Source: Hyphomicrobiales bacterium
GTDB lineage: Bacteria > Pseudomonadota > Alphaproteobacteria > Rhizobiales > Rhizobiaceae
Direction of reading: 5' to 3'
DNA length: 64,000 nt
Assembly (NCBI GenBank): GCA_900473045.1
Contig: UCKS01000058.1
Span: forward strand, 62,001 to 126,000
Both the position numbers and the translations under genes were made by a program. Position 1 is the stretch's first letter. Each line of letters begins with the position of its first letter. The notes under the pieces are model-generated. The model was not told the DNA's origin. It did not search any database and was given only the letters and a program-made list of their open reading frames with translations. Shown here in pieces: positions 1-64,000 of this stretch.

Positions 1-181
1 CGGCCGAGGCAAAGATGATGAAGGTGCCGACGATACTCCAGGCGACCACCAGATCCAGCCCCGTTTTCGGCGACGTTTCGGGAATATCGGCCGCCACCAC
101 CTGTGCCTCCAGTTCCGCCAGCTTTCGCTTCCTGAAAGCTCCACTCCCCGTCAAGGCAGCACCCATTTTCCGGCTCTCCAT
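1..181 (-). CDS. N-terminal fragment of a membrane protein, possibly AI-2E family transporter
   Basis: An open frame runs leftward from an ATG at 181 and leaves the window after 60 codons. The visible part is a basic, hydrophilic N-terminus (about 40 residues) followed by the start of a hydrophobic segment (DLVVAWSIVGTFIIFASA), consistent with the first membrane helix of a polytopic protein. The layout resembles rhizobial AI-2E/PerM-type permeases, but too little is present to assign a family firmly. A second in-frame ATG lies five codons downstream. Confidence 0.5.
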   Translation of the reverse strand, partial: MESRKMGAALTGSGAFRKRKLAELEAQVVAADIPETSPKTGLDLVVAWSIVGTFIIFASA

Positions 182-368
182 GTGCCCCGCGACGGTGCGC
201 AGGCGACCGGGCGGACGAATAAGATCTAATGTGCGGAAGACGCCGGCGCAGAGACAGCGCCGGTGTGTAGCCGCTGTTAACGCATTGCTTATGAAAAAGT
301 TCCGATGGAGTGCAGACGGTCAAGAAAACGGAACAATGCCCCGTACGGTCTTTTTCGATCTGGTGAAG

Positions 369-1427
369 CTAGACAGAGAAAGTCATGCGCGCGCGGGTGC
401 CGGCTGCGGAATAGCGATCGTAGGTGAGATCGCCGCCCATGGTGGCAGCCATGGCGGTAAGAATTTTCGTGCCGAGCCCGGTTCCCTTGACGGGCGCGTC
501 CGGATCAAACCCCGTACCGTCGTCCTCAACCAGAAGCTCCAGCGTATCGCCATCGCGGCGTGTCAACCGGACACGGATTTCGCCTGCTTCTCCCTGGGGG
601 TAAGCGTATTTGAAGGCGTTGGTCACCAGTTCGCTGACCACCAGCCCGAGCGAAATCACCTTGTCGGTGCTCATTTGCAGGGCATCGGCGACAAGCACGA
701 TATCATGCGGCCGTGCCTCGTCGCGCATCGAGGATTGCAGTTCGTCGAGCAGGCTCTTCAGGTAACCATCGAGATCGACCGTGCCGACCTGATTGTTGGC
801 GTAGAGATGACGATGCACGTTGCCGATGGCATGGATGCGCATCTGGGTTTCCTGCAGGGCGCTGACGGCCACGGGATCGGCAATCAGCGAGGCCTGCATG
901 CGCACAAGCGACGCCACAAGGCTGAGGCTGTTGGCGACCCGGTGATTGACCTCGCGCAGCAACAGTTCGGCGCGATCGCGCGCCTGGCGCATCGCTTCCT
1001 GTGCCGCCAGCGCTTCACGCCGCAGCCGCGCCCGCTCCAATGCCTGGTTGAGCGCGGCAATGAACAGATCGACAAAATCAGTAGAGATGCTCTTCGTTAC
1101 ATAATCGTCAGCCCCACGCTTCAGAGCCTCGACCGCAATGCTGGCGTCACCCGACCCGGTGACATAGACAACAGGCGGATGGTCCGGGATCGCGGCGATG
1201 ACGGGGAGAATATCCAGGCCGGTTTCGCCCAGCAGATAATGATCAAGCGCGATGACATCGATCCCGCCCTCTGCCAGATGGGCGAGGCCGGATGTCCGGT
1301 CGATGGCGTTGATGACCTTAAAACCCCGACGCGCCAGGTTCTTGCGCAGAAGGACCCCGAGCGCCTCGTCGTCGTCGATATAGAGTATCGTCGTCTCGTG
1401 ATGACCGGCGTGCGTCTCCCCAAACAT
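369..1427 (-). CDS. Receiver-HisKA_2 hybrid sensor kinase
   Basis: A soluble two-domain signalling protein of 352 residues. Residues 13-130 form a CheY-like receiver with acidic pocket D18-D20, phosphoacceptor D62, T90 and K112. A coiled linker leads to a HisKA_2 dimerisation domain with the presumed phospho-histidine H162 in REVNHRVANSL, then a C-terminal HATPase domain (ELVTNAFKYAYP, DDGTGFD, GTGLGTKI). There is no membrane segment, so it probably receives phosphate or signal from the upstream operon members. The ATG at 1427 shares one base with the TGA of the preceding receiver gene and has GGAGGT six bases upstream. An in-frame TTG one codon earlier is less likely. The output target is not visible. 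Confidence 0.85.
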   Translation of the reverse strand: MFGETHAGHHETTILYIDDDEALGVLLRKNLARRGFKVINAIDRTSGLAHLAEGGIDVIALDHYLLGETGLDILPVIAAIPDHPPVVYVTGSGDASIAVEALKRGADDYVTKSISTDFVDLFIAALNQALERARLRREALAAQEAMRQARDRAELLLREVNHRVANSLSLVASLVRMQASLIADPVAVSALQETQMRIHAIGNVHRHLYANNQVGTVDLDGYLKSLLDELQSSMRDEARPHDIVLVADALQMSTDKVISLGLVVSELVTNAFKYAYPQGEAGEIRVRLTRRDGDTLELLVEDDGTGFDPDAPVKGTGLGTKILTAMAATMGGDLTYDRYSAAGTRARMTFSV

Positions 1428-1873
1428 CAAGGCACCTCCGGAACACTGACGACGGACAGGAACAGGCCGAGCTGCTGGATGGCATTGACGAATTTTTCGT
1501 ATTCCATCGGCTTGGCGACATAGACATTGGCGCCGAGGTCATAGCAGCGATGGATTTCCGCGGGATCGTCCGTGGTCGTCAGGACGATCACCATGACCCG
1601 CCTGAGATGTTCGCTTTCCCGGACCCGCGCAAGAATATCCATGCCGGTCATATCCGGAAGGTTCAGGTCGAGCAGGATGAGGAGTGGCAGGCCCGCATGG
1701 ACCTTTCCGCTGCCATCCGGCCCCAGAAGATAAGACAGCGCCGTCAAGCCGGTCGCGAACGGTACGATCTCATTGGTAACGCCGGCGCGCCGGATGTTTT
1801 TCTCGATCAGCCGGGCATGCCCCTGATCGTCCTCGATCATGATGATGGCGACCGGTTGTACTCCGTTGTTCAT
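1427..1873 (-). CDS. Single-domain response regulator (Rcp1/CheY-like)
   Basis: A 148-residue stand-alone receiver. The acidic pocket is E14-D15-D16, the phosphoacceptor is D69 in ILLDLNLPDMTG, the switch threonine is at T99/T100 and the conserved lysine is K121 in AKP. There is no output domain, so it acts by protein contact or phosphotransfer. Its ATG overlaps the TGA of the upstream CHASE3 kinase as ATGA (1870-1873), with GGGGGGAGAC directly before it, which points to translational coupling. The order membrane kinase, short receiver, receiver-kinase suggests a small phosphorelay, which is an inference from gene order. Confidence 0.9.
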   Translation of the reverse strand: MNNGVQPVAIIMIEDDQGHARLIEKNIRRAGVTNEIVPFATGLTALSYLLGPDGSGKVHAGLPLLILLDLNLPDMTGMDILARVRESEHLRRVMVIVLTTTDDPAEIHRCYDLGANVYVAKPMEYEKFVNAIQQLGLFLSVVSVPEVP

Positions 1874-3363
1874 GTCTCCCCCCTGCCTTTTGTCGATCGA
1901 ATGTCAGCCGCAAACGTCACGGTGAAAGTCGTTCCCTCCCCGAGAACCGACCGCACCGCCACGTCTCCTCCCAGACGGCGAACCAGTGCGCGCACATGCG
2001 CAAGGCCTATCCCCTCGCCCGGCCTGTCCTGCAGTCCGGAGCGCCGGAAAAGTTCGAAAATCCGCTCCTGATCCCGCTCTGCAATACCCCTTCCATTGTC
2101 GGCAACCTCGATGGCCGCAGTGCCGTCGATTACCGCGCCAGACACATGGATAAGCGCCGGCCGCGATGGATCGGCATATTTTATGGCATTGTCGAAAAGG
2201 TTGCCGAAAATCTGCTGCAAGGCAAGCCGATCCGAGACAACGAGCGGCAAGTTTGATGAGAGCACGACACTGGCACCGCTTTCGTCCAGCCTGTGCTGCA
2301 GGTTGGCGACGGTCTCCGCCAGCAATGCCGCAAGATCGAGCCGGTCCTGGCTCAACTGCCGGCTCCCTGCCCGCGCCAGCCTCAAAATCTCATTGATCAG
2401 ATCATCCATGCGCCGCATCGAGGACCGGATGAAACCCAGCGCTTCTGGAATATCGACATCGACCGCCTCAAGCGCAATTTTTTCGGTCAGCGCATCACGG
2501 GCCGCAGGCGGTTTCTTCATGTAGTCGGCAAAGATAGCCGCCGCTCGTTCAAGTTCGGAGGTGAAGCCCATGATATTGACCAGCGGTGCGCGCAGATCAT
2601 GGCCGACGATATAGGAATAGCTTTGCAATTCGCGATTGGCGCGTTCCAGGAACTGTGTGCGCTGGCCGATCCGGACCTCAAGCATTTCGTTGTGCTCGGC
2701 AAGCGCTTTGCGCGCTGCCTCCAGTTGCCGCGCATGGGCGGCAGCGAGATAGACGGCGCCTCCGACCAGGACGACCAGCAGCACCGCGCCGCCCGTGATC
2801 GAGATCAGCAACCACCGCGCCGCATTGTCGAGAGATATGCCTTTCTGAAAGCTGATATTGCTCGTAACGGCGTTGATCCTTGTCATGATCTCGCGGATTT
2901 CATCCATCGCCATCTTGCCAGCGTCACTACGAACGATGGCAACGGCTTCTGCATCCCTGCCCGCCGCTTTGGTGGCGATGGTCTTGCGCATCTCTGCAAG
3001 CTTATCGTCCACCAGACGCTTGAGGCGGTCGATGGTCACATCGCTGATGCCCGCCTTTCTCATGTCACTGGTAATGCTGGTAAACTGAAGATTGACGAGC
3101 GCTTCGGCACGCTTGAAAGGCGCCAGATACTTCTCTTCGCCGGTGATCAGATAGCCGCGCTGGCTGGTTTCGGCATCCTGCACTAGACTGAAAAGCAGCA
3201 GCGCCCGATCGTTCAACCCAGCAGCTTCAAGCGCGTCCCTGGAGTTCTGCCGGGTTTGATTGGCAAAGCGGAGCGAGACAAGAACAACGGCGAGAAGCAA
3301 GATGGCCCCCGCCATCAGCAAGAGCGGCACGGCTCGGGAAAACGCCGGTCTTGCGATCACCAT
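1870..3363 (-). CDS. CHASE3-domain membrane sensor histidine kinase
   Basis: A membrane-bound sensor kinase of about 497 residues. Starting at the ATG at 3363 gives a short basic N-terminus, membrane helix 1 (about 8-30), a periplasmic CHASE3-type helical sensor (about 40-175, including QDAETSQRGYLITGEEKYL), helix 2 (about 180-205), a coiled linker and a HisKA domain with H255 in GHDLRAPLVNIMGF. The HATPase domain follows, with N box FGNLFDNAIKYA and G boxes VADNGRGI and GEGIGLAHVR. The frame stays open to 3462, but those 33 extra residues look unlike a kinase N-terminus. A GTG at 3375 is an alternative start. It is the first gene of a three-gene overlapping operon and its ligand is unknown. 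Confidence 0.88.
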   Translation of the reverse strand: MVIARPAFSRAVPLLLMAGAILLLAVVLVSLRFANQTRQNSRDALEAAGLNDRALLLFSLVQDAETSQRGYLITGEEKYLAPFKRAEALVNLQFTSITSDMRKAGISDVTIDRLKRLVDDKLAEMRKTIATKAAGRDAEAVAIVRSDAGKMAMDEIREIMTRINAVTSNISFQKGISLDNAARWLLISITGGAVLLVVLVGGAVYLAAAHARQLEAARKALAEHNEMLEVRIGQRTQFLERANRELQSYSYIVGHDLRAPLVNIMGFTSELERAAAIFADYMKKPPAARDALTEKIALEAVDVDIPEALGFIRSSMRRMDDLINEILRLARAGSRQLSQDRLDLAALLAETVANLQHRLDESGASVVLSSNLPLVVSDRLALQQIFGNLFDNAIKYADPSRPALIHVSGAVIDGTAAIEVADNGRGIAERDQERIFELFRRSGLQDRPGEGIGLAHVRALVRRLGGDVAVRSVLGEGTTFTVTFAADIRSTKGRGET

Positions 3364-3533
3364 TCCCCACCCCACAACAGCCGAATATTCCTCCCGGCCG
3401 GGCAGCCCTATGCGGCGTGACGGATGGCGGAGCAACTTCGAAGTGCAATTTTTGTGAGACACTCACGCCGCGAACGTACATCGTTCGCGGCAAAATAAAA
3501 ACGTTTATATCGCGCGCTTTTTAGCAGCGTGCC

Positions 3534-3704
3534 TCAATATCGTTCCGGCGGGAAAACATGCAGAGTCAGTGAGAACAGGCCAAGGCCCAGGATCACGACG
3601 ATCAGCGTATTGGCGATGTCTTCCGAATTTGCAGGCAGAACGCCCAAGCCCACAACCGCAGCGGCGAGCAGGAACAGGCATACCCTTGGCAACCAGTACA
3701 GCAT
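3534..3704 (-). CDS. Small two-helix membrane protein, DUF1328-like
   Basis: A 56-residue hydrophobic protein with two predicted membrane helices, roughly residues 4-22 and 31-51, and a short polar end FPPERY. Size and layout resemble the small DUF1328/YtjA-type inner-membrane proteins of proteobacteria, but the match is by general character only. The ATG at 3704 has AAGGAA about eight bases upstream. The frame stays open to 3905, but the extra N-terminus has no membrane or domain character. It stands alone between the sensory operon and a divergent secreted-protein gene. Confidence 0.6.
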   Translation of the reverse strand: MLYWLPRVCLFLLAAAVVGLGVLPANSEDIANTLIVVILGLGLFSLTLHVFPPERY

Positions 3705-3889
3705 GGCACATTCCTTTATGTTGGAGAGCATTCCCTTGGAATACGCAGATAAACGCCGCGAGACCCGAATGGTTCCATCGCTTCGCGGTGTTCGTCGAGA
3801 AACTTTTGGCGCGGGTTCTCCGTTATCCTTCCGTTGAATAATCCAACTGACGGGCGCACCGTATGGAGCGCAATGCGACGGAGACTGCC

Positions 3890-4276
3890 ATGCGGACAAT
3901 TGCAATCGTCATTCTGGGCGCCACGATCTCCAGCCTTGCTGTGGCGGCGGAGGCAACGCAGATGAAGGAAGCCGACATCCGCAGCCTCATCATCGGTAAG
4001 ACCATCTATCTCGCAGCCCCAATGGGTGGAGAATTCCCGCTCAACTATCATCCCTCCGGCGACGTCGATGGAAGCGGCAAGGCGCTCGGCCTTGGCAAAT
4101 TTATCCAGCCAACGGACAAGGGCCGCTGGTGGATCAAATCCGACAAACTCTGCCAGCAGTTCAAGGTCTGGTACGACGGATCGCCCATGTGTTTCGACCT
4201 GACGGAAACCGGCGAAGGTAGGGTCAAATGGGTGCGGGACAACGGCGAAACCGGCACGGCGCGCATCGGCAACTGA
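3890..4276 (+). CDS. Secreted hypothetical protein
   Basis: A 128-residue protein with a clear Sec signal peptide (MRTIAIVILGATISSLAVAA, cleavage probably after AVAA near residue 20) and a mature part of about 108 residues. The mature part contains IIGKTIYL, a tryptophan pair in KGRWWIKSDKLCQQF, and two cysteines (in KLCQQF and PMCFDL) that could form one disulfide. The compact beta-rich look recalls small periplasmic DUF995-like proteins of rhizobia, which is a guess. The ATG at 3890 is preferred over the one at 3863 because it puts the signal peptide at the N-terminus and has GGAGA just upstream. No function can be assigned. Confidence 0.65.
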   Translation: MRTIAIVILGATISSLAVAAEATQMKEADIRSLIIGKTIYLAAPMGGEFPLNYHPSGDVDGSGKALGLGKFIQPTDKGRWWIKSDKLCQQFKVWYDGSPMCFDLTETGEGRVKWVRDNGETGTARIGN

Positions 4277-4293
4277 TGACCGGAAACGAAGAA

Positions 4294-4319
4294 GGCCGGC
4301 AACTCTGCAGCTGCCGGCC
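4294..4319. terminator. Bidirectional intrinsic terminator between convergent genes
   Basis: GGCCGGCA (4294-4301) pairs with TGCCGGCC (4312-4319) around a 10-base loop. On the minus strand it is followed by TTCTTCGTTT, so it mainly serves the RidA gene. It lies 17 bases past the stop of the secreted-protein gene. Confidence 0.65.
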
Positions 4320-4342
4320 CTCTGTTGGTTCGATCGCGGCGC

Positions 4343-4693
4343 TTAGAGAGCGGCGATGACGATGACTTCGACGAGGTATTCCGGGGTGGCAAGCTTGGCT
4401 TCGCCAGTTGCACGGGACGGTGTGTTGCCCTGCGATGCCCAGGCATCCCAGACGGCATTCATCTTCGGGAAATCGACCATGTCGGCCAGCCAGATGGTTG
4501 CCGAGAGGATACGGGACTTGTCCGTGCCGGCCTGCGCCAGCAGGCGATCGACCGAAGCGAGGGCCTGCTTGGTCTGCTCGGTCACGTCGGAGCCGGCTTC
4601 GCCAACCTGGCCGGCGAGATAGACGGTACCATTGTGCACAACGGCCTGGCTCATGCGCGGACCGGTTTCGAAGCGTTTGATTTCCATCTTCAT
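4343..4693 (-). CDS. RidA/YjgF/UK114 family protein
   Basis: A 116-residue protein matching the RidA family over its whole length. RidA proteins are cytosolic trimers that hydrolyse reactive enamine/imine intermediates released by PLP enzymes. The conserved segments [30 protein letters not shown] and the C-terminal [19 protein letters not shown] are visible, including the arginine that binds the substrate carboxylate in catalytically active members. It is a single gene between a terminator and the dpp operon, which runs in the same direction but starts 5 kb upstream. This may be a RidA subgroup other than archetypal RidA, so the exact substrate is open. Confidence 0.9.
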
Positions 4694-4805
4694 ATTCCTC
4701 GTAAGATGCGGCAGGCCGCATATGAATTGCGTTGACGCAGGCGCTTTATCGCAGAATGATGGTCAGTGGAACCGTCATCACGCGATTGCGGCGCCTACGC
4801 ATCGT

Positions 4806-5633
4806 TCAGGCTGCGTTTTTCCGGGCAAGCCGTGCCTTGATGCTGTCGACATCGGCGCGTGGCGTCGCGGCAAACAGCGTCTTGGTGTAATTGTGCTTGG
4901 GATCGGCAAAGACCTCTTCCCGGCTGCCATATTCGACGGCTTCACCGTAATACATCACCATCACATCATCGGCGATGTAGCGCACCACCGACAGGTCGTG
5001 GCTGATGAAAACGTAAGTCAGCTGAAACTCGTCCTGCAGGTCGGCGAGCAGGTTGAGAACCTGTGCCTGTACCGAAAGATCGAGTGCCGAAACCGGCTCG
5101 TCCAGCACCAGAAGCCGCGGATTGAGCATCAGCGCACGGGCAATCGCCACGCGCTGGCGCTGGCCGCCGGAAAACATGTGCGGATAACGGCCGTAATGCT
5201 TTTCCTCAAGCCCGACCTTCTTCAGCATGGCCATGGCCTTGTCGCGACGGTCGTCGGCTTTCATATGGGTGTTGATGATCAGCGGTTCTGTGAGGATTTC
5301 GCCGATCTTCTTGCGCGGGTTCAGCGTGCCATAGGGGTTCTGGAAGACGATCTGCACCTTCTGGCGCATTTCCGGCGTCAGCCGTTCCTTGGCGATATCG
5401 ACCTTGTTACCATCGATCAGCATGTCGCCCGAGGTTGCCGGATCGATCATGGTGACGATGCGGGCCAGCGTCGATTTTCCGCAGCCGCTTTCGCCGACGA
5501 TGGCCAGCGTCTTGCCCTGATCGACGGCAAAGCTCACGCCCTTGACGGCGTGAACGGTCTTTGCCTTTTTGAACAGGCTGCCCGGAATGTGATAGTCGCG
5601 GGTGAGGTTTCTGGCTTCGAGAACATGGGTCAT
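4806..5633 (-). CDS. dppF: Dipeptide/oligopeptide ABC transporter ATPase, DppF-type
   Basis: A 275-residue ABC ATPase. It has Walker [10 protein letters not shown]-loop QNPYGTLNP, signature [15 protein letters not shown], Walker B LLVLDEP and switch histidine FISHDLSV. It ends with the oligopeptide/dipeptide-type C-terminal extension. It is the last gene of dppABCDF, and its ATG overlaps the dppD stop by four bases (5630-5633). With DppD it forms the ATPase pair driving peptide import. In rhizobia Dpp systems can also carry delta-aminolevulinate or heme, and this cannot be read from the sequence. Confidence 0.92.
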
Positions 5634-6487
5634 CGAAAAGCTCCTGCAAAGATCTGGTCGTCGCTGAGGAATTCCGCGATCGTCGGCAGCCGGTCGCCGG
5701 TGGCGTTGTCCGGAAGTGCCGACAGAAGCGCGCGCGTGTATTCGCTCTTGGGTGATTCAAACAGCGACAGCACGTCGGCCTCCTCGATCTTGCGGCCCTT
5801 GTACTGGACGATGACGCGGTCGGCGGTTTCCGCCACCACACCCATATTGTGCGTGATGATGATCAGGCCCATGCCATGTTCGGCCTGCAGCCGCATCAGC
5901 AGATCGAGGATCTGCTTCTGGATGGTGACGTCGAGCGCCGTGGTCGGTTCGTCGGCAATCAGCAGCTTCGGATTGCACGACAGCGCAATGGCGATCATCA
6001 CGCGCTGGCACTGGCCACCCGACATCTGGTGCGGGAAATGCCCAAGGCGTTCTGCAGGATTGGGAATGCCGACCAGATCGAACAGTTCGATCGCCCGCGC
6101 CCGGCGGGCCTTCTTGTCGAGACCGAGGTGAATGCGCAGCACTTCCTCGATCTGGAAGCCCACCGTGAAGCACGGGTTGAGACTGGCAACCGGCTCCTGG
6201 AAGATCATGGCAATATCCTTGCCGACGATCTTGCGCCGATCCGACGGCGAAAGGCCGAGCAGATCGATGCCGTTGAACAGCAGCTTGTCGGCGGTGACCT
6301 TGGCCGTCCAGGGCAAGAGGCCCATGGCCGCCAGCATCGATACCGACTTGCCGGAACCGGATTCACCGACGATCGCCAGCACTTCGCCGGCATTGACCTT
6401 CATCGAGACGCCATCGACGGCACGGAAAGGACCGGCAGCCGTCTGGAACTCGACGACGAGATTTTCGATTTCGAAAAGCGACATCAT
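5630..6487 (-). CDS. dppD: Dipeptide/oligopeptide ABC transporter ATPase, DppD-type
   Basis: A 285-residue ABC ATPase partner of DppF. It has Walker [10 protein letters not shown]-loop [11 protein letters not shown], signature [15 protein letters not shown], Walker B LLIADEP and switch HNMGVV. The ATG at 6487 overlaps the dppC stop as ATGA and a second ATG follows immediately at 6484. The signature loop has Cys where most members have Arg (SGGQCQR), which is tolerated in many DppD-like proteins. Confidence 0.92.
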
Positions 6488-7377
6488 GACCTCTTCAACT
6501 TCGGATCAAGCGCATCGCGCAGGCCGTCGCCCATCAGATTGATGGCAATGACGGTGATGAGAATGGCAAGGCCGGGGAAGGTGACGACCCACCAGGCGCG
6601 CTGGATGAACTCGCGGGCTTCGGCCAGCATCGTGCCCCATTCCGGTGTCGGCGGCTGAGCACCCATACCGAGGAAGCCAAGTGCCGCCGCGTCGAGGATC
6701 GCCGCCGAGAAGGCGAGTGTCGCCTGGACGATCAACGGTGCGAGGCAATTCGGCAGGATTGTCAGGAACATCAGGCGCATTGTGCCGGCACCGGCGACCC
6801 TGGACGCGATGACGTAATCCTTGGTGCGCTCGGACATGACTGCGGCGCGCGTCAGCCGCACGAAATGCGGCAGGTTGACCAGCGAGATCGCGATCATCGC
6901 GTTGACCAGTCCCGGCCCGAGCACCGCAACCAGCACCAGGGCCAGAAGCAACGACGGAAAGGCCAGGATGATATCCATGACGCGCATGATGATCGTATCG
7001 GTGCGGCCGCGGAAATAGCCGGCGATCAGGCCGACGAGAACGCCGGAGATGACCGAAAGCGTCACCACCACAAGGCCGATGAACAACGAGAAACGCGCGC
7101 CGTAGATCAGCCGCGACAGGATATCGCGGCCGACGGCATCGGTGCCGAGAAGATAGGTCCACTGCCCGCCTTGCGTCCAGCCGGGCGGCAACAGCAGCAC
7201 ATCGCGGTTCTGCACACTTGGGCTGTGCGGTGCGACGAAAGCCGCAAAGACAGCAACGAACAGGATGATCAGGAAGAAAACAAGCCCCATCACCGCGCCC
7301 TTGTTGCGCGAGAAATAGAACCAGAATTCGGCAAAGCCGGTCTGCGGCTTGGTAGTTTTGATTTCAGCGACAGCCAT
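6484..7377 (-). CDS. dppC: Dipeptide ABC transporter permease, DppC-type
   Basis: A 297-residue inner-membrane permease with about six helices. The cytoplasmic N-terminus is followed by helix VFFLIILFVAVFAAFVAP. The binding-protein-dependent EAA-type loop appears as RVAGAGTMRLMFLTILPN, preceded by the conserved region SERTKDYVIASRV. It starts nine bases after the dppB stop with TAGGAGGG upstream of ATG 7377, and overlaps dppD by four bases. It forms the membrane channel with DppB. Confidence 0.92.
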   Translation of the reverse strand: MAVAEIKTTKPQTGFAEFWFYFSRNKGAVMGLVFFLIILFVAVFAAFVAPHSPSVQNRDVLLLPPGWTQGGQWTYLLGTDAVGRDILSRLIYGARFSLFIGLVVVTLSVISGVLVGLIAGYFRGRTDTIIMRVMDIILAFPSLLLALVLVAVLGPGLVNAMIAISLVNLPHFVRLTRAAVMSERTKDYVIASRVAGAGTMRLMFLTILPNCLAPLIVQATLAFSAAILDAAALGFLGMGAQPPTPEWGTMLAEAREFIQRAWWVVTFPGLAILITVIAINLMGDGLRDALDPKLKRS

Positions 7378-7386
7378 CAGACCCTC

Positions 7387-8391
7387 CTAATGCCGGATAC
7401 GCGGGTTGATGAAGCCGTAAAGCACATCAACGATGAGGTTGATGATCATGATCATGGCGGCGATCAGCATGAGCCCGCCCTGCACGACCTGATAGTCACG
7501 CTTGAACACCGAATCGACCATCCATTTGCCGATGCCCGGCCAGGAGAAGATCGTTTCGGTCAGGATCGCACCGGCCAACAACACCCCGACCTGCAGGCCG
7601 ATGGTGGTGATGACCGGGATCAGAGCGTTGCGCAACGCGTGCACACCGATGACCCGGAACGGCGACAGGCCCTTGGAGCGGGCGGTACGGACATAATCCT
7701 CGCCGAGCACTTCCAGCATGGCCGAGCGCGTCTGGCGGGCGATGACCGCCAGCGGAATGGTCGCCAGCACGACAGTCGGCAAGATCAGATAACTGACCGC
7801 CGACTTGAAGGCGCCGGCCTGCCCCGAGATCAGACTGTCGATCAGCATGAAGCCGGTGACCTGCGGGAAGAAGTACATCATCGAGATGCGTCCCGAGACC
7901 GGCGTCCAGCCGAGATAGCCGGAGAAGAAGATGATGAGCAGCAAGCCCCACCAGAAGATCGGCATCGAATAGCCGACGAGGGCGACACCCATCAGCGACT
8001 GGTCGAGCCAGGTCCCCCGTTTCACCGCAGCAATCACACCGGCCGGAATGCCGAGCAACACCGCAACAATGATGGCGCAGAGCGACAGCTCCAGCGTTGC
8101 CGGGAAAAGGTTCATGAAATCGTCAAGAACCGGCCGCTTGGTGACGATGGACGAACCGAAGTCACCCGTCACGAGACCGCCGAGATAATCGAAATACTGA
8201 ACGTACATCGGCCTGTCGAGACCGAGCTGGTTCATGAGTTCGGCGTGCCGTTCCGGAGCCATGACGCGCTCACCCGACATCAACATGACCGGATCTCCCG
8301 GCAATAATCGGATGAAGGAGAACGCGATCAGCGATACCCCGAGGAACGTGGGTATCAGGACGGCGAGACGTCCGAAGATAAAGCGCAACAT
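7387..8391 (-). CDS. dppB: Dipeptide ABC transporter permease, DppB-type
   Basis: A 334-residue permease beginning MLRFIFGRLAVLIPTFLGVS, the standard DppB/OppB N-terminus. It has the motif FSFIRLLPGDPV, the loop EDYVRTARSKGLSPFRVIGVHALRN (here split as EDYVRTARSKG and VHALRNALIPV) and about six helices. The ATG at 8391 is chosen because it begins at the family N-terminus and has GAAGGGA upstream. The frame extends to 8460 but with non-homologous basic residues. It follows dppA after a 104-base gap that holds a stem-loop. Confidence 0.92.
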   Translation of the reverse strand: MLRFIFGRLAVLIPTFLGVSLIAFSFIRLLPGDPVMLMSGERVMAPERHAELMNQLGLDRPMYVQYFDYLGGLVTGDFGSSIVTKRPVLDDFMNLFPATLELSLCAIIVAVLLGIPAGVIAAVKRGTWLDQSLMGVALVGYSMPIFWWGLLLIIFFSGYLGWTPVSGRISMMYFFPQVTGFMLIDSLISGQAGAFKSAVSYLILPTVVLATIPLAVIARQTRSAMLEVLGEDYVRTARSKGLSPFRVIGVHALRNALIPVITTIGLQVGVLLAGAILTETIFSWPGIGKWMVDSVFKRDYQVVQGGLMLIAAMIMIINLIVDVLYGFINPRIRH

Positions 8392-8456
8392 GGGAGCCAA
8401 TCCCTTCTTTCTTTTGAAAAACCGACGGCCCGAATGTCTTCGAGCCGCCGGCCATT

Positions 8457-8476
8457 GCACGCTCTTTGTGGCGTGC
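8457..8476 (-). other. Stem-loop in the dppA-dppB gap
   Basis: GCACGC (8457-8462) pairs with GCGTGC (8471-8476) around an eight-base loop, 20 bases after the dppA stop. No U-tract follows on the transcribed strand, so it is more likely to protect the dppA message or attenuate partly than to terminate fully. Binding-protein genes are usually expressed above their permease genes. Confidence 0.45.
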
Positions 8477-8495
8477 CTTTCTTTTTTAGCCGATC

Positions 8496-10091
8496 TTATT
8501 CGGCGATGTCGACGCCTTCAAAGACGAAGTCACCGAGCGGAGACTGAACGAAGCCAGAAACCTTCTTGCTCATCGGAACGACGGCGAGCGAGTGGTCCAG
8601 GGTGTTCCAAGGCGCTTCCTTCTTGAAGACAAGCTGAGCTTCTTCATAGAGCTTCGTGCGCTCGGCAACGTCGGAGGTTTCCTTCGCCTTCGTCACCAGG
8701 TCGTCGAACTCCTTGTTGCACCACTGCGCACGGTTGTTGCCGCCGACAGCGTCGCAGCCGAGCAGCGTGTCAAGGAAGTTGTCCGGATCGCCATTGTCAC
8801 CGGTCCAGCCGAGGATGGCCGCACCGTCGCGGTCCTTGGCGGACGAGAGCTTCAGATATTCGGCCCATTCGTAGGAGACGATTTCGGCGGTAACACCGAT
8901 CTTGGCAAGGTCGGACTGCATCAGTTCAGCTGCACGGCGGGCGTTCAGCATGTACGGACGCGCAACCGGCATGGCCCAGATCTTCATCTTGAGATCCTTG
9001 ACGCCAGCATCTTCAAGCATCTTCTTGGCGACTTCCGGGTCGTACTTGTCGTCTTCGACCTTGTCGTTATAGGACCACATTGTCGGCGGGATCGGGTTCT
9101 TGGCAACCGTTGCGGCCCCCTGGAACACGGCATCGACGATGGCCTGCTTGTTGACCGCCATGTTGAGGGCCTTGCGGACTTCAACCTTGTCGAACGGCGC
9201 AACGAGCGTGTTGTATGCGAGGTAGGAAACGTTGAGGCCGGCCTGTTCGGAGATGTTCAGGTTCGGATCGGCCTTGAGTTCGGCAACGTCGGCTGCGTTC
9301 GGGTAGGACATCAGGTGGCATTCGCCGGCCTTCAGCTTCTGGGCGCGAACGGCGGCATCCGTGGTGATCGCGAACACGAGGTCATCGATCTTCTGCTTGC
9401 CACCCCAATAGTCCGGGTTGGCCTTGTAGCGGATGGCTGCATCCGGCTGGTAGGCGACGAAGGTGAACGGACCGGTGCCGAGCGGCTGCTGGTTCATCAG
9501 TTCCATCTTGCCGTCAGCCTGCAGCTTGTCGGCATATTCCTTCGACAGGATCGAGATGAAAGGCATGCCGAGGTTGGCCAGCAACGGCGCTTCCGGGCGC
9601 TTCAGCACGATCTTGACCGTCAGGTCATCGACCTTTTCGACCTTTTCCAGAAGATCCGGCAGACCCATGCCGGAGAAGTATTCCCATGACGCACCCGGGA
9701 CATACTTGTTCCAGGCATTGTCGGCCTTGTACTGGCGCTCGAAGGAGAAGATCACGTCATCGGCGTTCAGTTCGCGCGTCGGCGTGAAGTATTCGGTCGT
9801 CTGGAACTTTACGCCCGGACGCAGCTTGAACGTGTATTCCTTGCCGTCTGCGGAAATTTCCCAGCTTTCGGCCAGCGCAGGCTCGATTTCAGTCGTGCCG
9901 CGCTTGAATTCCACCAGACGGTTGTAAACCGTGTGTGCGGCGGCGTCGAAGGTCTGACCACCTGTATACAGACCAGGATCGAAGCCTTCCGGCGATGCTT
10001 CCGAGCAGTAGACGAAGGTCTTCGACCATGCAGAACCGGCCATCAAAGTGGCGATCGCGGTTGCTGCAAGGAGAGTAGAGAGCTTTTTCAT
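8496..10091 (-). CDS. dppA: Periplasmic dipeptide-binding protein, DppA-type
   Basis: A 531-residue solute-binding protein of the SBP_bac_5 family. The signal peptide MKKLSTLLAATAIATLMAGS is followed by AWSKTFVYCSEASPEGFDP, typical of DppA. Later family segments include ADGKEYTFKLRPGVKF, LNADDVIFSFERQ and the C-terminal GWTGDNGDPDNFLDTLLGC. It is the first gene of dppABCDF and binds peptides in the periplasm for delivery to DppBC. The ATG at 10091 has GGGAAG about ten bases upstream. A plausible promoter lies about 100 bases upstream. Confidence 0.95.
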   Translation of the reverse strand: MKKLSTLLAATAIATLMAGSAWSKTFVYCSEASPEGFDPGLYTGGQTFDAAAHTVYNRLVEFKRGTTEIEPALAESWEISADGKEYTFKLRPGVKFQTTEYFTPTRELNADDVIFSFERQYKADNAWNKYVPGASWEYFSGMGLPDLLEKVEKVDDLTVKIVLKRPEAPLLANLGMPFISILSKEYADKLQADGKMELMNQQPLGTGPFTFVAYQPDAAIRYKANPDYWGGKQKIDDLVFAITTDAAVRAQKLKAGECHLMSYPNAADVAELKADPNLNISEQAGLNVSYLAYNTLVAPFDKVEVRKALNMAVNKQAIVDAVFQGAATVAKNPIPPTMWSYNDKVEDDKYDPEVAKKMLEDAGVKDLKMKIWAMPVARPYMLNARRAAELMQSDLAKIGVTAEIVSYEWAEYLKLSSAKDRDGAAILGWTGDNGDPDNFLDTLLGCDAVGGNNRAQWCNKEFDDLVTKAKETSDVAERTKLYEEAQLVFKKEAPWNTLDHSLAVVPMSKKVSGFVQSPLGDFVFEGVDIAE

Positions 10092-10190
10092 GAGTTTGCT
10101 TCCCAGCTTTGTTCTTGTTCTCGTATTTTTCTGACGCAGAAGCCGTTGTTTCCGGTCAAGGCCGGATGGAACGACATTTGATCGGGCAAT

Positions 10191-10219
10191 GCAATAAGCG
10201 ACCCGAAAAATTTGTCCAA
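10191..10219 (-). promoter_or_regulatory. Possible sigma70-type promoter of dppA
   Basis: On the minus strand TTGGAC (10219-10214) and TATTGC (10196-10191) are 17 bases apart, about 100 bases upstream of the dppA ATG. The match to TTGACA/TATAAT is moderate. Confidence 0.35.
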
Positions 10220-10543
10220 TTGGAAAATCCTCCCAGATGCGACAAGGTCAGAGGCTATACACGACTTTCTTATCGCCACCAGCATCGGCACCTCGAATCG
10301 ATTTCGTTTTACCGTTAAAGTCAATCCCAAATTGCACCGATGGCGCGGTAGAAGGCGTCATGGGATAAGACACGTGCGGGGCGGGGAGGACTGTTCAGCT
10401 TTTATCTGCCAGGCGGGGATTGGATGAAAGCAACCATATTCAGTCCTCCCTCTCGCCATCGCGCTCCCGGCTCGTTGTCAAAACTGCCGACAACTTTCCT
10501 TTTCCGTTCCGGCGCAGTTGCTTATCGTGAATCGCACGTTAAA
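10220..10543. other. Intergenic region between dppA promoter and LuxR gene
   Basis: This divergent control region is about 320 bases long. The frame of the LuxR gene is open back to 10424, but the residues there look non-coding. I see no long palindrome resembling a lux box and no small gene with a convincing ribosome site. Confidence 0.4.
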
Positions 10544-11290
10544 ATGGCAGTCGCGGGATACGTGGGAGACGGCCGCGACGTGACGACCGATTTAAAAAGC
10601 CACCGGCAATACTATTATGACGACGATTTGGAGAAGGCTCTCAATCGGGTCGATTTCTTTCGAATTTTCCACACAATGGCACTCCGCTATGGTTTCGACC
10701 ATTTCGGCATCCTGCTGCTCGGAAACGAGGGCGATGCCTGCACGCTGACCAACCGGCTGACACTGCACGACCTGCCCTCCGGACTTGCCGATGCCTACGA
10801 CAAACGCCACCGTTTTGGCGATTCTTCCGTTTTCAAAAACCTTCACACGTCCGCCATTCCGTCGATCTGGAAGGCCGACGATCCCCATACCGGCCATGGT
10901 GGCAATCTCCTTACCCAACTCGGCTTCGACATGCTGATGTGCGTGCCGGTGGCCGGCATTACCGGTGCACGGTATGCCGTGCTGTTTCTCGGCGACGGCG
11001 AAGACCTGGAACGGCAGGCGCATTTGGCACTTTGCTATGATGCCGTCTGTGCCTTCGATTATTTCTACCGGCTGGTTTTATCCAACAAGGCTGGGCTTGG
11101 GCTAACACCGCGAGAGACGGAAATCCTGCGCTGGATTTCCCATGGCAAGACGGCAAGCGAAATCGCGCTGATCGTCTCCGTCTCGGAACACACGGTCAAT
11201 TCGCACACAGCAACAATTCTCAAGAAGCTCGACGTCGTCAACAGAACCCAGATGGTCGCGAAAGCGATCCGGGAACAGATCATACAATGA
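10544..11290 (+). CDS. LuxR-family transcriptional regulator
   Basis: A regulator of about 248 residues. The N-terminal ~165 residues resemble an autoinducer-binding-type domain (for example ALRYGFDHFGILLLG and QLGFDMLMCVPVAG). The C-terminal GerE/LuxR helix-turn-helix is clear: LTPRETEILRWISHGKTASE, then VSEHTVNSHTATILKKLDV. There is no LuxI-type synthase gene in the window, so if it binds an acyl-homoserine lactone it is a solo. The start is uncertain: ATG 10544 has a weak ribosome site, while GTG 10580 has GGGAG eleven bases before it. A receiver gene follows 69 bases downstream on the same strand and may be cotranscribed. Confidence 0.8.
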   Translation: MAVAGYVGDGRDVTTDLKSHRQYYYDDDLEKALNRVDFFRIFHTMALRYGFDHFGILLLGNEGDACTLTNRLTLHDLPSGLADAYDKRHRFGDSSVFKNLHTSAIPSIWKADDPHTGHGGNLLTQLGFDMLMCVPVAGITGARYAVLFLGDGEDLERQAHLALCYDAVCAFDYFYRLVLSNKAGLGLTPRETEILRWISHGKTASEIALIVSVSEHTVNSHTATILKKLDVVNRTQMVAKAIREQIIQ

Positions 11291-11359
11291 CGCCCGTGGG
11301 CGTCTAAAAATTGCATTTCACCAATATTATTATTGTCATTCACCAAGCGAAATCGCCAG

Positions 11360-11746
11360 ATGACCCAGCCGATCCATATTCTGCTTGTTGACGACGATCC
11401 GGCCGAAAACCTGATCATGCGCGGCTTGATGAAAAAGGTTTCGAGTGCGGAGATCCAGCTGCACTATTGCCAGACGATCGACGCGGCACTGGACTTTATC
11501 CAAGCGGGCACGCCGGTTTCGATGGTGCTGATGGATAACCGGTTGCAGCAATGCGATTTTCGCGAGACCGTGCCGGCACTGCGACAGCAGGGCTATATCG
11601 GCCCGATCGGGGTGATTTCCTCGTCGCTCGCCGACCCCTATTTCCAGAAATTCGAAGAATACGGCGCCGATTTTCGCATCGACAAGGGCGAACTGGATCC
11701 GACGGCGATCGAATTCATCCTGAGGGAATATGTGACGAGAGAATAA
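11360..11746 (+). CDS. Orphan single-domain response regulator
   Basis: A 128-residue stand-alone receiver. It has the acidic triad in HILLVDDDPAENL, phosphoacceptor Asp in VLMDNRLQQCD, switch serines in GVISSSLAD and the conserved Lys in RIDKGE, although the usual Pro after that Lys is replaced by Gly. No kinase is adjacent. It follows the LuxR gene on the same strand and ends at a strong terminator, so the two may form one transcript. The upstream frame extends to a TTG at 11333, but the ATG at 11360 places the receiver fold at the N-terminus. Confidence 0.75.
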   Translation: MTQPIHILLVDDDPAENLIMRGLMKKVSSAEIQLHYCQTIDAALDFIQAGTPVSMVLMDNRLQQCDFRETVPALRQQGYIGPIGVISSSLADPYFQKFEEYGADFRIDKGELDPTAIEFILREYVTRE

Positions 11747-11784
11747 ACGACAAAAAGCCCGGCTGGACCGGGCTTTTTGTCGTT
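11746..11784. terminator. Strong bidirectional intrinsic terminator
   Basis: A 17-base-pair stem: arm 11746-11762 (AACGACAAAAAGCCCGG) and arm 11768-11784, with loop CTGGA. The A/T-rich outer stem supplies a U-tract in both directions, so it ends both the receiver gene (+) and rirA (-). Confidence 0.9.
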
Positions 11785-11794
11785 AGAAACAGTT

Positions 11795-12259
11795 TCAGGC
11801 CGCAGCCGTCTTCGGGTGCGTGAGCAGGTCGATACCCAGCAGGAAGTTGATCTGCGGCCGGGCTTTCACCAGGTCGTCGATCGAGTATTGCTGCAGGACT
11901 TCGAAGAATGCGTTCAGGGCCTTGCGCAGGGCGGCGTTGAGACCACAGCTGTCCACCAGTGGACAATCGATCTCGCCGGCCTCGAAACACTCCGCCATGG
12001 CAAAGCTGTCTTCGGTCACCTTGACGATGTCGAACAGGCTGATATCAGCTGCGGGCTTCGGCAAGCGCACACCGCCATTGCGGCCGCGCACCGTCTCGAC
12101 CAGACCGGCCTTGTTGAGCGGTTGCAGGATCTTGAAAAGGAACAGCTCGGACACCCCGTAGGCCTTGGCGATTTCCGGAACACGGCTGAGATGGCCGTCA
12201 TTGGCAGCGCAATACATCAGCATGCGGACTGCGTAGTTTGTTTGCTTCGTCAGACGCAT
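11795..12259 (-). CDS. rirA: Rhizobial iron regulator RirA (Rrf2 family)
   Basis: A 154-residue Rrf2-family repressor. The N-terminal winged helix (MRLTKQTNYAVRMLMYCA, then VSELFLFKILQPLNKAGLVE) precedes the iron-sulfur region with C91, C99 and C105 in AECFEAGEIDCPLVDSCG, the same three positions known to ligate the cluster in rhizobial RirA. With its cluster it represses iron uptake genes when iron is sufficient. ATG 12259 is chosen over the adjacent ATG 12262 because GGAG then sits six bases upstream. It is monocistronic and ends at the terminator at 11746-11784. Its promoter region carries ICE- and IRO-like motifs, listed separately. Confidence 0.95.
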   Translation of the reverse strand: MRLTKQTNYAVRMLMYCAANDGHLSRVPEIAKAYGVSELFLFKILQPLNKAGLVETVRGRNGGVRLPKPAADISLFDIVKVTEDSFAMAECFEAGEIDCPLVDSCGLNAALRKALNAFFEVLQQYSIDDLVKARPQINFLLGIDLLTHPKTAAA

Positions 12260-12377
12260 CATTTACTCCAGGCTTCGATCGTTCGGCGCCCCTGGTTCGG
12301 ATGAACCTGTGAGCCCATAGAGGTACTCAAGATGTCGTGTCAGGCGGTCGATTCGACCGGCATTTCACATTCTGCTT

Positions 12378-12408
12378 ATCATATAGGACGGATGCTAGTT
12401 TGGAACAA
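12378..12408 (-). promoter_or_regulatory. Probable rirA promoter
   Basis: On the minus strand the -35 element TTGTTC (12408-12403) and -10 element TATATG (12385-12380, continuing AT) are separated by 17 bases, about 120 bases upstream of the rirA start. Confidence 0.55.
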
Positions 12409-12415
12409 TTCCAAA
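12399..12415. promoter_or_regulatory. ICE-like palindrome (candidate Irr operator) over the rirA -35
   Basis: TTTGGAA (12399-12405), spacer CAA, TTCCAAA (12409-12415): a perfect 7-3-7 inverted repeat with the architecture of the iron-control element bound by Irr (TTTAGAA-N3-TTCTAAA), differing by one symmetrical A/G exchange per arm. It covers the predicted -35 of rirA, so binding would repress. The motif consensus is quoted from memory of the Irr literature. Confidence 0.65.
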
Positions 12416-12428
12416 AAGCAGAAAAACA

Positions 12429-12443
12429 TGATTGAAGTGATCA
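12429..12443. promoter_or_regulatory. IRO-box-like motif TGA-N9-TCA upstream of rirA
   Basis: TGA (12429-12431) and TCA (12441-12443) are separated by nine bases, matching the degenerate IRO-box bound by RirA. It overlaps a perfect 12-base palindrome TGATCATGATCA (12438-12449). Only six bases are specified, so chance occurrence is possible. It lies just upstream of the ICE-like palindrome. Confidence 0.4.
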
Positions 12444-12530
12444 TGATCAGCTTCCAGTGACCTGTCCACCCTTCAAGCGGGAAAAGTTGAGGTGACACTT
12501 CAAGTTTAAGTGGATTACCCCTCCTCCGGC

Positions 12531-13598
12531 CTAATCTTCTGCCCGCTTCTCGCGCAATTCAGCTTCGTATGCGCGGATTGCCTTCCGGCGGTCGGGCGTG
12601 CCAGGGTGTGTCGACAGGATGGTGGTTTCGGATGTGTCGCCGAGTTTCTTTTCGATGACCTCGAAGAAGCGCGCAATCGCGGTCGGATCATAGCCCGCCT
12701 TTTGCATCAGTTCGACCGAATGCCGGTCGGCTGCCGCTTCCGCATCCCTCGAATAGGACAGCGCCAGAAGGCCACCACCCTGGACCAGCAAATCCTCGAC
12801 GCTATCGCCGACATCGCCAGCAATCAGCATGATCAAACCGGCCATGCCCGCAGAGCGGTAAATCTGGCGCAGGCTGTGCTCCAGTTCGACATGGCCGATC
12901 TCATGCGCCAGAACACCGACGAGCATTTCAGTATCGCCGTCAGACATGTCGACCAGTTCATCCGTGATGATCAGCGTGCCATCCGGCAGCGCAAACGCAT
13001 TCGGACCGATCGCTCCGCCGTTGCGGAAGTTCAGCGTATAGGCAGACGGACCACGGGTGGAGTTGAGCGCGATACGGGCAAAACCATCCGAAATTGCCCG
13101 CCGCTTTGCCTCGTCGAGCTTCGTTTCGCCGAGAACGGTGCGGTCCAGCGTTTCCAGCGTACTGACGGACATCAGGCGCGGCACCACCGGCGGCGTCACG
13201 GCAACGGCGACTTCCACGAGCACCGGCAGGGCATAGCGGTATACCAGGCCGGACAGCAGGAACACCGCAACGACAAAGACCAGAAGCTGCGGATGAAACC
13301 GCTCCAGGCCATGAACGAGCCCTGCCCGCTTGCGCCCGTTCGTCCATTGCAGATGGTCGATTGCGGCGTTGTCCGTGGTTTCGAACAACGAGCCATCGGC
13401 AAATTCGACACGGCGCGGGATCGAGCCGACACGCGCCGAGACGGCGAGGGCTGAAAAGGCTGCCGATGCAAGTTCGCGACCGTCTTCCGCAACGGCCAGA
13501 ATCTGGCCGTCCCTGTCGACCAAGCGGGATGGGATCGAGCGGCTGGAATCACGCGGATGCCAATCGCCCCGGCAGACCGGCTTTTCATCAGAAGCCAA
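12531..13598 (-). CDS. M48-family metallopeptidase, membrane-anchored
   Basis: A protein of about 355 residues with a soluble N-terminal ~85-residue region, a membrane helix (LLVFVVAVFLLSGLVYRYAL) and a C-terminal M48 peptidase domain. The zinc site is AHEIGHVELEHS, with the third ligand in the downstream SRDAEAAADRHSVELM helix. It belongs to the group of M48 proteins encoded next to DUF898/YjgN proteins and thought to act in envelope protein quality control. There is no good ATG. The TTG at 13598 begins inside the end of the DUF898 gene (TTGGCTTCTGA) with GAGG nine bases upstream, giving an 11-base overlap. The frame stays open to 13715 but that part lies within the DUF898 gene. Confidence 0.85.
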   Translation of the reverse strand: MASDEKPVCRGDWHPRDSSRSIPSRLVDRDGQILAVAEDGRELASAAFSALAVSARVGSIPRRVEFADGSLFETTDNAAIDHLQWTNGRKRAGLVHGLERFHPQLLVFVVAVFLLSGLVYRYALPVLVEVAVAVTPPVVPRLMSVSTLETLDRTVLGETKLDEAKRRAISDGFARIALNSTRGPSAYTLNFRNGGAIGPNAFALPDGTLIITDELVDMSDGDTEMLVGVLAHEIGHVELEHSLRQIYRSAGMAGLIMLIAGDVGDSVEDLLVQGGGLLALSYSRDAEAAADRHSVELMQKAGYDPTAIARFFEVIEKKLGDTSETTILSTHPGTPDRRKAIRAYEAELREKRAED

Positions 13599-14679
13599 AG
13601 TCGAAGCCCTCGAACTCCATGAATTCCGCACCGACCGCAGAGCCTTCCTGTTCGGCGGTTGCAAGCACTTCGCCCACGTCTCCGTCGAAGCGGACGGCCG
13701 TGTGCTCGTTGACATAACGCGCCATACGAACTGCGGCCCAGGGACGCATCAGACCGAGCGTCGCAACAGTGACGGCCACATTCGAAACGGCGATCCAGAC
13801 ATAGCCGAACCGCGGCAAGTCGCTTTTCAGCTCATGCCTGCCATCAAAGCGGGTCGCCGACCAGGCGATGTTGCGCACGCCGGCGCGGTAAAACAGCGCC
13901 GCGATACCGAAGGACAAAAGCACGGCCAGATAGGCAACGGTGCCCAGAACGAACATCGACGCCTGCACGCCGGGCGGCAGTGCGTTGGGGTTATCGATCA
14001 AAGCGACGATCAGGGGCAGATTGGCAAGCGCTGCAACAGCGATGACCAGCAAGCCGAGAACGATGATCAGCGCCGAGAGGAGCCAGGTCTGGTAGATCGA
14101 TCCGAGCTTCGGATCGGTCGCAAACAACCGGCCGCCATAACGCAGATTGTTGGCGAGGTAGCGGTACATCCAGCGGCTGGCGAGCGGTGCCAATATACCG
14201 AGCGACAGGACCGCGATGACCGGGCCGGCCATGAAGGCGATGAACGCGCCGCCCATCCTTCCAACGAAGTTGAACCGGACATTGCGATAGCTGGTGACCC
14301 GGGCGCCGAAGCGCAGACCACGCATGATCAGCCAGGGAAAGAAGCACAGGGCGACGAGAGCGAGGAGGAAACCGGCGATGGGCAGCACCGCCAGAATGAT
14401 GTTGTAGACCACCAGGCAGCCAAGGACGATCAACCTCCCGATGAGGATCTGCCCGCCCTTGGCATGATATTCGAAGGCGCGGCCGAGCAGCACCGTGTTG
14501 CCGTAAAAATAACGGTTGCGGCGCACCTTGGCCCAGGCCGAATAGATGCCGAGCGTGACGATGGTCAAAAGGATATTGACGATCCAGATGCCGAAATATT
14601 CCGCAGCATTTCCGGTAAACGACAGCCGGTGAAAATCCTGCGATGCGGCCGGTAAAGGTGCCGTGTTGGGTGTGCTCAT
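13588..14679 (-). CDS. DUF898 / YjgN family membrane protein
   Basis: A 363-residue polytopic inner-membrane protein of the DUF898 (YjgN) family. Repeated family modules are visible: FTGNAAEYFGIWIVNILLTI, LGIYSAWAKVRRNRYFYGNT, and a later second copy FGYVWIAVSNVAVTVATLGL with MRPWAAVRMARYV. Function is unknown. Its constant partner is an M48 peptidase, encoded immediately downstream with overlapping ends. The ATG at 14679 has GAGG five bases upstream and is preferred over the start at 14706. The C-terminus is acidic (EFMEFEGFDFGF). Confidence 0.85.
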   Translation of the reverse strand: MSTPNTAPLPAASQDFHRLSFTGNAAEYFGIWIVNILLTIVTLGIYSAWAKVRRNRYFYGNTVLLGRAFEYHAKGGQILIGRLIVLGCLVVYNIILAVLPIAGFLLALVALCFFPWLIMRGLRFGARVTSYRNVRFNFVGRMGGAFIAFMAGPVIAVLSLGILAPLASRWMYRYLANNLRYGGRLFATDPKLGSIYQTWLLSALIIVLGLLVIAVAALANLPLIVALIDNPNALPPGVQASMFVLGTVAYLAVLLSFGIAALFYRAGVRNIAWSATRFDGRHELKSDLPRFGYVWIAVSNVAVTVATLGLMRPWAAVRMARYVNEHTAVRFDGDVGEVLATAEQEGSAVGAEFMEFEGFDFGF

Positions 14680-14800
14680 CGTCGCCTCGCGTATCATCAG
14701 ATGCAATTCAAGAACGGCCGACTATCCCCCGATATTCGGCCGCTTGCGCCAAGTCTTAAACAGCCACCACCACAGGTCAACCGCGCGTAGGCAATCACAA

Positions 14801-14827
14801 CAAAAAAGGGCCTCCTTGCGGAGGCCC
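14801..14827 (-). terminator. Intrinsic terminator of mmsA
   Basis: GGGCCTCC (14808-14815) pairs with GGAGGCCC (14820-14827) around TTGC, followed on the minus strand by six T residues (14807-14802). It is 30 bases beyond the mmsA stop. Confidence 0.9.
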
Positions 14828-14856
14828 AATCGGAAAAGATGCTTCAAATCCGGGCG

Positions 14857-16353
<1,497 letters not shown>

Positions 16354-16401
16354 GGGTGATCCTCCTGATCTTGCTTATGGCGGGAGTGTCGCACTACAAT
16401 A

Positions 16402-16440
16402 TGCACAAATCAACGCGCGATATTCAGCAACCGTTGTGCA
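16402..16440. promoter_or_regulatory. Spaced inverted repeat between mmsA and the monooxygenase gene
   Basis: TGCACAA (16402-16408) and TTGTGCA (16434-16440) are exact reverse complements with centres 32 bases apart, about three helical turns, in the 123-base divergent control region. The spacing suits a multimeric regulator such as the LysR protein encoded nearby. No binding is known. Confidence 0.4.
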
Positions 16441-16476
16441 GAAATTGATGCCGTCAACGCCGATGGAGGGCCTACG

Positions 16477-16794
16477 ATGAAAACCAACTCCGAAAAAATC
16501 GTCAGAATAGCGGAGCTGGATATCGATCCGGCCCAGATTGATGCCTATCTCGCCCTTCTGACCGAAGAGATCGAAGCCTCTGTTGAGAAGGAACCGGGCG
16601 TGCTGATGCTGCATGCGGTCTCGGTAAAGGATGCGGTCGAGAAGGTTCGTATCCTGGAAGTCTATGCCAATAGGCAGGCTTACGAAGTTCATATCCAGAC
16701 GCCACATTTCCTCAAATACAAGACGCTGACGGCCGGCATGGTGACGTCGCTCAACCTTGTCGATGTGGATCCCATCGTGCTCGCAGCCAAATGA
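16477..16794 (+). CDS. ABM-domain putative quinol monooxygenase
   Basis: A 105-residue protein of the antibiotic-biosynthesis-monooxygenase (ABM, YgiN-like) ferredoxin-fold family. Typical elements are RIAELDIDPAQIDAYLAL, VEKEPGVLMLHAV and YANRQAYEVHIQTPHFLKYK. Members act as small dimeric, cofactor-free oxygenases on quinols or similar compounds, and the substrate here is unknown. GGAGGG lies seven bases before the ATG. It is ten bases upstream of the LysR gene, so the two are likely cotranscribed, and it is divergent from mmsA. Confidence 0.85.
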   Translation: MKTNSEKIVRIAELDIDPAQIDAYLALLTEEIEASVEKEPGVLMLHAVSVKDAVEKVRILEVYANRQAYEVHIQTPHFLKYKTLTAGMVTSLNLVDVDPIVLAAK

Positions 16795-16804
16795 GGGTCA
16801 ATCA

Positions 16805-17686
16805 ATGAACTGGGATGACGTCCGTATGTTCCTGGCGGTCGCGCGCAGCGGCCAGATCTTGTCGGCCTCTAAGCGGCTGGGCGTCAATCATGCAACGCTC
16901 AGCCGGCGTGTCACGGCGCTGGAGGAATCGCTGAAGACCCGTCTTTTGATCCGCCGCACCAATGGTTGCGACCTGACGGCGGAAGGCGAGATCTTCCTGC
17001 ATGCGGCGGAGCGGATGGAAACCGAAATGCTGGCGGCACAGGCGCAGATCGGCCGCATTGACACCGCCGTTGCCGGCACTGTGCGCGTCGGGGCGCCCGA
17101 CGGTTTTGGCGTCTCGTTCCTCGCCCCGCGCCTTGGCAAGCTAACCGCCCGGTTTCCGGAACTGCGCATCCAGCTGGTGCCGGTCCCCCGCTCCTTTTCG
17201 CTGTCACAACGCGAAGCCGATATTGCGATTACGCTGGAGCGGCCGGAACAGGGCCGGCTGATATCGTCGAAACTGACCGATTACACACTCGGGCTCTATG
17301 CCTCGCAGGACTACCTGTCGTCATACGGAGCGCCCGAAACTGTGGACGATCTGAAAAACCATCGTCGCATCGGCTATGTCGAAGACCTGATCTTTACCGC
17401 CTCGCTGAATTTCACCGGAGAAATCATGCGCAGCTGGGACGCCTCGTTCGAGATTTCGAGCGCCACGGGGCAGACCGAAGCGGTGCGCTCCAGCGCCGGG
17501 ATCGGCATCCTGCACAACTATATCGCCCGGCAATATCCCGAGCTCATCCGCATCCTGCCGGAGACGACGATCCGGCGGGGTTACTGGACCACCTACCATG
17601 AAAGCGCCCGCGATCTCGTCCGCGTCCGCACCGTCGTCGATTTCCTTCAGGAACTGGTGACCGAAGAGCACAGCATCTTCATTTGA
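16805..17686 (+). CDS. LysR-family transcriptional regulator
   Basis: A 293-residue LTTR. The N-terminal helix-turn-helix reads MNWDDVRMFLAVARSGQILS with recognition region LGVNHATLSRRVTALEESL. The C-terminal two-lobed effector domain begins near residue 90 (GTVRVGAPDGFG). It resembles the subgroup of LTTRs that regulate neighbouring dehydrogenase genes. The ATG at 16805 follows the ABM gene by 10 bases. The divergent arrangement makes mmsA or the ABM gene the likely target. The effector is unknown. Confidence 0.9.
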   Translation: MNWDDVRMFLAVARSGQILSASKRLGVNHATLSRRVTALEESLKTRLLIRRTNGCDLTAEGEIFLHAAERMETEMLAAQAQIGRIDTAVAGTVRVGAPDGFGVSFLAPRLGKLTARFPELRIQLVPVPRSFSLSQREADIAITLERPEQGRLISSKLTDYTLGLYASQDYLSSYGAPETVDDLKNHRRIGYVEDLIFTASLNFTGEIMRSWDASFEISSATGQTEAVRSSAGIGILHNYIARQYPELIRILPETTIRRGYWTTYHESARDLVRVRTVVDFLQELVTEEHSIFI

Positions 17687-17692
17687 GGATGC

Positions 17693-18646
17693 CTATTCCA
17701 CCACGGATGCAACGGTTGCCGGCAGCGGCACGAAGGATGGTTTCATTGTTCCCTTCGAAACGTCTTGCTGGCCGACCGCCGGCACCTTATCCGCTGCGGC
17801 TATTGCAGCCGCCTCGCCCGGCATTGGGACTTTCACGGCATTGACGGTCGCTTTTTCTGCCTTCCCGGCTGGTTCGACCGCCGCCATGTCCGCTGGTGGA
17901 TTTTCGGAAACGGCTGGTTGCCTTACCCTTCGCACGGGTGCCGCAACGGCGACCTCAGTTACCGGCTGAACCTCCTGTTGCGTGAACGGGACTGGTGAAA
18001 CCGCGCCCGGCCCTGCTGCATAGCCCAGCGACTGGATGTTTTGCGACGAAGCCGGATTCAGGCGCAGTCCCTGCATCAGCGCAACGATCCGGTCGGCCGC
18101 AATCGAGGGGCTGCAATAACGCAGCCGGATCTGCGCCGCTCCGCTTGTCGTCTGGCCGCCCTCATAGGACCTGATGTTCTTTGCAAACTGCCATGCGTAA
18201 ACGCAAGCGCCGCTCTCGCCGATGGAACCGGTCGCGTAACCGAAAACGCCGTAGGCGTTATCGGCAATTACCGGGCTGATCTGCATCTTGACGCCGGACA
18301 AGGCGTTGCGCATCTCGGCTTGGACCTGCGACCGCGACGGCGCGCCGTTGCTTCGCGTGATCTTCGCGGATGGGTCGATCGTCACCTTCAGCATGTTCTC
18401 GCCGGCAAGATCAGTTGCATTGGCGTAAACGATCGTCTGCTCGATTTTCGCTTTGGCTCCCGTCTGCCGAACCGTCGTGGCCCTGAGGCCTGGGAGAGCG
18501 GCGGCGGCGTATTCGGGAGAAACCGTGGTGGCGAGCGAGGGCCAGGTGCCCTCGACAGCGCCTGTGCGCAGGAAGGGATCATCAACCATCGACGTGCACG
18601 AGGCGAGCATCGAGACCAAAGCGATTGCTGGAAAGAAACGTTTCAT
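17693..18646 (-). CDS. bcsN: Cellulose biosynthesis lipoprotein BcsN
   Basis: A 317-residue lipoprotein. The signal peptide starts MKRFFPAIALVSML and ends in the lipobox LASC, with the cysteine near residue 17. The conserved body includes DDPFLRTGAVEGTWPSLATT, IVYANATDLAGEN, VFGYATGS and a cysteine-containing CVYAWQ, as I recall for BcsN of rhizobial cellulose operons. The last ~100 residues are Pro/Ala/Val-rich and look disordered. The ATG at 18646 overlaps the TGA of the TPR gene as ATGA, so it is the last gene of the bcs operon. Its molecular role is not established. The upstream open frame to 18772 is not used. Confidence 0.75.
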   Translation of the reverse strand: MKRFFPAIALVSMLASCTSMVDDPFLRTGAVEGTWPSLATTVSPEYAAAALPGLRATTVRQTGAKAKIEQTIVYANATDLAGENMLKVTIDPSAKITRSNGAPSRSQVQAEMRNALSGVKMQISPVIADNAYGVFGYATGSIGESGACVYAWQFAKNIRSYEGGQTTSGAAQIRLRYCSPSIAADRIVALMQGLRLNPASSQNIQSLGYAAGPGAVSPVPFTQQEVQPVTEVAVAAPVRRVRQPAVSENPPADMAAVEPAGKAEKATVNAVKVPMPGEAAAIAAADKVPAVGQQDVSKGTMKPSFVPLPATVASVVE

Positions 18647-20736
18647 CGGCGTGTATCCGTCTGGCTCGTGGCGACAAGACCGCGTCTCACACCTGCATCC
18701 GAGAGGTGATCGTTGAGGCGCTGGAACACCTGTTTGGCGACCTGCTTGTTGCCGAGATGGTAATAGGCCCATCCGCGCAGCTGGCTGAGATCGGCAGGTT
18801 CCGCCACCAGGCTTGCCCGTGCATTCAGCGCATCGAGCGTCTTTTGATACTGCTTGCGATCGAAACTCGCCCGGGCGCGCTGGAAGTAGATTTCCACCCG
18901 GATTTCCCGGTCTCGTTCGGCGTTGAGCGGATAGGCCCTGATGATTGCCTCGGCATCATCCGTCAGGCGTCCGCGCAACAGGGTCAGCGCCGTGCCATAG
19001 GCCGCATCGGCCTGCACCTGACCGCCGGCGGCAAGACCATCAGCGAATGCTGCGCGTGCCTCGGCGAGACGGCCAAGTCCGAGATAGCACCAGCCGCCGA
19101 TCTGGGCCGCATCCGGCGACAGCTGTCCCCGGTTGCGCAGGTCGGCCAGATCGTTGATGCAGGCGGCGTAGCGCTTGGCCTGGAAATTGCGGAAATAGTT
19201 GGCCTGGATGATTCCACGCGGCTTGATCACCGACGCTGCCACCCTTCCCTTCGGCGGCGATGCGGCGCGGATCTCGTCCCAGATGCCAGGATAGGCCTGA
19301 CCATATTTTTCCTGCAGCGCGGTAAACTCCGGTTTTTGTTCCAGCCGCAGGTAAGAGAGCGCCAAACCCTTGACGCGGGCCGGCGCCACCTTCCAGTCGA
19401 TGGCCTTCTCGAACCAGGCGGAAGACGCTTCGAATTGCTTGGAATTATAGGCGTACCAGGCAAGAATTTCGGCGTGATCGGCGTTCAGCGTCTGCAGGAT
19501 CGTTGTCGAGTAGGACGCGACGATCTTTTCGTCGATCTCGGCCATGTCCGGCTTGGCAAAACGCAGCGACAGGGCGTTCATCAGGAATTCCGGATCGCCG
19601 GACAGATCCTGCAGATAGCTGGCCGCGACCTTATAGGCTTCTTCCTCGAGATTTTGCGCGGCGAGGCTGAGATAAAGTCCCTTGGCATTGGCAGCATCCG
19701 CCTGGATCGCCAGCGCCTTCGTAAACCACTCGACGCTGACGGCCGGTTGCTTGATCTTCAGATAATACCATCCGAGCAAGGCCATATCCTCGATCTTCGC
19801 AGGATCTGTTGCCTTGAGCGGGGCGAGTTGATCGTCGGAAAGAGGCACCGTCTGTTTTTCGTCGGCATTGAAATCGGCGACCGTCTTGCGCATCAGATCG
19901 AAGGACACCGGCTGCAGGCCCGCCTGCATCGCCGGCGTCACCGCAAGCTTCTGCATCACAGCCTGGACTTCAGCCGCCGGGAAATCGCGTATGGCCTTCT
20001 GCAGCGTTGTCACCAGCACCGCATCCGGCAGCCGTTTGTCACCTTCACGTAAAAGGATACCGCGATAGACGTCAGCCAAAGGCTGCTTCATCCCGGAATG
20101 CGCATAGGCGTCGATCAGCGTCCAGAGCAGGTCAACCTCAGTTTCCGTCGCGGGATCGATGCTGCCGCCGGCCTGGATGACATCGGTCCAGTTATTTTCC
20201 TTGGCCGCTTGCGTCATCAGCACGCGCTGCTTGCGGCGCGAAAGCTTATCCGTGAAATCAGCCGTCGGCTGCCAGTCCGGCGCATCGGTCTTGCGGCGGA
20301 TGATTTCGGCATCGATGCCGGTGAAGTCGCTTCGATCATAGAGCTGCCAGAGTACGGTTTCGTCGGCGCCGCGCGCCGATTGCGGCAGGTAAAGGTCCTG
20401 CGGCATTTCGAATTGCGGAAATTTCAGCCGCAAGCGTGCAGCCTCGGCGGCGACGCGCTCATCCTGCTTCTGCTCGGCGTAATAATAGAGCGCCGCCATC
20501 TCGACCTCATCGGGCATGTTTGTAGCGGCCTGCGATGTATTTACGGATACTCCATTGCTCGCTGCCGAGGGGTCGATCTGCCCTGCGACAGCCGATGTCA
20601 TCGCCTGATCGATAATGCGGAAGGAACCAGCCGCCTGCGTCAGCAGCTTTGCCGAATCCTCCGATAATGCTGTTGCTGGCGCAAGCAGGCTCGATGCGGC
20701 CAGAAGGGCCAGCCAGTGTTTCTTCATGACGATCAT
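18643..20736 (-). CDS. TPR-rich periplasmic protein of the cellulose operon (BcsK-like)
   Basis: A 697-residue protein with an N-terminal signal peptide (MKKHWLALLAASSLLAPATA after a short lead) and many helical TPR/Sel1-like repeats throughout, for example KAIDWKVAPARVKGLALSYL, GGWCYLGLGRLAEARAAF and RGWAYYHLGNKQVAKQVFQRL. It sits where other bcs operons place bcsC or the TPR protein bcsK. It contains no C-terminal outer-membrane beta-barrel, so it matches BcsK or the TPR half of BcsC rather than a complete export porin. A role as periplasmic scaffold for the emerging cellulose chain is inferred. Its ATG overlaps the bcsB stop by four bases (20733-20736). Confidence 0.75.
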   Translation of the reverse strand: MIVMKKHWLALLAASSLLAPATALSEDSAKLLTQAAGSFRIIDQAMTSAVAGQIDPSAASNGVSVNTSQAATNMPDEVEMAALYYYAEQKQDERVAAEAARLRLKFPQFEMPQDLYLPQSARGADETVLWQLYDRSDFTGIDAEIIRRKTDAPDWQPTADFTDKLSRRKQRVLMTQAAKENNWTDVIQAGGSIDPATETEVDLLWTLIDAYAHSGMKQPLADVYRGILLREGDKRLPDAVLVTTLQKAIRDFPAAEVQAVMQKLAVTPAMQAGLQPVSFDLMRKTVADFNADEKQTVPLSDDQLAPLKATDPAKIEDMALLGWYYLKIKQPAVSVEWFTKALAIQADAANAKGLYLSLAAQNLEEEAYKVAASYLQDLSGDPEFLMNALSLRFAKPDMAEIDEKIVASYSTTILQTLNADHAEILAWYAYNSKQFEASSAWFEKAIDWKVAPARVKGLALSYLRLEQKPEFTALQEKYGQAYPGIWDEIRAASPPKGRVAASVIKPRGIIQANYFRNFQAKRYAACINDLADLRNRGQLSPDAAQIGGWCYLGLGRLAEARAAFADGLAAGGQVQADAAYGTALTLLRGRLTDDAEAIIRAYPLNAERDREIRVEIYFQRARASFDRKQYQKTLDALNARASLVAEPADLSQLRGWAYYHLGNKQVAKQVFQRLNDHLSDAGVRRGLVATSQTDTRR

Positions 20737-23099
20737 TGATCAGACCTCACACCCTTGCGCGGAATGGCAAACCCGAGCCACACGGCGAAGACGCCCATCA
20801 ACCCGACGATGAGCAGAACGTAGAATTGGAAATTATCGGAGAACCAGGCAGCCGCCAGGCGGCGGATGTTGCTCGGGCTCTGGTCGGTCATTCCGGCGAT
20901 GAAATGCGACCCGGCCGGCACCGTGTTGACGGCAAGACTGGCGGTCTCGATTTCGGCAGAACCGCCATTCAACCCCTGCCAGACGGCAGGCTCGACAAGC
21001 CGGCGAACGCCAAGCGCGATATCGGCAGGTGATCCCGCATGCACCACGGTCCAGACAGCTTCGCCGGACGGTGACGGGGTTTGCGTCAAGGTCAGCAGCG
21101 AGTGCCCAGGCTTGAGCATTATCGTTGCGCCTGAACCGTCCTGGTAGTTCAGCCATTTTCCGAAGCGCCCACCCGCTCCAGAAAACCAGTCCTGCAGCCT
21201 GGATGTTACCGACAGCGCATCCTGCGGCCGCGTCGTCGATTTGCGGAACGCATCCAGCAATGCGGTGGAATCGTCATTGTTGAGCGCCGGGCTGACTGCG
21301 AAAGCACCGCCACCGATGGCCGCCGTCCGGATCGGATCGACGTCCGCGGTGGAGGCCGCCATCGGCTGGTCCGAGGCGACGGGAAAGGCGCTCTTGCCGG
21401 CACTGCCGAGATCGGCAAAGGCGTTCTGCGTGGTGATCACCAGCGCATTGCGATCTCCGGACGGATGGGCCGCACCCAGCCGGATCTCGGCATTCAGAGG
21501 ATTGCGTGCGGCAAGTGCCAGGCGGGACAGCATGGTGAGGGCGGCACCAGTGGACTGCGCGTCCGGACGCTCGATGAAGATGTCGAACGGCCTGCCATCG
21601 GCATACGGATAAGCGGTCCCAGCCAGGGCGCCGATATCCGGCAGACGGCCGATGCGGGCGAGTGCCGGGATCTCGATCCTGGTGTCCTGCAGCAGGATGA
21701 ACCGAGGCGTTGTGTCGTCGCGGGCTTCCGGTGCACAGGTCTCGTCGGCCTCAACCGGCAGTTCCGCCAAAAGCTCGACCTTATTGTTGCCTGGACGGAA
21801 CGCCCGCAGCGGCAGTTCGATCAGCTTGCCGTCAAACTGTTCGCCAGCGGCATTGCGGAAAGGATAGCTGGTGACGACGCGGTCGTTGACCCGCACCAGA
21901 AGCTGCGCCGTGCGCTTCAGGCCCGCAGATGTGGCGGCGCTTAGCTTCAGGCCGATCGTGGCATAGTCGGCCGGGTAGAAGTCTGCCGGCATGACCATGT
22001 TGAAACCGGTGCGCGACAGACGCCCGGAAAAGACACGGGTCTCATATCCGGTATCGGCCAGCGTAAAGCTCGTCGAGGCATCGGCGATGATCGTTCCGGA
22101 CTGGCGTGAGAAAATGCCGCTGTCGAGGCTTTCCTTCAGCGGACCCTGGATGGCCTGAAGCAACTGGCTGCTCATCTCGGCGCGGGTGGCGCCCCGCAGG
22201 CTGACAACGGCACGGCCGTCGCTACCGGCGTCGCGCACAGAAAAGCCATAAGGTGCCGCCTGTCCATCGGCACCGCGCGCCTGCGCCCGTGTCTTGTCCG
22301 AGGACACATAGAGATCGATGCCCGGGCCTGTGCCGGGTTTTTCGCCGACGGTTACCGCGAGATCGTCCCGGTTCATGAACAGCGCCAGCGTCTGCAGAGC
22401 GGGAGCTGCATCATTCAGCATGTCGGCAGTCGCTGCCGGCGGCAGGATCAGCCGGATCTCCGTGATATTGGCGTCGGTGCGTGCGACGGTCAGCAGATCG
22501 TCGAAGGACCGGAAGCCATGATCTCTGGTGGCTGCAAACCCGCTCGCCGACGGATCAAGCTCGCTCCACAGCTCGTAGGTCGCCTCCAGCGAGCAATCGA
22601 CCCGATGGAACTGGCGTGCCCGCAGGACTACCTGGTTGCGGCCGGGTTTCAGAAACTCGGCCCCAATCGCCAGCGCCTCGTTCTTGAAGCCGTTCGGCGA
22701 GGCAATTCGGAATGTCCCCGCCGCTTTGCCATTGACCTCGACATCCATGACGGACGTGTCGGGCAGGACGGAAACGGCATTGCGATAGGCCAGCGCCAGC
22801 TGCCCGCCGCTTGCGGCCTGATCGGACGCGAGGTTGAAGCTCAGCCGTGCAACCGCGTCTTCGCCCGACAGGTGATAGGCCGGCAGCGCCTGCTCGAACG
22901 GCACGAGGCCGTTGGCCTTGGCAGCCGCGGCTTCCCTGTTTATCGGGCGGGTCGACAGGATGCCTTCGCTGTCGCCAGGCAGGACACGGGCGGCGGATGG
23001 GGCTGCGTCCAGCAGGCTCTGCGCAGACAAAGGCAGCGTCTGTGCCATGAGGAGAGCCAGCGACAGGCTGGCTGCCCGCGTGCGAAAAGGCTTAGCCAT
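20733..23099 (-). CDS. bcsB: Cellulose synthase regulatory/periplasmic subunit BcsB
   Basis: A 788-residue protein with a signal peptide (FRTRAASLSLALLMAQTLPLSA), two large periplasmic carbohydrate-binding/flavodoxin-like repeats and a single C-terminal membrane anchor (FYVLLIVGLMGVFAVWLGFAIP), the usual BcsB topology. Typical BcsB phrases include GNNKVELLAELPVEADETCAP and the region RPFDIFIERPDAQST. The anchor helix pairs with BcsA and is needed for synthase activity. The ATG lies inside the end of bcsA with an eight-base overlap. The length is normal for alphaproteobacterial BcsB. Confidence 0.9.
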   Translation of the reverse strand: MAKPFRTRAASLSLALLMAQTLPLSAQSLLDAAPSAARVLPGDSEGILSTRPINREAAAAKANGLVPFEQALPAYHLSGEDAVARLSFNLASDQAASGGQLALAYRNAVSVLPDTSVMDVEVNGKAAGTFRIASPNGFKNEALAIGAEFLKPGRNQVVLRARQFHRVDCSLEATYELWSELDPSASGFAATRDHGFRSFDDLLTVARTDANITEIRLILPPAATADMLNDAAPALQTLALFMNRDDLAVTVGEKPGTGPGIDLYVSSDKTRAQARGADGQAAPYGFSVRDAGSDGRAVVSLRGATRAEMSSQLLQAIQGPLKESLDSGIFSRQSGTIIADASTSFTLADTGYETRVFSGRLSRTGFNMVMPADFYPADYATIGLKLSAATSAGLKRTAQLLVRVNDRVVTSYPFRNAAGEQFDGKLIELPLRAFRPGNNKVELLAELPVEADETCAPEARDDTTPRFILLQDTRIEIPALARIGRLPDIGALAGTAYPYADGRPFDIFIERPDAQSTGAALTMLSRLALAARNPLNAEIRLGAAHPSGDRNALVITTQNAFADLGSAGKSAFPVASDQPMAASTADVDPIRTAAIGGGAFAVSPALNNDDSTALLDAFRKSTTRPQDALSVTSRLQDWFSGAGGRFGKWLNYQDGSGATIMLKPGHSLLTLTQTPSPSGEAVWTVVHAGSPADIALGVRRLVEPAVWQGLNGGSAEIETASLAVNTVPAGSHFIAGMTDQSPSNIRRLAAAWFSDNFQFYVLLIVGLMGVFAVWLGFAIPRKGVRSDQ

Positions 23100-25350
23100 A
23101 GAGCTGCTCTCCCTTGAGAACCGGGGCGTGTTCGAGTGTTTTGACAGGCGCCTGCACGATCTTGTTGTCGTTCAGCACCATCGGTGCATCCTCGAAGGAC
23201 TGCACGACACTTTCGCGGATCAGGCCGGCGCTGTAGCGGATGGCGCGCAGGGATTCCGTCAGGCTCCACAGCGCAAACCGGCTGGTGCCCCAGAAGAAGT
23301 TTTTCCGGGTCTGGCGGCGCTCCAGGCGATCCTGCAGCACCGACTGGTCGGAATACATCAGCTCGGCAATCGCCATCACCGTTTCCGGCGTACGCTCGGA
23401 ATAGGCAAAGCCGCAGATCGCCGTCTGATCGAGCAAACGCCGCGAGCGATAGACGACATTGAAGTTGATCGTCTGGCCGCCACGGCGCACCTCGACCTTG
23501 GCCGTCGTCGGGTTGACGAGGTCCAGCTTCGGCTCCTTGTCGACAAATTCGATCGACACGCCGCCGCTGGAGGCGTCCTGAATGATGACGTGATGAATGA
23601 TGTCGCCGATATGCATCAACGCATGACGCTTGACCGGCAGACGCTGGTTGCGGCGCAATTCGCGGCGTTCGGCAATGGCCCCGAGGGCAGCTCCGGCAAG
23701 GCCGAGATTGATCAGGTTCCACATCGCAACGATCAGCAGCAGCTCGCTGGCGACCGGCTCGGTCAGGACGCGGTATCCGGAATAAAGCGCGGCGGCGAGC
23801 AGCAGGAAGAAGATGGCGAAGTATGGTTTTGCCAAGGGCGACAGCTTGCTCTTGTCCAGCGTCTGGCCCTTTGCGGTGACATTGAAGGTCGGCTTGCGCG
23901 GATTGCGCACGACGCTGACGATGCTGCCGAACAGGAAGACAGCCTGGACATATTCATAAAGCTCGGAAATCCATGGCCAGCGGACGCGGCCATAGAGATA
24001 GCTCTGCATGGCAAACGAGGAGATCAGGTAGGTCACCGCATAGGAGGCGAACTCGAGGATGTTGGCCTTGTAGATTTCCAGCGAGAAGAAGATGTAGAGC
24101 AGCGGCGAGAACATGAAGGCGAGACGCGACAGCGGGAACAGCCAGAACATGTTGATGCCAGCATAACAGATGCGCTGCGGGATCGAGAGACCCTTGGCCA
24201 GGAACGGCCGCTTCAGTATGAGAATCTGCAGCATGCCCTGGCACCAGCGGGCGCGCTGGCCGATAAACGAGACGAACGTCTCCGGCTGCAGTCCGGCGAT
24301 CAAGGGCTTATCGACATAGACCGAATGCCAGCCCTGGCAATGCAGCGACAGCGCCGTTTCGCAATCCTCGGTGATCGACTGGCCGGAAAACCCATCTGTG
24401 GTCATCAATGCCGAGCGGCGCAGGACGGCGGCCGAGCCGCAGAAGAACGACGCATTCCATTTGTCGAGCCCGCGCTGCAGGATCGAATAGAACATCTCGT
24501 TTTCCGACGGCATGCGGGCAAAGGTCTGAAGGTTCTTTTCCAGCGGATCGGGGTTGAGAAAATAGTGCGGCGTCTGGACGAGGAAGAGCTTTTCATCCTC
24601 CCTGAAGAAACCGACCGTCTCGCGCAGAAAGTCGCGTACCGGCGCATGGTCGGCATCGAACACCACGACCAGCTCGCCCTTGGAAACTTTCAGGCCCTCA
24701 TTGAGATTGCCGGCCTTGGCGTGATCGTTCTGCTTGCGGGCATGATAATGCACGCCCATGGCGGCGCAGAGCGCCTTCAGCTGCTCGTGGCGGCGGATGG
24801 CGGCGACCGAGACATGCGGGTTCTTGTGGTTGCGCTTGGCATCCGTGCCGCCGTCATCGAGCAGGTAGATGTTGAGCTTGTCCTTCGGATAGGCCATCGA
24901 CTTGGCGGCGGCCAGCGTCACGGCCAGAAGTTCGGCGTCTTCATTATAGCTCGGGATGAACACGTCGACCGTCGGCAGATCGGCAGCTGCACCCATGTCC
25001 GGCGTCTTCCGCTTGATCGGGTCGATGACCATGAAAAAGCTGATCGCCAGCATCGCCAGGCAGTACATTTCGGCGAGGTAGAGCAGGAAACCGGGAATGA
25101 AATTCAGCGGCTCGGTGATATCCGGCAGCGTCTCGGTTGTGCGCCAGAAACCGTAGCGCAGCGCAATGATGCCGGCAAAGACGAGCGTGATGACGCGGAA
25201 CGTGCTGTTGTCGGGCCGCGTCATGCCGATGAACATGATGCCGAGAACGGCAAAGGAGAGCATAAGCTGCGCCTGAAGGCTCATCGGCAACAGAATGAGA
25301 GTCAAGCCGAGAGCGCCAGCCGGAATGGCCAGATATTTTCCGCACGTCAT
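23092..25350 (-). CDS. bcsA: Cellulose synthase catalytic subunit BcsA (UDP-forming), PilZ-regulated
   Basis: A 752-residue GT2 cellulose synthase. About four N-terminal helices precede the cytosolic glycosyltransferase domain with VFIPSYNEDAE, substrate aspartates in VVVFDADHAPV, catalytic TEDCETALSLHCQGW and the processivity motif QRARW. More helices follow, then a C-terminal PilZ domain carrying the c-di-GMP motif RRNQR followed by DASSGG. It polymerises UDP-glucose into beta-1,4-glucan across the inner membrane, with activation by c-di-GMP expected. It is the first gene of bcsA-bcsB-TPR-bcsN. The start at 25350 has only a weak purine stretch upstream, so translation initiation may be inefficient. 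Confidence 0.95.
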   Translation of the reverse strand: MTCGKYLAIPAGALGLTLILLPMSLQAQLMLSFAVLGIMFIGMTRPDNSTFRVITLVFAGIIALRYGFWRTTETLPDITEPLNFIPGFLLYLAEMYCLAMLAISFFMVIDPIKRKTPDMGAAADLPTVDVFIPSYNEDAELLAVTLAAAKSMAYPKDKLNIYLLDDGGTDAKRNHKNPHVSVAAIRRHEQLKALCAAMGVHYHARKQNDHAKAGNLNEGLKVSKGELVVVFDADHAPVRDFLRETVGFFREDEKLFLVQTPHYFLNPDPLEKNLQTFARMPSENEMFYSILQRGLDKWNASFFCGSAAVLRRSALMTTDGFSGQSITEDCETALSLHCQGWHSVYVDKPLIAGLQPETFVSFIGQRARWCQGMLQILILKRPFLAKGLSIPQRICYAGINMFWLFPLSRLAFMFSPLLYIFFSLEIYKANILEFASYAVTYLISSFAMQSYLYGRVRWPWISELYEYVQAVFLFGSIVSVVRNPRKPTFNVTAKGQTLDKSKLSPLAKPYFAIFFLLLAAALYSGYRVLTEPVASELLLIVAMWNLINLGLAGAALGAIAERRELRRNQRLPVKRHALMHIGDIIHHVIIQDASSGGVSIEFVDKEPKLDLVNPTTAKVEVRRGGQTINFNVVYRSRRLLDQTAICGFAYSERTPETVMAIAELMYSDQSVLQDRLERRQTRKNFFWGTSRFALWSLTESLRAIRYSAGLIRESVVQSFEDAPMVLNDNKIVQAPVKTLEHAPVLKGEQLYG

Positions 25351-25485
25351 GTGCCACCAACCCCATCGTCATTTTCAGCGGCGCATCATGCGTGCCGGTT
25401 CTACATCGAACAGCCGGAACCTAAGCGGCGAAGGGTCAACAGAATCCTAATTTAAGGCGCATGAACGGAAACGGCACAGGACTAG

Positions 25486-25502
25486 GTAAACACAAGGTTT
25501 AC
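25486..25502. promoter_or_regulatory. Inverted repeat upstream of bcsA
   Basis: GTAAAC (25486-25491), spacer ACAAG, GTTTAC (25497-25502): a perfect 6-5-6 palindrome in the divergent gap between bcsA and a small proline-rich gene. It is about 135 bases upstream of bcsA and 98 upstream of the small gene, and could be an operator for either. The binding protein is unknown. Confidence 0.4.
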
Positions 25503-25599
25503 AGACGGCTCCTAAATCTGAGGAGGGGCGGCCTGGCAGCGCATGACGGAACATGCAGGCCATCATCGCGTTGATATTTTTGAAACAGGAGACCGCACG

Positions 25600-25755
25600 A
25601 TGACGCTGCCCGCCGATCCCATTCCCGGCCCTCTTCCGCCAATCCAGCAACCGGTACCGGTCAAGGAGCCCGAGCCCGACCGGCTGCCGGACGAGGAGCC
25701 TTTGCCCAATCCCGATGAAAACCCGGAACCGCCCCAGCACGTGGAGCAACGTTGA
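25600..25755 (+). CDS. Small proline/acid-rich protein
   Basis: A 51-residue protein, MTLPADPIPGPLPPIQQPVP and onward, about one third proline with many Glu/Asp and no hydrophobic segment, so probably disordered. AGGAGA lies nine bases before the ATG at 25600 and a stem-loop follows the stop, which supports it as a real gene despite its size. It is divergent from bcsA. Similar short proline-rich proteins are common in rhizobial genomes. Function unknown. Confidence 0.6.
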   Translation: MTLPADPIPGPLPPIQQPVPVKEPEPDRLPDEEPLPNPDENPEPPQHVEQR

Positions 25756-25768
25756 TAGCTGCGGTTCA

Positions 25769-25797
25769 GGAAAGGTGGCGTATGGCGCCACCTTTCC
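25769..25797 (+). terminator. Terminator of the small proline-rich gene
   Basis: GGAAAGGTGGC (25769-25779) pairs with GCCACCTTTCC (25787-25797). An 11-base-pair stem 14 bases past the stop, with only a short T-run inside the 3' arm. It also lies in the path of the convergent DUF1062 gene. Confidence 0.6.
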
Positions 25798-25846
25798 CCA
25801 AGCAAACCCATAGGCTTGGCATTTCAGGCCTTTGGTATCCACGAGC

Positions 25847-26482
25847 CTACGCCAACCTGCCTGCTGCCAAAGATCTCCAGACTTGTTCCCGGTCCGCATA
25901 GGCAGCCAGATCGATGCTGATCCGCGTGCCATTGCCGATCCGCCGCCGTAAAATGCCGGCAGCGCTCGGCCCGGTTTGAAGCAGACCGCCATCGTGGAGA
26001 CCCTGCAGCCGGGAACGCGACACCTGCAGTTCGCCTGCCAGCAGACGATCAAGCCGTACGCTGATCGCAAACGGCACGTTCAGCTCGATGTCGAGCACCG
26101 TCCAATCGCGTGCTTGGCTGAGGAGTTCCTTGCCGATGTCAAAGCCGGGAAACTCCTCGATGCGTTGCGATTTTCGCCGCAGAGCCGCGATGTTGAACGT
26201 TTCGGCCCTGATCCAATCCGCATCGTTGGATTGTAGCGCTTCAAGGACGGCGGGATCGATATCTGTGACAGCCTTGCGCTCGAAGATCGGGCGGTTCCAG
26301 GTCTTGTCGCAGGTCAGGCATTTGTAGATCAGCCAGGCATCGAGCTTGCGTCCGTTCGCGTTGAGCCGGATCTTGCCGCTGCTCTGGAATGGCTTTTGCG
26401 TTCCGCATCCGCTGCAGGCGACCCAGGGTTGGGGAGCCGTTTGCGGTGTGATGGTCCATCGGACCCGAAGTGTATTGCACAT
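25847..26482 (-). CDS. DUF1062 domain-containing protein
   Basis: A 211-residue protein beginning MCNTLRVRWTITPQTAPQPW. The N-terminal half has two CxxC pairs, CSGCG and CLTCDKTW, that probably bind zinc, which defines the DUF1062 family. The C-terminal half is helical with an RLDRLLAGELQVSRSRLQ segment that looks like a lambda-repressor-type helix-turn-helix. Together this suggests a small nucleic-acid-associated protein, but no function is established. ATG 26482 with GGAAGACC upstream begins at the family N-terminus. The frame stays open to 26674 without family similarity. Confidence 0.75.
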   Translation of the reverse strand: MCNTLRVRWTITPQTAPQPWVACSGCGTQKPFQSSGKIRLNANGRKLDAWLIYKCLTCDKTWNRPIFERKAVTDIDPAVLEALQSNDADWIRAETFNIAALRRKSQRIEEFPGFDIGKELLSQARDWTVLDIELNVPFAISVRLDRLLAGELQVSRSRLQGLHDGGLLQTGPSAAGILRRRIGNGTRISIDLAAYADREQVWRSLAAGRLA

Positions 26483-26920
26483 ATCGTCTTGGTCTTCCGT
26501 TCGGAAGTCCACCAAGATGGTGCAGGAGAAAACCCGTTGCGGGCGCGGCGTGGCGATGTTCTGGGCGGCTGAAGAGCTGAGACAGCGGGGCTGCACATGG
26601 CACATTGTAACAATGCCAGACCGGTCTCTCGCCACCACCCGATGAACACATCTGTATGCCGACGGCATCGCCATCGGACAATACGGGGTGAAACTGGATT
26701 GAGACCGGTATTACTTAGGCAAACTGCAACCTCTGTGCGCCAACGCTCTTCGAAAACGAAGGTAGCAAATGAACGGGTCGATGTGGAGAATTTTGGCCCG
26801 TTGAAGAAGCGGAAAAACGCAACGGTGCGGCATTTGCGCAACTTTTACGACGAACCAGGGTGAGCCTCGATCAAGCAACGGCTTAAGCGTGTCGAATCAG
26901 ATATTTGACTTTGGAGAGAA
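26483..26920. other. Gap between DUF1062 gene and tRNA-His
   Basis: About 440 bases with several short overlapping frames of unlikely composition and no convincing ribosome site. I see no RNA gene or strong hairpin. It must hold the DUF1062 promoter. Confidence 0.4.
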
Positions 26921-26997
26921 TGGTACGGTTGGGTGGAATCGAACCACCGACCTCAGGATCCACAAACCTGCGCTCTAACCAACTGAGCTACAACCGC
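26921..26997 (-). tRNA. tRNA-His (anticodon GTG)
   Basis: A 77-base cloverleaf including an encoded CCA end. The D-arm begins TAGCTCAG, the anticodon loop is TTGTGGA with anticodon GTG, and the T-arm has GGTTCGATTCC. The acceptor stem is GCGGTTG with CAACCGT, so the first pair is G1:U72 and the discriminator base is A73. The base before G1 is T, so there is no encoded G-1 and no C73. This is the unusual alphaproteobacterial tRNA-His type recognised by a divergent HisRS. The top anticodon-stem pair next to the loop is a T-T mismatch. Confidence 0.95.
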
Positions 26998-27016
26998 ACA
27001 ACACAGCGATGCACAG

Positions 27017-27044
27017 ACATTATCATGTGCCGCTGAGGGGTCAA
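27017..27044 (-). promoter_or_regulatory. Promoter of tRNA-His
   Basis: On the minus strand TTGACC (27044-27039) and TAATGT (27022-27017) are separated by 16 bases, placing the start site about 10 bases before the tRNA 5' end. Confidence 0.55.
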
Positions 27045-27093
27045 ATACGGGCAGTCGGTCTTTTTTGCAAGCCATAACTTGCCCGTAGATGTG

Positions 27094-27121
27094 AAAAAAC
27101 CGGGTAAAAAATCACCCGGTT
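27094..27121 (-). terminator. Intrinsic terminator of the phasin gene
   Basis: AACCGGGT (27098-27105) pairs with ACCCGGTT (27114-27121), and the minus strand continues with a run of T. It lies about 45 bases past the phasin stop. Confidence 0.8.
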
Positions 27122-27163
27122 CTGTTTGCCGTGCTACGCGGTCAAAAACCGCGCTTGCAGAAA

Positions 27164-27613
27164 TCAGTTCTTCTTGAAGCCGGAGATGGCCTTTTCGGCG
27201 GCGTCCTTGCCAGGCTTCGTCACGGTTTCGGCAACCTTGCGGGTGGCTTCCTGCATCGACTTTGCCTGTTCCATGGCAAGCTCGGCCTGCTTGCGGATGA
27301 AGGCGGTCTGCAGTTCGAACAGTTCGGAAACCGACTTAACGCCGAGCAGCGCTTCCATGTGCGACAACGAATTTTCGGCATTGGTGCGCAGGGCGTCGAT
27401 CGCCTTGAGGCCGAGTTCGACGGTGCCGGACTGCGCGCTTTCGAAAGTCGCTTCAACGGTCTTCGTCGCGTCTTCGGCGGCGGTCTTCATCTTGGAATAG
27501 GCTTCCTTGGACTGGACAGCACCCTTTTCAGCGAAATCGCGAAAAGTTTCGGTGACCTTTGCCGGATCGAAAGAGGCAAGCGAAAAGACGTCGTCAGTTT
27601 TCTTGGTAGCCAT
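27164..27613 (-). CDS. Phasin family protein
   Basis: A 149-residue helical protein typical of Phasin_2 proteins that coat polyhydroxyalkanoate granules. The amphipathic helices include FRDFAEKGAVQSKEAYSKMK, ALRTNAENSLSHMEALLGV and FIRKQAELAMEQAKSMQEA. It ends KAISGFKKN, with alanine/lysine-rich character. AAGGAG lies seven bases before ATG 27613, and the frame open to 27652 is not used. Two TTGCATTGCA-like boxes on its promoter suggest control by the PHB-responsive repressor PhaR/AniA. The nearby acetoacetyl-CoA synthetase gene fits a PHB-turnover context. Confidence 0.9.
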   Translation of the reverse strand: MATKKTDDVFSLASFDPAKVTETFRDFAEKGAVQSKEAYSKMKTAAEDATKTVEATFESAQSGTVELGLKAIDALRTNAENSLSHMEALLGVKSVSELFELQTAFIRKQAELAMEQAKSMQEATRKVAETVTKPGKDAAEKAISGFKKN

Positions 27614-27670
27614 GATCTGCGCTCCTTGGTTTTGGGCCCTCTCATGAGGCACCCATTGTGTGATGATGTC

Positions 27671-27699
27671 TATATAGGCGATTTACTTGTGCAATGCAA
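27671..27699 (-). promoter_or_regulatory. Promoter of the phasin gene
   Basis: On the minus strand TTGCAT (27699-27694) and TATATA (27676-27671) are separated by 17 bases, about 60 bases upstream of the phasin start. This is the best sigma70-like match noticed in the window. Confidence 0.6.
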
Positions 27700-27715
27700 T
27701 ATATTTGTGCAATGC
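27687..27715. promoter_or_regulatory. Direct repeats over the phasin promoter (candidate PhaR boxes)
   Basis: TTGTGCAATGC occurs at 27687-27697 and again at 27705-27715, an exact 11-base direct repeat with an 18-base period. On the minus strand each reads GCATTGCACAA, and the upstream copy extends to CTGCATTGCAC, close to the PhaR consensus CTGC-N3-GCAG recalled for alphaproteobacteria. One copy overlaps the -35 element, as expected for a repressor. Confidence 0.5.
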
Positions 27716-27863
27716 AGCATTCATTAAAATCACCTGTATTAACCTTGCGCGTCGAAAGGCCTGTGCGCCATAGTCTGCAAGCTGGACCCTGGGCGTCCTG
27801 GTGTCTATTAATAGACTGTTAACAATCCCGCCCCTGTGGCGGTTGCGCAAACCAGGTCAGCCG

Positions 27864-30800
27864 ATGCCCGCAAAATCGTATCCCTTTATCGACATCGCCG
27901 TTCATGAACGGGTGCGGGAGCATTTTGCCAAGGGCGATGCTGCCGTGCTGTTTTCGCCGGACATGAGCCAGGTGTTGTGGTCGAATGGAGAGGGCGCGTT
28001 CCTGTTCGGCCTGCCGTCGATCTACGATTTCATCGACAGCGGCGCCAACCGCAATGATGCCGCCTATCGCCAGATGGAGGCCGCCGCACGGCAGCTGAAG
28101 CGCAGCGGCGACAGCCGGACGTTCCTGATGCGCATCGCGTCGGGTTTCCAGCGCGCTTCGGTCAGTGCCTCGGTCGAGATGATCTCCGTGCGGCCGGGCG
28201 AAACCGCCATCCTCTTTGCAGCGCCCCGCAGCGGCAAGCCGCTTGCCATTCATGATCGTGCAGCCCGGATGATCTCGGGCTTCGACGATCCGGACACGCA
28301 TATGGCCGTTTTGGATGGCGATGGCGCGATGCTTGCCGCCTCACCCGGTTTCGCGGCGCTGGCCATGACACCGCAGACCTGCCGCTCGCTGGTAACAGCC
28401 GTTGCCCGCGACAGCGACTGGCTGCTCAAGCGGCCGATCCCAACGGGAAAGGGCCATCTGCCGGCCGCCATCGGCAAGCTCTCGGAGCGTCCCGCCCTGC
28501 ATCTGCTGTTCGCGGTCGAGACCATCTTGGGCAACCTTGATCCCGGAACGGATTTTGTAGAGATCGCGGATACCGATGACGCGCCAACTGCGGCCGAGAA
28601 TGCGGTGAGCCAAACCACCGCGCCGCTTCCGTCACCGATAACCCTGCCCGCCGATGTCATCGACGAGATCGAGCAGATCGAGGAGATCACCCCGGAAGAC
28701 GACGGCTTCATCGATCCACAGGACGAAGCTATGCCTGCGGCAGAGACTGAACCGCCTACCGGCGAGGCTATTTCGGTTTCTGTTGAGCCCGAGGCCGAAG
28801 AGATAACACCCTCTCTGGAATTGCCTTCCGATTCACAGCCGGAGCCTATCGCATCGGCCGCAGACGATCCGGGCGAGGTCTCCGAGACCGATGTCCCCGA
28901 GGAAACCGCCATTCTGCCTGTCGCCGGTGAAACGGTGATGGAGGAGATCGAGGCTGTCGAACCGTTGCCGGTCGAGCCGGTCGAAGTGCCGCAAGAACCT
29001 GTCCAGGACAATGTGGTGCTGGATGAAACGCTTGTGACTGAAACCGCCAGCGACACGCCAACTGTCGAAAGCGCCAAGGATGGCGTGGCAGACGACGACG
29101 CCACCGTTGCAGCCGACATCCCGCTTGAAGAGGCGTTTGCCGAAGACACAGGCGCAGCAGAACCCGTGCAGGGTTTCGTTTTCAATCCGAATAGCCGTGC
29201 CGTCCGTTTCGTCTGGAAAATCGATGCGGACGGACGGTTCAGCGAGATTTCCGAGGAATTCGCAACGGCTGTCGGCCCGAACTCCGCCGATATTACCGGC
29301 CACAGTTTCAGCGACCTGGCGGATCGCTATCACCTCGACCCAGGCAACACGATCAGCGAACTTTTGAAGCGGCGCGACACGTGGTCGGGCAAGACGATCT
29401 ACTGGCCGGTCGAAGGCACCAGCCTTCAGGTTCCGGTCGATCTCGCCGCCCTTCCAACCTATTCGCGCAACCGCGAATTCGATGGTTTCCGCGGCTTTGG
29501 CATCGTTCGCGTGGCCGACACCGTCGATGACAAACAGGCCATTGGCCTGACTTTTGGCGTACAGGCAGCTGCCGAAGAGACAGATGCGAACGCGATTGGC
29601 GACGCGGCGCCGGAGCTGTTGTCTGCCGATCACGCGGTGGTGGCAGAAGACACAGTCCCGCACGATGCGACCGAAGAAGGCCCCACGACAGCGGAGCCTA
29701 TCGACACGCCTGACGAACCGGCAGACAGCCCGGAGTCTGCAGCAGAACTGGAAACGCCTGAGCAAGGCGACGGCGAACCGCTTGCCGAGGCCAGTGATGG
29801 GCTACCAGCCACCGACGACCAGCAAGACCCTTTCCGTGGCGAGCGTCCGGCGCTCAAACTGGTCCAGACCGCAGGACGCCGCGCATCCGACAAGGTCGTC
29901 CAGCTCGACAATCATCGCCCGGGCACCGAACCCTTGAGCCGCAGCGAACAGGCCGCTTTTCGCGAGATCGCCCGTCAACTCGGCGAGAATTTCGGCAAGC
30001 GACCGAATGAGAGCGTGGCAGCCACGGACGTGGCTGCGGCAGAAACCCCGTCACAGGATGACGCCTCACCGAAAATCGAGGCAATCTCCGAGGACAGCCA
30101 TGCCGTCATCGCCGATGGCGCGGAACACACGACCGAAAACACCGCGCTCGGGGCGCGCGCCTCGATCGTGCCTGCGCGCACCAGCGGCAATAGCAGCCTG
30201 ACGCCGGAAATCCTCGATAATCTTCCGCTCGCTCTTCTGGTTCATAGCGGCGACGATCTGTTTCACGCCAATTCCGAATTCCTGGCGCTGACGGGTTATG
30301 CCGGGCTGGCCGAATTGCGCGAGGAAGGCGGGATCGACGCCCTTTTCGCCGGTGACGAGGATGGCCTGTTCGACTTGCCGGATGGCACAGTGATGCTGAT
30401 CCGCAACGACGGCCAGCTCGTGCCAGTCTCGGCTCGGCTGCAGTCGATCCGCTGGGAAGACAAGAACGCGCTGATGATGGCGCTTTCGGCAACCCAGACC
30501 GCGCCTGCGCCCGTCGCTACGGACATTCAGCCGACAGATGCCGCCGAGCCGACTGAGGCGCTGGAAATCCAGGCACTGCGCATGGAGACGGAAGAACTCC
30601 ATTCCATCCTCGAGACGGCAACAGACGGCGTCGTCGTCGTCGGTGGTGAGGGTGAAATCCGCTCGGTCAATCGCTCGGCCAGCGCCCTGTTCAACTATGA
30701 CGACGGCGAAATCCGCGGCAAGCCGTTTGCCATGCTGTTTGCCCATGAGAGCCAGAAGGCCGTTCTCGACTATCTCGCCGGCCTTTCCGGCCATGGCGTC

Positions 30801-31694
30801 GCCAGCGTGCTGAACGATGGCCGCGAAGTGATCGGCCGTGAGGCGTCCGGCGGTTTCATTCCGCTGTTCATGACCATGGGCCGCCTGTCTTCCTCCAACG
30901 GCTTTTGCGCCGTCATCCGTGACATTACCCAATGGAAGCGGACGGAAGAGGAACTGCGCAACGCCAAGCGGGCCGCCGAAACGGCCAACGCCCACAAGAG
31001 CGATTTCCTCGCCCGCGTCAGCCACGAAATCCGCACGCCGCTCAACGCGATTATCGGCTTTTCCGACATGATGGCGAGCGAGCATTTCGGCCCGATCGGC
31101 AATCCGCGCTATGTCGAATATGCCGGCGATATCGGCCGCTCCGGCCGCCATGTCCTCGATATCGTCAACGACCTGCTGGATATTTCCAAAATCGAGGCGG
31201 GCGAGATGGACCTGGAGTTCACTGCCGTCGAGATCAACGATGCCGTATCCGAGGCCGTCGCTCTCGTGCAACCGCAGGCCAACAGTCAACGCGTGATCAT
31301 CCGCACCTCGCTGTCGGGCTCGGTACCGAACGTGGTTGCCGACAACCGCTCGATCAAGCAGATCGCCCTGAACATCCTGTCGAATGCCATCCGCTTCACG
31401 CCGTCGGGCGGCCAGATCGTTGTTTCAACAGCCTATGAGGCCAATGGCAGCGTCATCCTGCGCATCCGCGACACAGGCGTCGGCATGACCCGCACCGAAC
31501 TCGAGCAGGCCATGAAACCGTTCCGCCAGGTCACCACCGGTGCACGCAAGCGCGGCGACGGCACCGGGCTCGGCCTGCCGCTGACCAAGGCAATGGCCGA
31601 GGCAAACCGGGCGCAGTTCTCGATCAACTCGGCGCCGAACGAAGGTACTCTGGTGGAGATTTCCTTCCCATCGCAGCGGGTTCTGGCCAATTAA
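27864..31694 (+). CDS. Large multi-PAS sensor histidine kinase, PdhS/CbrA-like
   Basis: A cytosolic kinase of about 1276 residues without membrane helices. Order: N-terminal PAS-like region (1-260), a long acidic linker (~265-445), a PAS-like domain (~450-560), a second acidic linker (~570-780), PAS domains (~785-870 and ~920-1035), HisKA with its phospho-His at about 1053 in LARVSHEIRTPLNAIIGFS, and HATPase (NILSNAIRFTPSGG, DTGVGMT, GTGLGLPLTK). The kinase core closely resembles the PdhS/PleC/DivJ group that controls DivK and polar development. A PdhS1-type role is inferred from this and from synteny with Agrobacterium as I remember it. ATG 27864 is preferred, with AGGT upstream. A GTG at 27801 is also possible. 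Confidence 0.85.
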   Translation: MPAKSYPFIDIAVHERVREHFAKGDAAVLFSPDMSQVLWSNGEGAFLFGLPSIYDFIDSGANRNDAAYRQMEAAARQLKRSGDSRTFLMRIASGFQRASVSASVEMISVRPGETAILFAAPRSGKPLAIHDRAARMISGFDDPDTHMAVLDGDGAMLAASPGFAALAMTPQTCRSLVTAVARDSDWLLKRPIPTGKGHLPAAIGKLSERPALHLLFAVETILGNLDPGTDFVEIADTDDAPTAAENAVSQTTAPLPSPITLPADVIDEIEQIEEITPEDDGFIDPQDEAMPAAETEPPTGEAISVSVEPEAEEITPSLELPSDSQPEPIASAADDPGEVSETDVPEETAILPVAGETVMEEIEAVEPLPVEPVEVPQEPVQDNVVLDETLVTETASDTPTVESAKDGVADDDATVAADIPLEEAFAEDTGAAEPVQGFVFNPNSRAVRFVWKIDADGRFSEISEEFATAVGPNSADITGHSFSDLADRYHLDPGNTISELLKRRDTWSGKTIYWPVEGTSLQVPVDLAALPTYSRNREFDGFRGFGIVRVADTVDDKQAIGLTFGVQAAAEETDANAIGDAAPELLSADHAVVAEDTVPHDATEEGPTTAEPIDTPDEPADSPESAAELETPEQGDGEPLAEASDGLPATDDQQDPFRGERPALKLVQTAGRRASDKVVQLDNHRPGTEPLSRSEQAAFREIARQLGENFGKRPNESVAATDVAAAETPSQDDASPKIEAISEDSHAVIADGAEHTTENTALGARASIVPARTSGNSSLTPEILDNLPLALLVHSGDDLFHANSEFLALTGYAGLAELREEGGIDALFAGDEDGLFDLPDGTVMLIRNDGQLVPVSARLQSIRWEDKNALMMALSATQTAPAPVATDIQPTDAAEPTEALEIQALRMETEELHSILETATDGVVVVGGEGEIRSVNRSASALFNYDDGEIRGKPFAMLFAHESQKAVLDYLAGLSGHGVASVLNDGREVIGREASGGFIPLFMTMGRLSSSNGFCAVIRDITQWKRTEEELRNAKRAAETANAHKSDFLARVSHEIRTPLNAIIGFSDMMASEHFGPIGNPRYVEYAGDIGRSGRHVLDIVNDLLDISKIEAGEMDLEFTAVEINDAVSEAVALVQPQANSQRVIIRTSLSGSVPNVVADNRSIKQIALNILSNAIRFTPSGGQIVVSTAYEANGSVILRIRDTGVGMTRTELEQAMKPFRQVTTGARKRGDGTGLGLPLTKAMAEANRAQFSINSAPNEGTLVEISFPSQRVLAN

Positions 31695-31724
31695 ACCAAG
31701 GCAGCATGCCCCCAAAACAGTAGG

Positions 31725-31754
31725 CAAAAAAAGAGGCAGCTGGGAAGCTGCCTC
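31725..31754 (-). terminator. Intrinsic terminator downstream of the acetoacetyl-CoA synthetase gene
   Basis: GAGGCAGCT (31733-31741) pairs with AGCTGCCTC (31746-31754) around GGGA, followed on the minus strand by seven T. It is 225 bases past the synthetase stop and 39 bases past the stop of the convergent kinase gene, for which it gives a stem but no U-tract. Confidence 0.6.
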
Positions 31755-31978
31755 GATAAGTTAAATGCTAAAACAGGTGCTCGAGAGGTAATGACATCAT
31801 GTCTGCGCCGGCATCTCTGCCAAAGCCAACCCCACATCGGGTGGCCTCAAGTTGAGATCACCATGCGCTGCCATTCGTAAACAAAACCTTTCCAGCAAAC
31901 CCGCAAATTTTAGGCATCGGCCCGTAAGACCTAAGCTTTGGTTAATTCGGCGAGCCCGAAATCGTTAACGCCCAGAAC

Positions 31979-33931
<1,953 letters not shown>

Positions 33932-34158
33932 TTTTTCCTCCGCTTCCCAAGCCAGCCTCTATATCATGCTGCGACGCAAGATAAACAGGCCGGACAAATG
34001 ATGGCTGTGGCAGTTGCGACATTTTGCGTGTCAACCGTTTGATTTCTGAGCGGTGAAAGCCTATCCAGAGGCCCTCAAACCGATTGAAAGTGCCCCGGAC
34101 GCCCATGAGGCCATTCTTCACCATCGCCAGCAGAAAAATCGGATGGCAGGCATTTTTC

Positions 34159-35943
34159 ATGTCGCGGACCGTCGCATGGCTTCTTGTCGGCGTGGTCGCC
34201 CTCACCGTTCTGTTCAAAATAGCCTTGCCGCTGTTCGTGTCGACGGCCAGTGTCAAGACGAACATGGAGGACGTGCTATCCTCGTGGACGGGTGCGCGGG
34301 CCAGTATTGCCGGCGACCCGCAGATCAGCTTCTGGCCACACCCGGTCTTGACCCTGCGCAATGTCACCTTCGAAGGTGGCGATGCGTCCGCACCGGAACT
34401 GTTGGCGAAGGCTGATGCGATTGCCGCCGGTTTCGACATCCTCGCCGCCCTGCGCGGCACGCCGGTCTTTTATGACTTCCATTTGGTCAATCCGGTTTTC
34501 AAGGTGGAGCGCCGGCTCGACGGAACGTTCAACTGGCGCCGCGCCGGCTGGATGGCCGATGCCATCGCCGATGCTGCCGGCAAGACACCGTCCACCGCCC
34601 GCAACACGCCGATCGGCGATGTCGAGATCGTCAACGGTACGCTGGAATTGACCGACCGTGTGACTTCCAGCACGCATCGCATCAGCGCGATCACCGGAGC
34701 CGTGCAGTGGCGAACCCCGACCGCGCGGATGACAGCGGAACTTTCGGCGCTGATGAACGGTGAAAAGGTTCAAGGAACCATCACCTGCAACGAACCCTTA
34801 ATGCTGCTTTCGGGACAGAACAGCACGTTCCAGGCATCGTTTACCTCGCTGCCGCTGACTTTCAGTTTCGACGGCAGTGGTAACGCCTCAAGCCGTCCCT
34901 TCGCCATCGGGCAGCTTCAGCTCAAGGCAAAATCGGTTGGGGCGCTTCTGGCCTGGGTCAAAGACGCACCACAGCCGGTTGCGACAACCGGGTCGGTCAG
35001 CATCGATACCAGCATCACCATGTCGGCCCAGACATTGAAGATGGACAACCTTTCGCTGTCTCTGGATGACGCCAATGCGACCGGCGTTCTCGGCATGACC
35101 TGGAATCCGTCTCGCGGCCCGCGCATCGATGGCACGCTTGCCTTTGACAGACTGGACCTGACGCCACTTCTCGCATCGGTTTTCCCGCCTCGACCCGCGG
35201 GCGGCACCGCGACTGGTCAGGAAATGGCCTTGCTCAAGCAGATCAGCCTTGATCTTCGCCTGTCGGCACAGGAGATCAGTTATGGTCCGGCTGCCCTGAC
35301 AGATGTCGCCGCCGGTATCATGGTGGAAAATGGCCGCGCATCCGTCGATATTGGTGATGGCACCTTTTCCGATGGCTCGCTCAGCGGCCGTATCGCGCTT
35401 GCCAACGATGGTTCCGAAGGCGGACAAGTGCAACTCGCATTGAAGAATGCCGACCTCGCACCCGTTGCGGCAAGTCTTGGCCTTGCAGGACCGCTGCCGC
35501 TTGGCCGGGGCCTGTTGAGCATCGATCTGTCGACGGCCGAACCCCTGTCGAAAATGACGGTGGACGGCGTTTCCGGAACATTTCGCTACGCGGTAAACAA
35601 CGGCACCATGGTGAATTTCGACCTGCCGGAATTTGCGCGGCTTGCCACGCTGGGCCAGGTTTTCAACGTCAGCCACGCCACCAATGGTTCGTTCGCCTTT
35701 ACCAGGGCGGACATCGCCGCGACCTTGCGCAAGGGCGTTGTCGAACTGACCACAGCAGATATCACCGGCGATGGGAAGACATTGTCTGTTGCCGGAACTC
35801 TTCCCTTCACCACCGGCAAACTTGCGCTTGCCGGCGCCATCCGGACAGACGATCCCGCAACACCTGCCATCCGCTTCTTTGCCGACGGCGCCTGGCCGAA
35901 CCCGGGGATTTTCCCTCTACCCGCACGCACCACACAGCCATAA
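34159..35943 (+). CDS. AsmA family outer-membrane-biogenesis protein
   Basis: A protein of about 594 residues with one N-terminal membrane anchor (TVAWLLVGVVALTVLFKIAL) and a long periplasmic beta-rich part of the AsmA type. Family features are the N-terminal ARASIAGDPQISFWPHPVLTL segment and the C-terminal block DLSTAEPLSKMTVDGVSGTF with EFARLATLGQVF. AsmA-like proteins are thought to bridge the envelope and move phospholipids to the outer membrane. ATG 34159 places the anchor at the N-terminus, while ATG 34105 is possible. A single gene, divergent from acetoacetyl-CoA synthetase. Confidence 0.85.
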   Translation: MSRTVAWLLVGVVALTVLFKIALPLFVSTASVKTNMEDVLSSWTGARASIAGDPQISFWPHPVLTLRNVTFEGGDASAPELLAKADAIAAGFDILAALRGTPVFYDFHLVNPVFKVERRLDGTFNWRRAGWMADAIADAAGKTPSTARNTPIGDVEIVNGTLELTDRVTSSTHRISAITGAVQWRTPTARMTAELSALMNGEKVQGTITCNEPLMLLSGQNSTFQASFTSLPLTFSFDGSGNASSRPFAIGQLQLKAKSVGALLAWVKDAPQPVATTGSVSIDTSITMSAQTLKMDNLSLSLDDANATGVLGMTWNPSRGPRIDGTLAFDRLDLTPLLASVFPPRPAGGTATGQEMALLKQISLDLRLSAQEISYGPAALTDVAAGIMVENGRASVDIGDGTFSDGSLSGRIALANDGSEGGQVQLALKNADLAPVAASLGLAGPLPLGRGLLSIDLSTAEPLSKMTVDGVSGTFRYAVNNGTMVNFDLPEFARLATLGQVFNVSHATNGSFAFTRADIAATLRKGVVELTTADITGDGKTLSVAGTLPFTTGKLALAGAIRTDDPATPAIRFFADGAWPNPGIFPLPARTTQP

Positions 35944-36060
35944 GCGGACGAACCAACCCACAGACGATGGTACCGGTGCTCCGTCGTCCAGCCGCCACGC
36001 GAAAGAGAATGCGGGCGCGACTGACGCACCCGTCATATTCGCATCCCCACCGTATTCGCA

Positions 36061-36876
36061 TCAATGCGCGAAAGCGGCCTGCTCGTCCTTGACGCGCTGG
36101 ATTTCTCGGCGGCGCGAGACCACCGAGGCGATCAGCACGCCGATCGCGACGATGCCGATCAGGATGGTGCAGACAGCGTTGATCTCGGGCGTTACGCCCA
36201 ACCGGACCTGGCTATAGATCCGCATCGGCAGCGTCGTGGCGCCGGGTCCGGAGGTAAAGCTGGAAATCACCAGATCGTCCAGCGACAGCGTGAAAGCGAG
36301 AACCCAGCCGGAAAAGACCGCCGGTGCGATGACGGGCAAGGTCACCTGCAGGAAGGTGGCGACCGGCGTGGCGCCCAGGTCCATCGCCGCCTCTTCGATC
36401 GAGCGATCGAAACTCAAAAGGCGGGATTGCACAACGACGGCGACGAAGCACATGGTGAAGGTGATATGCGCCAATGTCAGCGTCCAGAAGCCGCGATCGA
36501 AGCCGATGGCGACGAACAGCAGCAACATCGACAGGCCGGTGATGACTTCCGGCATGACCAGCGGCGCGTAGATCATCCCGGAAAACAGCATGCGGCCGCG
36601 AAACCGCGTGTAGCGGGTCATGGCGAGTGCCGCCATCGTGCCCAGAACCGTGGCGATGGTTGCCGAGATCAGGCCGACGCGGATGGTGACCCAGGCAGCA
36701 TCGAGAAGCGCCTGATTGTGGAACAGCTGCACATACCATTTGGTCGAGAAACCTGCCCAGACGGTGACAAGCTTGGACTCGTTGAAGGAGAAGACCACCA
36801 GCAGCACGATCGGCAGATAGAGAAAGGCAAAACCGATGACGATCGATGCGATATTGAAACGGGACCAGCGCTGCAT
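36061..36876 (-). CDS. potI: Putrescine/polyamine ABC transporter permease PotI
   Basis: A 271-residue permease with about six helices, starting with SIVIGFAFLYLPIVLLVVFS. It has the polyamine-permease segments FNESKLVTVWAGFSTKWY, EEAAMDLGATPVATFLQVTL and LDDLVISSFTSGPGATTLP, all typical of PotI/PotC. It pairs with PotH. It starts two bases after the potH stop and is the last gene of potFGHI. No strong terminator is visible in the 117 bases before the convergent AsmA gene end. Confidence 0.93.
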   Translation of the reverse strand: MQRWSRFNIASIVIGFAFLYLPIVLLVVFSFNESKLVTVWAGFSTKWYVQLFHNQALLDAAWVTIRVGLISATIATVLGTMAALAMTRYTRFRGRMLFSGMIYAPLVMPEVITGLSMLLLFVAIGFDRGFWTLTLAHITFTMCFVAVVVQSRLLSFDRSIEEAAMDLGATPVATFLQVTLPVIAPAVFSGWVLAFTLSLDDLVISSFTSGPGATTLPMRIYSQVRLGVTPEINAVCTILIGIVAIGVLIASVVSRRREIQRVKDEQAAFAH

Positions 36877-36878
36877 GA

Positions 36879-37790
36879 CTATCTCCCCTCCGCGTCGGCT
36901 TTGGACTGCGCATGCTGGAAGAACATGATCGGCACCACCAGAATAAGCAGCAGAATGGTCGCCACGGCAGCAGAAACAGGCCAGTCACGATTGGCGTTGA
37001 ACTCGTTCCACAAGGTCTTGCCGATCATCAGCGTCTCGGAGCCGCCGAGCAAGTCCGGGATAACGAATTCGCCGACCGCCGGGATGAACACCAGCATGCA
37101 GCCGGCGACCACGCCGGGCAGCGACAGCGGAAATGTGACCCGCCAGAATGCCCGGATCGGCGTACAGCCGAGATCCTGCGCCGCCTCCGTCAGGCTATGA
37201 TCCATCTTTTCCAGTGACGAATAGATCGGCAGGACCATGAACGGCAGGTAGGAATAGACGATGCCGATGTAGATCGCCCAGTTGGTGTTGAGGATGATCA
37301 GCGGCTGATCGATCACGCCGAGCGTCAGGAGCAACTGATTGAGCAGTCCTTCCGGCTTCAGGATGGCGATCCAGGCATAGACGCGGATCAGGAAGCTGGT
37401 CCAGAACGGCAGAATGACCAGCATCAACAGCGTCGGGCGTATGGTGCTGGGCGCTTGCGCCATGCCGTAGGCCACGGGATAGGCGATCAGCAGCGTCAGG
37501 AATGTCGAGACGCCGGCGATCCAGAGGCTGGAGGCGTAGGCCTTGGTATAGAGCGCGTCCTCGGTCAGCCAGATATAATTGTCGATCGAGAACTGCTTGA
37601 TATTGTCGATGAAGCCGCCAAAGCCGGAGGCGAGGTCGAACACCGGCAGATAGGGAGGCATGGCGACTGCCGTTTCCGACAGCGAAATGCGGATGACGAT
37701 GAAAAACGGTATCAGGAAGAAGAACAGCAACCAGGCATAGGGGATGACGATCACCAGCCGGTTGAACAAAGCCGATCCGAATTTTGCCAT
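36879..37790 (-). CDS. potH: Putrescine/polyamine ABC transporter permease PotH
   Basis: A 303-residue permease. It has the first helix WLLFFFLIPFFIVIRISLS, the PotH/PotB segment GTGxLNxxLL-like PEGLLNQLLLTLGVI, the ATPase-contact loop LTEAAQDLGCTPIRAFWRVT and PAVGEFVIPDLLGG, a hallmark of polyamine permeases. The ATG lies four bases after the potG stop. It works with PotI, the PotG ATPase and the PotF binding protein. Confidence 0.93.
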   Translation of the reverse strand: MAKFGSALFNRLVIVIPYAWLLFFFLIPFFIVIRISLSETAVAMPPYLPVFDLASGFGGFIDNIKQFSIDNYIWLTEDALYTKAYASSLWIAGVSTFLTLLIAYPVAYGMAQAPSTIRPTLLMLVILPFWTSFLIRVYAWIAILKPEGLLNQLLLTLGVIDQPLIILNTNWAIYIGIVYSYLPFMVLPIYSSLEKMDHSLTEAAQDLGCTPIRAFWRVTFPLSLPGVVAGCMLVFIPAVGEFVIPDLLGGSETLMIGKTLWNEFNANRDWPVSAAVATILLLILVVPIMFFQHAQSKADAEGR

Positions 37791-37794
37791 GGCT

Positions 37795-38940
37795 TCAATC
37801 CTTCAGCACGACGCCGGCATTTTCATCGAAGGAAATCCAGACTTCCTGATCGTAACCCAGCGGGTCCTCGACAGCCCGCACGGCATTGAGCGACGAGGCC
37901 TTGACTACCTTACCGTCCTTCAGCTTGATGTGGAAAACCGTCATGTCGCCGAGATAGCCGATATCCCAGATTTCACCCTGCGCGGCATTGAGCGGCGCAC
38001 AGGCCGGCCGGTCACGGCCAACGCGGATCTTTTCCGGGCGCACGGCAAAGCCGGCCTTGGCGCCCACAGCCGGCGGTTCGGTCGAGGCGACGCGGACGGT
38101 GAAGCCGGTTTGCGTGGCGATCTCGACAGTACCATTGCCAGCGGATGAGACCGTGCCGTCGAAAATGTTCACGTCGCCGATAAAATCGGCCACGAAACGC
38201 GAGTTTGGTGCTTCATAGATTTCCGGCGGGGTCGCGACCTGCACGACCTTGCCATGCGCCATGACGGCGATGCGGTCGGCCATGGTCATCGCTTCTTCCT
38301 GGTCATGGGTGACGACGACGAAGGTGAGGCCCAGTTCCTGCTGCAGGTCCATCAGTTCGAATTGGGTTTCCTCGCGCAGTTTCTTGTCGAGTGCACCCAG
38401 CGGCTCATCCAGCAGAAGCACTTTTGGGCGCTTGGCCAGCGACCGGGCCAGCGCCACGCGCTGGCGTTGGCCACCGGACAGCTGGTGCGGCTTTCGCTTG
38501 GCAAACTTGTCGAGCTTGACCAGTTTCAGCATCTGCTCGACGCGCGCGGCGATATCGGCCTTCGGCATGCCGTCCTGCTTGAGGCCGAAGGCGATGTTGT
38601 TTTCGACCGTCATATGCGGAAACAGTGCATAGGACTGGAACATCATGTTGACCGGCCGCTTGTAGGGCGGAATGCCGGCAAGGCTCTGTCCGTCGAGAAT
38701 GATTTCGCCGGAGGTCGGCTGCTCGAAACCGGCGAGCATCCGCAACAGTGTCGACTTGCCGCAGCCCGACGCGCCGAGCAGCGCGAAGAATTCGCGTGGG
38801 TAGATGTTGAGCGAGAGATCGTCGACGGCAACAAAATCACCAAATTTCTTGGTGACGTTCTTGACGGCAATGAACGGTACGGAATTGGGATCTGCCCAGG
38901 GAGCAAAGGAACGCCGGATACTACCAAGTGACTTCATCAT
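37795..38940 (-). CDS. potG: Polyamine ABC transporter ATP-binding protein PotG
   Basis: A 381-residue ABC ATPase of the PotA/PotG group. It has Walker A GASGCGKS, Q-loop QSYALFPHM, signature [15 protein letters not shown], Walker B LLLDEP and switch VTHDQEEA. A C-terminal TOBE_2 regulatory domain follows (from about residue 290, VRPEKIRVG). It is separated from potF by 90 bases holding a terminator-like hairpin, so its expression is probably lower than that of potF. Confidence 0.93.
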   Translation of the reverse strand: MMKSLGSIRRSFAPWADPNSVPFIAVKNVTKKFGDFVAVDDLSLNIYPREFFALLGASGCGKSTLLRMLAGFEQPTSGEIILDGQSLAGIPPYKRPVNMMFQSYALFPHMTVENNIAFGLKQDGMPKADIAARVEQMLKLVKLDKFAKRKPHQLSGGQRQRVALARSLAKRPKVLLLDEPLGALDKKLREETQFELMDLQQELGLTFVVVTHDQEEAMTMADRIAVMAHGKVVQVATPPEIYEAPNSRFVADFIGDVNIFDGTVSSAGNGTVEIATQTGFTVRVASTEPPAVGAKAGFAVRPEKIRVGRDRPACAPLNAAQGEIWDIGYLGDMTVFHIKLKDGKVVKASSLNAVRAVEDPLGYDQEVWISFDENAGVVLKD

Positions 38941-38984
38941 CTATCCCCGAATGACTTGCACAAACGGCGCCTTCCCCAGCGCCA

Positions 38985-39019
38985 CAAAAGAAAATTGCCC
39001 GGATTTCAGGTCCGGGCAA
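38985..39019 (-). terminator. Attenuator-like terminator between potF and potG
   Basis: TTGCCCGGA (38995-39003) pairs with TCCGGGCAA (39011-39019) around seven bases, followed on the minus strand by TTTTCTTTT. It lies 12 bases after the potF stop. Partial read-through would give excess binding protein over PotGHI. Confidence 0.75.
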
Positions 39020-39030
39020 CTCTTTTCGAC

Positions 39031-40125
39031 TTACTGGCCGGTGACCACCTTGGTCCAGAGCCGCGTCACCAGACGCTGCGATTTGGCGTCATAGGGCGTC
39101 ACCGTAAAGAGCTTGGCGAGCACCTCGGGCGTTGGATAGATCGCCGTATCGTCGAGCACTTCCTTGTCGATGAACTGCTGCGAGGCCTTGTTGCCATTGG
39201 CGTAGAACACCACGTTCGACGCCTTGGCGACGACCTCCGGCTTCATCATGTAGTTGAGGAATTCATGGGCCTCAGTGACATGCGGCGCATCGGCCGGAAT
39301 GGCCATGACGTCAAACCACATCTGCGCGCCGGTCGGCGGGATGACATAGTTGACCGTCACACCGGCTTTCGCTTCGGCAGCACGGTCGCGTGCCTGGAAG
39401 ACGTCGCCAGAGTAACCGACGGCAAGGCAGATGTCGCCGTTGGCGAGCGCATTGATATATTCCGACGAGTGGAACTTGCGAACGTAGGGACGGATGGAGG
39501 TCAGAAGCTCCTCCGCCTTCTTCAGATCGTCCGGGGTGCGGCTATCGGGATCGAGACCCAGATAGGCCAGCGCCGAAGGCAGGACGTCGGAGGCGGAATC
39601 GAGGATGTGAATGCCGCAATCCTTGAACTTGGCCGCCACTTCCGGCTTGAAGATCACGTCCCAGGTAGGTGCTTCGTCGGTACCCAGAATCTGCTTCACC
39701 TTCTCGACATTGTAGCCGATGCCGGTGGTGCCCCACATGTAATCGACGGCATATTCGTTGCCCGGATCGTATTTCTGGATACGCTCGGAAATCACGTCCC
39801 ACATGTTGGACAGGTTCGGCAGCTTCGACTTGTCGAGCTTCTGGAAGACGCCGGCTGCGATCTGGCGCTGCAGGAAGCTCGCCGTCGGCACGACGACGTC
39901 ATAACCCGTGCCGCCTGCCAGCAGCTTGGTTTCGAGAATCTCGTTGCTGTCGAAGACGTCGTAGACGACCTTGATGCCGGTTTCCTTGGTGAAGTCTTCG
40001 AGAATGCTGGCATCGATATAATCGGACCAGTTGTAGACATTGACCACGCGCTCCTGCGCTGTGGCAATCGTTGCGGACCCGGTAAGGATCAACGCGGCAA
40101 AAGCGGTGGCAATCGTACGCGACAT
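39031..40125 (-). CDS. potF: Periplasmic putrescine/polyamine-binding protein PotF
   Basis: A 364-residue solute-binding protein. The signal peptide MSRTIATAFAALILTGSATI is cleaved near ATA-QE, and the mature part begins RVVNVYNWSDYIDASILEDF, the typical PotF opening. Ligand-site segments include YDVFDSNEILE, VDYMWGTTGIGYN and YVIPPTGAQMWFDVM. ATG 40125 with AAGGGG upstream starts the signal peptide. The frame open to 40230 is not used. First gene of potFGHI. The puuA/puuB-like catabolic genes lie 11 kb away on the other strand. Confidence 0.95.
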   Translation of the reverse strand: MSRTIATAFAALILTGSATIATAQERVVNVYNWSDYIDASILEDFTKETGIKVVYDVFDSNEILETKLLAGGTGYDVVVPTASFLQRQIAAGVFQKLDKSKLPNLSNMWDVISERIQKYDPGNEYAVDYMWGTTGIGYNVEKVKQILGTDEAPTWDVIFKPEVAAKFKDCGIHILDSASDVLPSALAYLGLDPDSRTPDDLKKAEELLTSIRPYVRKFHSSEYINALANGDICLAVGYSGDVFQARDRAAEAKAGVTVNYVIPPTGAQMWFDVMAIPADAPHVTEAHEFLNYMMKPEVVAKASNVVFYANGNKASQQFIDKEVLDDTAIYPTPEVLAKLFTVTPYDAKSQRLVTRLWTKVVTGQ

Positions 40126-40465
40126 GGAATTCCCCTTGGTTTTTTCGGTCCAGTCCAGGCACGCCGCCGTCGCCTGCCTGTCCCTCCGTATGCGCGTTTG
40201 GAAGTTAGGCATGTTTTCCAACAACCACAAGCGCTTTTACTGACCCTGCCCGAACCATTCAGCAACATCCTGGATTTTAGCGGCCACTGCCAAAAGCCGA
40301 ATCTTTTCAGTATGCCATGGCCAACCAGTGGCTGGCCGGAGCGGGAAGCCCAAGCGAATTAACCATAAGCTTAAATCGATCCCGAACCACCGCGTTTACG
40401 ATTGCTTAACCATGCCTGGGATGCGATTTTGCGCCGCAACGGTTGTGCGTTCGGAGTTGGTCATC
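40126..40465. other. Divergent control region of potF and the desaturase gene
   Basis: 340 bases without a gene. It holds the potF promoter candidate near 40202-40230. The part before the desaturase gene is A/T-rich around 40358-40415 but shows no clear promoter or palindrome. Confidence 0.4.
40202..40230 (-). promoter_or_regulatory. Possible potF promoter
   Basis: On the minus strand TTGTGG (40230-40225) and TAACTT (40207-40202) are 17 bases apart, about 77 bases upstream of the potF ATG. Moderate match. Confidence 0.35.
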
Positions 40466-41419
40466 ATGAGTGTGAAGTCGCAGCGGATTGATCCACGGGA
40501 ACTGAAGCGGCTGTCGGTGCTGCAATCCCATCGGACACTTCTGGCCATCGGTTTCGACTGGGCTTTGATCGCCGGCGCCATCGCCTTCAGCAAATACATG
40601 CAGCACCCGCTTGCCTATTTTGCCGCCGTGCTGGTCATTGCCGGACGCATGCACGCCTTCGGCTGCCTGATGCACGAGGCCGCCCATTACCGGATCATCA
40701 AGACCCGCAAAGTCAGCGACTGGATGAGCGATCTCTTGTTGGCATGGCCAATCATGGCGACCGTCGACGGCTACCGGATGAACCACCTTGCCCATCACCA
40801 GCACACCAATACCGACGATGATCCGGACTGGGCCGCCAAGCTCGGCATGACGCAATTCACCTTTCCGCAAAAGGTCTGGCGCGGCCTGGTGCAGCTGCTC
40901 GGTTATCTCGTCGCGGTGAATTCGGTGCGCGATATCCTGCACATGGCCAAGCGCATCGCCAAGCATGACCGCTCGACCCGCACCTACAAGCTGCTGCGGA
41001 TCGGCTTCTACATTGTTGCAGCCGTGATCTTCTCGGTGTTCGGGCTCTGGACGGATGTCATGCTCTATTGGCTGGTGCCGTTCTTCACCTTCTTCTGCCT
41101 GTTCCTCTATGTCCGCAGCGTCGCCGAGCATTTCGGCAGCATGGACTATTCCGACGAACTGGGCAGCTCGCGCACGGTCTATCCCTATCTCTGGGAAAAG
41201 CTGTTCTTTGCGCCCCACAACATCAACTATCACCTGGAACACCATCTTTATCCCGGCGTACCCTATTACAACCTGCCGGAACTGCACGCGATCCTGATGA
41301 AGAACCCTTCCTATGCCGCCAAGGCACATATTACCCGCGGCTATACGACGGGGCTTGCGTCAGAGTGCTTCGCGCCGAACGCGCCGCTCCTGCCGGCCCA
41401 CCATCCGGTCAGCTATTGA
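40466..41419 (+). CDS. Membrane fatty acid desaturase
   Basis: A 317-residue membrane desaturase with the three histidine boxes of the acyl-lipid type: HEAAH (in GCLMHEAAHYRI), HLAHHQHTNTDDDPDW and NYHLEHHLYPGVPYYNLPEL. About four hydrophobic stretches include WALIAGAIAF and IGFYIVAAVIFSVFGLW. It should introduce a double bond into membrane acyl chains, but regiospecificity cannot be read, and related family members act on other lipids. ATG 40466 with GGAG nine bases upstream is preferred over the frame opening at 40328. It converges on the ScfR-like regulator gene, with a seven-base overlap of the 3' ends. Confidence 0.85.
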   Translation: MSVKSQRIDPRELKRLSVLQSHRTLLAIGFDWALIAGAIAFSKYMQHPLAYFAAVLVIAGRMHAFGCLMHEAAHYRIIKTRKVSDWMSDLLLAWPIMATVDGYRMNHLAHHQHTNTDDDPDWAAKLGMTQFTFPQKVWRGLVQLLGYLVAVNSVRDILHMAKRIAKHDRSTRTYKLLRIGFYIVAAVIFSVFGLWTDVMLYWLVPFFTFFCLFLYVRSVAEHFGSMDYSDELGSSRTVYPYLWEKLFFAPHNINYHLEHHLYPGVPYYNLPELHAILMKNPSYAAKAHITRGYTTGLASECFAPNAPLLPAHHPVSY

Positions 41420-42822
41420 AAATCAAAGGCGCTCAGGCCGGTCACCATTTCATCGAGCCCGAGCGGCCGGGTGACCGGCGGCTCGGCCCGGGCGAGACAG
41501 CCCTGCCGCTCGCAGAGACGGCAGGCGGTGCCGCCGGCGACCGTCGCAAGAGGCGCACCGCCATAGACGGTGTCCCCTGCCTGAGCCGCATCATAGCCGA
41601 CCAGGATTGCGGTGCGCCGGACGCGCTCCTGAAAATTCGCCCGCGGCCCGTCGACGGTCCGGGCGACAGTGACGAACTCGCCACCTCCGAAGATCTCCAC
41701 CCGGTCAGCCAGAACCTGCCCGGCTTGCACAAATGCCGCGTGAACATTGAGCTTGGGACAGTTGCCGCCGAAGCGCGCCTGCGGGAAGCCTGAAGCGCCA
41801 GCCTTGCGCAGCCGGTTGCCGGCATGATCGATCTCCATCAGGAAGAATGGCAAACCCAGAGCGCCCAGGCGCTGCAGCGTCACCAGCCGGCTGGCCGCCT
41901 GTTCGAACGAGACCTGGAAGCGGGCACTCAAAACGTCGATATCGTACTTGGCCCGCTGGGCTGCAGCGAGAAACCCGGCATAGGGCATCATGATCGCATG
42001 GGCGGCGTAGCGCGCCAACTCGAAGCGGCCGATGCGGCGGGCCTCGCCCGTCGAGAATGCCAGCTGTTGGAGATCAGCGGCGATGGCCTGCGGAAAAGCG
42101 ATCTGCGCCGCTTCCATGGCGATTTCCCGCAGCTGATCCTGCGCCGATAAGCGCTCCGACAGAAACAGCCGCATCGAATGGCGATCAAAGCGGCGGCGCA
42201 GGTCTGGCATGACATGCATCGGCAGCGTCCGCACCGTCAGGCCATGCTCCTTGCGCAGCCAGTCCTTCAGCGCACCGGCAAGATCATCGCCCGGCGACAG
42301 CTGTGCATGGAATGCTTCGGCGGCCTCGTCGATCCCGGCAAAATGATGCGGCCGGTTTTCGAAGATGTCGCGCACCTCGTCCATCGGCAGGCGCGCATCG
42401 GACAATGCCGCCATATGGCCCTGATCGGACAGCAGCGCACTCAGGTCCTTCAGCCGCAGGGATTGCTCGCGGTAGGCGCGGTAGAGCTTCAGCACGCCCA
42501 TTGCCGCGTTTGGGGCGGCCTCCGCCACCTCGATCAGCTCCTGATCGCCCGGCAGCTCGCCCGACAGCAGCGGATCGGCGAACACTTCACGCAATTGGGT
42601 GACGCTGCCGGTCGCCTCGCCCTGCAACTCGTCGAGATCAACCTTGTAGACCGAGGAAAGCTTCAACAGCAGCTGCACCGTCAACGGCCGCTGATTGCGC
42701 TCGATCAGGTTGAGATAGGACGGGGAGATGCCGAGCGCCTCGGCCATCGCCGTCTGCGTCAACGACAATCCATTGCGAATGCGCCGCACCCGGGCGCCGG
42801 CAAAAATCTTGTTCTCAGCCAT
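41413..42822 (-). CDS. XRE-family short-chain acyl-CoA-responsive regulator (ScfR/RamB-like)
   Basis: A 469-residue regulator. The N-terminal XRE helix-turn-helix (RIRNGLSLTQTAMAEALGIS, then PSYLNLIERNQRPL) precedes a helical middle and an IrrE/M78-like domain whose metalloprotease HExxH is degenerate (RFELARYAAHAIMMPYAGF). The C-terminal DUF2083-type domain contains cysteines, including NCPKLNVH and ACRLCERQGCLAR. This is the architecture of RamB/ScfR/PrpC-type regulators, which sense acyl-CoA pools and control aceA, methylcitrate or acyl-CoA genes. It is divergent from aceA, with repeated TTTACAA-type half-sites in the gap. Likely controls aceA and itself. Confidence 0.88.
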   Translation of the reverse strand: MAENKIFAGARVRRIRNGLSLTQTAMAEALGISPSYLNLIERNQRPLTVQLLLKLSSVYKVDLDELQGEATGSVTQLREVFADPLLSGELPGDQELIEVAEAAPNAAMGVLKLYRAYREQSLRLKDLSALLSDQGHMAALSDARLPMDEVRDIFENRPHHFAGIDEAAEAFHAQLSPGDDLAGALKDWLRKEHGLTVRTLPMHVMPDLRRRFDRHSMRLFLSERLSAQDQLREIAMEAAQIAFPQAIAADLQQLAFSTGEARRIGRFELARYAAHAIMMPYAGFLAAAQRAKYDIDVLSARFQVSFEQAASRLVTLQRLGALGLPFFLMEIDHAGNRLRKAGASGFPQARFGGNCPKLNVHAAFVQAGQVLADRVEIFGGGEFVTVARTVDGPRANFQERVRRTAILVGYDAAQAGDTVYGGAPLATVAGGTACRLCERQGCLARAEPPVTRPLGLDEMVTGLSAFDFQ

Positions 42823-42830
42823 TTGTCACG

Positions 42831-42900
42831 CCTTTTACAAAGTCATAGCATTCAGAATATTTACACGATTTACAAAATTACAAAGGCGCCTTGTAAAAGG
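42831..42900. promoter_or_regulatory. Cluster of TTTACAA-type half-sites between the ScfR-like gene and aceA
   Basis: CCTTTTACAA (42831-42840) is the exact reverse complement of TTGTAAAAGG (42891-42900). Between them lie TTTACAAA (42869-42876) and ATTACAAAGG (42877-42886), the latter facing CCTTGTAA (42889-42896). At least four related half-sites in 70 bases resemble the TTTGCAAA-type sites of RamB. The first begins nine bases upstream of the regulator ATG, suggesting autoregulation. Confidence 0.55.
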
Positions 42901-43051
42901 CAAGACATGATAACCCTTTTCAGAGGCGCCACAATCCTTTTGTTCTCGCTGTTTTGTGCGCCGCACTGTAAAACTCGTCACATCAAATTCGGTGATCAAA
43001 TTTCATTCAACCAAAGTCGAATGAAGCACATAAATCCGCAGGAGGATGTTT

Positions 43052-44341
<1,290 letters not shown>

Positions 44342-44354
44342 TGCGAGCTTGGTC

Positions 44355-44560
44355 TACCCCTCACCAAGCGTGCCCAAGAACTCGACTGCGTCTCGTTCGG
44401 GCTTGCTATCCTCTCCCGCAAGGGGAGAGGAAAAACCCGCTGCACCATCTTGCCTCATATGAGGAGCGGTGATCGTGGCACCCTACCTCTCCCCTTGCGG
44501 GAGAGGATACGAAGGCCGGGTGAGCGGAGCGAACCCTTGGCCGAAGTTGGTGAGGGGTAA
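44355..44560. mobile_element. MITE-like palindromic element downstream of aceA
   Basis: A non-coding element of about 206 bases bounded by TACCCCTCACCAA (44355-44367) and its complement TTGGTGAGGGGTA (44547-44559). Inside, the 21-base hairpin unit at 44410-44430 (CCTCTCCC-GCAAG-GGGAGAGG) is repeated in exact inverse orientation at 44486-44506. It has no coding capacity. The nested inverted repeats are typical of short palindromic intergenic elements of rhizobia. I cannot see a target-site duplication. It separates aceA from a small downstream gene. Confidence 0.6.
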
Positions 44561-44615
44561 CACCCTGAAAACAAAGCTAGACTTCGACAACCCCAAATAA
44601 AAGAGGAGAAATGCC

Positions 44616-44867
44616 ATGACAGTCCAGACCCCCATCAAGACGCACGTCAAGGAACGGGCAGAGGAACAGTCCTCGGCCATGACGCCGGAACAACAGGCGA
44701 TGATCCGCATGGTCGCCAACGACCTGCACAGATTGAACCAGGCCGTCATGAAGGCGGTGGACGCCGGTGTTTCCGTCGAGCTCGTCCGCTCGGCCCGGCA
44801 TCACGGAGGCGAAGGTAACTGGGGTGATCTGCTGATCCCCGTTATCGTGACGCAGGGACGCGGCTGA
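44616..44867 (+). CDS. Small conserved-looking protein of unknown function
   Basis: An 83-residue soluble protein: a polar N-terminus with TPIKTHVKERAEEQSS, a helical centre (MIRMVANDLHRLNQAVMKAV) and a C-terminal DLLIPVIVTQ strand. No domain recognised. GAGGAG lies about nine bases before ATG 44616 and a good intrinsic terminator follows, so it is probably real. It lies downstream of aceA on the same strand, separated by the palindromic element. Confidence 0.65.
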   Translation: MTVQTPIKTHVKERAEEQSSAMTPEQQAMIRMVANDLHRLNQAVMKAVDAGVSVELVRSARHHGGEGNWGDLLIPVIVTQGRG

Positions 44868-44888
44868 GGCATGGTACCTGTCCACGGG

Positions 44889-44922
44889 AATCCCGGCGGG
44901 AAAAATCCCGCTGGGATTTTAC
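44889..44922 (+). terminator. Intrinsic terminator of the small gene
   Basis: AATCCCGGCGGGA (44889-44901) pairs with TCCCGCTGGGATT (44906-44918), a 13-base-pair stem with one G-U pair and an AAAA loop, followed by TTTT. It also sits at the end of the convergent LysR gene. Confidence 0.8.
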
Positions 44923-44937
44923 GTTTTAAACGCAGCG

Positions 44938-45813
44938 CTAAAGACTTCGGCTTGGCCGTTTGCCGGCAAAGAGATCGGCATGGCTCTTGAGCAGCCGGAA
45001 CAGGCGTTCGGAAACCGTGCGGATTTCGCGGCGGTGGCGGTCTTCGTTGTTGGTGACGATCCATTGACCATGACGCAATTGCTTCAGCTCCTCGCCTGCG
45101 CGCTCCAGGCCCGGATCGAGATCGCCGACGAAGCAGGGCAGAACCGCCTGCCCCGCCCCTGCCCTTGTTAGATCGAGCAACGAACGCGGCCGACTGACGA
45201 TGACGGCGATCGAGGCAGCGGCCTGCTGATGCGGAAAGCGCAGATAGGGCGAGATCGCATCCTCTTCCGACACCGCCAACCAGGCCGATGAAAGCCCGTC
45301 CGGCGCATTGCGCTGACGATAGGCGGCATAGGCGACATCGCCGGTATGACGGCTCGCCAGATGCGGCTCTTCCGGTGCCACCGCCCGCACACCAACATCG
45401 CCTTGCCGGTGCGCCAGCGTCGCCCGGCGTTCGGAAACGGACATATCGAGGCGGAAACCATCGCGCTCGCTCCAGATCGCCTGGATGTTTTCGCAGACCA
45501 GCCACGTCACCCAGGTGCCAGCCATCAACCGCACTACCGACGCGCCATGGGCTTCCTGCCGCCAGCCATCGACCTTGCGGACAACGGCGTCCATGGCCTG
45601 CAACTGTTCGAAAAGAGCCTGGCCATCGGCGGTCAACCGGTAGCCGGTCTGGCTGCGGGCAAACAGCTGCCGCCCGATCCCCTGCTCCAGATCAAGCACC
45701 CGGCGGCCAACCGTGGCCGGGCTCAAACCATTGGCCTGCGCAGCGCCAGTGAGCCCGCCGTGGCGCGCGACAGCCAGAAATATCTGATAGGCATCCCAAC
45801 TTATGTCTTTCAT
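44938..45813 (-). CDS. LysR-family transcriptional regulator
   Basis: A 291-residue LTTR with an N-terminal helix-turn-helix (YQIFLAVARHGGLTGAAQAN, then LSPATVGRRVLDLEQGIG) and an effector domain from about residue 90. Effector-domain segments are less canonical (APEEPHLASRHTGDVAYAAY). The C-terminus is basic (GKRPSRSL). It is divergent from a 50-residue ORF. No adjacent metabolic gene points to a target. Confidence 0.88.
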   Translation of the reverse strand: MKDISWDAYQIFLAVARHGGLTGAAQANGLSPATVGRRVLDLEQGIGRQLFARSQTGYRLTADGQALFEQLQAMDAVVRKVDGWRQEAHGASVVRLMAGTWVTWLVCENIQAIWSERDGFRLDMSVSERRATLAHRQGDVGVRAVAPEEPHLASRHTGDVAYAAYRQRNAPDGLSSAWLAVSEEDAISPYLRFPHQQAAASIAVIVSRPRSLLDLTRAGAGQAVLPCFVGDLDPGLERAGEELKQLRHGQWIVTNNEDRHRREIRTVSERLFRLLKSHADLFAGKRPSRSL

Positions 45814-45983
45814 AAATGAAAAACATACTTCGGTTTCTTGCGTTTAAAAACTGATTTTGAAGCATAGGTTCAGGGCGTCAACGGAGTGCGGCCAGACCGC
45901 CTCCTCATCCCAGATTGAAGGAAGTCGGCATGCAGGACACCCGGTCCGGCAACGGCTTTCTGTTGCCGAAGGAGACCTGAACG

Positions 45984-46136
45984 ATGCCAGAAATGATGGG
46001 AGTGGTTTTATTGGCGGAGATGATGGCAAAAGACGCCTACAAACCGCACGAATTCCAAGAGTTAATCAACCGCAATCGCCTGTCCAACAGGATGTCCACG
46101 GTGCTACGGAAGCTTTGCCTGCGCTGGGTGCGATAA
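45984..46136 (+). CDS. Small basic ORF, 50 residues
   Basis: ATG 45984 to TAA 46136 encodes MPEMMGVVLLAEMMAKDAYK and a basic helical tail ending LRKLCLRWVR. AAGGAG lies nine bases before the ATG and a terminator hairpin follows within 20 bases, which supports expression. No family recognised. Net positive charge and two Cys-poor amphipathic stretches suggest a small regulatory or membrane-associated peptide, but this is a guess. Confidence 0.45.
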   Translation: MPEMMGVVLLAEMMAKDAYKPHEFQELINRNRLSNRMSTVLRKLCLRWVR

Positions 46137-46147
46137 GGCGGGAAACA

Positions 46148-46180
46148 GAAAGGCCCGGCGATACGAACGCCGGGCTTTCC
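46148..46180. terminator. Bidirectional terminator between the small ORF and the chemoreceptor gene
   Basis: GCCCGGCG (46153-46160) pairs with CGCCGGGC (46168-46175) around seven bases, flanked by GAAAG on one side and TTTCC on the other, giving a U-run in both directions. Confidence 0.75.
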
Positions 46181-46201
46181 TCGTTCGAACTATCCGCTTT
46201 A

Positions 46202-48730
46202 TCAGGCGGCGCGCCCCATCTGGCGGCCCGTGCTCACCGGCTCCAGACGGAACTGCTCGACCAGCATCATCAACGTATCGGCCTGGTTGGCGAGTTCGCG
46301 GCTGGCGCTGGTTGCCTGATCGACCATGGTGGCGTTCTGCTGGGTCATCTGGTCCATCTGATTGACCGAGCCATTGACCTCATGCAGGGCGGCGGCCTGG
46401 TCGCGGCTGGCGGTGGCGATCATTTCGACATGGCTGCTGACCGACACGATCTGCTGGCTGATCGAGGCCAGAACCGCGCCGGTTTCCTGGACCAGTTGCG
46501 ACCCTGAATTCACTTCGTTGGCAGACTTGTTGATCAGGCCCTTGATCTCGCGGGCGGCGCCCGCAGACCGCTGGGCAAGCTCGCGGACCTCCTGCGCCAC
46601 CACCGCAAACCCCTTGCCCGCATCACCGGCGCGTGCCGCCTCGATACCGGCATTCAGCGCCAGAAGGTTGGTCTGGAAGGCGATCTCGTCGATGACGTCG
46701 ATGATCTGCTCGATCTGATGCGAGGCATCCTCGATCCGGCCCATCGCCGCGATCGCATTGCTGACCACGACAGCCGAGCTGTCGGCGCTCTTCTTGGTAT
46801 GCGTGACGGCGATATTGGCCTCGTGGGCCCGTTCGGCCGACGAGCGGACGGTGACCGTGATCTGGTCGACGGCAGCGGCCGTTTCTTCCAGAGACGCTGC
46901 CTGCGCCTCGGTGCGCTTCGACAAGGAATCGGCCGACGCATGCAGGTCGTTACCGCTGCGCTGGATCGACAGGGCATTGTTGCGGATCTGCAGGAGGGTG
47001 TCCTGCAGGCGGATCAGCGAGCCGTTGAAGTCCATGCGCAGCTGCTCGAGGCGGCCGGTGAACGGTGTTTCGATCTGCTGTGACAGGTCACCCTGCGCCA
47101 GGCGGCCGAGGCCGGCGGCAAGCTGGCTGACGGCAAAATCGATCTGGCTGTCGAGGGCACGCTTCTCCGTGTCGTTGCGGCTGCGCTCGGCATCTGCCTG
47201 GGCGCGCTGCTCCTCGCTTTCGGCTTCAATGCGAACCTTGGACAGGGCGTTTTCCTTGAAGATGCCGAGTGCGCGGGCCATGTCGCCGATCTCGTCGCGG
47301 CGGGCTCCACCGTCGATCGAGGTATCGAGGGCACCGTCAGCCAGACGGCGCATGGCGGCGGTGATCTGGCCGATCGGGCCTTTCAGCGTCAGCACCAGCG
47401 CACCGCCGGCGAGAAGTGCGATCAGAATACCGACGACCGTTGCGAAGACCGACACCTGATTGGCCTTGTCACGCTCAACCGAAGCGGTGGTCTTCTGACC
47501 TTCGGCAAAGGCGGTCAGTTGGCCCCAGATACTGTCGATTTCAGCGGCGGCGGCTGTAAATTCCGCCTCGCGCTTCTGGCTGGTCGCGACCAGAGCCAAG
47601 CTGTCCTGATCCATCTTCTCGATGACCGGCTTCAGCGAACCGACCAGATCGGTGAAGAACTTCAGATCACCGGCCGTCTGCGCCAGGCTCTGCACGTCCT
47701 GTCCCATGATGGAAAATTCACGGGAGAGCCGCGCACGGCCTTCCTCGTCGGATTTCTCCAGGAAGCTCGCTGCCGCGATACGGATGGAATAGACCGAATT
47801 GACCAGCTTGCGGGTATCGGTCAGCACAGTCGCCGCCTTGACCAGCGGCGCGTCGAGCTTGCCGAAGGTGGCGGTGGCATCGCGCATCTTGACGGCAGCT
47901 GCAGTCTGCAGCTGGATGCTGTTCTGGCGGAAGCGGGCAACCAGACGAGCAACCGCGGTTGCGTTTTCTTCGCTCAGATCGCCGGTGTCGATCAGGGCCT
48001 TCATCTCGGCGATTGTGGTCTTGAAGGTTTCGGCAACGGCCTTCTGGTTTGCGGGCAGACCGGATGCGATCTTGCGCTGAACCTTGGTCAGGTCGCCATA
48101 GGAGGCGCCTGCAAGCTTGATCTTTTCTTCAGGCGTTGCAGCCTTGGCAAAGGCAGACATGAAGGCGACAAGCGTATCGCTCGACGAGGTCAGTCGATCG
48201 GCTTCGCGCAGGATCGATTTTGCCGCTTCCTCGTCCTTGCGGACGACACGCTCCATCTTGGTTGCTTCCTCCAGCACCTTCATCTGCTCGCCGAGCAGGT
48301 TTCCAAGGCTGTTGGAGATCGACTTGCGCAGCGCCACTTCTTCTTCGTAAAGCGTCCAGAGCTGGCCGATGCGGTCGCCGATCTTGGTGCTGCCCTCGGC
48401 GGCTTCCTGCAACTGACGGCGGCCCTCTTCGTCGTTGACCTGCGCCAGCGTATCCGCCAATAGCGCCTGCTGCGCCTGCAGCTTTTCGGCCACGGCTTGG
48501 CGGGTTGCTTCAGATGTGTTCTGAAGGAAGCCGTTCATGCCGGCATAGACATCCTTGAAGCCGCTCAACGACTGCAGGACGCTATTGGAAATCTCCATCC
48601 GTCCCTGCAGCAATCCGGAGGCATAGAGCCCCGTAATGCCCACAGCACAGATGCTGGCGACGAACGGCAGAATGAACAACAGCACCTTGGTCTGGATTTT
48701 GAAGCGGGCAAGAATCTTGTCGATGAACAT
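46202..48730 (-). CDS. Methyl-accepting chemotaxis protein
   Basis: An 842-residue chemoreceptor. The first helix is [20 protein letters not shown], followed by a large helical periplasmic domain (~40-415, much longer than the usual ~150 residues and helical-bimodular-like). Then come helix 2 ([20 protein letters not shown]), HAMP ([20 protein letters not shown]), a second HAMP-like part ([20 protein letters not shown]) and the signalling hairpin tip [20 protein letters not shown] with [20 protein letters not shown]. It ends GRQMGRAA, without the NWETF-type CheR-docking pentapeptide. The ligand is unknown. A single gene. Confidence 0.93.
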
Positions 48731-49091
48731 GAACGCACCTTGGCTCGCAGCCTGTGTCCGCGTTCCTCAAGCCGTGACAGGCTTCCCCGGTGCGCCAACA
48801 AGCTGGTGATTTAACTGAAAAATCATACGGCGCATCGCCGCCAGCCTGCCAGGCATTCATTGCATGATCCGCCGCCTCCCGGGAGGCTGAGATCACGGCA
48901 GGCTCCGTTGAGACACATTCTTCAACGGCAACGATTAATATTTGAATAAATGCGGTCTAAATCGTTTCAGATGGCAGCCAACCGCATATGAGTAGGTAAG
49001 CGGCCATGCGGGATTTTCACGAGCCTGTGCACCGAAGCACTGGCATAAATACGCCTCTTGCATTCCAAATGTTGAAACGGGATCGGGCTGT
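48731..49091. other. Chemoreceptor upstream region
   Basis: About 360 bases holding the chemoreceptor promoter. It contains a perfect 14-base palindrome, GCCTCCC-GGGAGGC (48874-48887), and an A/T-rich stretch at 48931-48955. No credible small gene was seen. Confidence 0.4.
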
Positions 49092-49247
49092 TTAGAACGA
49101 CCAGAAAGACGGCAGGGCCACAAGCGCTGTAAGAGCGAACACGGCAATGACTGAAACGCGGATCAGCAAAGCCTTGCGCGCTGTGCTTTCATCGGCTTTC
49201 GCGATGGCTATTGCGCGGGCTGTGGAACGGCTGCGTGACTGATTCAT
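49092..49247 (-). CDS. Small single-helix membrane protein
   Basis: A 51-residue protein with a basic, polar N-terminus (MNQSRSRSTARAIAIAKADE) and one C-terminal membrane helix (LLIRVSVIAVFALTALVALP) ending FWSF. AAAGGA lies about nine bases before ATG 49247. The orientation would put the N-terminus in the cytosol. No family recognised. It is too short for many gene finders. Lies between the chemoreceptor and the flavoprotein gene, both on the same strand. Confidence 0.5.
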   Translation of the reverse strand: MNQSRSRSTARAIAIAKADESTARKALLIRVSVIAVFALTALVALPSFWSF

Positions 49248-49471
49248 GGCATCATGTCCTTTCGACCAAAACCAACAGTAGACCCGGATGATCCGGACCG
49301 CTAGCCCACTTGATGTTGCGACCGCTCACGAAAGCGGAAAAATTGTCACTTTTCTGAAACAAATGCCGAAAACCGCATCTTTTCCATGTCGCAAAGCCGT
49401 TGAGCCAGCATAACGGACAGGTTCCGTCAGATATCTTAACAAGTGCTGAAGCGGCCTGCGCTTTGTGCCGG

Positions 49472-50665
49472 CTATGCCGCCTGCCCCGCCGAAAAGCCCG
49501 ATGCCCAGGCCCATTGGAAATTGTAGCCGCCCAGCCAGCCGGTGACATCGACACATTCGCCAATGAAATAGAGACCGGGCACATCGCGCGCCTGCATGGT
49601 GCGGGAATCGAGCACTCTGGTATCGACGCCACCCAGCGTTACCTCGGCAGTGCGATAACCTTCCGAGCCGGCGGGCGTGATCGTCCAGTCCTTGATGGTG
49701 AGACAGAAGGCATCGATGGCCTTGTCCGATAGATCGGCGAGCGGCCGGTTGCTCATCCCGGCGGCCTCGGCAAAGAACTGCGCCAACCGTTTTGGCAAGG
49801 GCTCGGCCAGCGCCGTCTGCAGCGCCTGACGGCCATTGTCCTTGCGCGCCGCCCTCAACAGGGCGGCGATATCGACATGCGGCAGAAGGTTGAGGCGGAT
49901 ATCACCGCCCTCGCGCCAGTAGGAGGATATCTGCAGGATGGCTGGACCGCTCAAGCCACGATGGGTGATCAGCACGGCTTCCTCGAAAGCCGTCTTGCCG
50001 CAGCGCACCTGTGCATCGACAGCGACACCGGCAAGGGTGCTCAGGTTCTCAAGCTGCGCCGGATCGAGCGTCAGCGGCACCAGTGCCGGCCGGGTTTCGA
50101 CCAGCGGCAGGCCGAACTGCTCGGCAATCTTATAGGCAAGACCGGTCGCGCCCATTTTGGGGATCGATTTTCCACCGCTGGCAACGATCAGCGATGAACA
50201 GTCAATCGCACCATCCACCGTGACCACCCGAAAGCCGGAAACGGTTTTGTCGACCGTCTGGATCTGTGCGCCAAGCCGCAGAACCGCGCGAACCTCCTTC
50301 ATCTCCGTCAGGAGCATGCGGATAATGTCCTTGGCGGTATCGTCGCAGAAAAGCTGGCCAAGCGTCTTTTCATGCCAGGCAATAGTGTAGCGATCGACCA
50401 GGCTGATGAAATCGTGCGGCGTATAGCGTGCCAAGGCGGACTTGCAGAAATGCGGATTGACTGAAAGGAAGTTCTTCGGGCTCGCATGGATATTGGTGAA
50501 GTTGCAGCGTCCGCCGCCGGAAATCCGGATCTTCTCGCCCGGTGCCTTGGCGTGATCGAGCACGGCGACACGGCGGCCGCGCTTGCCCGCCTCGATCGCC
50601 GCCATCATGCCGGCCGCCCCTGCCCCGATTATCACCACGTCGAATTGTTCAGCCAAGACATCCAT
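49472..50665 (-). CDS. HI0933/BaiN-like NAD(P)/FAD-dependent oxidoreductase
   Basis: A 397-residue flavoprotein. The N-terminal Rossmann motif is FDVVIIGAGAAGMMAAIEAG, followed by the family signature KIRISGGGRCNFTN, a mid-protein VASGGKSIPKMGATGLAY motif and the C-terminal FAD segment VPGLYFIGECVDVTGWLGGY with FQWAWASG. The family (HI0933, YhiN, BaiN) consists of flavoproteins of largely unknown substrate. ATG 50665 has CGGGAATG just upstream. A divergent glutamine-synthetase-like gene follows, but no link is evident. Confidence 0.9.
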   Translation of the reverse strand: MDVLAEQFDVVIIGAGAAGMMAAIEAGKRGRRVAVLDHAKAPGEKIRISGGGRCNFTNIHASPKNFLSVNPHFCKSALARYTPHDFISLVDRYTIAWHEKTLGQLFCDDTAKDIIRMLLTEMKEVRAVLRLGAQIQTVDKTVSGFRVVTVDGAIDCSSLIVASGGKSIPKMGATGLAYKIAEQFGLPLVETRPALVPLTLDPAQLENLSTLAGVAVDAQVRCGKTAFEEAVLITHRGLSGPAILQISSYWREGGDIRLNLLPHVDIAALLRAARKDNGRQALQTALAEPLPKRLAQFFAEAAGMSNRPLADLSDKAIDAFCLTIKDWTITPAGSEGYRTAEVTLGGVDTRVLDSRTMQARDVPGLYFIGECVDVTGWLGGYNFQWAWASGFSAGQAA

Positions 50666-50828
50666 TCCCGTTTCAGTTTTCTTTCGAAGGCAGGGGCACC
50701 AAAGTCAATCGCTGTTGCTGCGATGAGCACGAATACAGCCTGTACGGCAGCAAAAGTCCCGGTTTTCACCCTAGCCAATTGCCAAACTGTGGCTATGATG
50801 CCCCATCCGAACCCAAAACCGGTGATTT

Positions 50829-52265
50829 ATGCCCGTCAGAAGAAATGCTGCCCAACCAACTGCAAGGACAGTCAAGAGCTCGAAAATACCCGCCGCACTG
50901 CAAGCTCCACGCGGAGTGAAAACCTGGAAGGAAGCAGCCGACTGGCTGAAGATCCGCGGCATCGAAGATATCGAATGCATCACGCCCGATATTGCCGGCG
51001 TTCCGCGCGGCAAGATGATGCCATCTTCGAAGTTTACCTCCAATACCTCGCTGGCGCTGCCCTCGGCGATCTATCGCCATACGATCTCCGGCGAATATCC
51101 CGAAGAGACCGGCAACTTCCGCTATGATAGCCGGGATAGCGACATCAAGCTGGTGCCCGACCTTTCGACCCTTTCGGTGGTTCCCTGGGAAAGCGATCCG
51201 ACGGCGCAGGTGATCTGCGACATTGCGGGCTCGCAGGGCGAAAAGGTCCCCTATACGCCGCGCAACGTCCTGAAGCACGTTCTCGACCTTTATGCCCAGC
51301 GGGGCTGGAAGCCGGTCGTGGCGCCTGAAATCGAATTCTATCTGGTCGCCAAGAACGAGGACCCGGATTATCCGCTGCATCCGCCGAAGGGCCGCTCCGG
51401 GCGCGCTATCCAGGGTGGACAGGGCTATTCGATCGCCGGCGTCAACGAATTCGACGAACTGATCGACGACATCTACCATTTTTCGGAAAAACAGGGTCTT
51501 GAGATCGACACGCTGATCCATGAGGAAGGTCCGGCGCAGCTGGAAATCAACCTTCGCCATGGCGACCCGATCGAGCTTGCCGACCAGGTCTTCATGTTCA
51601 AGCGGACCATTCGCGAGGCGGCGCTGAAGCATGGCATCTACGCGACCTTCATGGCCAAGCCGATGCAGGCGCAGGCCGGTTCCGCCATGCACATCCACCA
51701 GTCCGTCATCGAGGTGAACACCGGCCGCAACCTGTTTTCCAACGCCGACGGCTCGCCCTCCAAGGAGTTCTTCTCCTTCATCGGCGGCATGCAGACATTT
51801 GTTCCGAAGGCGCTGTCGATGATGGCCCCTTATGTGAACTCGTACCGGCGGTTGACGCCGGACATGTCGGCACCGGTCAACAATGCCTGGGGCTATGACA
51901 ACCGGACGACGGCGTTTCGTATTCCCGTTTCGGAGCCGGTCGCGCGCCGTGTCGAAAACCGCCTGCCAAGCTCGGATGCCAATCCCTATCTGGCGCTGGC
52001 GGCTTCCCTCGGCTGCGGTTATCTCGGCATCATTCAGGGGCTGGAGCCATCGGCACCGGCGGAAGCGTCGGCAGACAGCGGCACGATCGACCTGCCGCGC
52101 GGCCTCTTGGAAGCGGTGTCGCTGCTTGAAGCGGAACCAGCCTTTGCCGAGATCTTCAGCCCGGAATTCATCGCCATCTACGGTGGCGTGAAGCGGGGCG
52201 AGTTCGAAACCTTCATGCAGGTGATCAGCCCCTGGGAGCGCGAATACCTGCTTCTCAATGTCTGA
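50829..52265 (+). CDS. puuA: Glutamine synthetase family protein, gamma-glutamylpolyamine synthetase-like
   Basis: A 478-residue type-III-like glutamine synthetase family enzyme. Catalytic segments include APEIEFYLV, GPAQLEINLRHGD, GSAMHIHQS and RRLTPDMSAPVNNAWGYDNR, ending with ENRLPSSDANPYLALAASLG. Adjacent to a PuuB-like oxidase it probably glutamylates putrescine or another amine at the start of polyamine degradation. The activity is inferred from context, since the family includes other gamma-glutamyl ligases. The ATG at 50829 gives an N-terminal extension. The stop overlaps the puuB-like start by eight bases. Confidence 0.85.
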   Translation: MPVRRNAAQPTARTVKSSKIPAALQAPRGVKTWKEAADWLKIRGIEDIECITPDIAGVPRGKMMPSSKFTSNTSLALPSAIYRHTISGEYPEETGNFRYDSRDSDIKLVPDLSTLSVVPWESDPTAQVICDIAGSQGEKVPYTPRNVLKHVLDLYAQRGWKPVVAPEIEFYLVAKNEDPDYPLHPPKGRSGRAIQGGQGYSIAGVNEFDELIDDIYHFSEKQGLEIDTLIHEEGPAQLEINLRHGDPIELADQVFMFKRTIREAALKHGIYATFMAKPMQAQAGSAMHIHQSVIEVNTGRNLFSNADGSPSKEFFSFIGGMQTFVPKALSMMAPYVNSYRRLTPDMSAPVNNAWGYDNRTTAFRIPVSEPVARRVENRLPSSDANPYLALAASLGCGYLGIIQGLEPSAPAEASADSGTIDLPRGLLEAVSLLEAEPAFAEIFSPEFIAIYGGVKRGEFETFMQVISPWEREYLLLNV

Positions 52266-53568
52266 TACGAAAGGCGCAGCCATGCCTTGGCAAAGCCCGA
52301 TCTCGCCGGGGATCTCCTGGTATGAGTCCAACGTTGCGGAGCGGCCGGAATATTCGGCCCTCTCCGGCTCGGTCGAGACCGATGTCGCCATCGTCGGCGG
52401 CGGCTTTACCGGGCTGCAGGCGGCCTACAATCTGGCCTTGAAAGGTGTGCGCGTCACGCTGATTGATGCCTGCCGCTTCGGTGACGGCGCGTCCGGCCGC
52501 AATGGCGGCCAACTGGGCACCGGCCAGCGCTGGTCTCCCGAAGAGATGGAAGGCACGCTCGGCTTCGAGCGGTCCAAGGCTCTGTTCGATCTGGCCGAAG
52601 ACGCCAAGAAACATCTTCTCGAGTTTGCGTCCGCGCATGACATCGACGTCGAATATGTCGAGGGCCAGCTGAACGTCTGCCACAAGCCACGCCTCGAAAA
52701 AGAATATCGCGACAGCGTCGAGATCGCTGCGTCGCGTTATGGCTATGCCCACCAGAGCTTCATGGGCCGCGACGAAACCGTCGCACGGCTTGGCTCCGAG
52801 CGTTACGTGTTCGGCATCCGCGATACCGGCACCGGTCATATTCAGCCGATGAAACTGCTGGTCGGCTTGGCAAAGCAAGCAGCCTTGGCCGGCGCATCGC
52901 TGCATGAGCAAACCAAGGCGCTGAAGATCAACCAAGCCGGCGGCCGGGTGACAATCGAGACGGACAAGGGCATCATCCGCGCCGACCGCGCACTGATTGC
53001 CTGCAACGGCTATATTGGCAATCTCGAACCGGTGACCGCACGGCATGTCATGCCGATCCGCTCGTTCATCGGCGCCACCAAGGTTCTCAGCGATTTTCCG
53101 AATGTGCTGCCGGGCGGCGAAGCGGTTGCCGATTCGCGCTTCGTCGTGCGCTATTTCCGCAAATCCAAGGACGGCCGGCTGCTGTTTGGCGGCCGCGAGG
53201 CCTATACAGCAGACAATCCGCGCGAGATTTCCGAGCATATTCGCCGGCAGATCAGCGAAATCTATCCGTCATTGGCAAATATCGAAATGACCCATGCCTG
53301 GGGTGGCTCGGTCGGCATTACACTGCCGCGCCAGCCGTTCGTACGCGAGGTCATGCCCGGCGTTACCTCGATCGGCGGTTATTCCGGGCATGGCGTCATG
53401 CTGTCGAACTATTGCGGTAAGCTCTATTCCGACATGGTGACAGGCAACCGCTCGGACCTCGACCTGTTCCGGGAGCTGAACATTCCGGCATTTCCAGGCG
53501 GCACGCGGTTCCGCTCGGTGCTTTTGTTCGTCGCACTCAGCTGGTATGCCTTGCGCGACAAATTTTAA
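52258..53568 (+). CDS. puuB: FAD-dependent gamma-glutamylputrescine oxidase-like protein
   Basis: A 436-residue DAO-family flavoprotein. The FAD motif is DVAIVGGGFTGLQAAYNLAL, followed by GDGASGRNGGQLGTGQRW, which is characteristic of PuuB/OrdL-type oxidases. The C-terminus has HAWGGSVGITLPRQPFV and IGGYSGHGVMLSNYCG. It oxidises gamma-glutamylated amines to the aldehyde in the Puu pathway (activity inferred). Its ATG lies inside the end of the synthetase gene. The later Puu enzymes (PuuC, PuuD) are not in the window. Confidence 0.88.
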   Translation: MSDTKGAAMPWQSPISPGISWYESNVAERPEYSALSGSVETDVAIVGGGFTGLQAAYNLALKGVRVTLIDACRFGDGASGRNGGQLGTGQRWSPEEMEGTLGFERSKALFDLAEDAKKHLLEFASAHDIDVEYVEGQLNVCHKPRLEKEYRDSVEIAASRYGYAHQSFMGRDETVARLGSERYVFGIRDTGTGHIQPMKLLVGLAKQAALAGASLHEQTKALKINQAGGRVTIETDKGIIRADRALIACNGYIGNLEPVTARHVMPIRSFIGATKVLSDFPNVLPGGEAVADSRFVVRYFRKSKDGRLLFGGREAYTADNPREISEHIRRQISEIYPSLANIEMTHAWGGSVGITLPRQPFVREVMPGVTSIGGYSGHGVMLSNYCGKLYSDMVTGNRSDLDLFRELNIPAFPGGTRFRSVLLFVALSWYALRDKF

Positions 53569-53677
53569 AAGCCGCACCTGAAAGGCCGGCGAAACGCATT
53601 TTATTGCGTCGCACCCTAGCGCTTTTAAATCGATTAGATTATACACTCCTCAGACCAGAACGAGATCGAGATTTCTC

Positions 53678-55153
53678 ATGAGCAGCCAGATCATTCCTGT
53701 GGAACCCTTTGACTATGTGGTTTTCGGAGGCACCGGCGACCTTGCCGAACGCAAATTGCTTCCTGCCCTTTATCATCGCCAGCTGGATGGCCAACTCACC
53801 GATCCGACCCGCATTATCGGCGCATCGCGCAGCGTGCTCAGCCACGAAGAATACCGTAAATTTGCAACCGATGCCCTCAAGGAACATTTGAAGCCCGGCG
53901 AGTATGACGAGGCGCAGGTGAAGACCTTCACCGACCGTCTTTTCTATGTGCCGGTCGACGCCAAGTCGGATAGTGGCTGGGATCAGCTGAAGGCGCTTCT
54001 GGACGAGGGCAAGGACCGCGTCCGCGCTTTCTATCTCGCGGTTGCGCCGGCGATCTTCGGCGATATCTCTGAAAAGATCCGTGACCACAAGCTGATCACC
54101 AAGATGACGCGCATCGTTGTCGAAAAGCCGATCGGCCGCGACCTTGCCTCGGCGCTGGAACTCAACGACACGATCGGCAAGGTGTTCAAGGAAGAGCAGA
54201 TCTTCCGCATCGACCACTATCTCGGCAAGGAAACCGTGCAGAACCTGATGGCGCTGCGCTTTGCCAACACGCTGTACGAACCCCTGTGGAACTCGTCCTA
54301 CATCGACCATATCCAGATCACCGTTGCCGAGTCCGTCGGGCTTGAGAGCCGCGCCGGCTATTACGACAAGGCCGGTGCGCTGCGCGACATGGTGCAGAAC
54401 CATATCCTGCAGCTTCTTTGCCTGGTGGCCATGGAAGTTCCGCCGTCGATGAACGCGGAAGCCGTGCGCGATGAAAAGCTGAAGGTGCTGCGCGCACTGA
54501 AGCCGATCAACCCCAGCAATGTCGAGAAGATGACGGTGCGCGGCCAGTACAAGGCCGGCGCTTCTGCCGGCGGTGCGGTCAAGGGCTATCTTGAAGAACT
54601 CGAGGGTGGCGTTTCCAATACCGAGACCTTCGTTGCCATCAAGGCCGAAATCAACAACTGGCGCTGGGCTGGCGTTCCGTTCTACATCCGCACCGGCAAG
54701 CGCATGGCCGGCCGCATGTCGGAAATCGTCATCACCTTCAAGCCCATCCCGCATTCGATCTTCGACGAGGCCGCCGGCCGTATCGAGGCTAACCAGCTGA
54801 TCATACGCCTGCAACCGGACGAGGGCGTCAAGCAGTCGTTGATGATCAAGGACCCGGGTCCCGGCGGCATGCGTCTGCGTAACGTTTCGCTCGACATGAC
54901 CTTTGCCGAGGCCTTCAACGCCCGCAGCGCCGATGCCTATGAGCGCCTGCTGCTCGACGTGGTGCGCAACAACCAGACCCTGTTCATGCGCCGCGACGAA
55001 GTCGAGGCGGCATGGCGCTGGGTCGATCCGATCCTGAAGTCCTGGGAAGCCGTCAACCAGCAGGTCCAGGCCTATACGGCCGGCACCTGGGGACCGAGCC
55101 AGGCCATCGCGCTGATCGAGCGGGACGGCCGGACCTGGCATGAAGTGATCTGA
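53678..55153 (+). CDS. zwf: Glucose-6-phosphate 1-dehydrogenase
   Basis: A 491-residue enzyme oxidising glucose-6-phosphate to 6-phosphogluconolactone with NADP. The coenzyme motif is VVFGGTGDLAERKLLPALY, the catalytic signature FRIDHYLGKETVQNLMALRF, and the C-terminus contains YERLLLDVVRNNQTLFMRRD. First gene of zwf-pgl-edd, the rhizobial route into the Entner-Doudoroff pathway. The ATG at 53678 has a GAGA-type ribosome site. Upstream there is a small stem-loop (53594-53609) and an A/T-rich segment, but no clear promoter. Confidence 0.96.
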   Translation: MSSQIIPVEPFDYVVFGGTGDLAERKLLPALYHRQLDGQLTDPTRIIGASRSVLSHEEYRKFATDALKEHLKPGEYDEAQVKTFTDRLFYVPVDAKSDSGWDQLKALLDEGKDRVRAFYLAVAPAIFGDISEKIRDHKLITKMTRIVVEKPIGRDLASALELNDTIGKVFKEEQIFRIDHYLGKETVQNLMALRFANTLYEPLWNSSYIDHIQITVAESVGLESRAGYYDKAGALRDMVQNHILQLLCLVAMEVPPSMNAEAVRDEKLKVLRALKPINPSNVEKMTVRGQYKAGASAGGAVKGYLEELEGGVSNTETFVAIKAEINNWRWAGVPFYIRTGKRMAGRMSEIVITFKPIPHSIFDEAAGRIEANQLIIRLQPDEGVKQSLMIKDPGPGGMRLRNVSLDMTFAEAFNARSADAYERLLLDVVRNNQTLFMRRDEVEAAWRWVDPILKSWEAVNQQVQAYTAGTWGPSQAIALIERDGRTWHEVI

Positions 55154-55163
55154 GGACGAAGCC

Positions 55164-55862
55164 ATGACGGCTGCGATGCATGTATTCGACAATGGAGCGG
55201 CCCTTGCGGAAGGCCTGGCAGACGCTGTGGCGGCTGCCCTGTCCGCAGCGATCGCGGAACGCGGCGAAGGCACCATCGCCGTCTCTGGCGGCTCGACGCC
55301 GAAAGCGTTTTTCAAGGCGCTCTCCGGCAAGACCATCGACTGGCCGAAGGTCACCGTGACGCTGGTCGACGAACGCTTCGTCGAGCCGGACAGCGATCGC
55401 TCGAACGAAAAGCTGGTTCGCGACAACCTGCTGATCAACGCGGCCGCAGCGGCAAAACTGCAGCCGCTCTATTATCCGGCGGCAACAGCCGAAGAGGCAG
55501 CGGCAGCGGCCACCAAGCAGACCGTCGGCATCGGCTGTCCCTTCGATGTGGTCATTCTCGGCATGGGCGGTGACGGACATACGGCCTCGTTCTTTCCGCG
55601 CGGTTCGCGCCTTGCCGAGGCGCTTGATCCGGCCACGCCGCGCGGTTTGATGACGATGGAAGCCGAAGGGGCCGGTGAGCCGCGCCTGACATTTACATTC
55701 TCCAGCCTTCAGGATGCCCGACTTCTGGTGCTCCATATCGAAGGAGCGGCCAAGAAGGACGTTCTTGCCAAGGCTGAAGCGCCCGGTGACGAGGCGGAGA
55801 TGCCGATCCGGGCGGTATTGCGCCGGGCCGCCTCGCCGCTTCATATTTACTGGGCACCCTGA
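55164..55862 (+). CDS. pgl: 6-phosphogluconolactonase
   Basis: A 232-residue hydrolase of the 6PGL/glucosamine-6-phosphate isomerase family. Diagnostic segments are GTIAVSGGSTPKAFFKAL, VTLVDERFVEPDSDRSNEK and VVILGMGGDGHTASFFP. It opens the lactone made by Zwf to 6-phosphogluconate. It starts 10 bases after zwf and is followed by a 187-base gap with several hairpins before edd, so edd may be regulated separately. Confidence 0.95.
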   Translation: MTAAMHVFDNGAALAEGLADAVAAALSAAIAERGEGTIAVSGGSTPKAFFKALSGKTIDWPKVTVTLVDERFVEPDSDRSNEKLVRDNLLINAAAAAKLQPLYYPAATAEEAAAAATKQTVGIGCPFDVVILGMGGDGHTASFFPRGSRLAEALDPATPRGLMTMEAEGAGEPRLTFTFSSLQDARLLVLHIEGAAKKDVLAKAEAPGDEAEMPIRAVLRRAASPLHIYWAP

Positions 55863-55916
55863 AGCGGACCACGATCTCCGGGGGTCGCTTCCTGTGCTTT
55901 AGGTCTTTGATTTTAC

Positions 55917-56035
55917 GCATGTCGTTATCGCAAACCCGCCGCACACTTTTGCGCGACATGCCTTAAGCCCGACATCCGGGGACCCAAGACCCGGATAACC
56001 GAAACTATGCCGACCACAGGAGTGCCGAACACTCC
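55917..56035 (+). repeat. Three consecutive hairpins in the pgl-edd gap
   Basis: Hairpin 1: GCATGTCG (55917-55924) pairs with CGACATGC (55954-55961), with an inner CGCAAA/TTTGCG pair, the layout of an abundant rhizobial intergenic palindromic repeat as I remember it. Hairpin 2: ATCCGGG (55974-55980) with CCCGGAT (55990-55996). Hairpin 3: GGAGTG (56019-56024) with CACTCC (56030-56035), ending 14 bases before the edd ATG. No U-tract follows any of them. They could be a repeat element, an RNA-processing site or a leader controlling edd. Confidence 0.55.
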
Positions 56036-56049
56036 GGAACAGGATTGCC

Positions 56050-57870
56050 ATGTCCGCCGACAGCCGTATTGCCGCGATTACCGCCCGCATCGTCGAACGC
56101 TCGAAGCCCTACCGCGAGCCCTATCTGGCCCGCGTTCGCTCGGCAGCATCCAAGCGCGTCACCCGTTCTGTCCTCGGTTGTGGCAACCTTGCCCATGGCT
56201 TTGCCGTCTGTTCCCCCTCCGAAAAGGTGGCGCTTTCCGGCGACGAAGTCCTGAACCTTGGCATCATTACCTCCTACAATGACATGCTCTCGGCGCATCA
56301 GCCGTTCGAGACCTATCCGGCACTGATCCGCCAGGCGGCCCATGATGTCGGCGGCGTGGCGCAGGTTGCGGGCGGCGTCCCGGCCATGTGCGATGGCGTC
56401 ACGCAAGGGCAGCCTGGCATGGAACTGTCGCTGTTTTCCCGTGACCTGATCGCGATGGCCGCAGGCGTCGGCCTGTCGCACAACATGTTCGACTCAACCG
56501 TCTATCTCGGCGTCTGCGACAAGATCGTGCCGGGCCTGATGATCGCCGCCATGACATTCGGCCATCTGCCGGCGGTGTTCATTCCGGCCGGCCCGATGAC
56601 CACAGGCCTGCCGAACGACGAAAAGTCGCGCGTCCGCCAACTGTTTGCCGAAGGCAAAGTCGGCCGCGACGAACTGCTGGAAGCGGAATCGAAGTCGTAC
56701 CACGGTCCGGGCACCTGCACCTTCTACGGCACGGCCAATTCCAACCAGATGCTGATGGAGATCATGGGCTTCCACCTGCCCGGCGCCTCCTTCATCAATC
56801 CGGGCACACCGCTGCGCGACGCGCTGACGCGGGAAGCCACCAAGCGGGCCTTGGCCATCACCGCGCTCGGCAACGAATACACGCCTGCCGGCGAAATGAT
56901 CGATGAACGCTCGATCGTCAACGGCGTCGTCGGACTGCATGCGACCGGCGGCTCGACCAACCACACGATGCACCTCGTCGCCATGGCCCGTTCGGCCGGC
57001 ATCGCGCTGACATGGCAGGATATTTCGGAGCTTTCCGACATCATCCCGTTGCTTGCCCGCGTCTATCCGAACGGCCTTGCCGACGTGAACCATTTCCACG
57101 CGGCCGGTGGCATGGGTTACCTGATCAGCCAGCTTCTGAAGCACGGCCTGCTGCATAACGACGTGCGCACCGTCTTCGGTCAGGGGCTCGACGCCTATGC
57201 AATCGACGTCAAGCTGGGCGTCAACGGCACAGTCGCGCGCGAACCGGCGCCGGCCGTCAGCCACGATCCGAAAGTGCTTTCGACTGTCGAACATCCCTTC
57301 CAGCATTCCGGCGGCCTGAAGATGCTGACCGGCAATCTCGGTAAGGCCGTCATCAAGATTTCGGCCGTCAAGCCGGAGCGCCATGTCATCGAGGCACCGG
57401 CGAAGATCTTCCACGATCAGTCGGAACTGCAGACGGCCTTCAAGGAGGGCAAGCTCGAGGGCGATTTCGTCGCGGTCGTGCGCTTCCAGGGGCCGAAGGC
57501 CAACGGCATGCCGGAACTGCACAAGCTGACCACCGTGCTCGGCATCCTGCAGGATCGCGGCCAGACGGTTGCGCTGGTCACCGACGGCCGCATGTCCGGC
57601 GCGTCGGGCAAGGTGCCGTCGGCAATCCACATGACGCCGGAAGCCAAGGATGGCGGTCCGATTTCCAAGATCCGCGAGGGTGACATCATCCGGCTGGATG
57701 CCGTTCACGGCACCATCCAGGTGCTTGTCGATGCTGCGGAACTGGCCGGCAGGGCTCCGGCGGAAGCCGATCTGTCTGAGAATGAATTCGGTATGGGCCG
57801 CGAACTGTTTGCCCCGTTCCGCGCGGCAACAGGTTCTGCCGATCACGGCGCCAGCGTATTTTTTCACTGA
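56050..57870 (+). CDS. edd: Phosphogluconate dehydratase
   Basis: A 606-residue IlvD/Edd-family enzyme converting 6-phosphogluconate to KDPG, the committed Entner-Doudoroff step. Family features include [35 protein letters not shown], cluster-region [33 protein letters not shown] and the C-terminal [19 protein letters not shown]. The eda aldolase gene is not in the window. AGGA precedes ATG 56050 by about six bases. A GC-rich hairpin follows the stop. Confidence 0.96.
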
Positions 57871-57877
57871 GAACGGA

Positions 57878-57901
57878 AGCCCTCGCCGAAGGTCGAGGGC
57901 T
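57878..57901 (+). terminator. Terminator-like hairpin after edd
   Basis: AGCCCTCG (57878-57885) pairs with CGAGGGCT (57894-57901) around eight bases, seven bases past the edd stop. Followed by CTCACCC, so it lacks a U-tract. The minus strand, for the convergent GFA gene, also lacks one. Confidence 0.5.
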
Positions 57902-57913
57902 CTCACCCAGAGC

Positions 57914-58279
57914 TCAGGGAAGCGGCCCCGGATGCATGTCGGTGCGGCCGTCATAACGTTCAATGTTCAGCTCGAAGATATCGATGCCCTCGATGCAGCG
58001 GGCGTTCACCGACACCTTTTCACCCGGATAGCCGCTGCGCATCAGGGCCACGCCGCATGTGGCGCAAAAGTGATGGCCTTCAGTAATGCTGCGCCAGACA
58101 TAGGTCGAGATGCGGCGTTTTTCGCTGACCAGCGTTATCTTGCTGGCCGGAACCTTCCAATGCAGAAAGCCCGAGCGGCGGCAGGTCGAGCAGTTGCATT
58201 CGACCAGCTCGGAAATCTCGTCGTCGATTTCAAAGCAGATATCGCCGCAATGACAGGAAAGGCGATAGGGGCGTTTCAT
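57914..58279 (-). CDS. GFA-family zinc protein (CENP-V/GFA domain)
   Basis: A 121-residue GFA-domain protein. The zinc-binding cysteines are visible as SCHCGDI, VECNCSTCRR and HFCATCGVAL, the complete family set. The family takes its name from glutathione-dependent formaldehyde activation, but most small members are uncharacterised, so formaldehyde activity should not be assumed. Single gene, convergent with edd. Confidence 0.85.
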   Translation of the reverse strand: MKRPYRLSCHCGDICFEIDDEISELVECNCSTCRRSGFLHWKVPASKITLVSEKRRISTYVWRSITEGHHFCATCGVALMRSGYPGEKVSVNARCIEGIDIFELNIERYDGRTDMHPGPLP

Positions 58280-58373
58280 CGGTCATCGTCTCGCTTCAGT
58301 CATCCGGCCCCTATCAATCCGCCTCTTGCGGGCGGTGTCAAGCGCGAGGGACCAGCAATGACCCCAAAAATGG

Positions 58374-58727
58374 TCAGCTGTAGATGTCGAGAACCCGGTT
58401 GCGATGGTTCGGATGCGTCGAATAGACGAAAATGCGATTGAGGTCGCGCTCGGACATCAGACGCAGGAAACGCGCCTCGATGATGTTGTTGGCATGCACG
58501 CGCTTGACGATGCAGCCGACCATGCCGATGCGGGCACTGGGCACATCGAGATAGAAATTCTGCGGCAGCTTGAACTGCGTGGCAATGCCGAGAACAGCGC
58601 TGCTTTTCGATATCTTCAGGAGTTCGCAGCGGCGGGAGGTAAGGTTGAGCATGCCGTTTTCGGTGTACTCGATCCGGGCATCGTTGCGGGTGTCCTCCAT
58701 CGGGAAATTGGCTTCCCGGTCGTACAT
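58374..58727 (-). CDS. PilZ-like domain protein
   Basis: A 117-residue protein starting MYDREANFPMEDTRNDARIE. The fold appears to be a PilZ-type beta-barrel (LTSRRCELLKISKSSAVLGI, then NFYLDVPSARIGMVGCIVKR). The c-di-GMP RxxxR motif is imperfect (RRCELLKIS rather than RxxxR before a DxSxxG), so binding is uncertain. Two starts are possible: ATG 58727 with AAGGAA upstream (chosen) and ATG 58781 with GGAG. If it binds c-di-GMP it could link to the PilZ-regulated cellulose synthase at 23-25 kb. Confidence 0.65.
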   Translation of the reverse strand: MYDREANFPMEDTRNDARIEYTENGMLNLTSRRCELLKISKSSAVLGIATQFKLPQNFYLDVPSARIGMVGCIVKRVHANNIIEARFLRLMSERDLNRIFVYSTHPNHRNRVLDIYS

Positions 58728-58871
58728 GAAGGATTCTTCCTTGCTGAGATATGTCGGTCTATCGGATGCCTGTCCCCGCATCTTTCTGCTCCATGCCCTT
58801 TGTTTTTTGGAACATTAGCGCCGGAGATTTAACAGAGCGTGAGTCCGTGACCGATTTTGACACAGCGCCAA

Positions 58872-58905
58872 TAAAAACCCGCCCGAAAACACATCCCGGG
58901 CGGGT
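58872..58905 (-). terminator. Intrinsic terminator of the agl operon
   Basis: ACCCGCCCG (58877-58885) pairs with CGGGCGGGT (58897-58905), followed on the minus strand by TTTTTATT. It lies 20 bases past the aglK stop. Confidence 0.85.
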
Positions 58906-58925
58906 CCTGCACATTCCGCCTGGCT

Positions 58926-60014
58926 CTACGCCCGGTAGCTCTTTCCGTTCGCGTCGAACAGGTGCAGCTTGGCCTTGTCGGCGGTAAAGCGCACCTTCTC
59001 GCCACGCTTGATGTCGAGGATACCCGGCACCTTGGCGATGATCGGCTCGTTGGCAACCAAACCCTCGATGTAGAGCAGCGTCACTTCGCCCAGCGCCTCG
59101 ATGATGGCGACAGTACCTTCGAACAGGAAGCTGTCGCCGGTTGAGACGCGCAGGTCTTCCGGCCGCACGCCAAAACTTGCCGCCTTGCCGTTTTCGGACT
59201 CTGCTGTCGGGATATCCAGCACATCCCGCTTACCGCCCGGCAGCTCTACCGATGTCTCGGCACCCGTTCCGACGATCTTTGCAGGAATGATGTTCATGGC
59301 CGGCGAGCCGATGAAGCGGGCGACGAAGAGGTTGGCTGGGCGCTCGTAGAGCTCCAGCGGCGGACCCACCTGCTCGATATGACCGGCCGAGAGCACGACG
59401 ATGCGGTCGGCGAGCGTCATCGCCTCCACCTGATCGTGGGTCACGTAGATCATCGTCGTATCCGGCATGGATTCGTTCAGCTTGGCGATCTCGATGCGGG
59501 TGGCGACACGCAGAGCTGCATCGAGGTTCGACAGCGGTTCGTCGAACAGGAACACCTTTGGATCACGGCAGATCGCCCGGCCGATGGCGACGCGCTGGCG
59601 CTGGCCGCCGGAGAGCGCCTTGGGCAGACGGTCGAGATATGCGGTCAGCTGCAGGATATCGGCGGCGGCGCGAACGCGGCGGTCGATCTCTTGCTTCGAT
59701 TCCTTGGCGATGCGCATGCCGAAGGCCATGTTGTCGTAGACAGTCATATGCGGATACAACGCATAGGACTGGAAGACCATGGCGATGCCGCGCTGCGATG
59801 GCGGCACCTCGTTGACCAGCCGCTCGGCGATATACATTTCGCCGCCGGAGATTTCCTCGAGGCCAGCGATCATCCGCAACAGCGTCGATTTTCCGCAGCC
59901 GGAGGGTCCGACGAAGACGACGAACTCGCCCTGCTTGATATCCAGATCGATGCCATGGATGACATCCACCGCGCCATAGGACTTGCGGATATTCTTCAGT
60001 TGCAAACCTGCCAT
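58926..60014 (-). CDS. aglK: Alpha-glucoside ABC transporter ATPase AglK
   Basis: A 362-residue MalK/UgpC-type ATPase. It has Walker A GPSGCGKS, Q-loop QSYALYPHM, signature [15 protein letters not shown], Walker B LFDEPLSNLD and switch VTHDQVEAM, then a C-terminal TOBE/OB regulatory region (from about residue 235, RFIGSPAMNIIPA). Last gene of the agl operon, in the aglEFGAK order known from Sinorhizobium. It follows aglA by 64 bases. Confidence 0.92.
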   Translation of the reverse strand: MAGLQLKNIRKSYGAVDVIHGIDLDIKQGEFVVFVGPSGCGKSTLLRMIAGLEEISGGEMYIAERLVNEVPPSQRGIAMVFQSYALYPHMTVYDNMAFGMRIAKESKQEIDRRVRAAADILQLTAYLDRLPKALSGGQRQRVAIGRAICRDPKVFLFDEPLSNLDAALRVATRIEIAKLNESMPDTTMIYVTHDQVEAMTLADRIVVLSAGHIEQVGPPLELYERPANLFVARFIGSPAMNIIPAKIVGTGAETSVELPGGKRDVLDIPTAESENGKAASFGVRPEDLRVSTGDSFLFEGTVAIIEALGEVTLLYIEGLVANEPIIAKVPGILDIKRGEKVRFTADKAKLHLFDANGKSYRA

Positions 60015-60078
60015 GTCATCCTCCCCTTCATTCTCTCGTTTTTGGCCGGCTCATTGATGAGAACCGGTTCGATTTCAT

Positions 60079-61743
60079 TCACTCGACCCGGGCAAAAAAG
60101 CCGCTCCAGGCCGGTAGCGTGATTGCATCATCCGTCAATTGTGATCCGAAGCCATGGCCTTCGAGCACGTCGAGCCGTTCGACCGGCCGCTTGGCAGTGA
60201 CCGGCTCTGCGCTCATGTTGAACAGGCAAAGGATCGTCTCGTTGCCGAATGTCCGCTCAAAACCAAGCAGCGGCGCCTCATAGGCGCGAAACTCTATTTC
60301 ACCTTTGGCAAAGGCCGGGTGGTTCTTGCGGAAGTCCAGGAAGCGGCGATAGTGGTTCAGCACTGAATCGGGATCGTTCTGCTGTTCGGAAACGGCGCGG
60401 CCCAGATGCTCCTTGGGCACCGGCAGCCATGGCTTGCCTTCCCCAAAACCGCCATTGACGGCGTTCTTGTCCCAGACCATTGGCGTACGGCAGCCGTCGC
60501 GGCCCTTGAAATCCGGCCAGAACTGGATGCCGTAAGGATCCTGCAGATCCTCGAAGGCGAGATCCGCTTCGGTGAGGCCAAGTTCCTCGCCCTGATAGAT
60601 GCAGACCGAGCCACGCAGCGTCATCAAAAGGCTGGCGAGGAACTTCGCATAGGCATCGTGATCTGTAATGCCCTGCCCCCAGCGGCTGACGTGGCGCACG
60701 ACGTCATGATTGGAAAACGCCCAGCAGGCCCAGCCTTCCGGTGCTGCACGGGCAAAATCATGCAGCACCTGCGCGACGCCTGATGGCGTCAGCGGATCGG
60801 GCGCCAGAAATTCGAAGGCGTAGCACATGTGCATCTTGTCATTACCGGACGTATATTGCCCGGCGATCTCGAGGCCGATCTGGCTGTCGCCGACTTCACC
60901 GACGGCGGCGATTGCCGGAAACTCGTCCATGACGGCGCGAAAACGCTTGAGGAATTCGAGGTTTTCCGGGCGGTTCTTGTCGTAGAGATGTTCCTGGTAA
61001 TTGTACGGATTGACCGCCGGTGCCGTGTTGGCATTGCGGCGTTCCGGCGCCAGCGCCGGATTGTCGCGCAATTCCAGATCGTGGAAGTAGAAATTGATCG
61101 TATCCAGCCGGAAACCATCGACGCCGCGTTCCAGCCAGAAGCGCTCGACGGCCAAGAGCGCATCCTGAACCTCGGGACTGTGCAGATTGAGGTCGGGCTG
61201 CGAGGTCAGGAAGTTGTGCATGTAATATTGCAGCCGCGTCGGATCCCATTGCCAGGCCGAGCCACCGAAGATCGACATCCAGTTGTTCGGCGGCGTGCCG
61301 TCCGGCTTGGAATCCGACCAGACATACCAGTCCGCCTTCGGATTGAAGCGGCTGGACCGGCTTTCGACGAACCAGGGATGCTGATCCGAGGTATGCGACA
61401 GAACCAGATCGATCATCACGCGGATGCCGAGACGGTGAGCCTCGGCGATCAGCGCGTCGAAATCGGCAAGCAGGCCGAAGATCGGATCGACGCCGGTATA
61501 GTTCGACACGTCATAGCCGAAATCCTTCATCGGTGAGGTGAAGAACGGCGAAATCCAGATCGCATCGACGCCGAGCGAGGCGACATGCGGCAGGCGGGCG
61601 GTGATGCCCTTCAGATCGCCGATGCCATCGCCGTTGCTATCCTGGTAGGAGCGCGGATAGATCTGGTAGATCACCGCGCCACGCCACCAGTCCCGGTCGG
61701 CCTGCAATGTCGAACCACTTGCCTGGGTTATGCTCGTATTCAT
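60079..61743 (-). CDS. aglA: Alpha-glucosidase AglA (GH13)
   Basis: A 554-residue GH13 hydrolase of the oligo-1,6-glucosidase/alpha-glucosidase type. It has the N-terminal WWRGAVIYQIYPRSYQDSNG signature, VMIDLVLSHTSDQHPWF, the nucleophile in GFRLDTINFYFHD, and FSNHDV with the third catalytic aspartate. It has no signal peptide, so it acts in the cytosol on alpha-glucosides (sucrose, maltose, trehalose) imported by AglEFGK. The length matches rhizobial AglA. ATG 61743. It lies between aglG and aglK. Confidence 0.93.
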   Translation of the reverse strand: MNTSITQASGSTLQADRDWWRGAVIYQIYPRSYQDSNGDGIGDLKGITARLPHVASLGVDAIWISPFFTSPMKDFGYDVSNYTGVDPIFGLLADFDALIAEAHRLGIRVMIDLVLSHTSDQHPWFVESRSSRFNPKADWYVWSDSKPDGTPPNNWMSIFGGSAWQWDPTRLQYYMHNFLTSQPDLNLHSPEVQDALLAVERFWLERGVDGFRLDTINFYFHDLELRDNPALAPERRNANTAPAVNPYNYQEHLYDKNRPENLEFLKRFRAVMDEFPAIAAVGEVGDSQIGLEIAGQYTSGNDKMHMCYAFEFLAPDPLTPSGVAQVLHDFARAAPEGWACWAFSNHDVVRHVSRWGQGITDHDAYAKFLASLLMTLRGSVCIYQGEELGLTEADLAFEDLQDPYGIQFWPDFKGRDGCRTPMVWDKNAVNGGFGEGKPWLPVPKEHLGRAVSEQQNDPDSVLNHYRRFLDFRKNHPAFAKGEIEFRAYEAPLLGFERTFGNETILCLFNMSAEPVTAKRPVERLDVLEGHGFGSQLTDDAITLPAWSGFFARVE

Positions 61744-61775
61744 TCCTGTAGACGTCCTTGTACTATCGAAAAGGC

Positions 61776-62921
61776 TCAGCCGCCCTTGACCGATCCCGCC
61801 AGCAGGCCGCGCACGAGGTAGCGCTGCAAGGTGAAGAAGACGATCAGGGGCACGATGATGGTGATGAAGGCGGAGGCGGTAAGGATTTCCCAGTTGCCGC
61901 CGCGCGAGCCGAGCAGGTTGACCAGACGGCCGGTGAGCACCAGTTCGTCATTGCCGGTTCCAAGGAACACCATGGCGACCAACAGATCATTCCAGGTCCA
62001 GAGGAACTGGAAGATCGAGAACGACGCCAGTGCCGGGAACGACAGAGGCAGGATGATCTTGATGAAGATGTCGAAATCACTGGCGCCATCGACGCGGGCC
62101 GATTCCATGATTTCGCGCGGCAGGCCGGCCATGTAGTTGCGCAACAGATAGATCGCGAGCGGCAGGCCGAAGCCCATATGCGCCAGCCAGATGCCGACAT
62201 AGGTCTTGGCCGAAACACCGAAAAACGCGCCGACACCATTGTACAGCTTCAACAGCGGGATCAACGACATCTGCAACGGCACGACCAGGAGGCCGACAAC
62301 AACAGCGATCAGGATTGCCCGGCCTGGAAACTTCATCCAGGCCAATGCGTAAGCAGCGAAGGCTGCGACCAGGATCGGGATGACGGTGGCGGGAATGGCG
62401 ACGGTCAGCGAGTTGATGAACGACGAACCGATGCCGGCGGCGCGCATGACTTCGCGGTAATTGTCGAAGGTAAAGCGCGGCGGGATGGCGGCGGTATAGA
62501 AGATGCGCTGGCCACGCGTGCCTTCCATGCGGGCCGGCGAGACGATCTCGTAACTGCCGTCATCCTTGACGGTCAGTGTCTGGCCGTCGCCGATGTCGGC
62601 GAGCGCGCCGGCCTCGAATGCGGTGGGCTGCAACGGCCGGAAACCGAAGGCCGAAACCTTCGAATCGCCACCCTCCAGCAATTTGCCGGCAATGACGAAC
62701 TTGCCGTCACGTTCGACCTGCGCTTCCGGCGAGGCTGCACGCCCGGTGAGGTTCTGCGACGATGTAGAAAGCGCCGTCCACCAGCCGGAGACGGCGAGTT
62801 GATCCTTGTCGCGCAGCGACGAGATCAACAGGCCAGCGGTTGGCAGGGTCCAGAGGGCGACAAGCAGGATCACGGAAATATGGACGACCCAGACGAGGGG
62901 CGAGCGGGAAGAAGCAATCAT
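61776..62921 (-). CDS. aglG: Alpha-glucoside ABC transporter permease AglG
   Basis: A 381-residue MalG-type permease. It has helix 1 VVHISVILLVALWTLPTAGL and a periplasmic insertion of roughly 120 residues after helix 1, longer than in generic MalG proteins but typical of AglG. The ATPase-contact loop is ESARVDGASDFDIFIKIILP. The start ATG at 62921 directly follows the aglF stop region at 62923, so the two are tightly packed. It pairs with AglF. Confidence 0.92.
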   Translation of the reverse strand: MIASSRSPLVWVVHISVILLVALWTLPTAGLLISSLRDKDQLAVSGWWTALSTSSQNLTGRAASPEAQVERDGKFVIAGKLLEGGDSKVSAFGFRPLQPTAFEAGALADIGDGQTLTVKDDGSYEIVSPARMEGTRGQRIFYTAAIPPRFTFDNYREVMRAAGIGSSFINSLTVAIPATVIPILVAAFAAYALAWMKFPGRAILIAVVVGLLVVPLQMSLIPLLKLYNGVGAFFGVSAKTYVGIWLAHMGFGLPLAIYLLRNYMAGLPREIMESARVDGASDFDIFIKIILPLSFPALASFSIFQFLWTWNDLLVAMVFLGTGNDELVLTGRLVNLLGSRGGNWEILTASAFITIIVPLIVFFTLQRYLVRGLLAGSVKGG

Positions 62922-62922
62922 C

Positions 62923-63933
62923 TCAATGGCCCTCCATTTCCTTGGCAGCGTTGCGGATGTTCCAGATCATGATCGGGATCACCAGCACCATGATGATGAC
63001 GGCGATGGCGGCACCGCGGCCGAAGTCACCGCCCCCGCGGAACATCCAGTCGAACATCAGGTTGGCGAGGACCTGGCTTTGCCACTGCCCGTTGGTCATG
63101 GCGAGCACGATGTCGAAGACCTTGAGCACCAGAATGGTGATGGTGGTCCACACGACGGCGATCGTGCCCCACATCTGCGGGATCATGATCTTGAAGAAAA
63201 TCTGCAGGCCGTTGGCGCCGTCAATGACGGCAGCCTCGATGGTTTCTTCCGGAATGCCACGCAGCGCGGCCGAGAGGATGACCATGGCGAAGCCGGTCTG
63301 GATCCAGATGAGGATGACCATCAGGAAGAAATTGTTCCAGAACGGTAGCGTCACCCAGGCTTCGGGCGTGCCGCCGAAATAGACGACGACGGCGTTCAAA
63401 AGACCGATCTGAGCGGTGCCTTCGGCGCGGTAGTCGTAGATGAATTTCCAGATCACCGAGGCGCCGACGAAGGAGATTGCCATCGGCATGAAGATCAGCG
63501 TCTTGGCGATATTGCCCCACCAGATACGGTCGGTGAGAGCTGCGATAATCAGGCCGAAGAACGTGGCGGCGGCGGGCACGACCAGCAGCCAGAGGAAGTT
63601 GTTGTAGATCGACTGGCGGAATTCGCCGTCGTTGAACATCCAGATGAAATTGTTCAAGCCGACGAAATTTTCGCCCGCCCTGTCATGCAGGCTGAGCCAG
63701 ACCGAGGCAATCACCGGGTAGATCAGGTAAATGGTCAGCGACAACAGCGCCGGACCGAGGAAAAGCCATGGCCGGATGGCATTGGTGATGCGCAGGTTGC
63801 GCGAGGCAACGGGACCCGTCAGGCCTTTCGACGGAAAGAGCTTGTCGAGGATCCAGTTCGTGCCGAAGAAATAGGCGGCGCAGCCAAGAACCCCGGCAGC
63901 CATCGTGGCGATGGCGAATATCAACTGCTGCAT
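62923..63933 (-). CDS. aglF: Alpha-glucoside ABC transporter permease AglF
   Basis: A 336-residue MalF-type permease with an extra N-terminal helix (ATMAAGVLGCAAYFFGTNWI). The membrane core starts WLFLGPALLSLTIYLIYPVI, and the ATPase loop is ETIEAAVIDGANGLQIFFKI. Later segments include VVWTTITILVLKVFDIVLAM. ATG 63933 has GGGGAGG about ten bases upstream. The gene for the binding protein (expected to be aglE) should lie just past the right edge. Confidence 0.92.
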   Translation of the reverse strand: MQQLIFAIATMAAGVLGCAAYFFGTNWILDKLFPSKGLTGPVASRNLRITNAIRPWLFLGPALLSLTIYLIYPVIASVWLSLHDRAGENFVGLNNFIWMFNDGEFRQSIYNNFLWLLVVPAAATFFGLIIAALTDRIWWGNIAKTLIFMPMAISFVGASVIWKFIYDYRAEGTAQIGLLNAVVVYFGGTPEAWVTLPFWNNFFLMVILIWIQTGFAMVILSAALRGIPEETIEAAVIDGANGLQIFFKIMIPQMWGTIAVVWTTITILVLKVFDIVLAMTNGQWQSQVLANLMFDWMFRGGGDFGRGAAIAVIIMVLVIPIMIWNIRNAAKEMEGH

Positions 63934-63957
63934 GGCAACGTCCTCCCCAGGAATGTA

Positions 63958-63975
63958 AGGCCGGATACGCGGCCT
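63958..63975 (-). other. Stem-loop upstream of aglF
   Basis: AGGCCG (63958-63963) pairs with CGGCCT (63970-63975) around six bases, in the gap before aglF. It may sit between aglE (off window) and aglF and shape their relative expression. Confidence 0.35.
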
Positions 63976-64000
63976 GCCCGCCCCTTATTACGTCAGTATC

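Follow-up and report, generated by a model that had tools for sequence, protein, structure and literature searches.

A bcsZ-free cellulose operon of the order bcsA-bcsB-bcsK-bcsN in a probable type III sub-lineage of Rhizobiaceae

The window analyzed here, a stretch of 64,000 nucleotides (C91:62001-126000) from a 6.78-Mb assembly that is 99.92% complete, carries what is probably a complete cellulose operon of type III (BcsK/BcsN) that represents a separate sub-lineage within Rhizobiaceae; its genes stand in the order bcsA-bcsB-bcsK-bcsN (A-B-K-N), without bcsZ. The operon type is known and the subtype is real, and a bcsZ-free A-B-K-N clade or subtype was not found described in the literature that we searched; the 2015 review by Romling and Galperin, which lay outside that search, may describe it. 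Comparison across the family indicates that the lack of bcsZ is common to all members observed of an operon clade and is not a one-off loss in the window. Of the two absences that an earlier note on this DNA had remarked on, that of a GH8 endoglucanase is explained by a second locus that has one, and that of a BcsC barrel by its being general to type III operons.

Gene content and class of the operon

The operon consists of four open genes, all on the minus strand:

23092..25350, minus strand: bcsA, UDP-forming cellulose synthase catalytic subunit with a PilZ region, 752 aa (TIGR03030)
20733..23099, minus strand: bcsB, periplasmic cellulose synthase subunit, 788 aa (PF03170, 118.8 bits)
18643..20736, minus strand: bcsK-type TPR scaffold without a barrel, 697 aa (TPR_2 and TPR_8; AlphaFold2 model)
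17693..18646, minus strand: bcsN, lipoprotein, 317 aa (PF17038, 123.9 bits)

Successive genes overlap by 8, 4, and 4 bases, in agreement with the 4 to 8 bases given earlier. The overlap of bcsB with the TPR gene leaves no space for another gene, and the earlier statement that no endoglucanase separates the two is borne out; no GH8 gene was found anywhere in the window operon. Likewise, bcsD, bcsE, and bcsG are not found inside the operon, as four overlapping genes leave no room for them. The longest bcsN open reading frame (ORF) begins at 18772, and an alternative ATG at 18646 overlaps the stop of the TPR gene. We set the start at 18646 because the lipoprotein signal peptide then resembles those of its relatives, and bcsN (18646-17693) stands at the 3' end, as had been reported. 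No promoter-like sites were found upstream of bcsA, and one terminator-like site was found at the operon.

BcsA scored 832.6 bits against TIGR03030 (cut-off, 699.1) and 20.0 bits against the Pfam PilZ profile PF07238, below the cut-off of 22.5. It carries RxxxR at 566 and DxSxxG at 592, which we take to be the c-di-GMP motifs of PilZ, as we take the catalytic motifs to be those of GT2. BcsB passed the PF03170 cut-off and has a signal peptide and a C-terminal membrane segment, both judged by eye. The BcsN score far exceeds the PF17038 cut-off of 25.6. The TPR protein matched TPR_2 and TPR_8 above their cut-offs and has, by eye, a signal peptide.

This gene set shows the features of type III: BcsA with BcsB, a BcsK-type TPR protein in place of BcsC, BcsN, and no bcsD, bcsE, or bcsG. 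The operon has no bcsZ; that gene occurs in the operon of Starkeya (PMC6559018), where we did not find it stated to define type III. Type III systems often carry BcsK, a periplasmic scaffold only, in place of BcsC (PMC11470070, PMC6559018), and a group of alphaproteobacterial bcs loci without BcsC has been described (PMC7112194). The missing BcsC barrel is therefore a general property of type III operons and not peculiar to the window operon.

Among the systems described, the type III operon of Starkeya sp. N1B shares with the window operon BcsK for BcsC and the presence of BcsN. However, it reads bcsN, bcsA, bcsB, bcsZ, bcsK, with bcsZ present and bcsN upstream and divergent, whereas bcsN in the window is last and on the same strand (PMC6559018). 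For the cellulose-making Shinella zoogloeoides, bcsN, bcsA, bcsB, and bcsK are listed, by genes and not by order, and bcsZ is unnamed in the main text (PMC9012009). Shinella has another kind of bcs operon, likewise without bcsZ in our data (L076, L077, L155), and the published cluster may be of that kind and not of the window type. The Rhizobium celABC system shares homologues of BcsA and BcsB with the window operon (PMC3520766, PMC4646962). An apparent loss of bcsZ, as in the window, is also seen in the A2 operon of Proteus mirabilis, but that operon is of the gammaproteobacterial bcsABZC type, whereas the one studied here is of the BcsK/BcsN type (PMC7112194).

Distribution, phylogeny, and conservation

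We surveyed two samples whose loci overlap, so that their counts are not additive. The first comprised 247 Rhizobiaceae genomes, 74 of which matched the window BcsN at E 1e-5. Its window-type neighbourhoods read A-B-K-N in 23 of 24 cases (L066 having been excluded from the 24), the other (L040) being cut by a contig start, and bcsZ was found in none of the 24. The second sample, a genome scan with a window-type BcsB alignment, gave 67 loci. Sixty-two were of the window type, including 59 with A-B-K-N on one strand and three cut by contig ends (L094, L127, L129); among the 59, L084, L087, and L135 have a gene in two ORFs, and bcsA runs partly off the contig in L107 and L116. Again, none of the 62 window-type loci had a bcsZ match. 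Carriers include Rhizobium, Pararhizobium, Shinella, Allorhizobium, Metarhizobium, Gellertiella, and Hoeflea. The gene-order comparison that the earlier note had proposed thus speaks against a loss confined to the window operon. Shared flanking genes occur in at most 32 of the 62 loci each, and no recognisable accessory gene was seen among them; this survey was a rough look because the clustering contains antisense ORFs.

Other operon kinds differ in their bcsZ content. In all five distant loci (L140 to L144), bcsZ separates bcsB from bcsK. One of them, L140, has a BcsN match (75 bits) downstream of bcsK, which makes an A-B-Z-K-N ancestor with later loss of bcsZ possible on the strength of that one locus. 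Thirteen of the 16 second-type loci of the first sample (L002, from the window's own genome, included) carry bcsZ, and L074, L076, and L077 lack it. Twelve further loci were collected, 11 of them from GH8-free genomes; those 11 are second-type and none has bcsZ (L145 is cut by a contig start, and bcsK is divergent in L145, L148, L150, L151, and L152), and L156 is of a third kind, A-B-Z-K. At the genome level, GH8 is present in 42 and absent from 32 of the 74 BcsN-bearing genomes, and in the first sample 21 of the 25 genomes with a window-type operon are GH8-free. No GH8 was found in the three Shinella g76 genomes of the first sample or in any of seven further Shinella genomes, whereas Rhizobium herbae, another carrier, does have a GH8 match.

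In a BcsA tree of 101 rows, made by a quick method and with its long outgroup branches flagged, a single branch (SH-aLRT 100) separates all 65 window-type rows from the others. The input of this tree left out 19 second-sample loci judged to repeat first-sample loci, as well as ORFs shorter than 600 aa (first sample) or 650 aa (second sample). Second-type rows without bcsZ require four state changes in this tree, at least three of them on well-supported branches, and bcsZ therefore seems to have been lost more than once among second-type operons. All 65 window-type BcsA proteins have RxxxR and DxSxxG, and the catalytic motifs are present in 64 or 65 of the 65.

The window's own genome has a second bcs operon on contig C87, bcsN-bcsA-bcsB-bcsZ-bcsK (locus L002, 3618-12512). 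It encodes homologues of all four window proteins, but it has a GH8 gene and places bcsN first, whereas the window operon has no GH8 gene and places bcsN last. With a complete operon elsewhere in the genome, the window operon could be viewed as a degraded duplicate that has lost bcsZ and is disappearing, a reading that we consider highly improbable. Broken relatives do exist, with bcsK split over two ORFs in L084 and L135 and both bcsA and bcsB split in this way in L087, and L066 has a bcsN remnant whose match contains a TGA. However, the window genes are open, and their dN/dS values relative to Rhizobium sp. Root1334 are low: about 0.04 for bcsA (dN 0.018, dS 0.429), 0.11 for bcsB (dN 0.062, dS 0.585), 0.09 for bcsK (dN 0.049, dS 0.529), and 0.15 for bcsN (dN 0.111, dS 0.752). 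Local alignments with the second operon also give low identities (BcsA 56%, BcsB 30%, BcsK 28%, BcsN 32%), the bcsZ-free order forms one clade across many genera, and BcsN matches just once in 17 of the 25 window-type genomes. Decay of the window operon appears unlikely, the few broken relatives notwithstanding.

Candidate trimming enzymes

The earlier note had held that export and trimming of the glucan must use genes elsewhere or a different mechanism, and it had itself named a GH8 gene and a barrel protein in a second bcs locus as what would speak against its reading. As regards trimming, that outcome is what the genome holds: the sole GH8 match found in it is the bcsZ of the second operon (175 bits; signal peptide by eye), so that trimming could come from there, and we suggest this BcsZ as the candidate trimming enzyme of this genome. 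As regards the barrel, the genome search found no BCSC_C match at E up to 1, a search that a very divergent barrel could escape and in which one control (E. coli) scored above and two others below the cut-off. The part of the claim that concerns export stands to that extent, but the missing barrel is nothing special to this operon.

For window-type genomes more widely, we considered a non-orthologous replacement, in which operons without bcsZ would work together with a secreted GH5 endoglucanase (Cel5A-like), encoded either in trans or next to the operon; this is possible, but on balance we doubt it. The GH5 group, found in 38 of the 247 first-sample genomes, occurs in 28 of the 32 BcsN-bearing genomes without GH8 versus 5 of the 42 with it (Fisher p 3e-11, kinship ignored) and in 5 of the 173 genomes without a BcsN match. 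Its gene adjoins a window-type operon in 6 of 86 loci, representing five places: after bcsN in L061, L132, L138, and L123 and before bcsA in L060/L128, which count as one. Among 21 matches, 19 proteins were checked, all 19 having the NEP motif and 18 having GE(F/Y)G, and the nearest solved protein is the endoglucanase Cel5A (9p41, 438.9 bits). There is also precedent in the GH5 enzyme CcsZ of a clostridial cellulose locus (PMC7710045) and in Ps_Cel5A, proposed as a BcsZ stand-in in the GH8-free P. stutzeri (PMC8900817).

The association was not seen, however, in a second GH8/GH5 sample covering 35 of the 62 window-type loci, where GH5 was found in 14 of 22 GH8-free carriers versus 7 of 13 with GH8. 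L094 was judged to duplicate G011, as their GH5 places are identical, and without it the counts were 13 of 21 versus 7 of 13 (Fisher p 0.73). Pooling the samples with that one repeat removed gave 41 of 53 versus 12 of 55, or 30 of 42 versus 7 of 17 (p 0.04) when restricted to window-type genomes, kinship being ignored in both comparisons. A tree-based pair test, which drew on 44 of the 74 genomes, had just three usable pairs and no power. Further, where GH5 is unlinked to the operon, its neighbours resemble by eye the genes of another exopolysaccharide in seven of the nine contexts inspected out of 16 regions. Among GH8-free genomes, four in the first sample and eight in the second do not have the GH5 group either, and it is absent from the window's own genome, although another Pfam Cellulase match is found there (87.8 bits, contig C74).

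Our cellulase search covered GH8, GH5/Pfam Cellulase, and GH26. Within that scope, G012, G046, G203, and G243 of the first sample have no GH8, no GH5 group, and no Pfam Cellulase match, and three Hoeflea and five Pararhizobium-like genomes of the second sample have neither GH8 nor the GH5 group. Pfam Cellulase (GH5) matches occur in 19 of the 25 window-type genomes when weaker matches of other kinds are included. GH26 was rejected as a substitute, with matches in two of the 25 (23.6 and 25.3 bits, partial profile). As the GH5 group is common in GH8-free BcsN-bearing genomes of the first sample and its gene adjoins the operon in five separate places, this enzyme may stand in for GH8 in part of the lineages; as some Hoeflea and Pararhizobium genomes show neither, a trimming enzyme may elsewhere be dispensable.

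BcsK, BcsN, and the route to the outer membrane

The earlier observation that the TPR protein lacks a C-terminal beta-barrel was confirmed both by the absence of a BCSC_C match at E 0.001 and by an AlphaFold2 model (mean pLDDT 84.5, residues 1-71 poor) that consists of helices, with no strand of three or more residues. The 34-row alignment behind this model comprised the window protein, 23 of the 24 window-type proteins (L040 being cut), and 10 of the 16 second-type ones. The helices-only model rules out a barrel hidden in the protein, and its Foldseek matches are generic helical-repeat proteins. No BCSC_C match was found at E 0.001 in any of the 74 BcsN-bearing Rhizobiaceae genomes, and an AlgE-type exporter (PF13372), considered as another exit, was discarded: among the 25 window-type genomes it matched in one, at 32.7 bits, and the matching sequence contains a stop.

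BcsN has its lipobox cysteine at Cys17, and Cys17, Cys148, and Cys178 are invariant in 38 aligned proteins (of 42, with L064, L066, L071, and L075 left out). Its AlphaFold2 model (mean pLDDT 72.7, 121 residues at 90 or above) shows a single compact domain in which strands and short helices are combined; the ordered core spans about 39-210, and the proline-rich tail, with VPLP-like stretches, is disordered. No Foldseek match was found at E 0.001, and the best VIA matches (mycobacterial Apa, Z 8.1 and 7.7; PsbP-like, Z 7.0) are at a level that the tool calls common; given such weak matches, we do not read BcsN as a new fold. Neither BcsN nor BcsK had a solved relative by sequence at the limits used. 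From its sequence, BcsN probably lies in the outer membrane, where it would meet BcsK. An oligomer of BcsN lipoproteins might itself form the outer-membrane exit, and the protein is the sole lipoprotein accompanying BcsK in such operons, its lipobox cysteine is invariant in the 38, and a search of the window's genome for known families of barrel exporters found none. However, the single-chain model has no barrel, and it resembles soluble folds, weakly at that (best VIA Z 8.1), so we think such a pore quite improbable.

The most likely route would run from BcsA-BcsB through BcsK and BcsN to an outer-membrane exit. BcsA-BcsB would make the predicted beta-1,4-glucan and move it into the periplasm upon c-di-GMP binding, the TPR superhelix of BcsK would scaffold the periplasmic path, and BcsN, as a probably outer-membrane lipoprotein, would couple that path to the outer membrane. 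Trimming would be either dispensable or supplied in trans, here by the second-operon BcsZ, whereas a secreted GH5 endoglucanase may do this elsewhere. The more far-reaching proposal, that the sub-lineage, as far as sampled, has always made and exported cellulose without an operon GH8, with GH5 trimming in some members and trimming dispensable elsewhere, and with exit by way of BcsK-BcsN instead of a BcsC barrel, we put forward as speculative and unlikely to hold in full.

An operon clade without bcsZ that, in the first sample, resides mostly in GH8-free genomes raises the direct question of what this enzyme is for, and genomes with both operon kinds, such as the one studied here, are natural test beds for it. 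Both the clade without bcsZ and its partial link to GH5 merit experiments. Further, the four-gene operon offers a seemingly small set in which to seek the outer-membrane exit of type III systems.

Genomic context and replicons of the bcs operons

The operon bcsA-bcsB-bcsK-bcsN of the window, here the window operon, has a LysR-type and an aldehyde-dehydrogenase gene on one side and a phasin-like and a PAS/histidine-kinase-like gene on the other (names assigned by eye). In the scan of named genomes, which yielded 62 window-type loci (no bcsZ; same gene order in the 59 that no contig end cuts short), about 20 to 32 loci carry the gene groups found at these flanking sites.

Window 14857-17686 and 27164-31694: LysR-type and aldehyde-dehydrogenase genes; phasin-like and PAS/histidine-kinase-like genes

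When the window BcsB was used as the query, relatives were found on 78 plasmid records. Among the 10 listed, four (Shinella, Allorhizobium pseudoryzae, Rhizobium rosettiformans, and R. rhizoryzae) share 38-58% identity with it and six (Pararhizobium and Rhizobium) share 28-29%; therefore, both operon kinds can reside on large secondary replicons.

Window-type genes are broken in some relatives (L087, L084, L135, and L066) and intact in others, the forms of breakage being bcsA and bcsB split in two open reading frames (ORFs), bcsK split in two ORFs, and a bcsN remnant. In Rhizobium sp. RCAM05350 (L087), the match to GH8, the BcsZ endoglucanase family, is also in two pieces.

BcsZ and a possible ancestral gene order

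Rhizobial BcsZ proteins have Asn in a GYNA(L/I)RI motif: a pattern search matched 9 of 13 proteins, with Asn in every match; the corresponding residue in E. coli BcsZ is Asp. In two sampled genomes, G094 and G229, a GH8 gene outside the operon lies on the same contig as a BcsN match, ~80 kb and ~72 kb away, respectively. The gene order in L140 possibly represents the ancestral one.

L002 9298-10350: BcsZ of L002, the second bcs operon of the genome that holds the window
L140 7517-16231: bcsA-bcsB-bcsZ-bcsK operon with a BcsN match (75 bits) 3' of bcsK, in a Hyphomicrobiales MAG

PilZ motifs in BcsA

All 65 window-type BcsA proteins keep RxxxR at the same aligned PilZ position, whereas the second-operon BcsA (L002 4767-6953) lacks it there (SERGELSATRRVKVTR); among second-type BcsA proteins, RxxxR is found in 4 of 13 where bcsZ is present and in 11 of 14 where it is absent, all of these assignments being alignment dependent. 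Rhizobium rhizophilum and two relatives host an additional bcsA-bcsB pair whose BcsA has neither PilZ motif at the aligned places.

L119, L122, and L126, about 17032-21582: extra bcsA-bcsB pair, downstream of a window-type operon

Judged from the RxxxR comparison, c-di-GMP control may differ between the window operon and the second operon.
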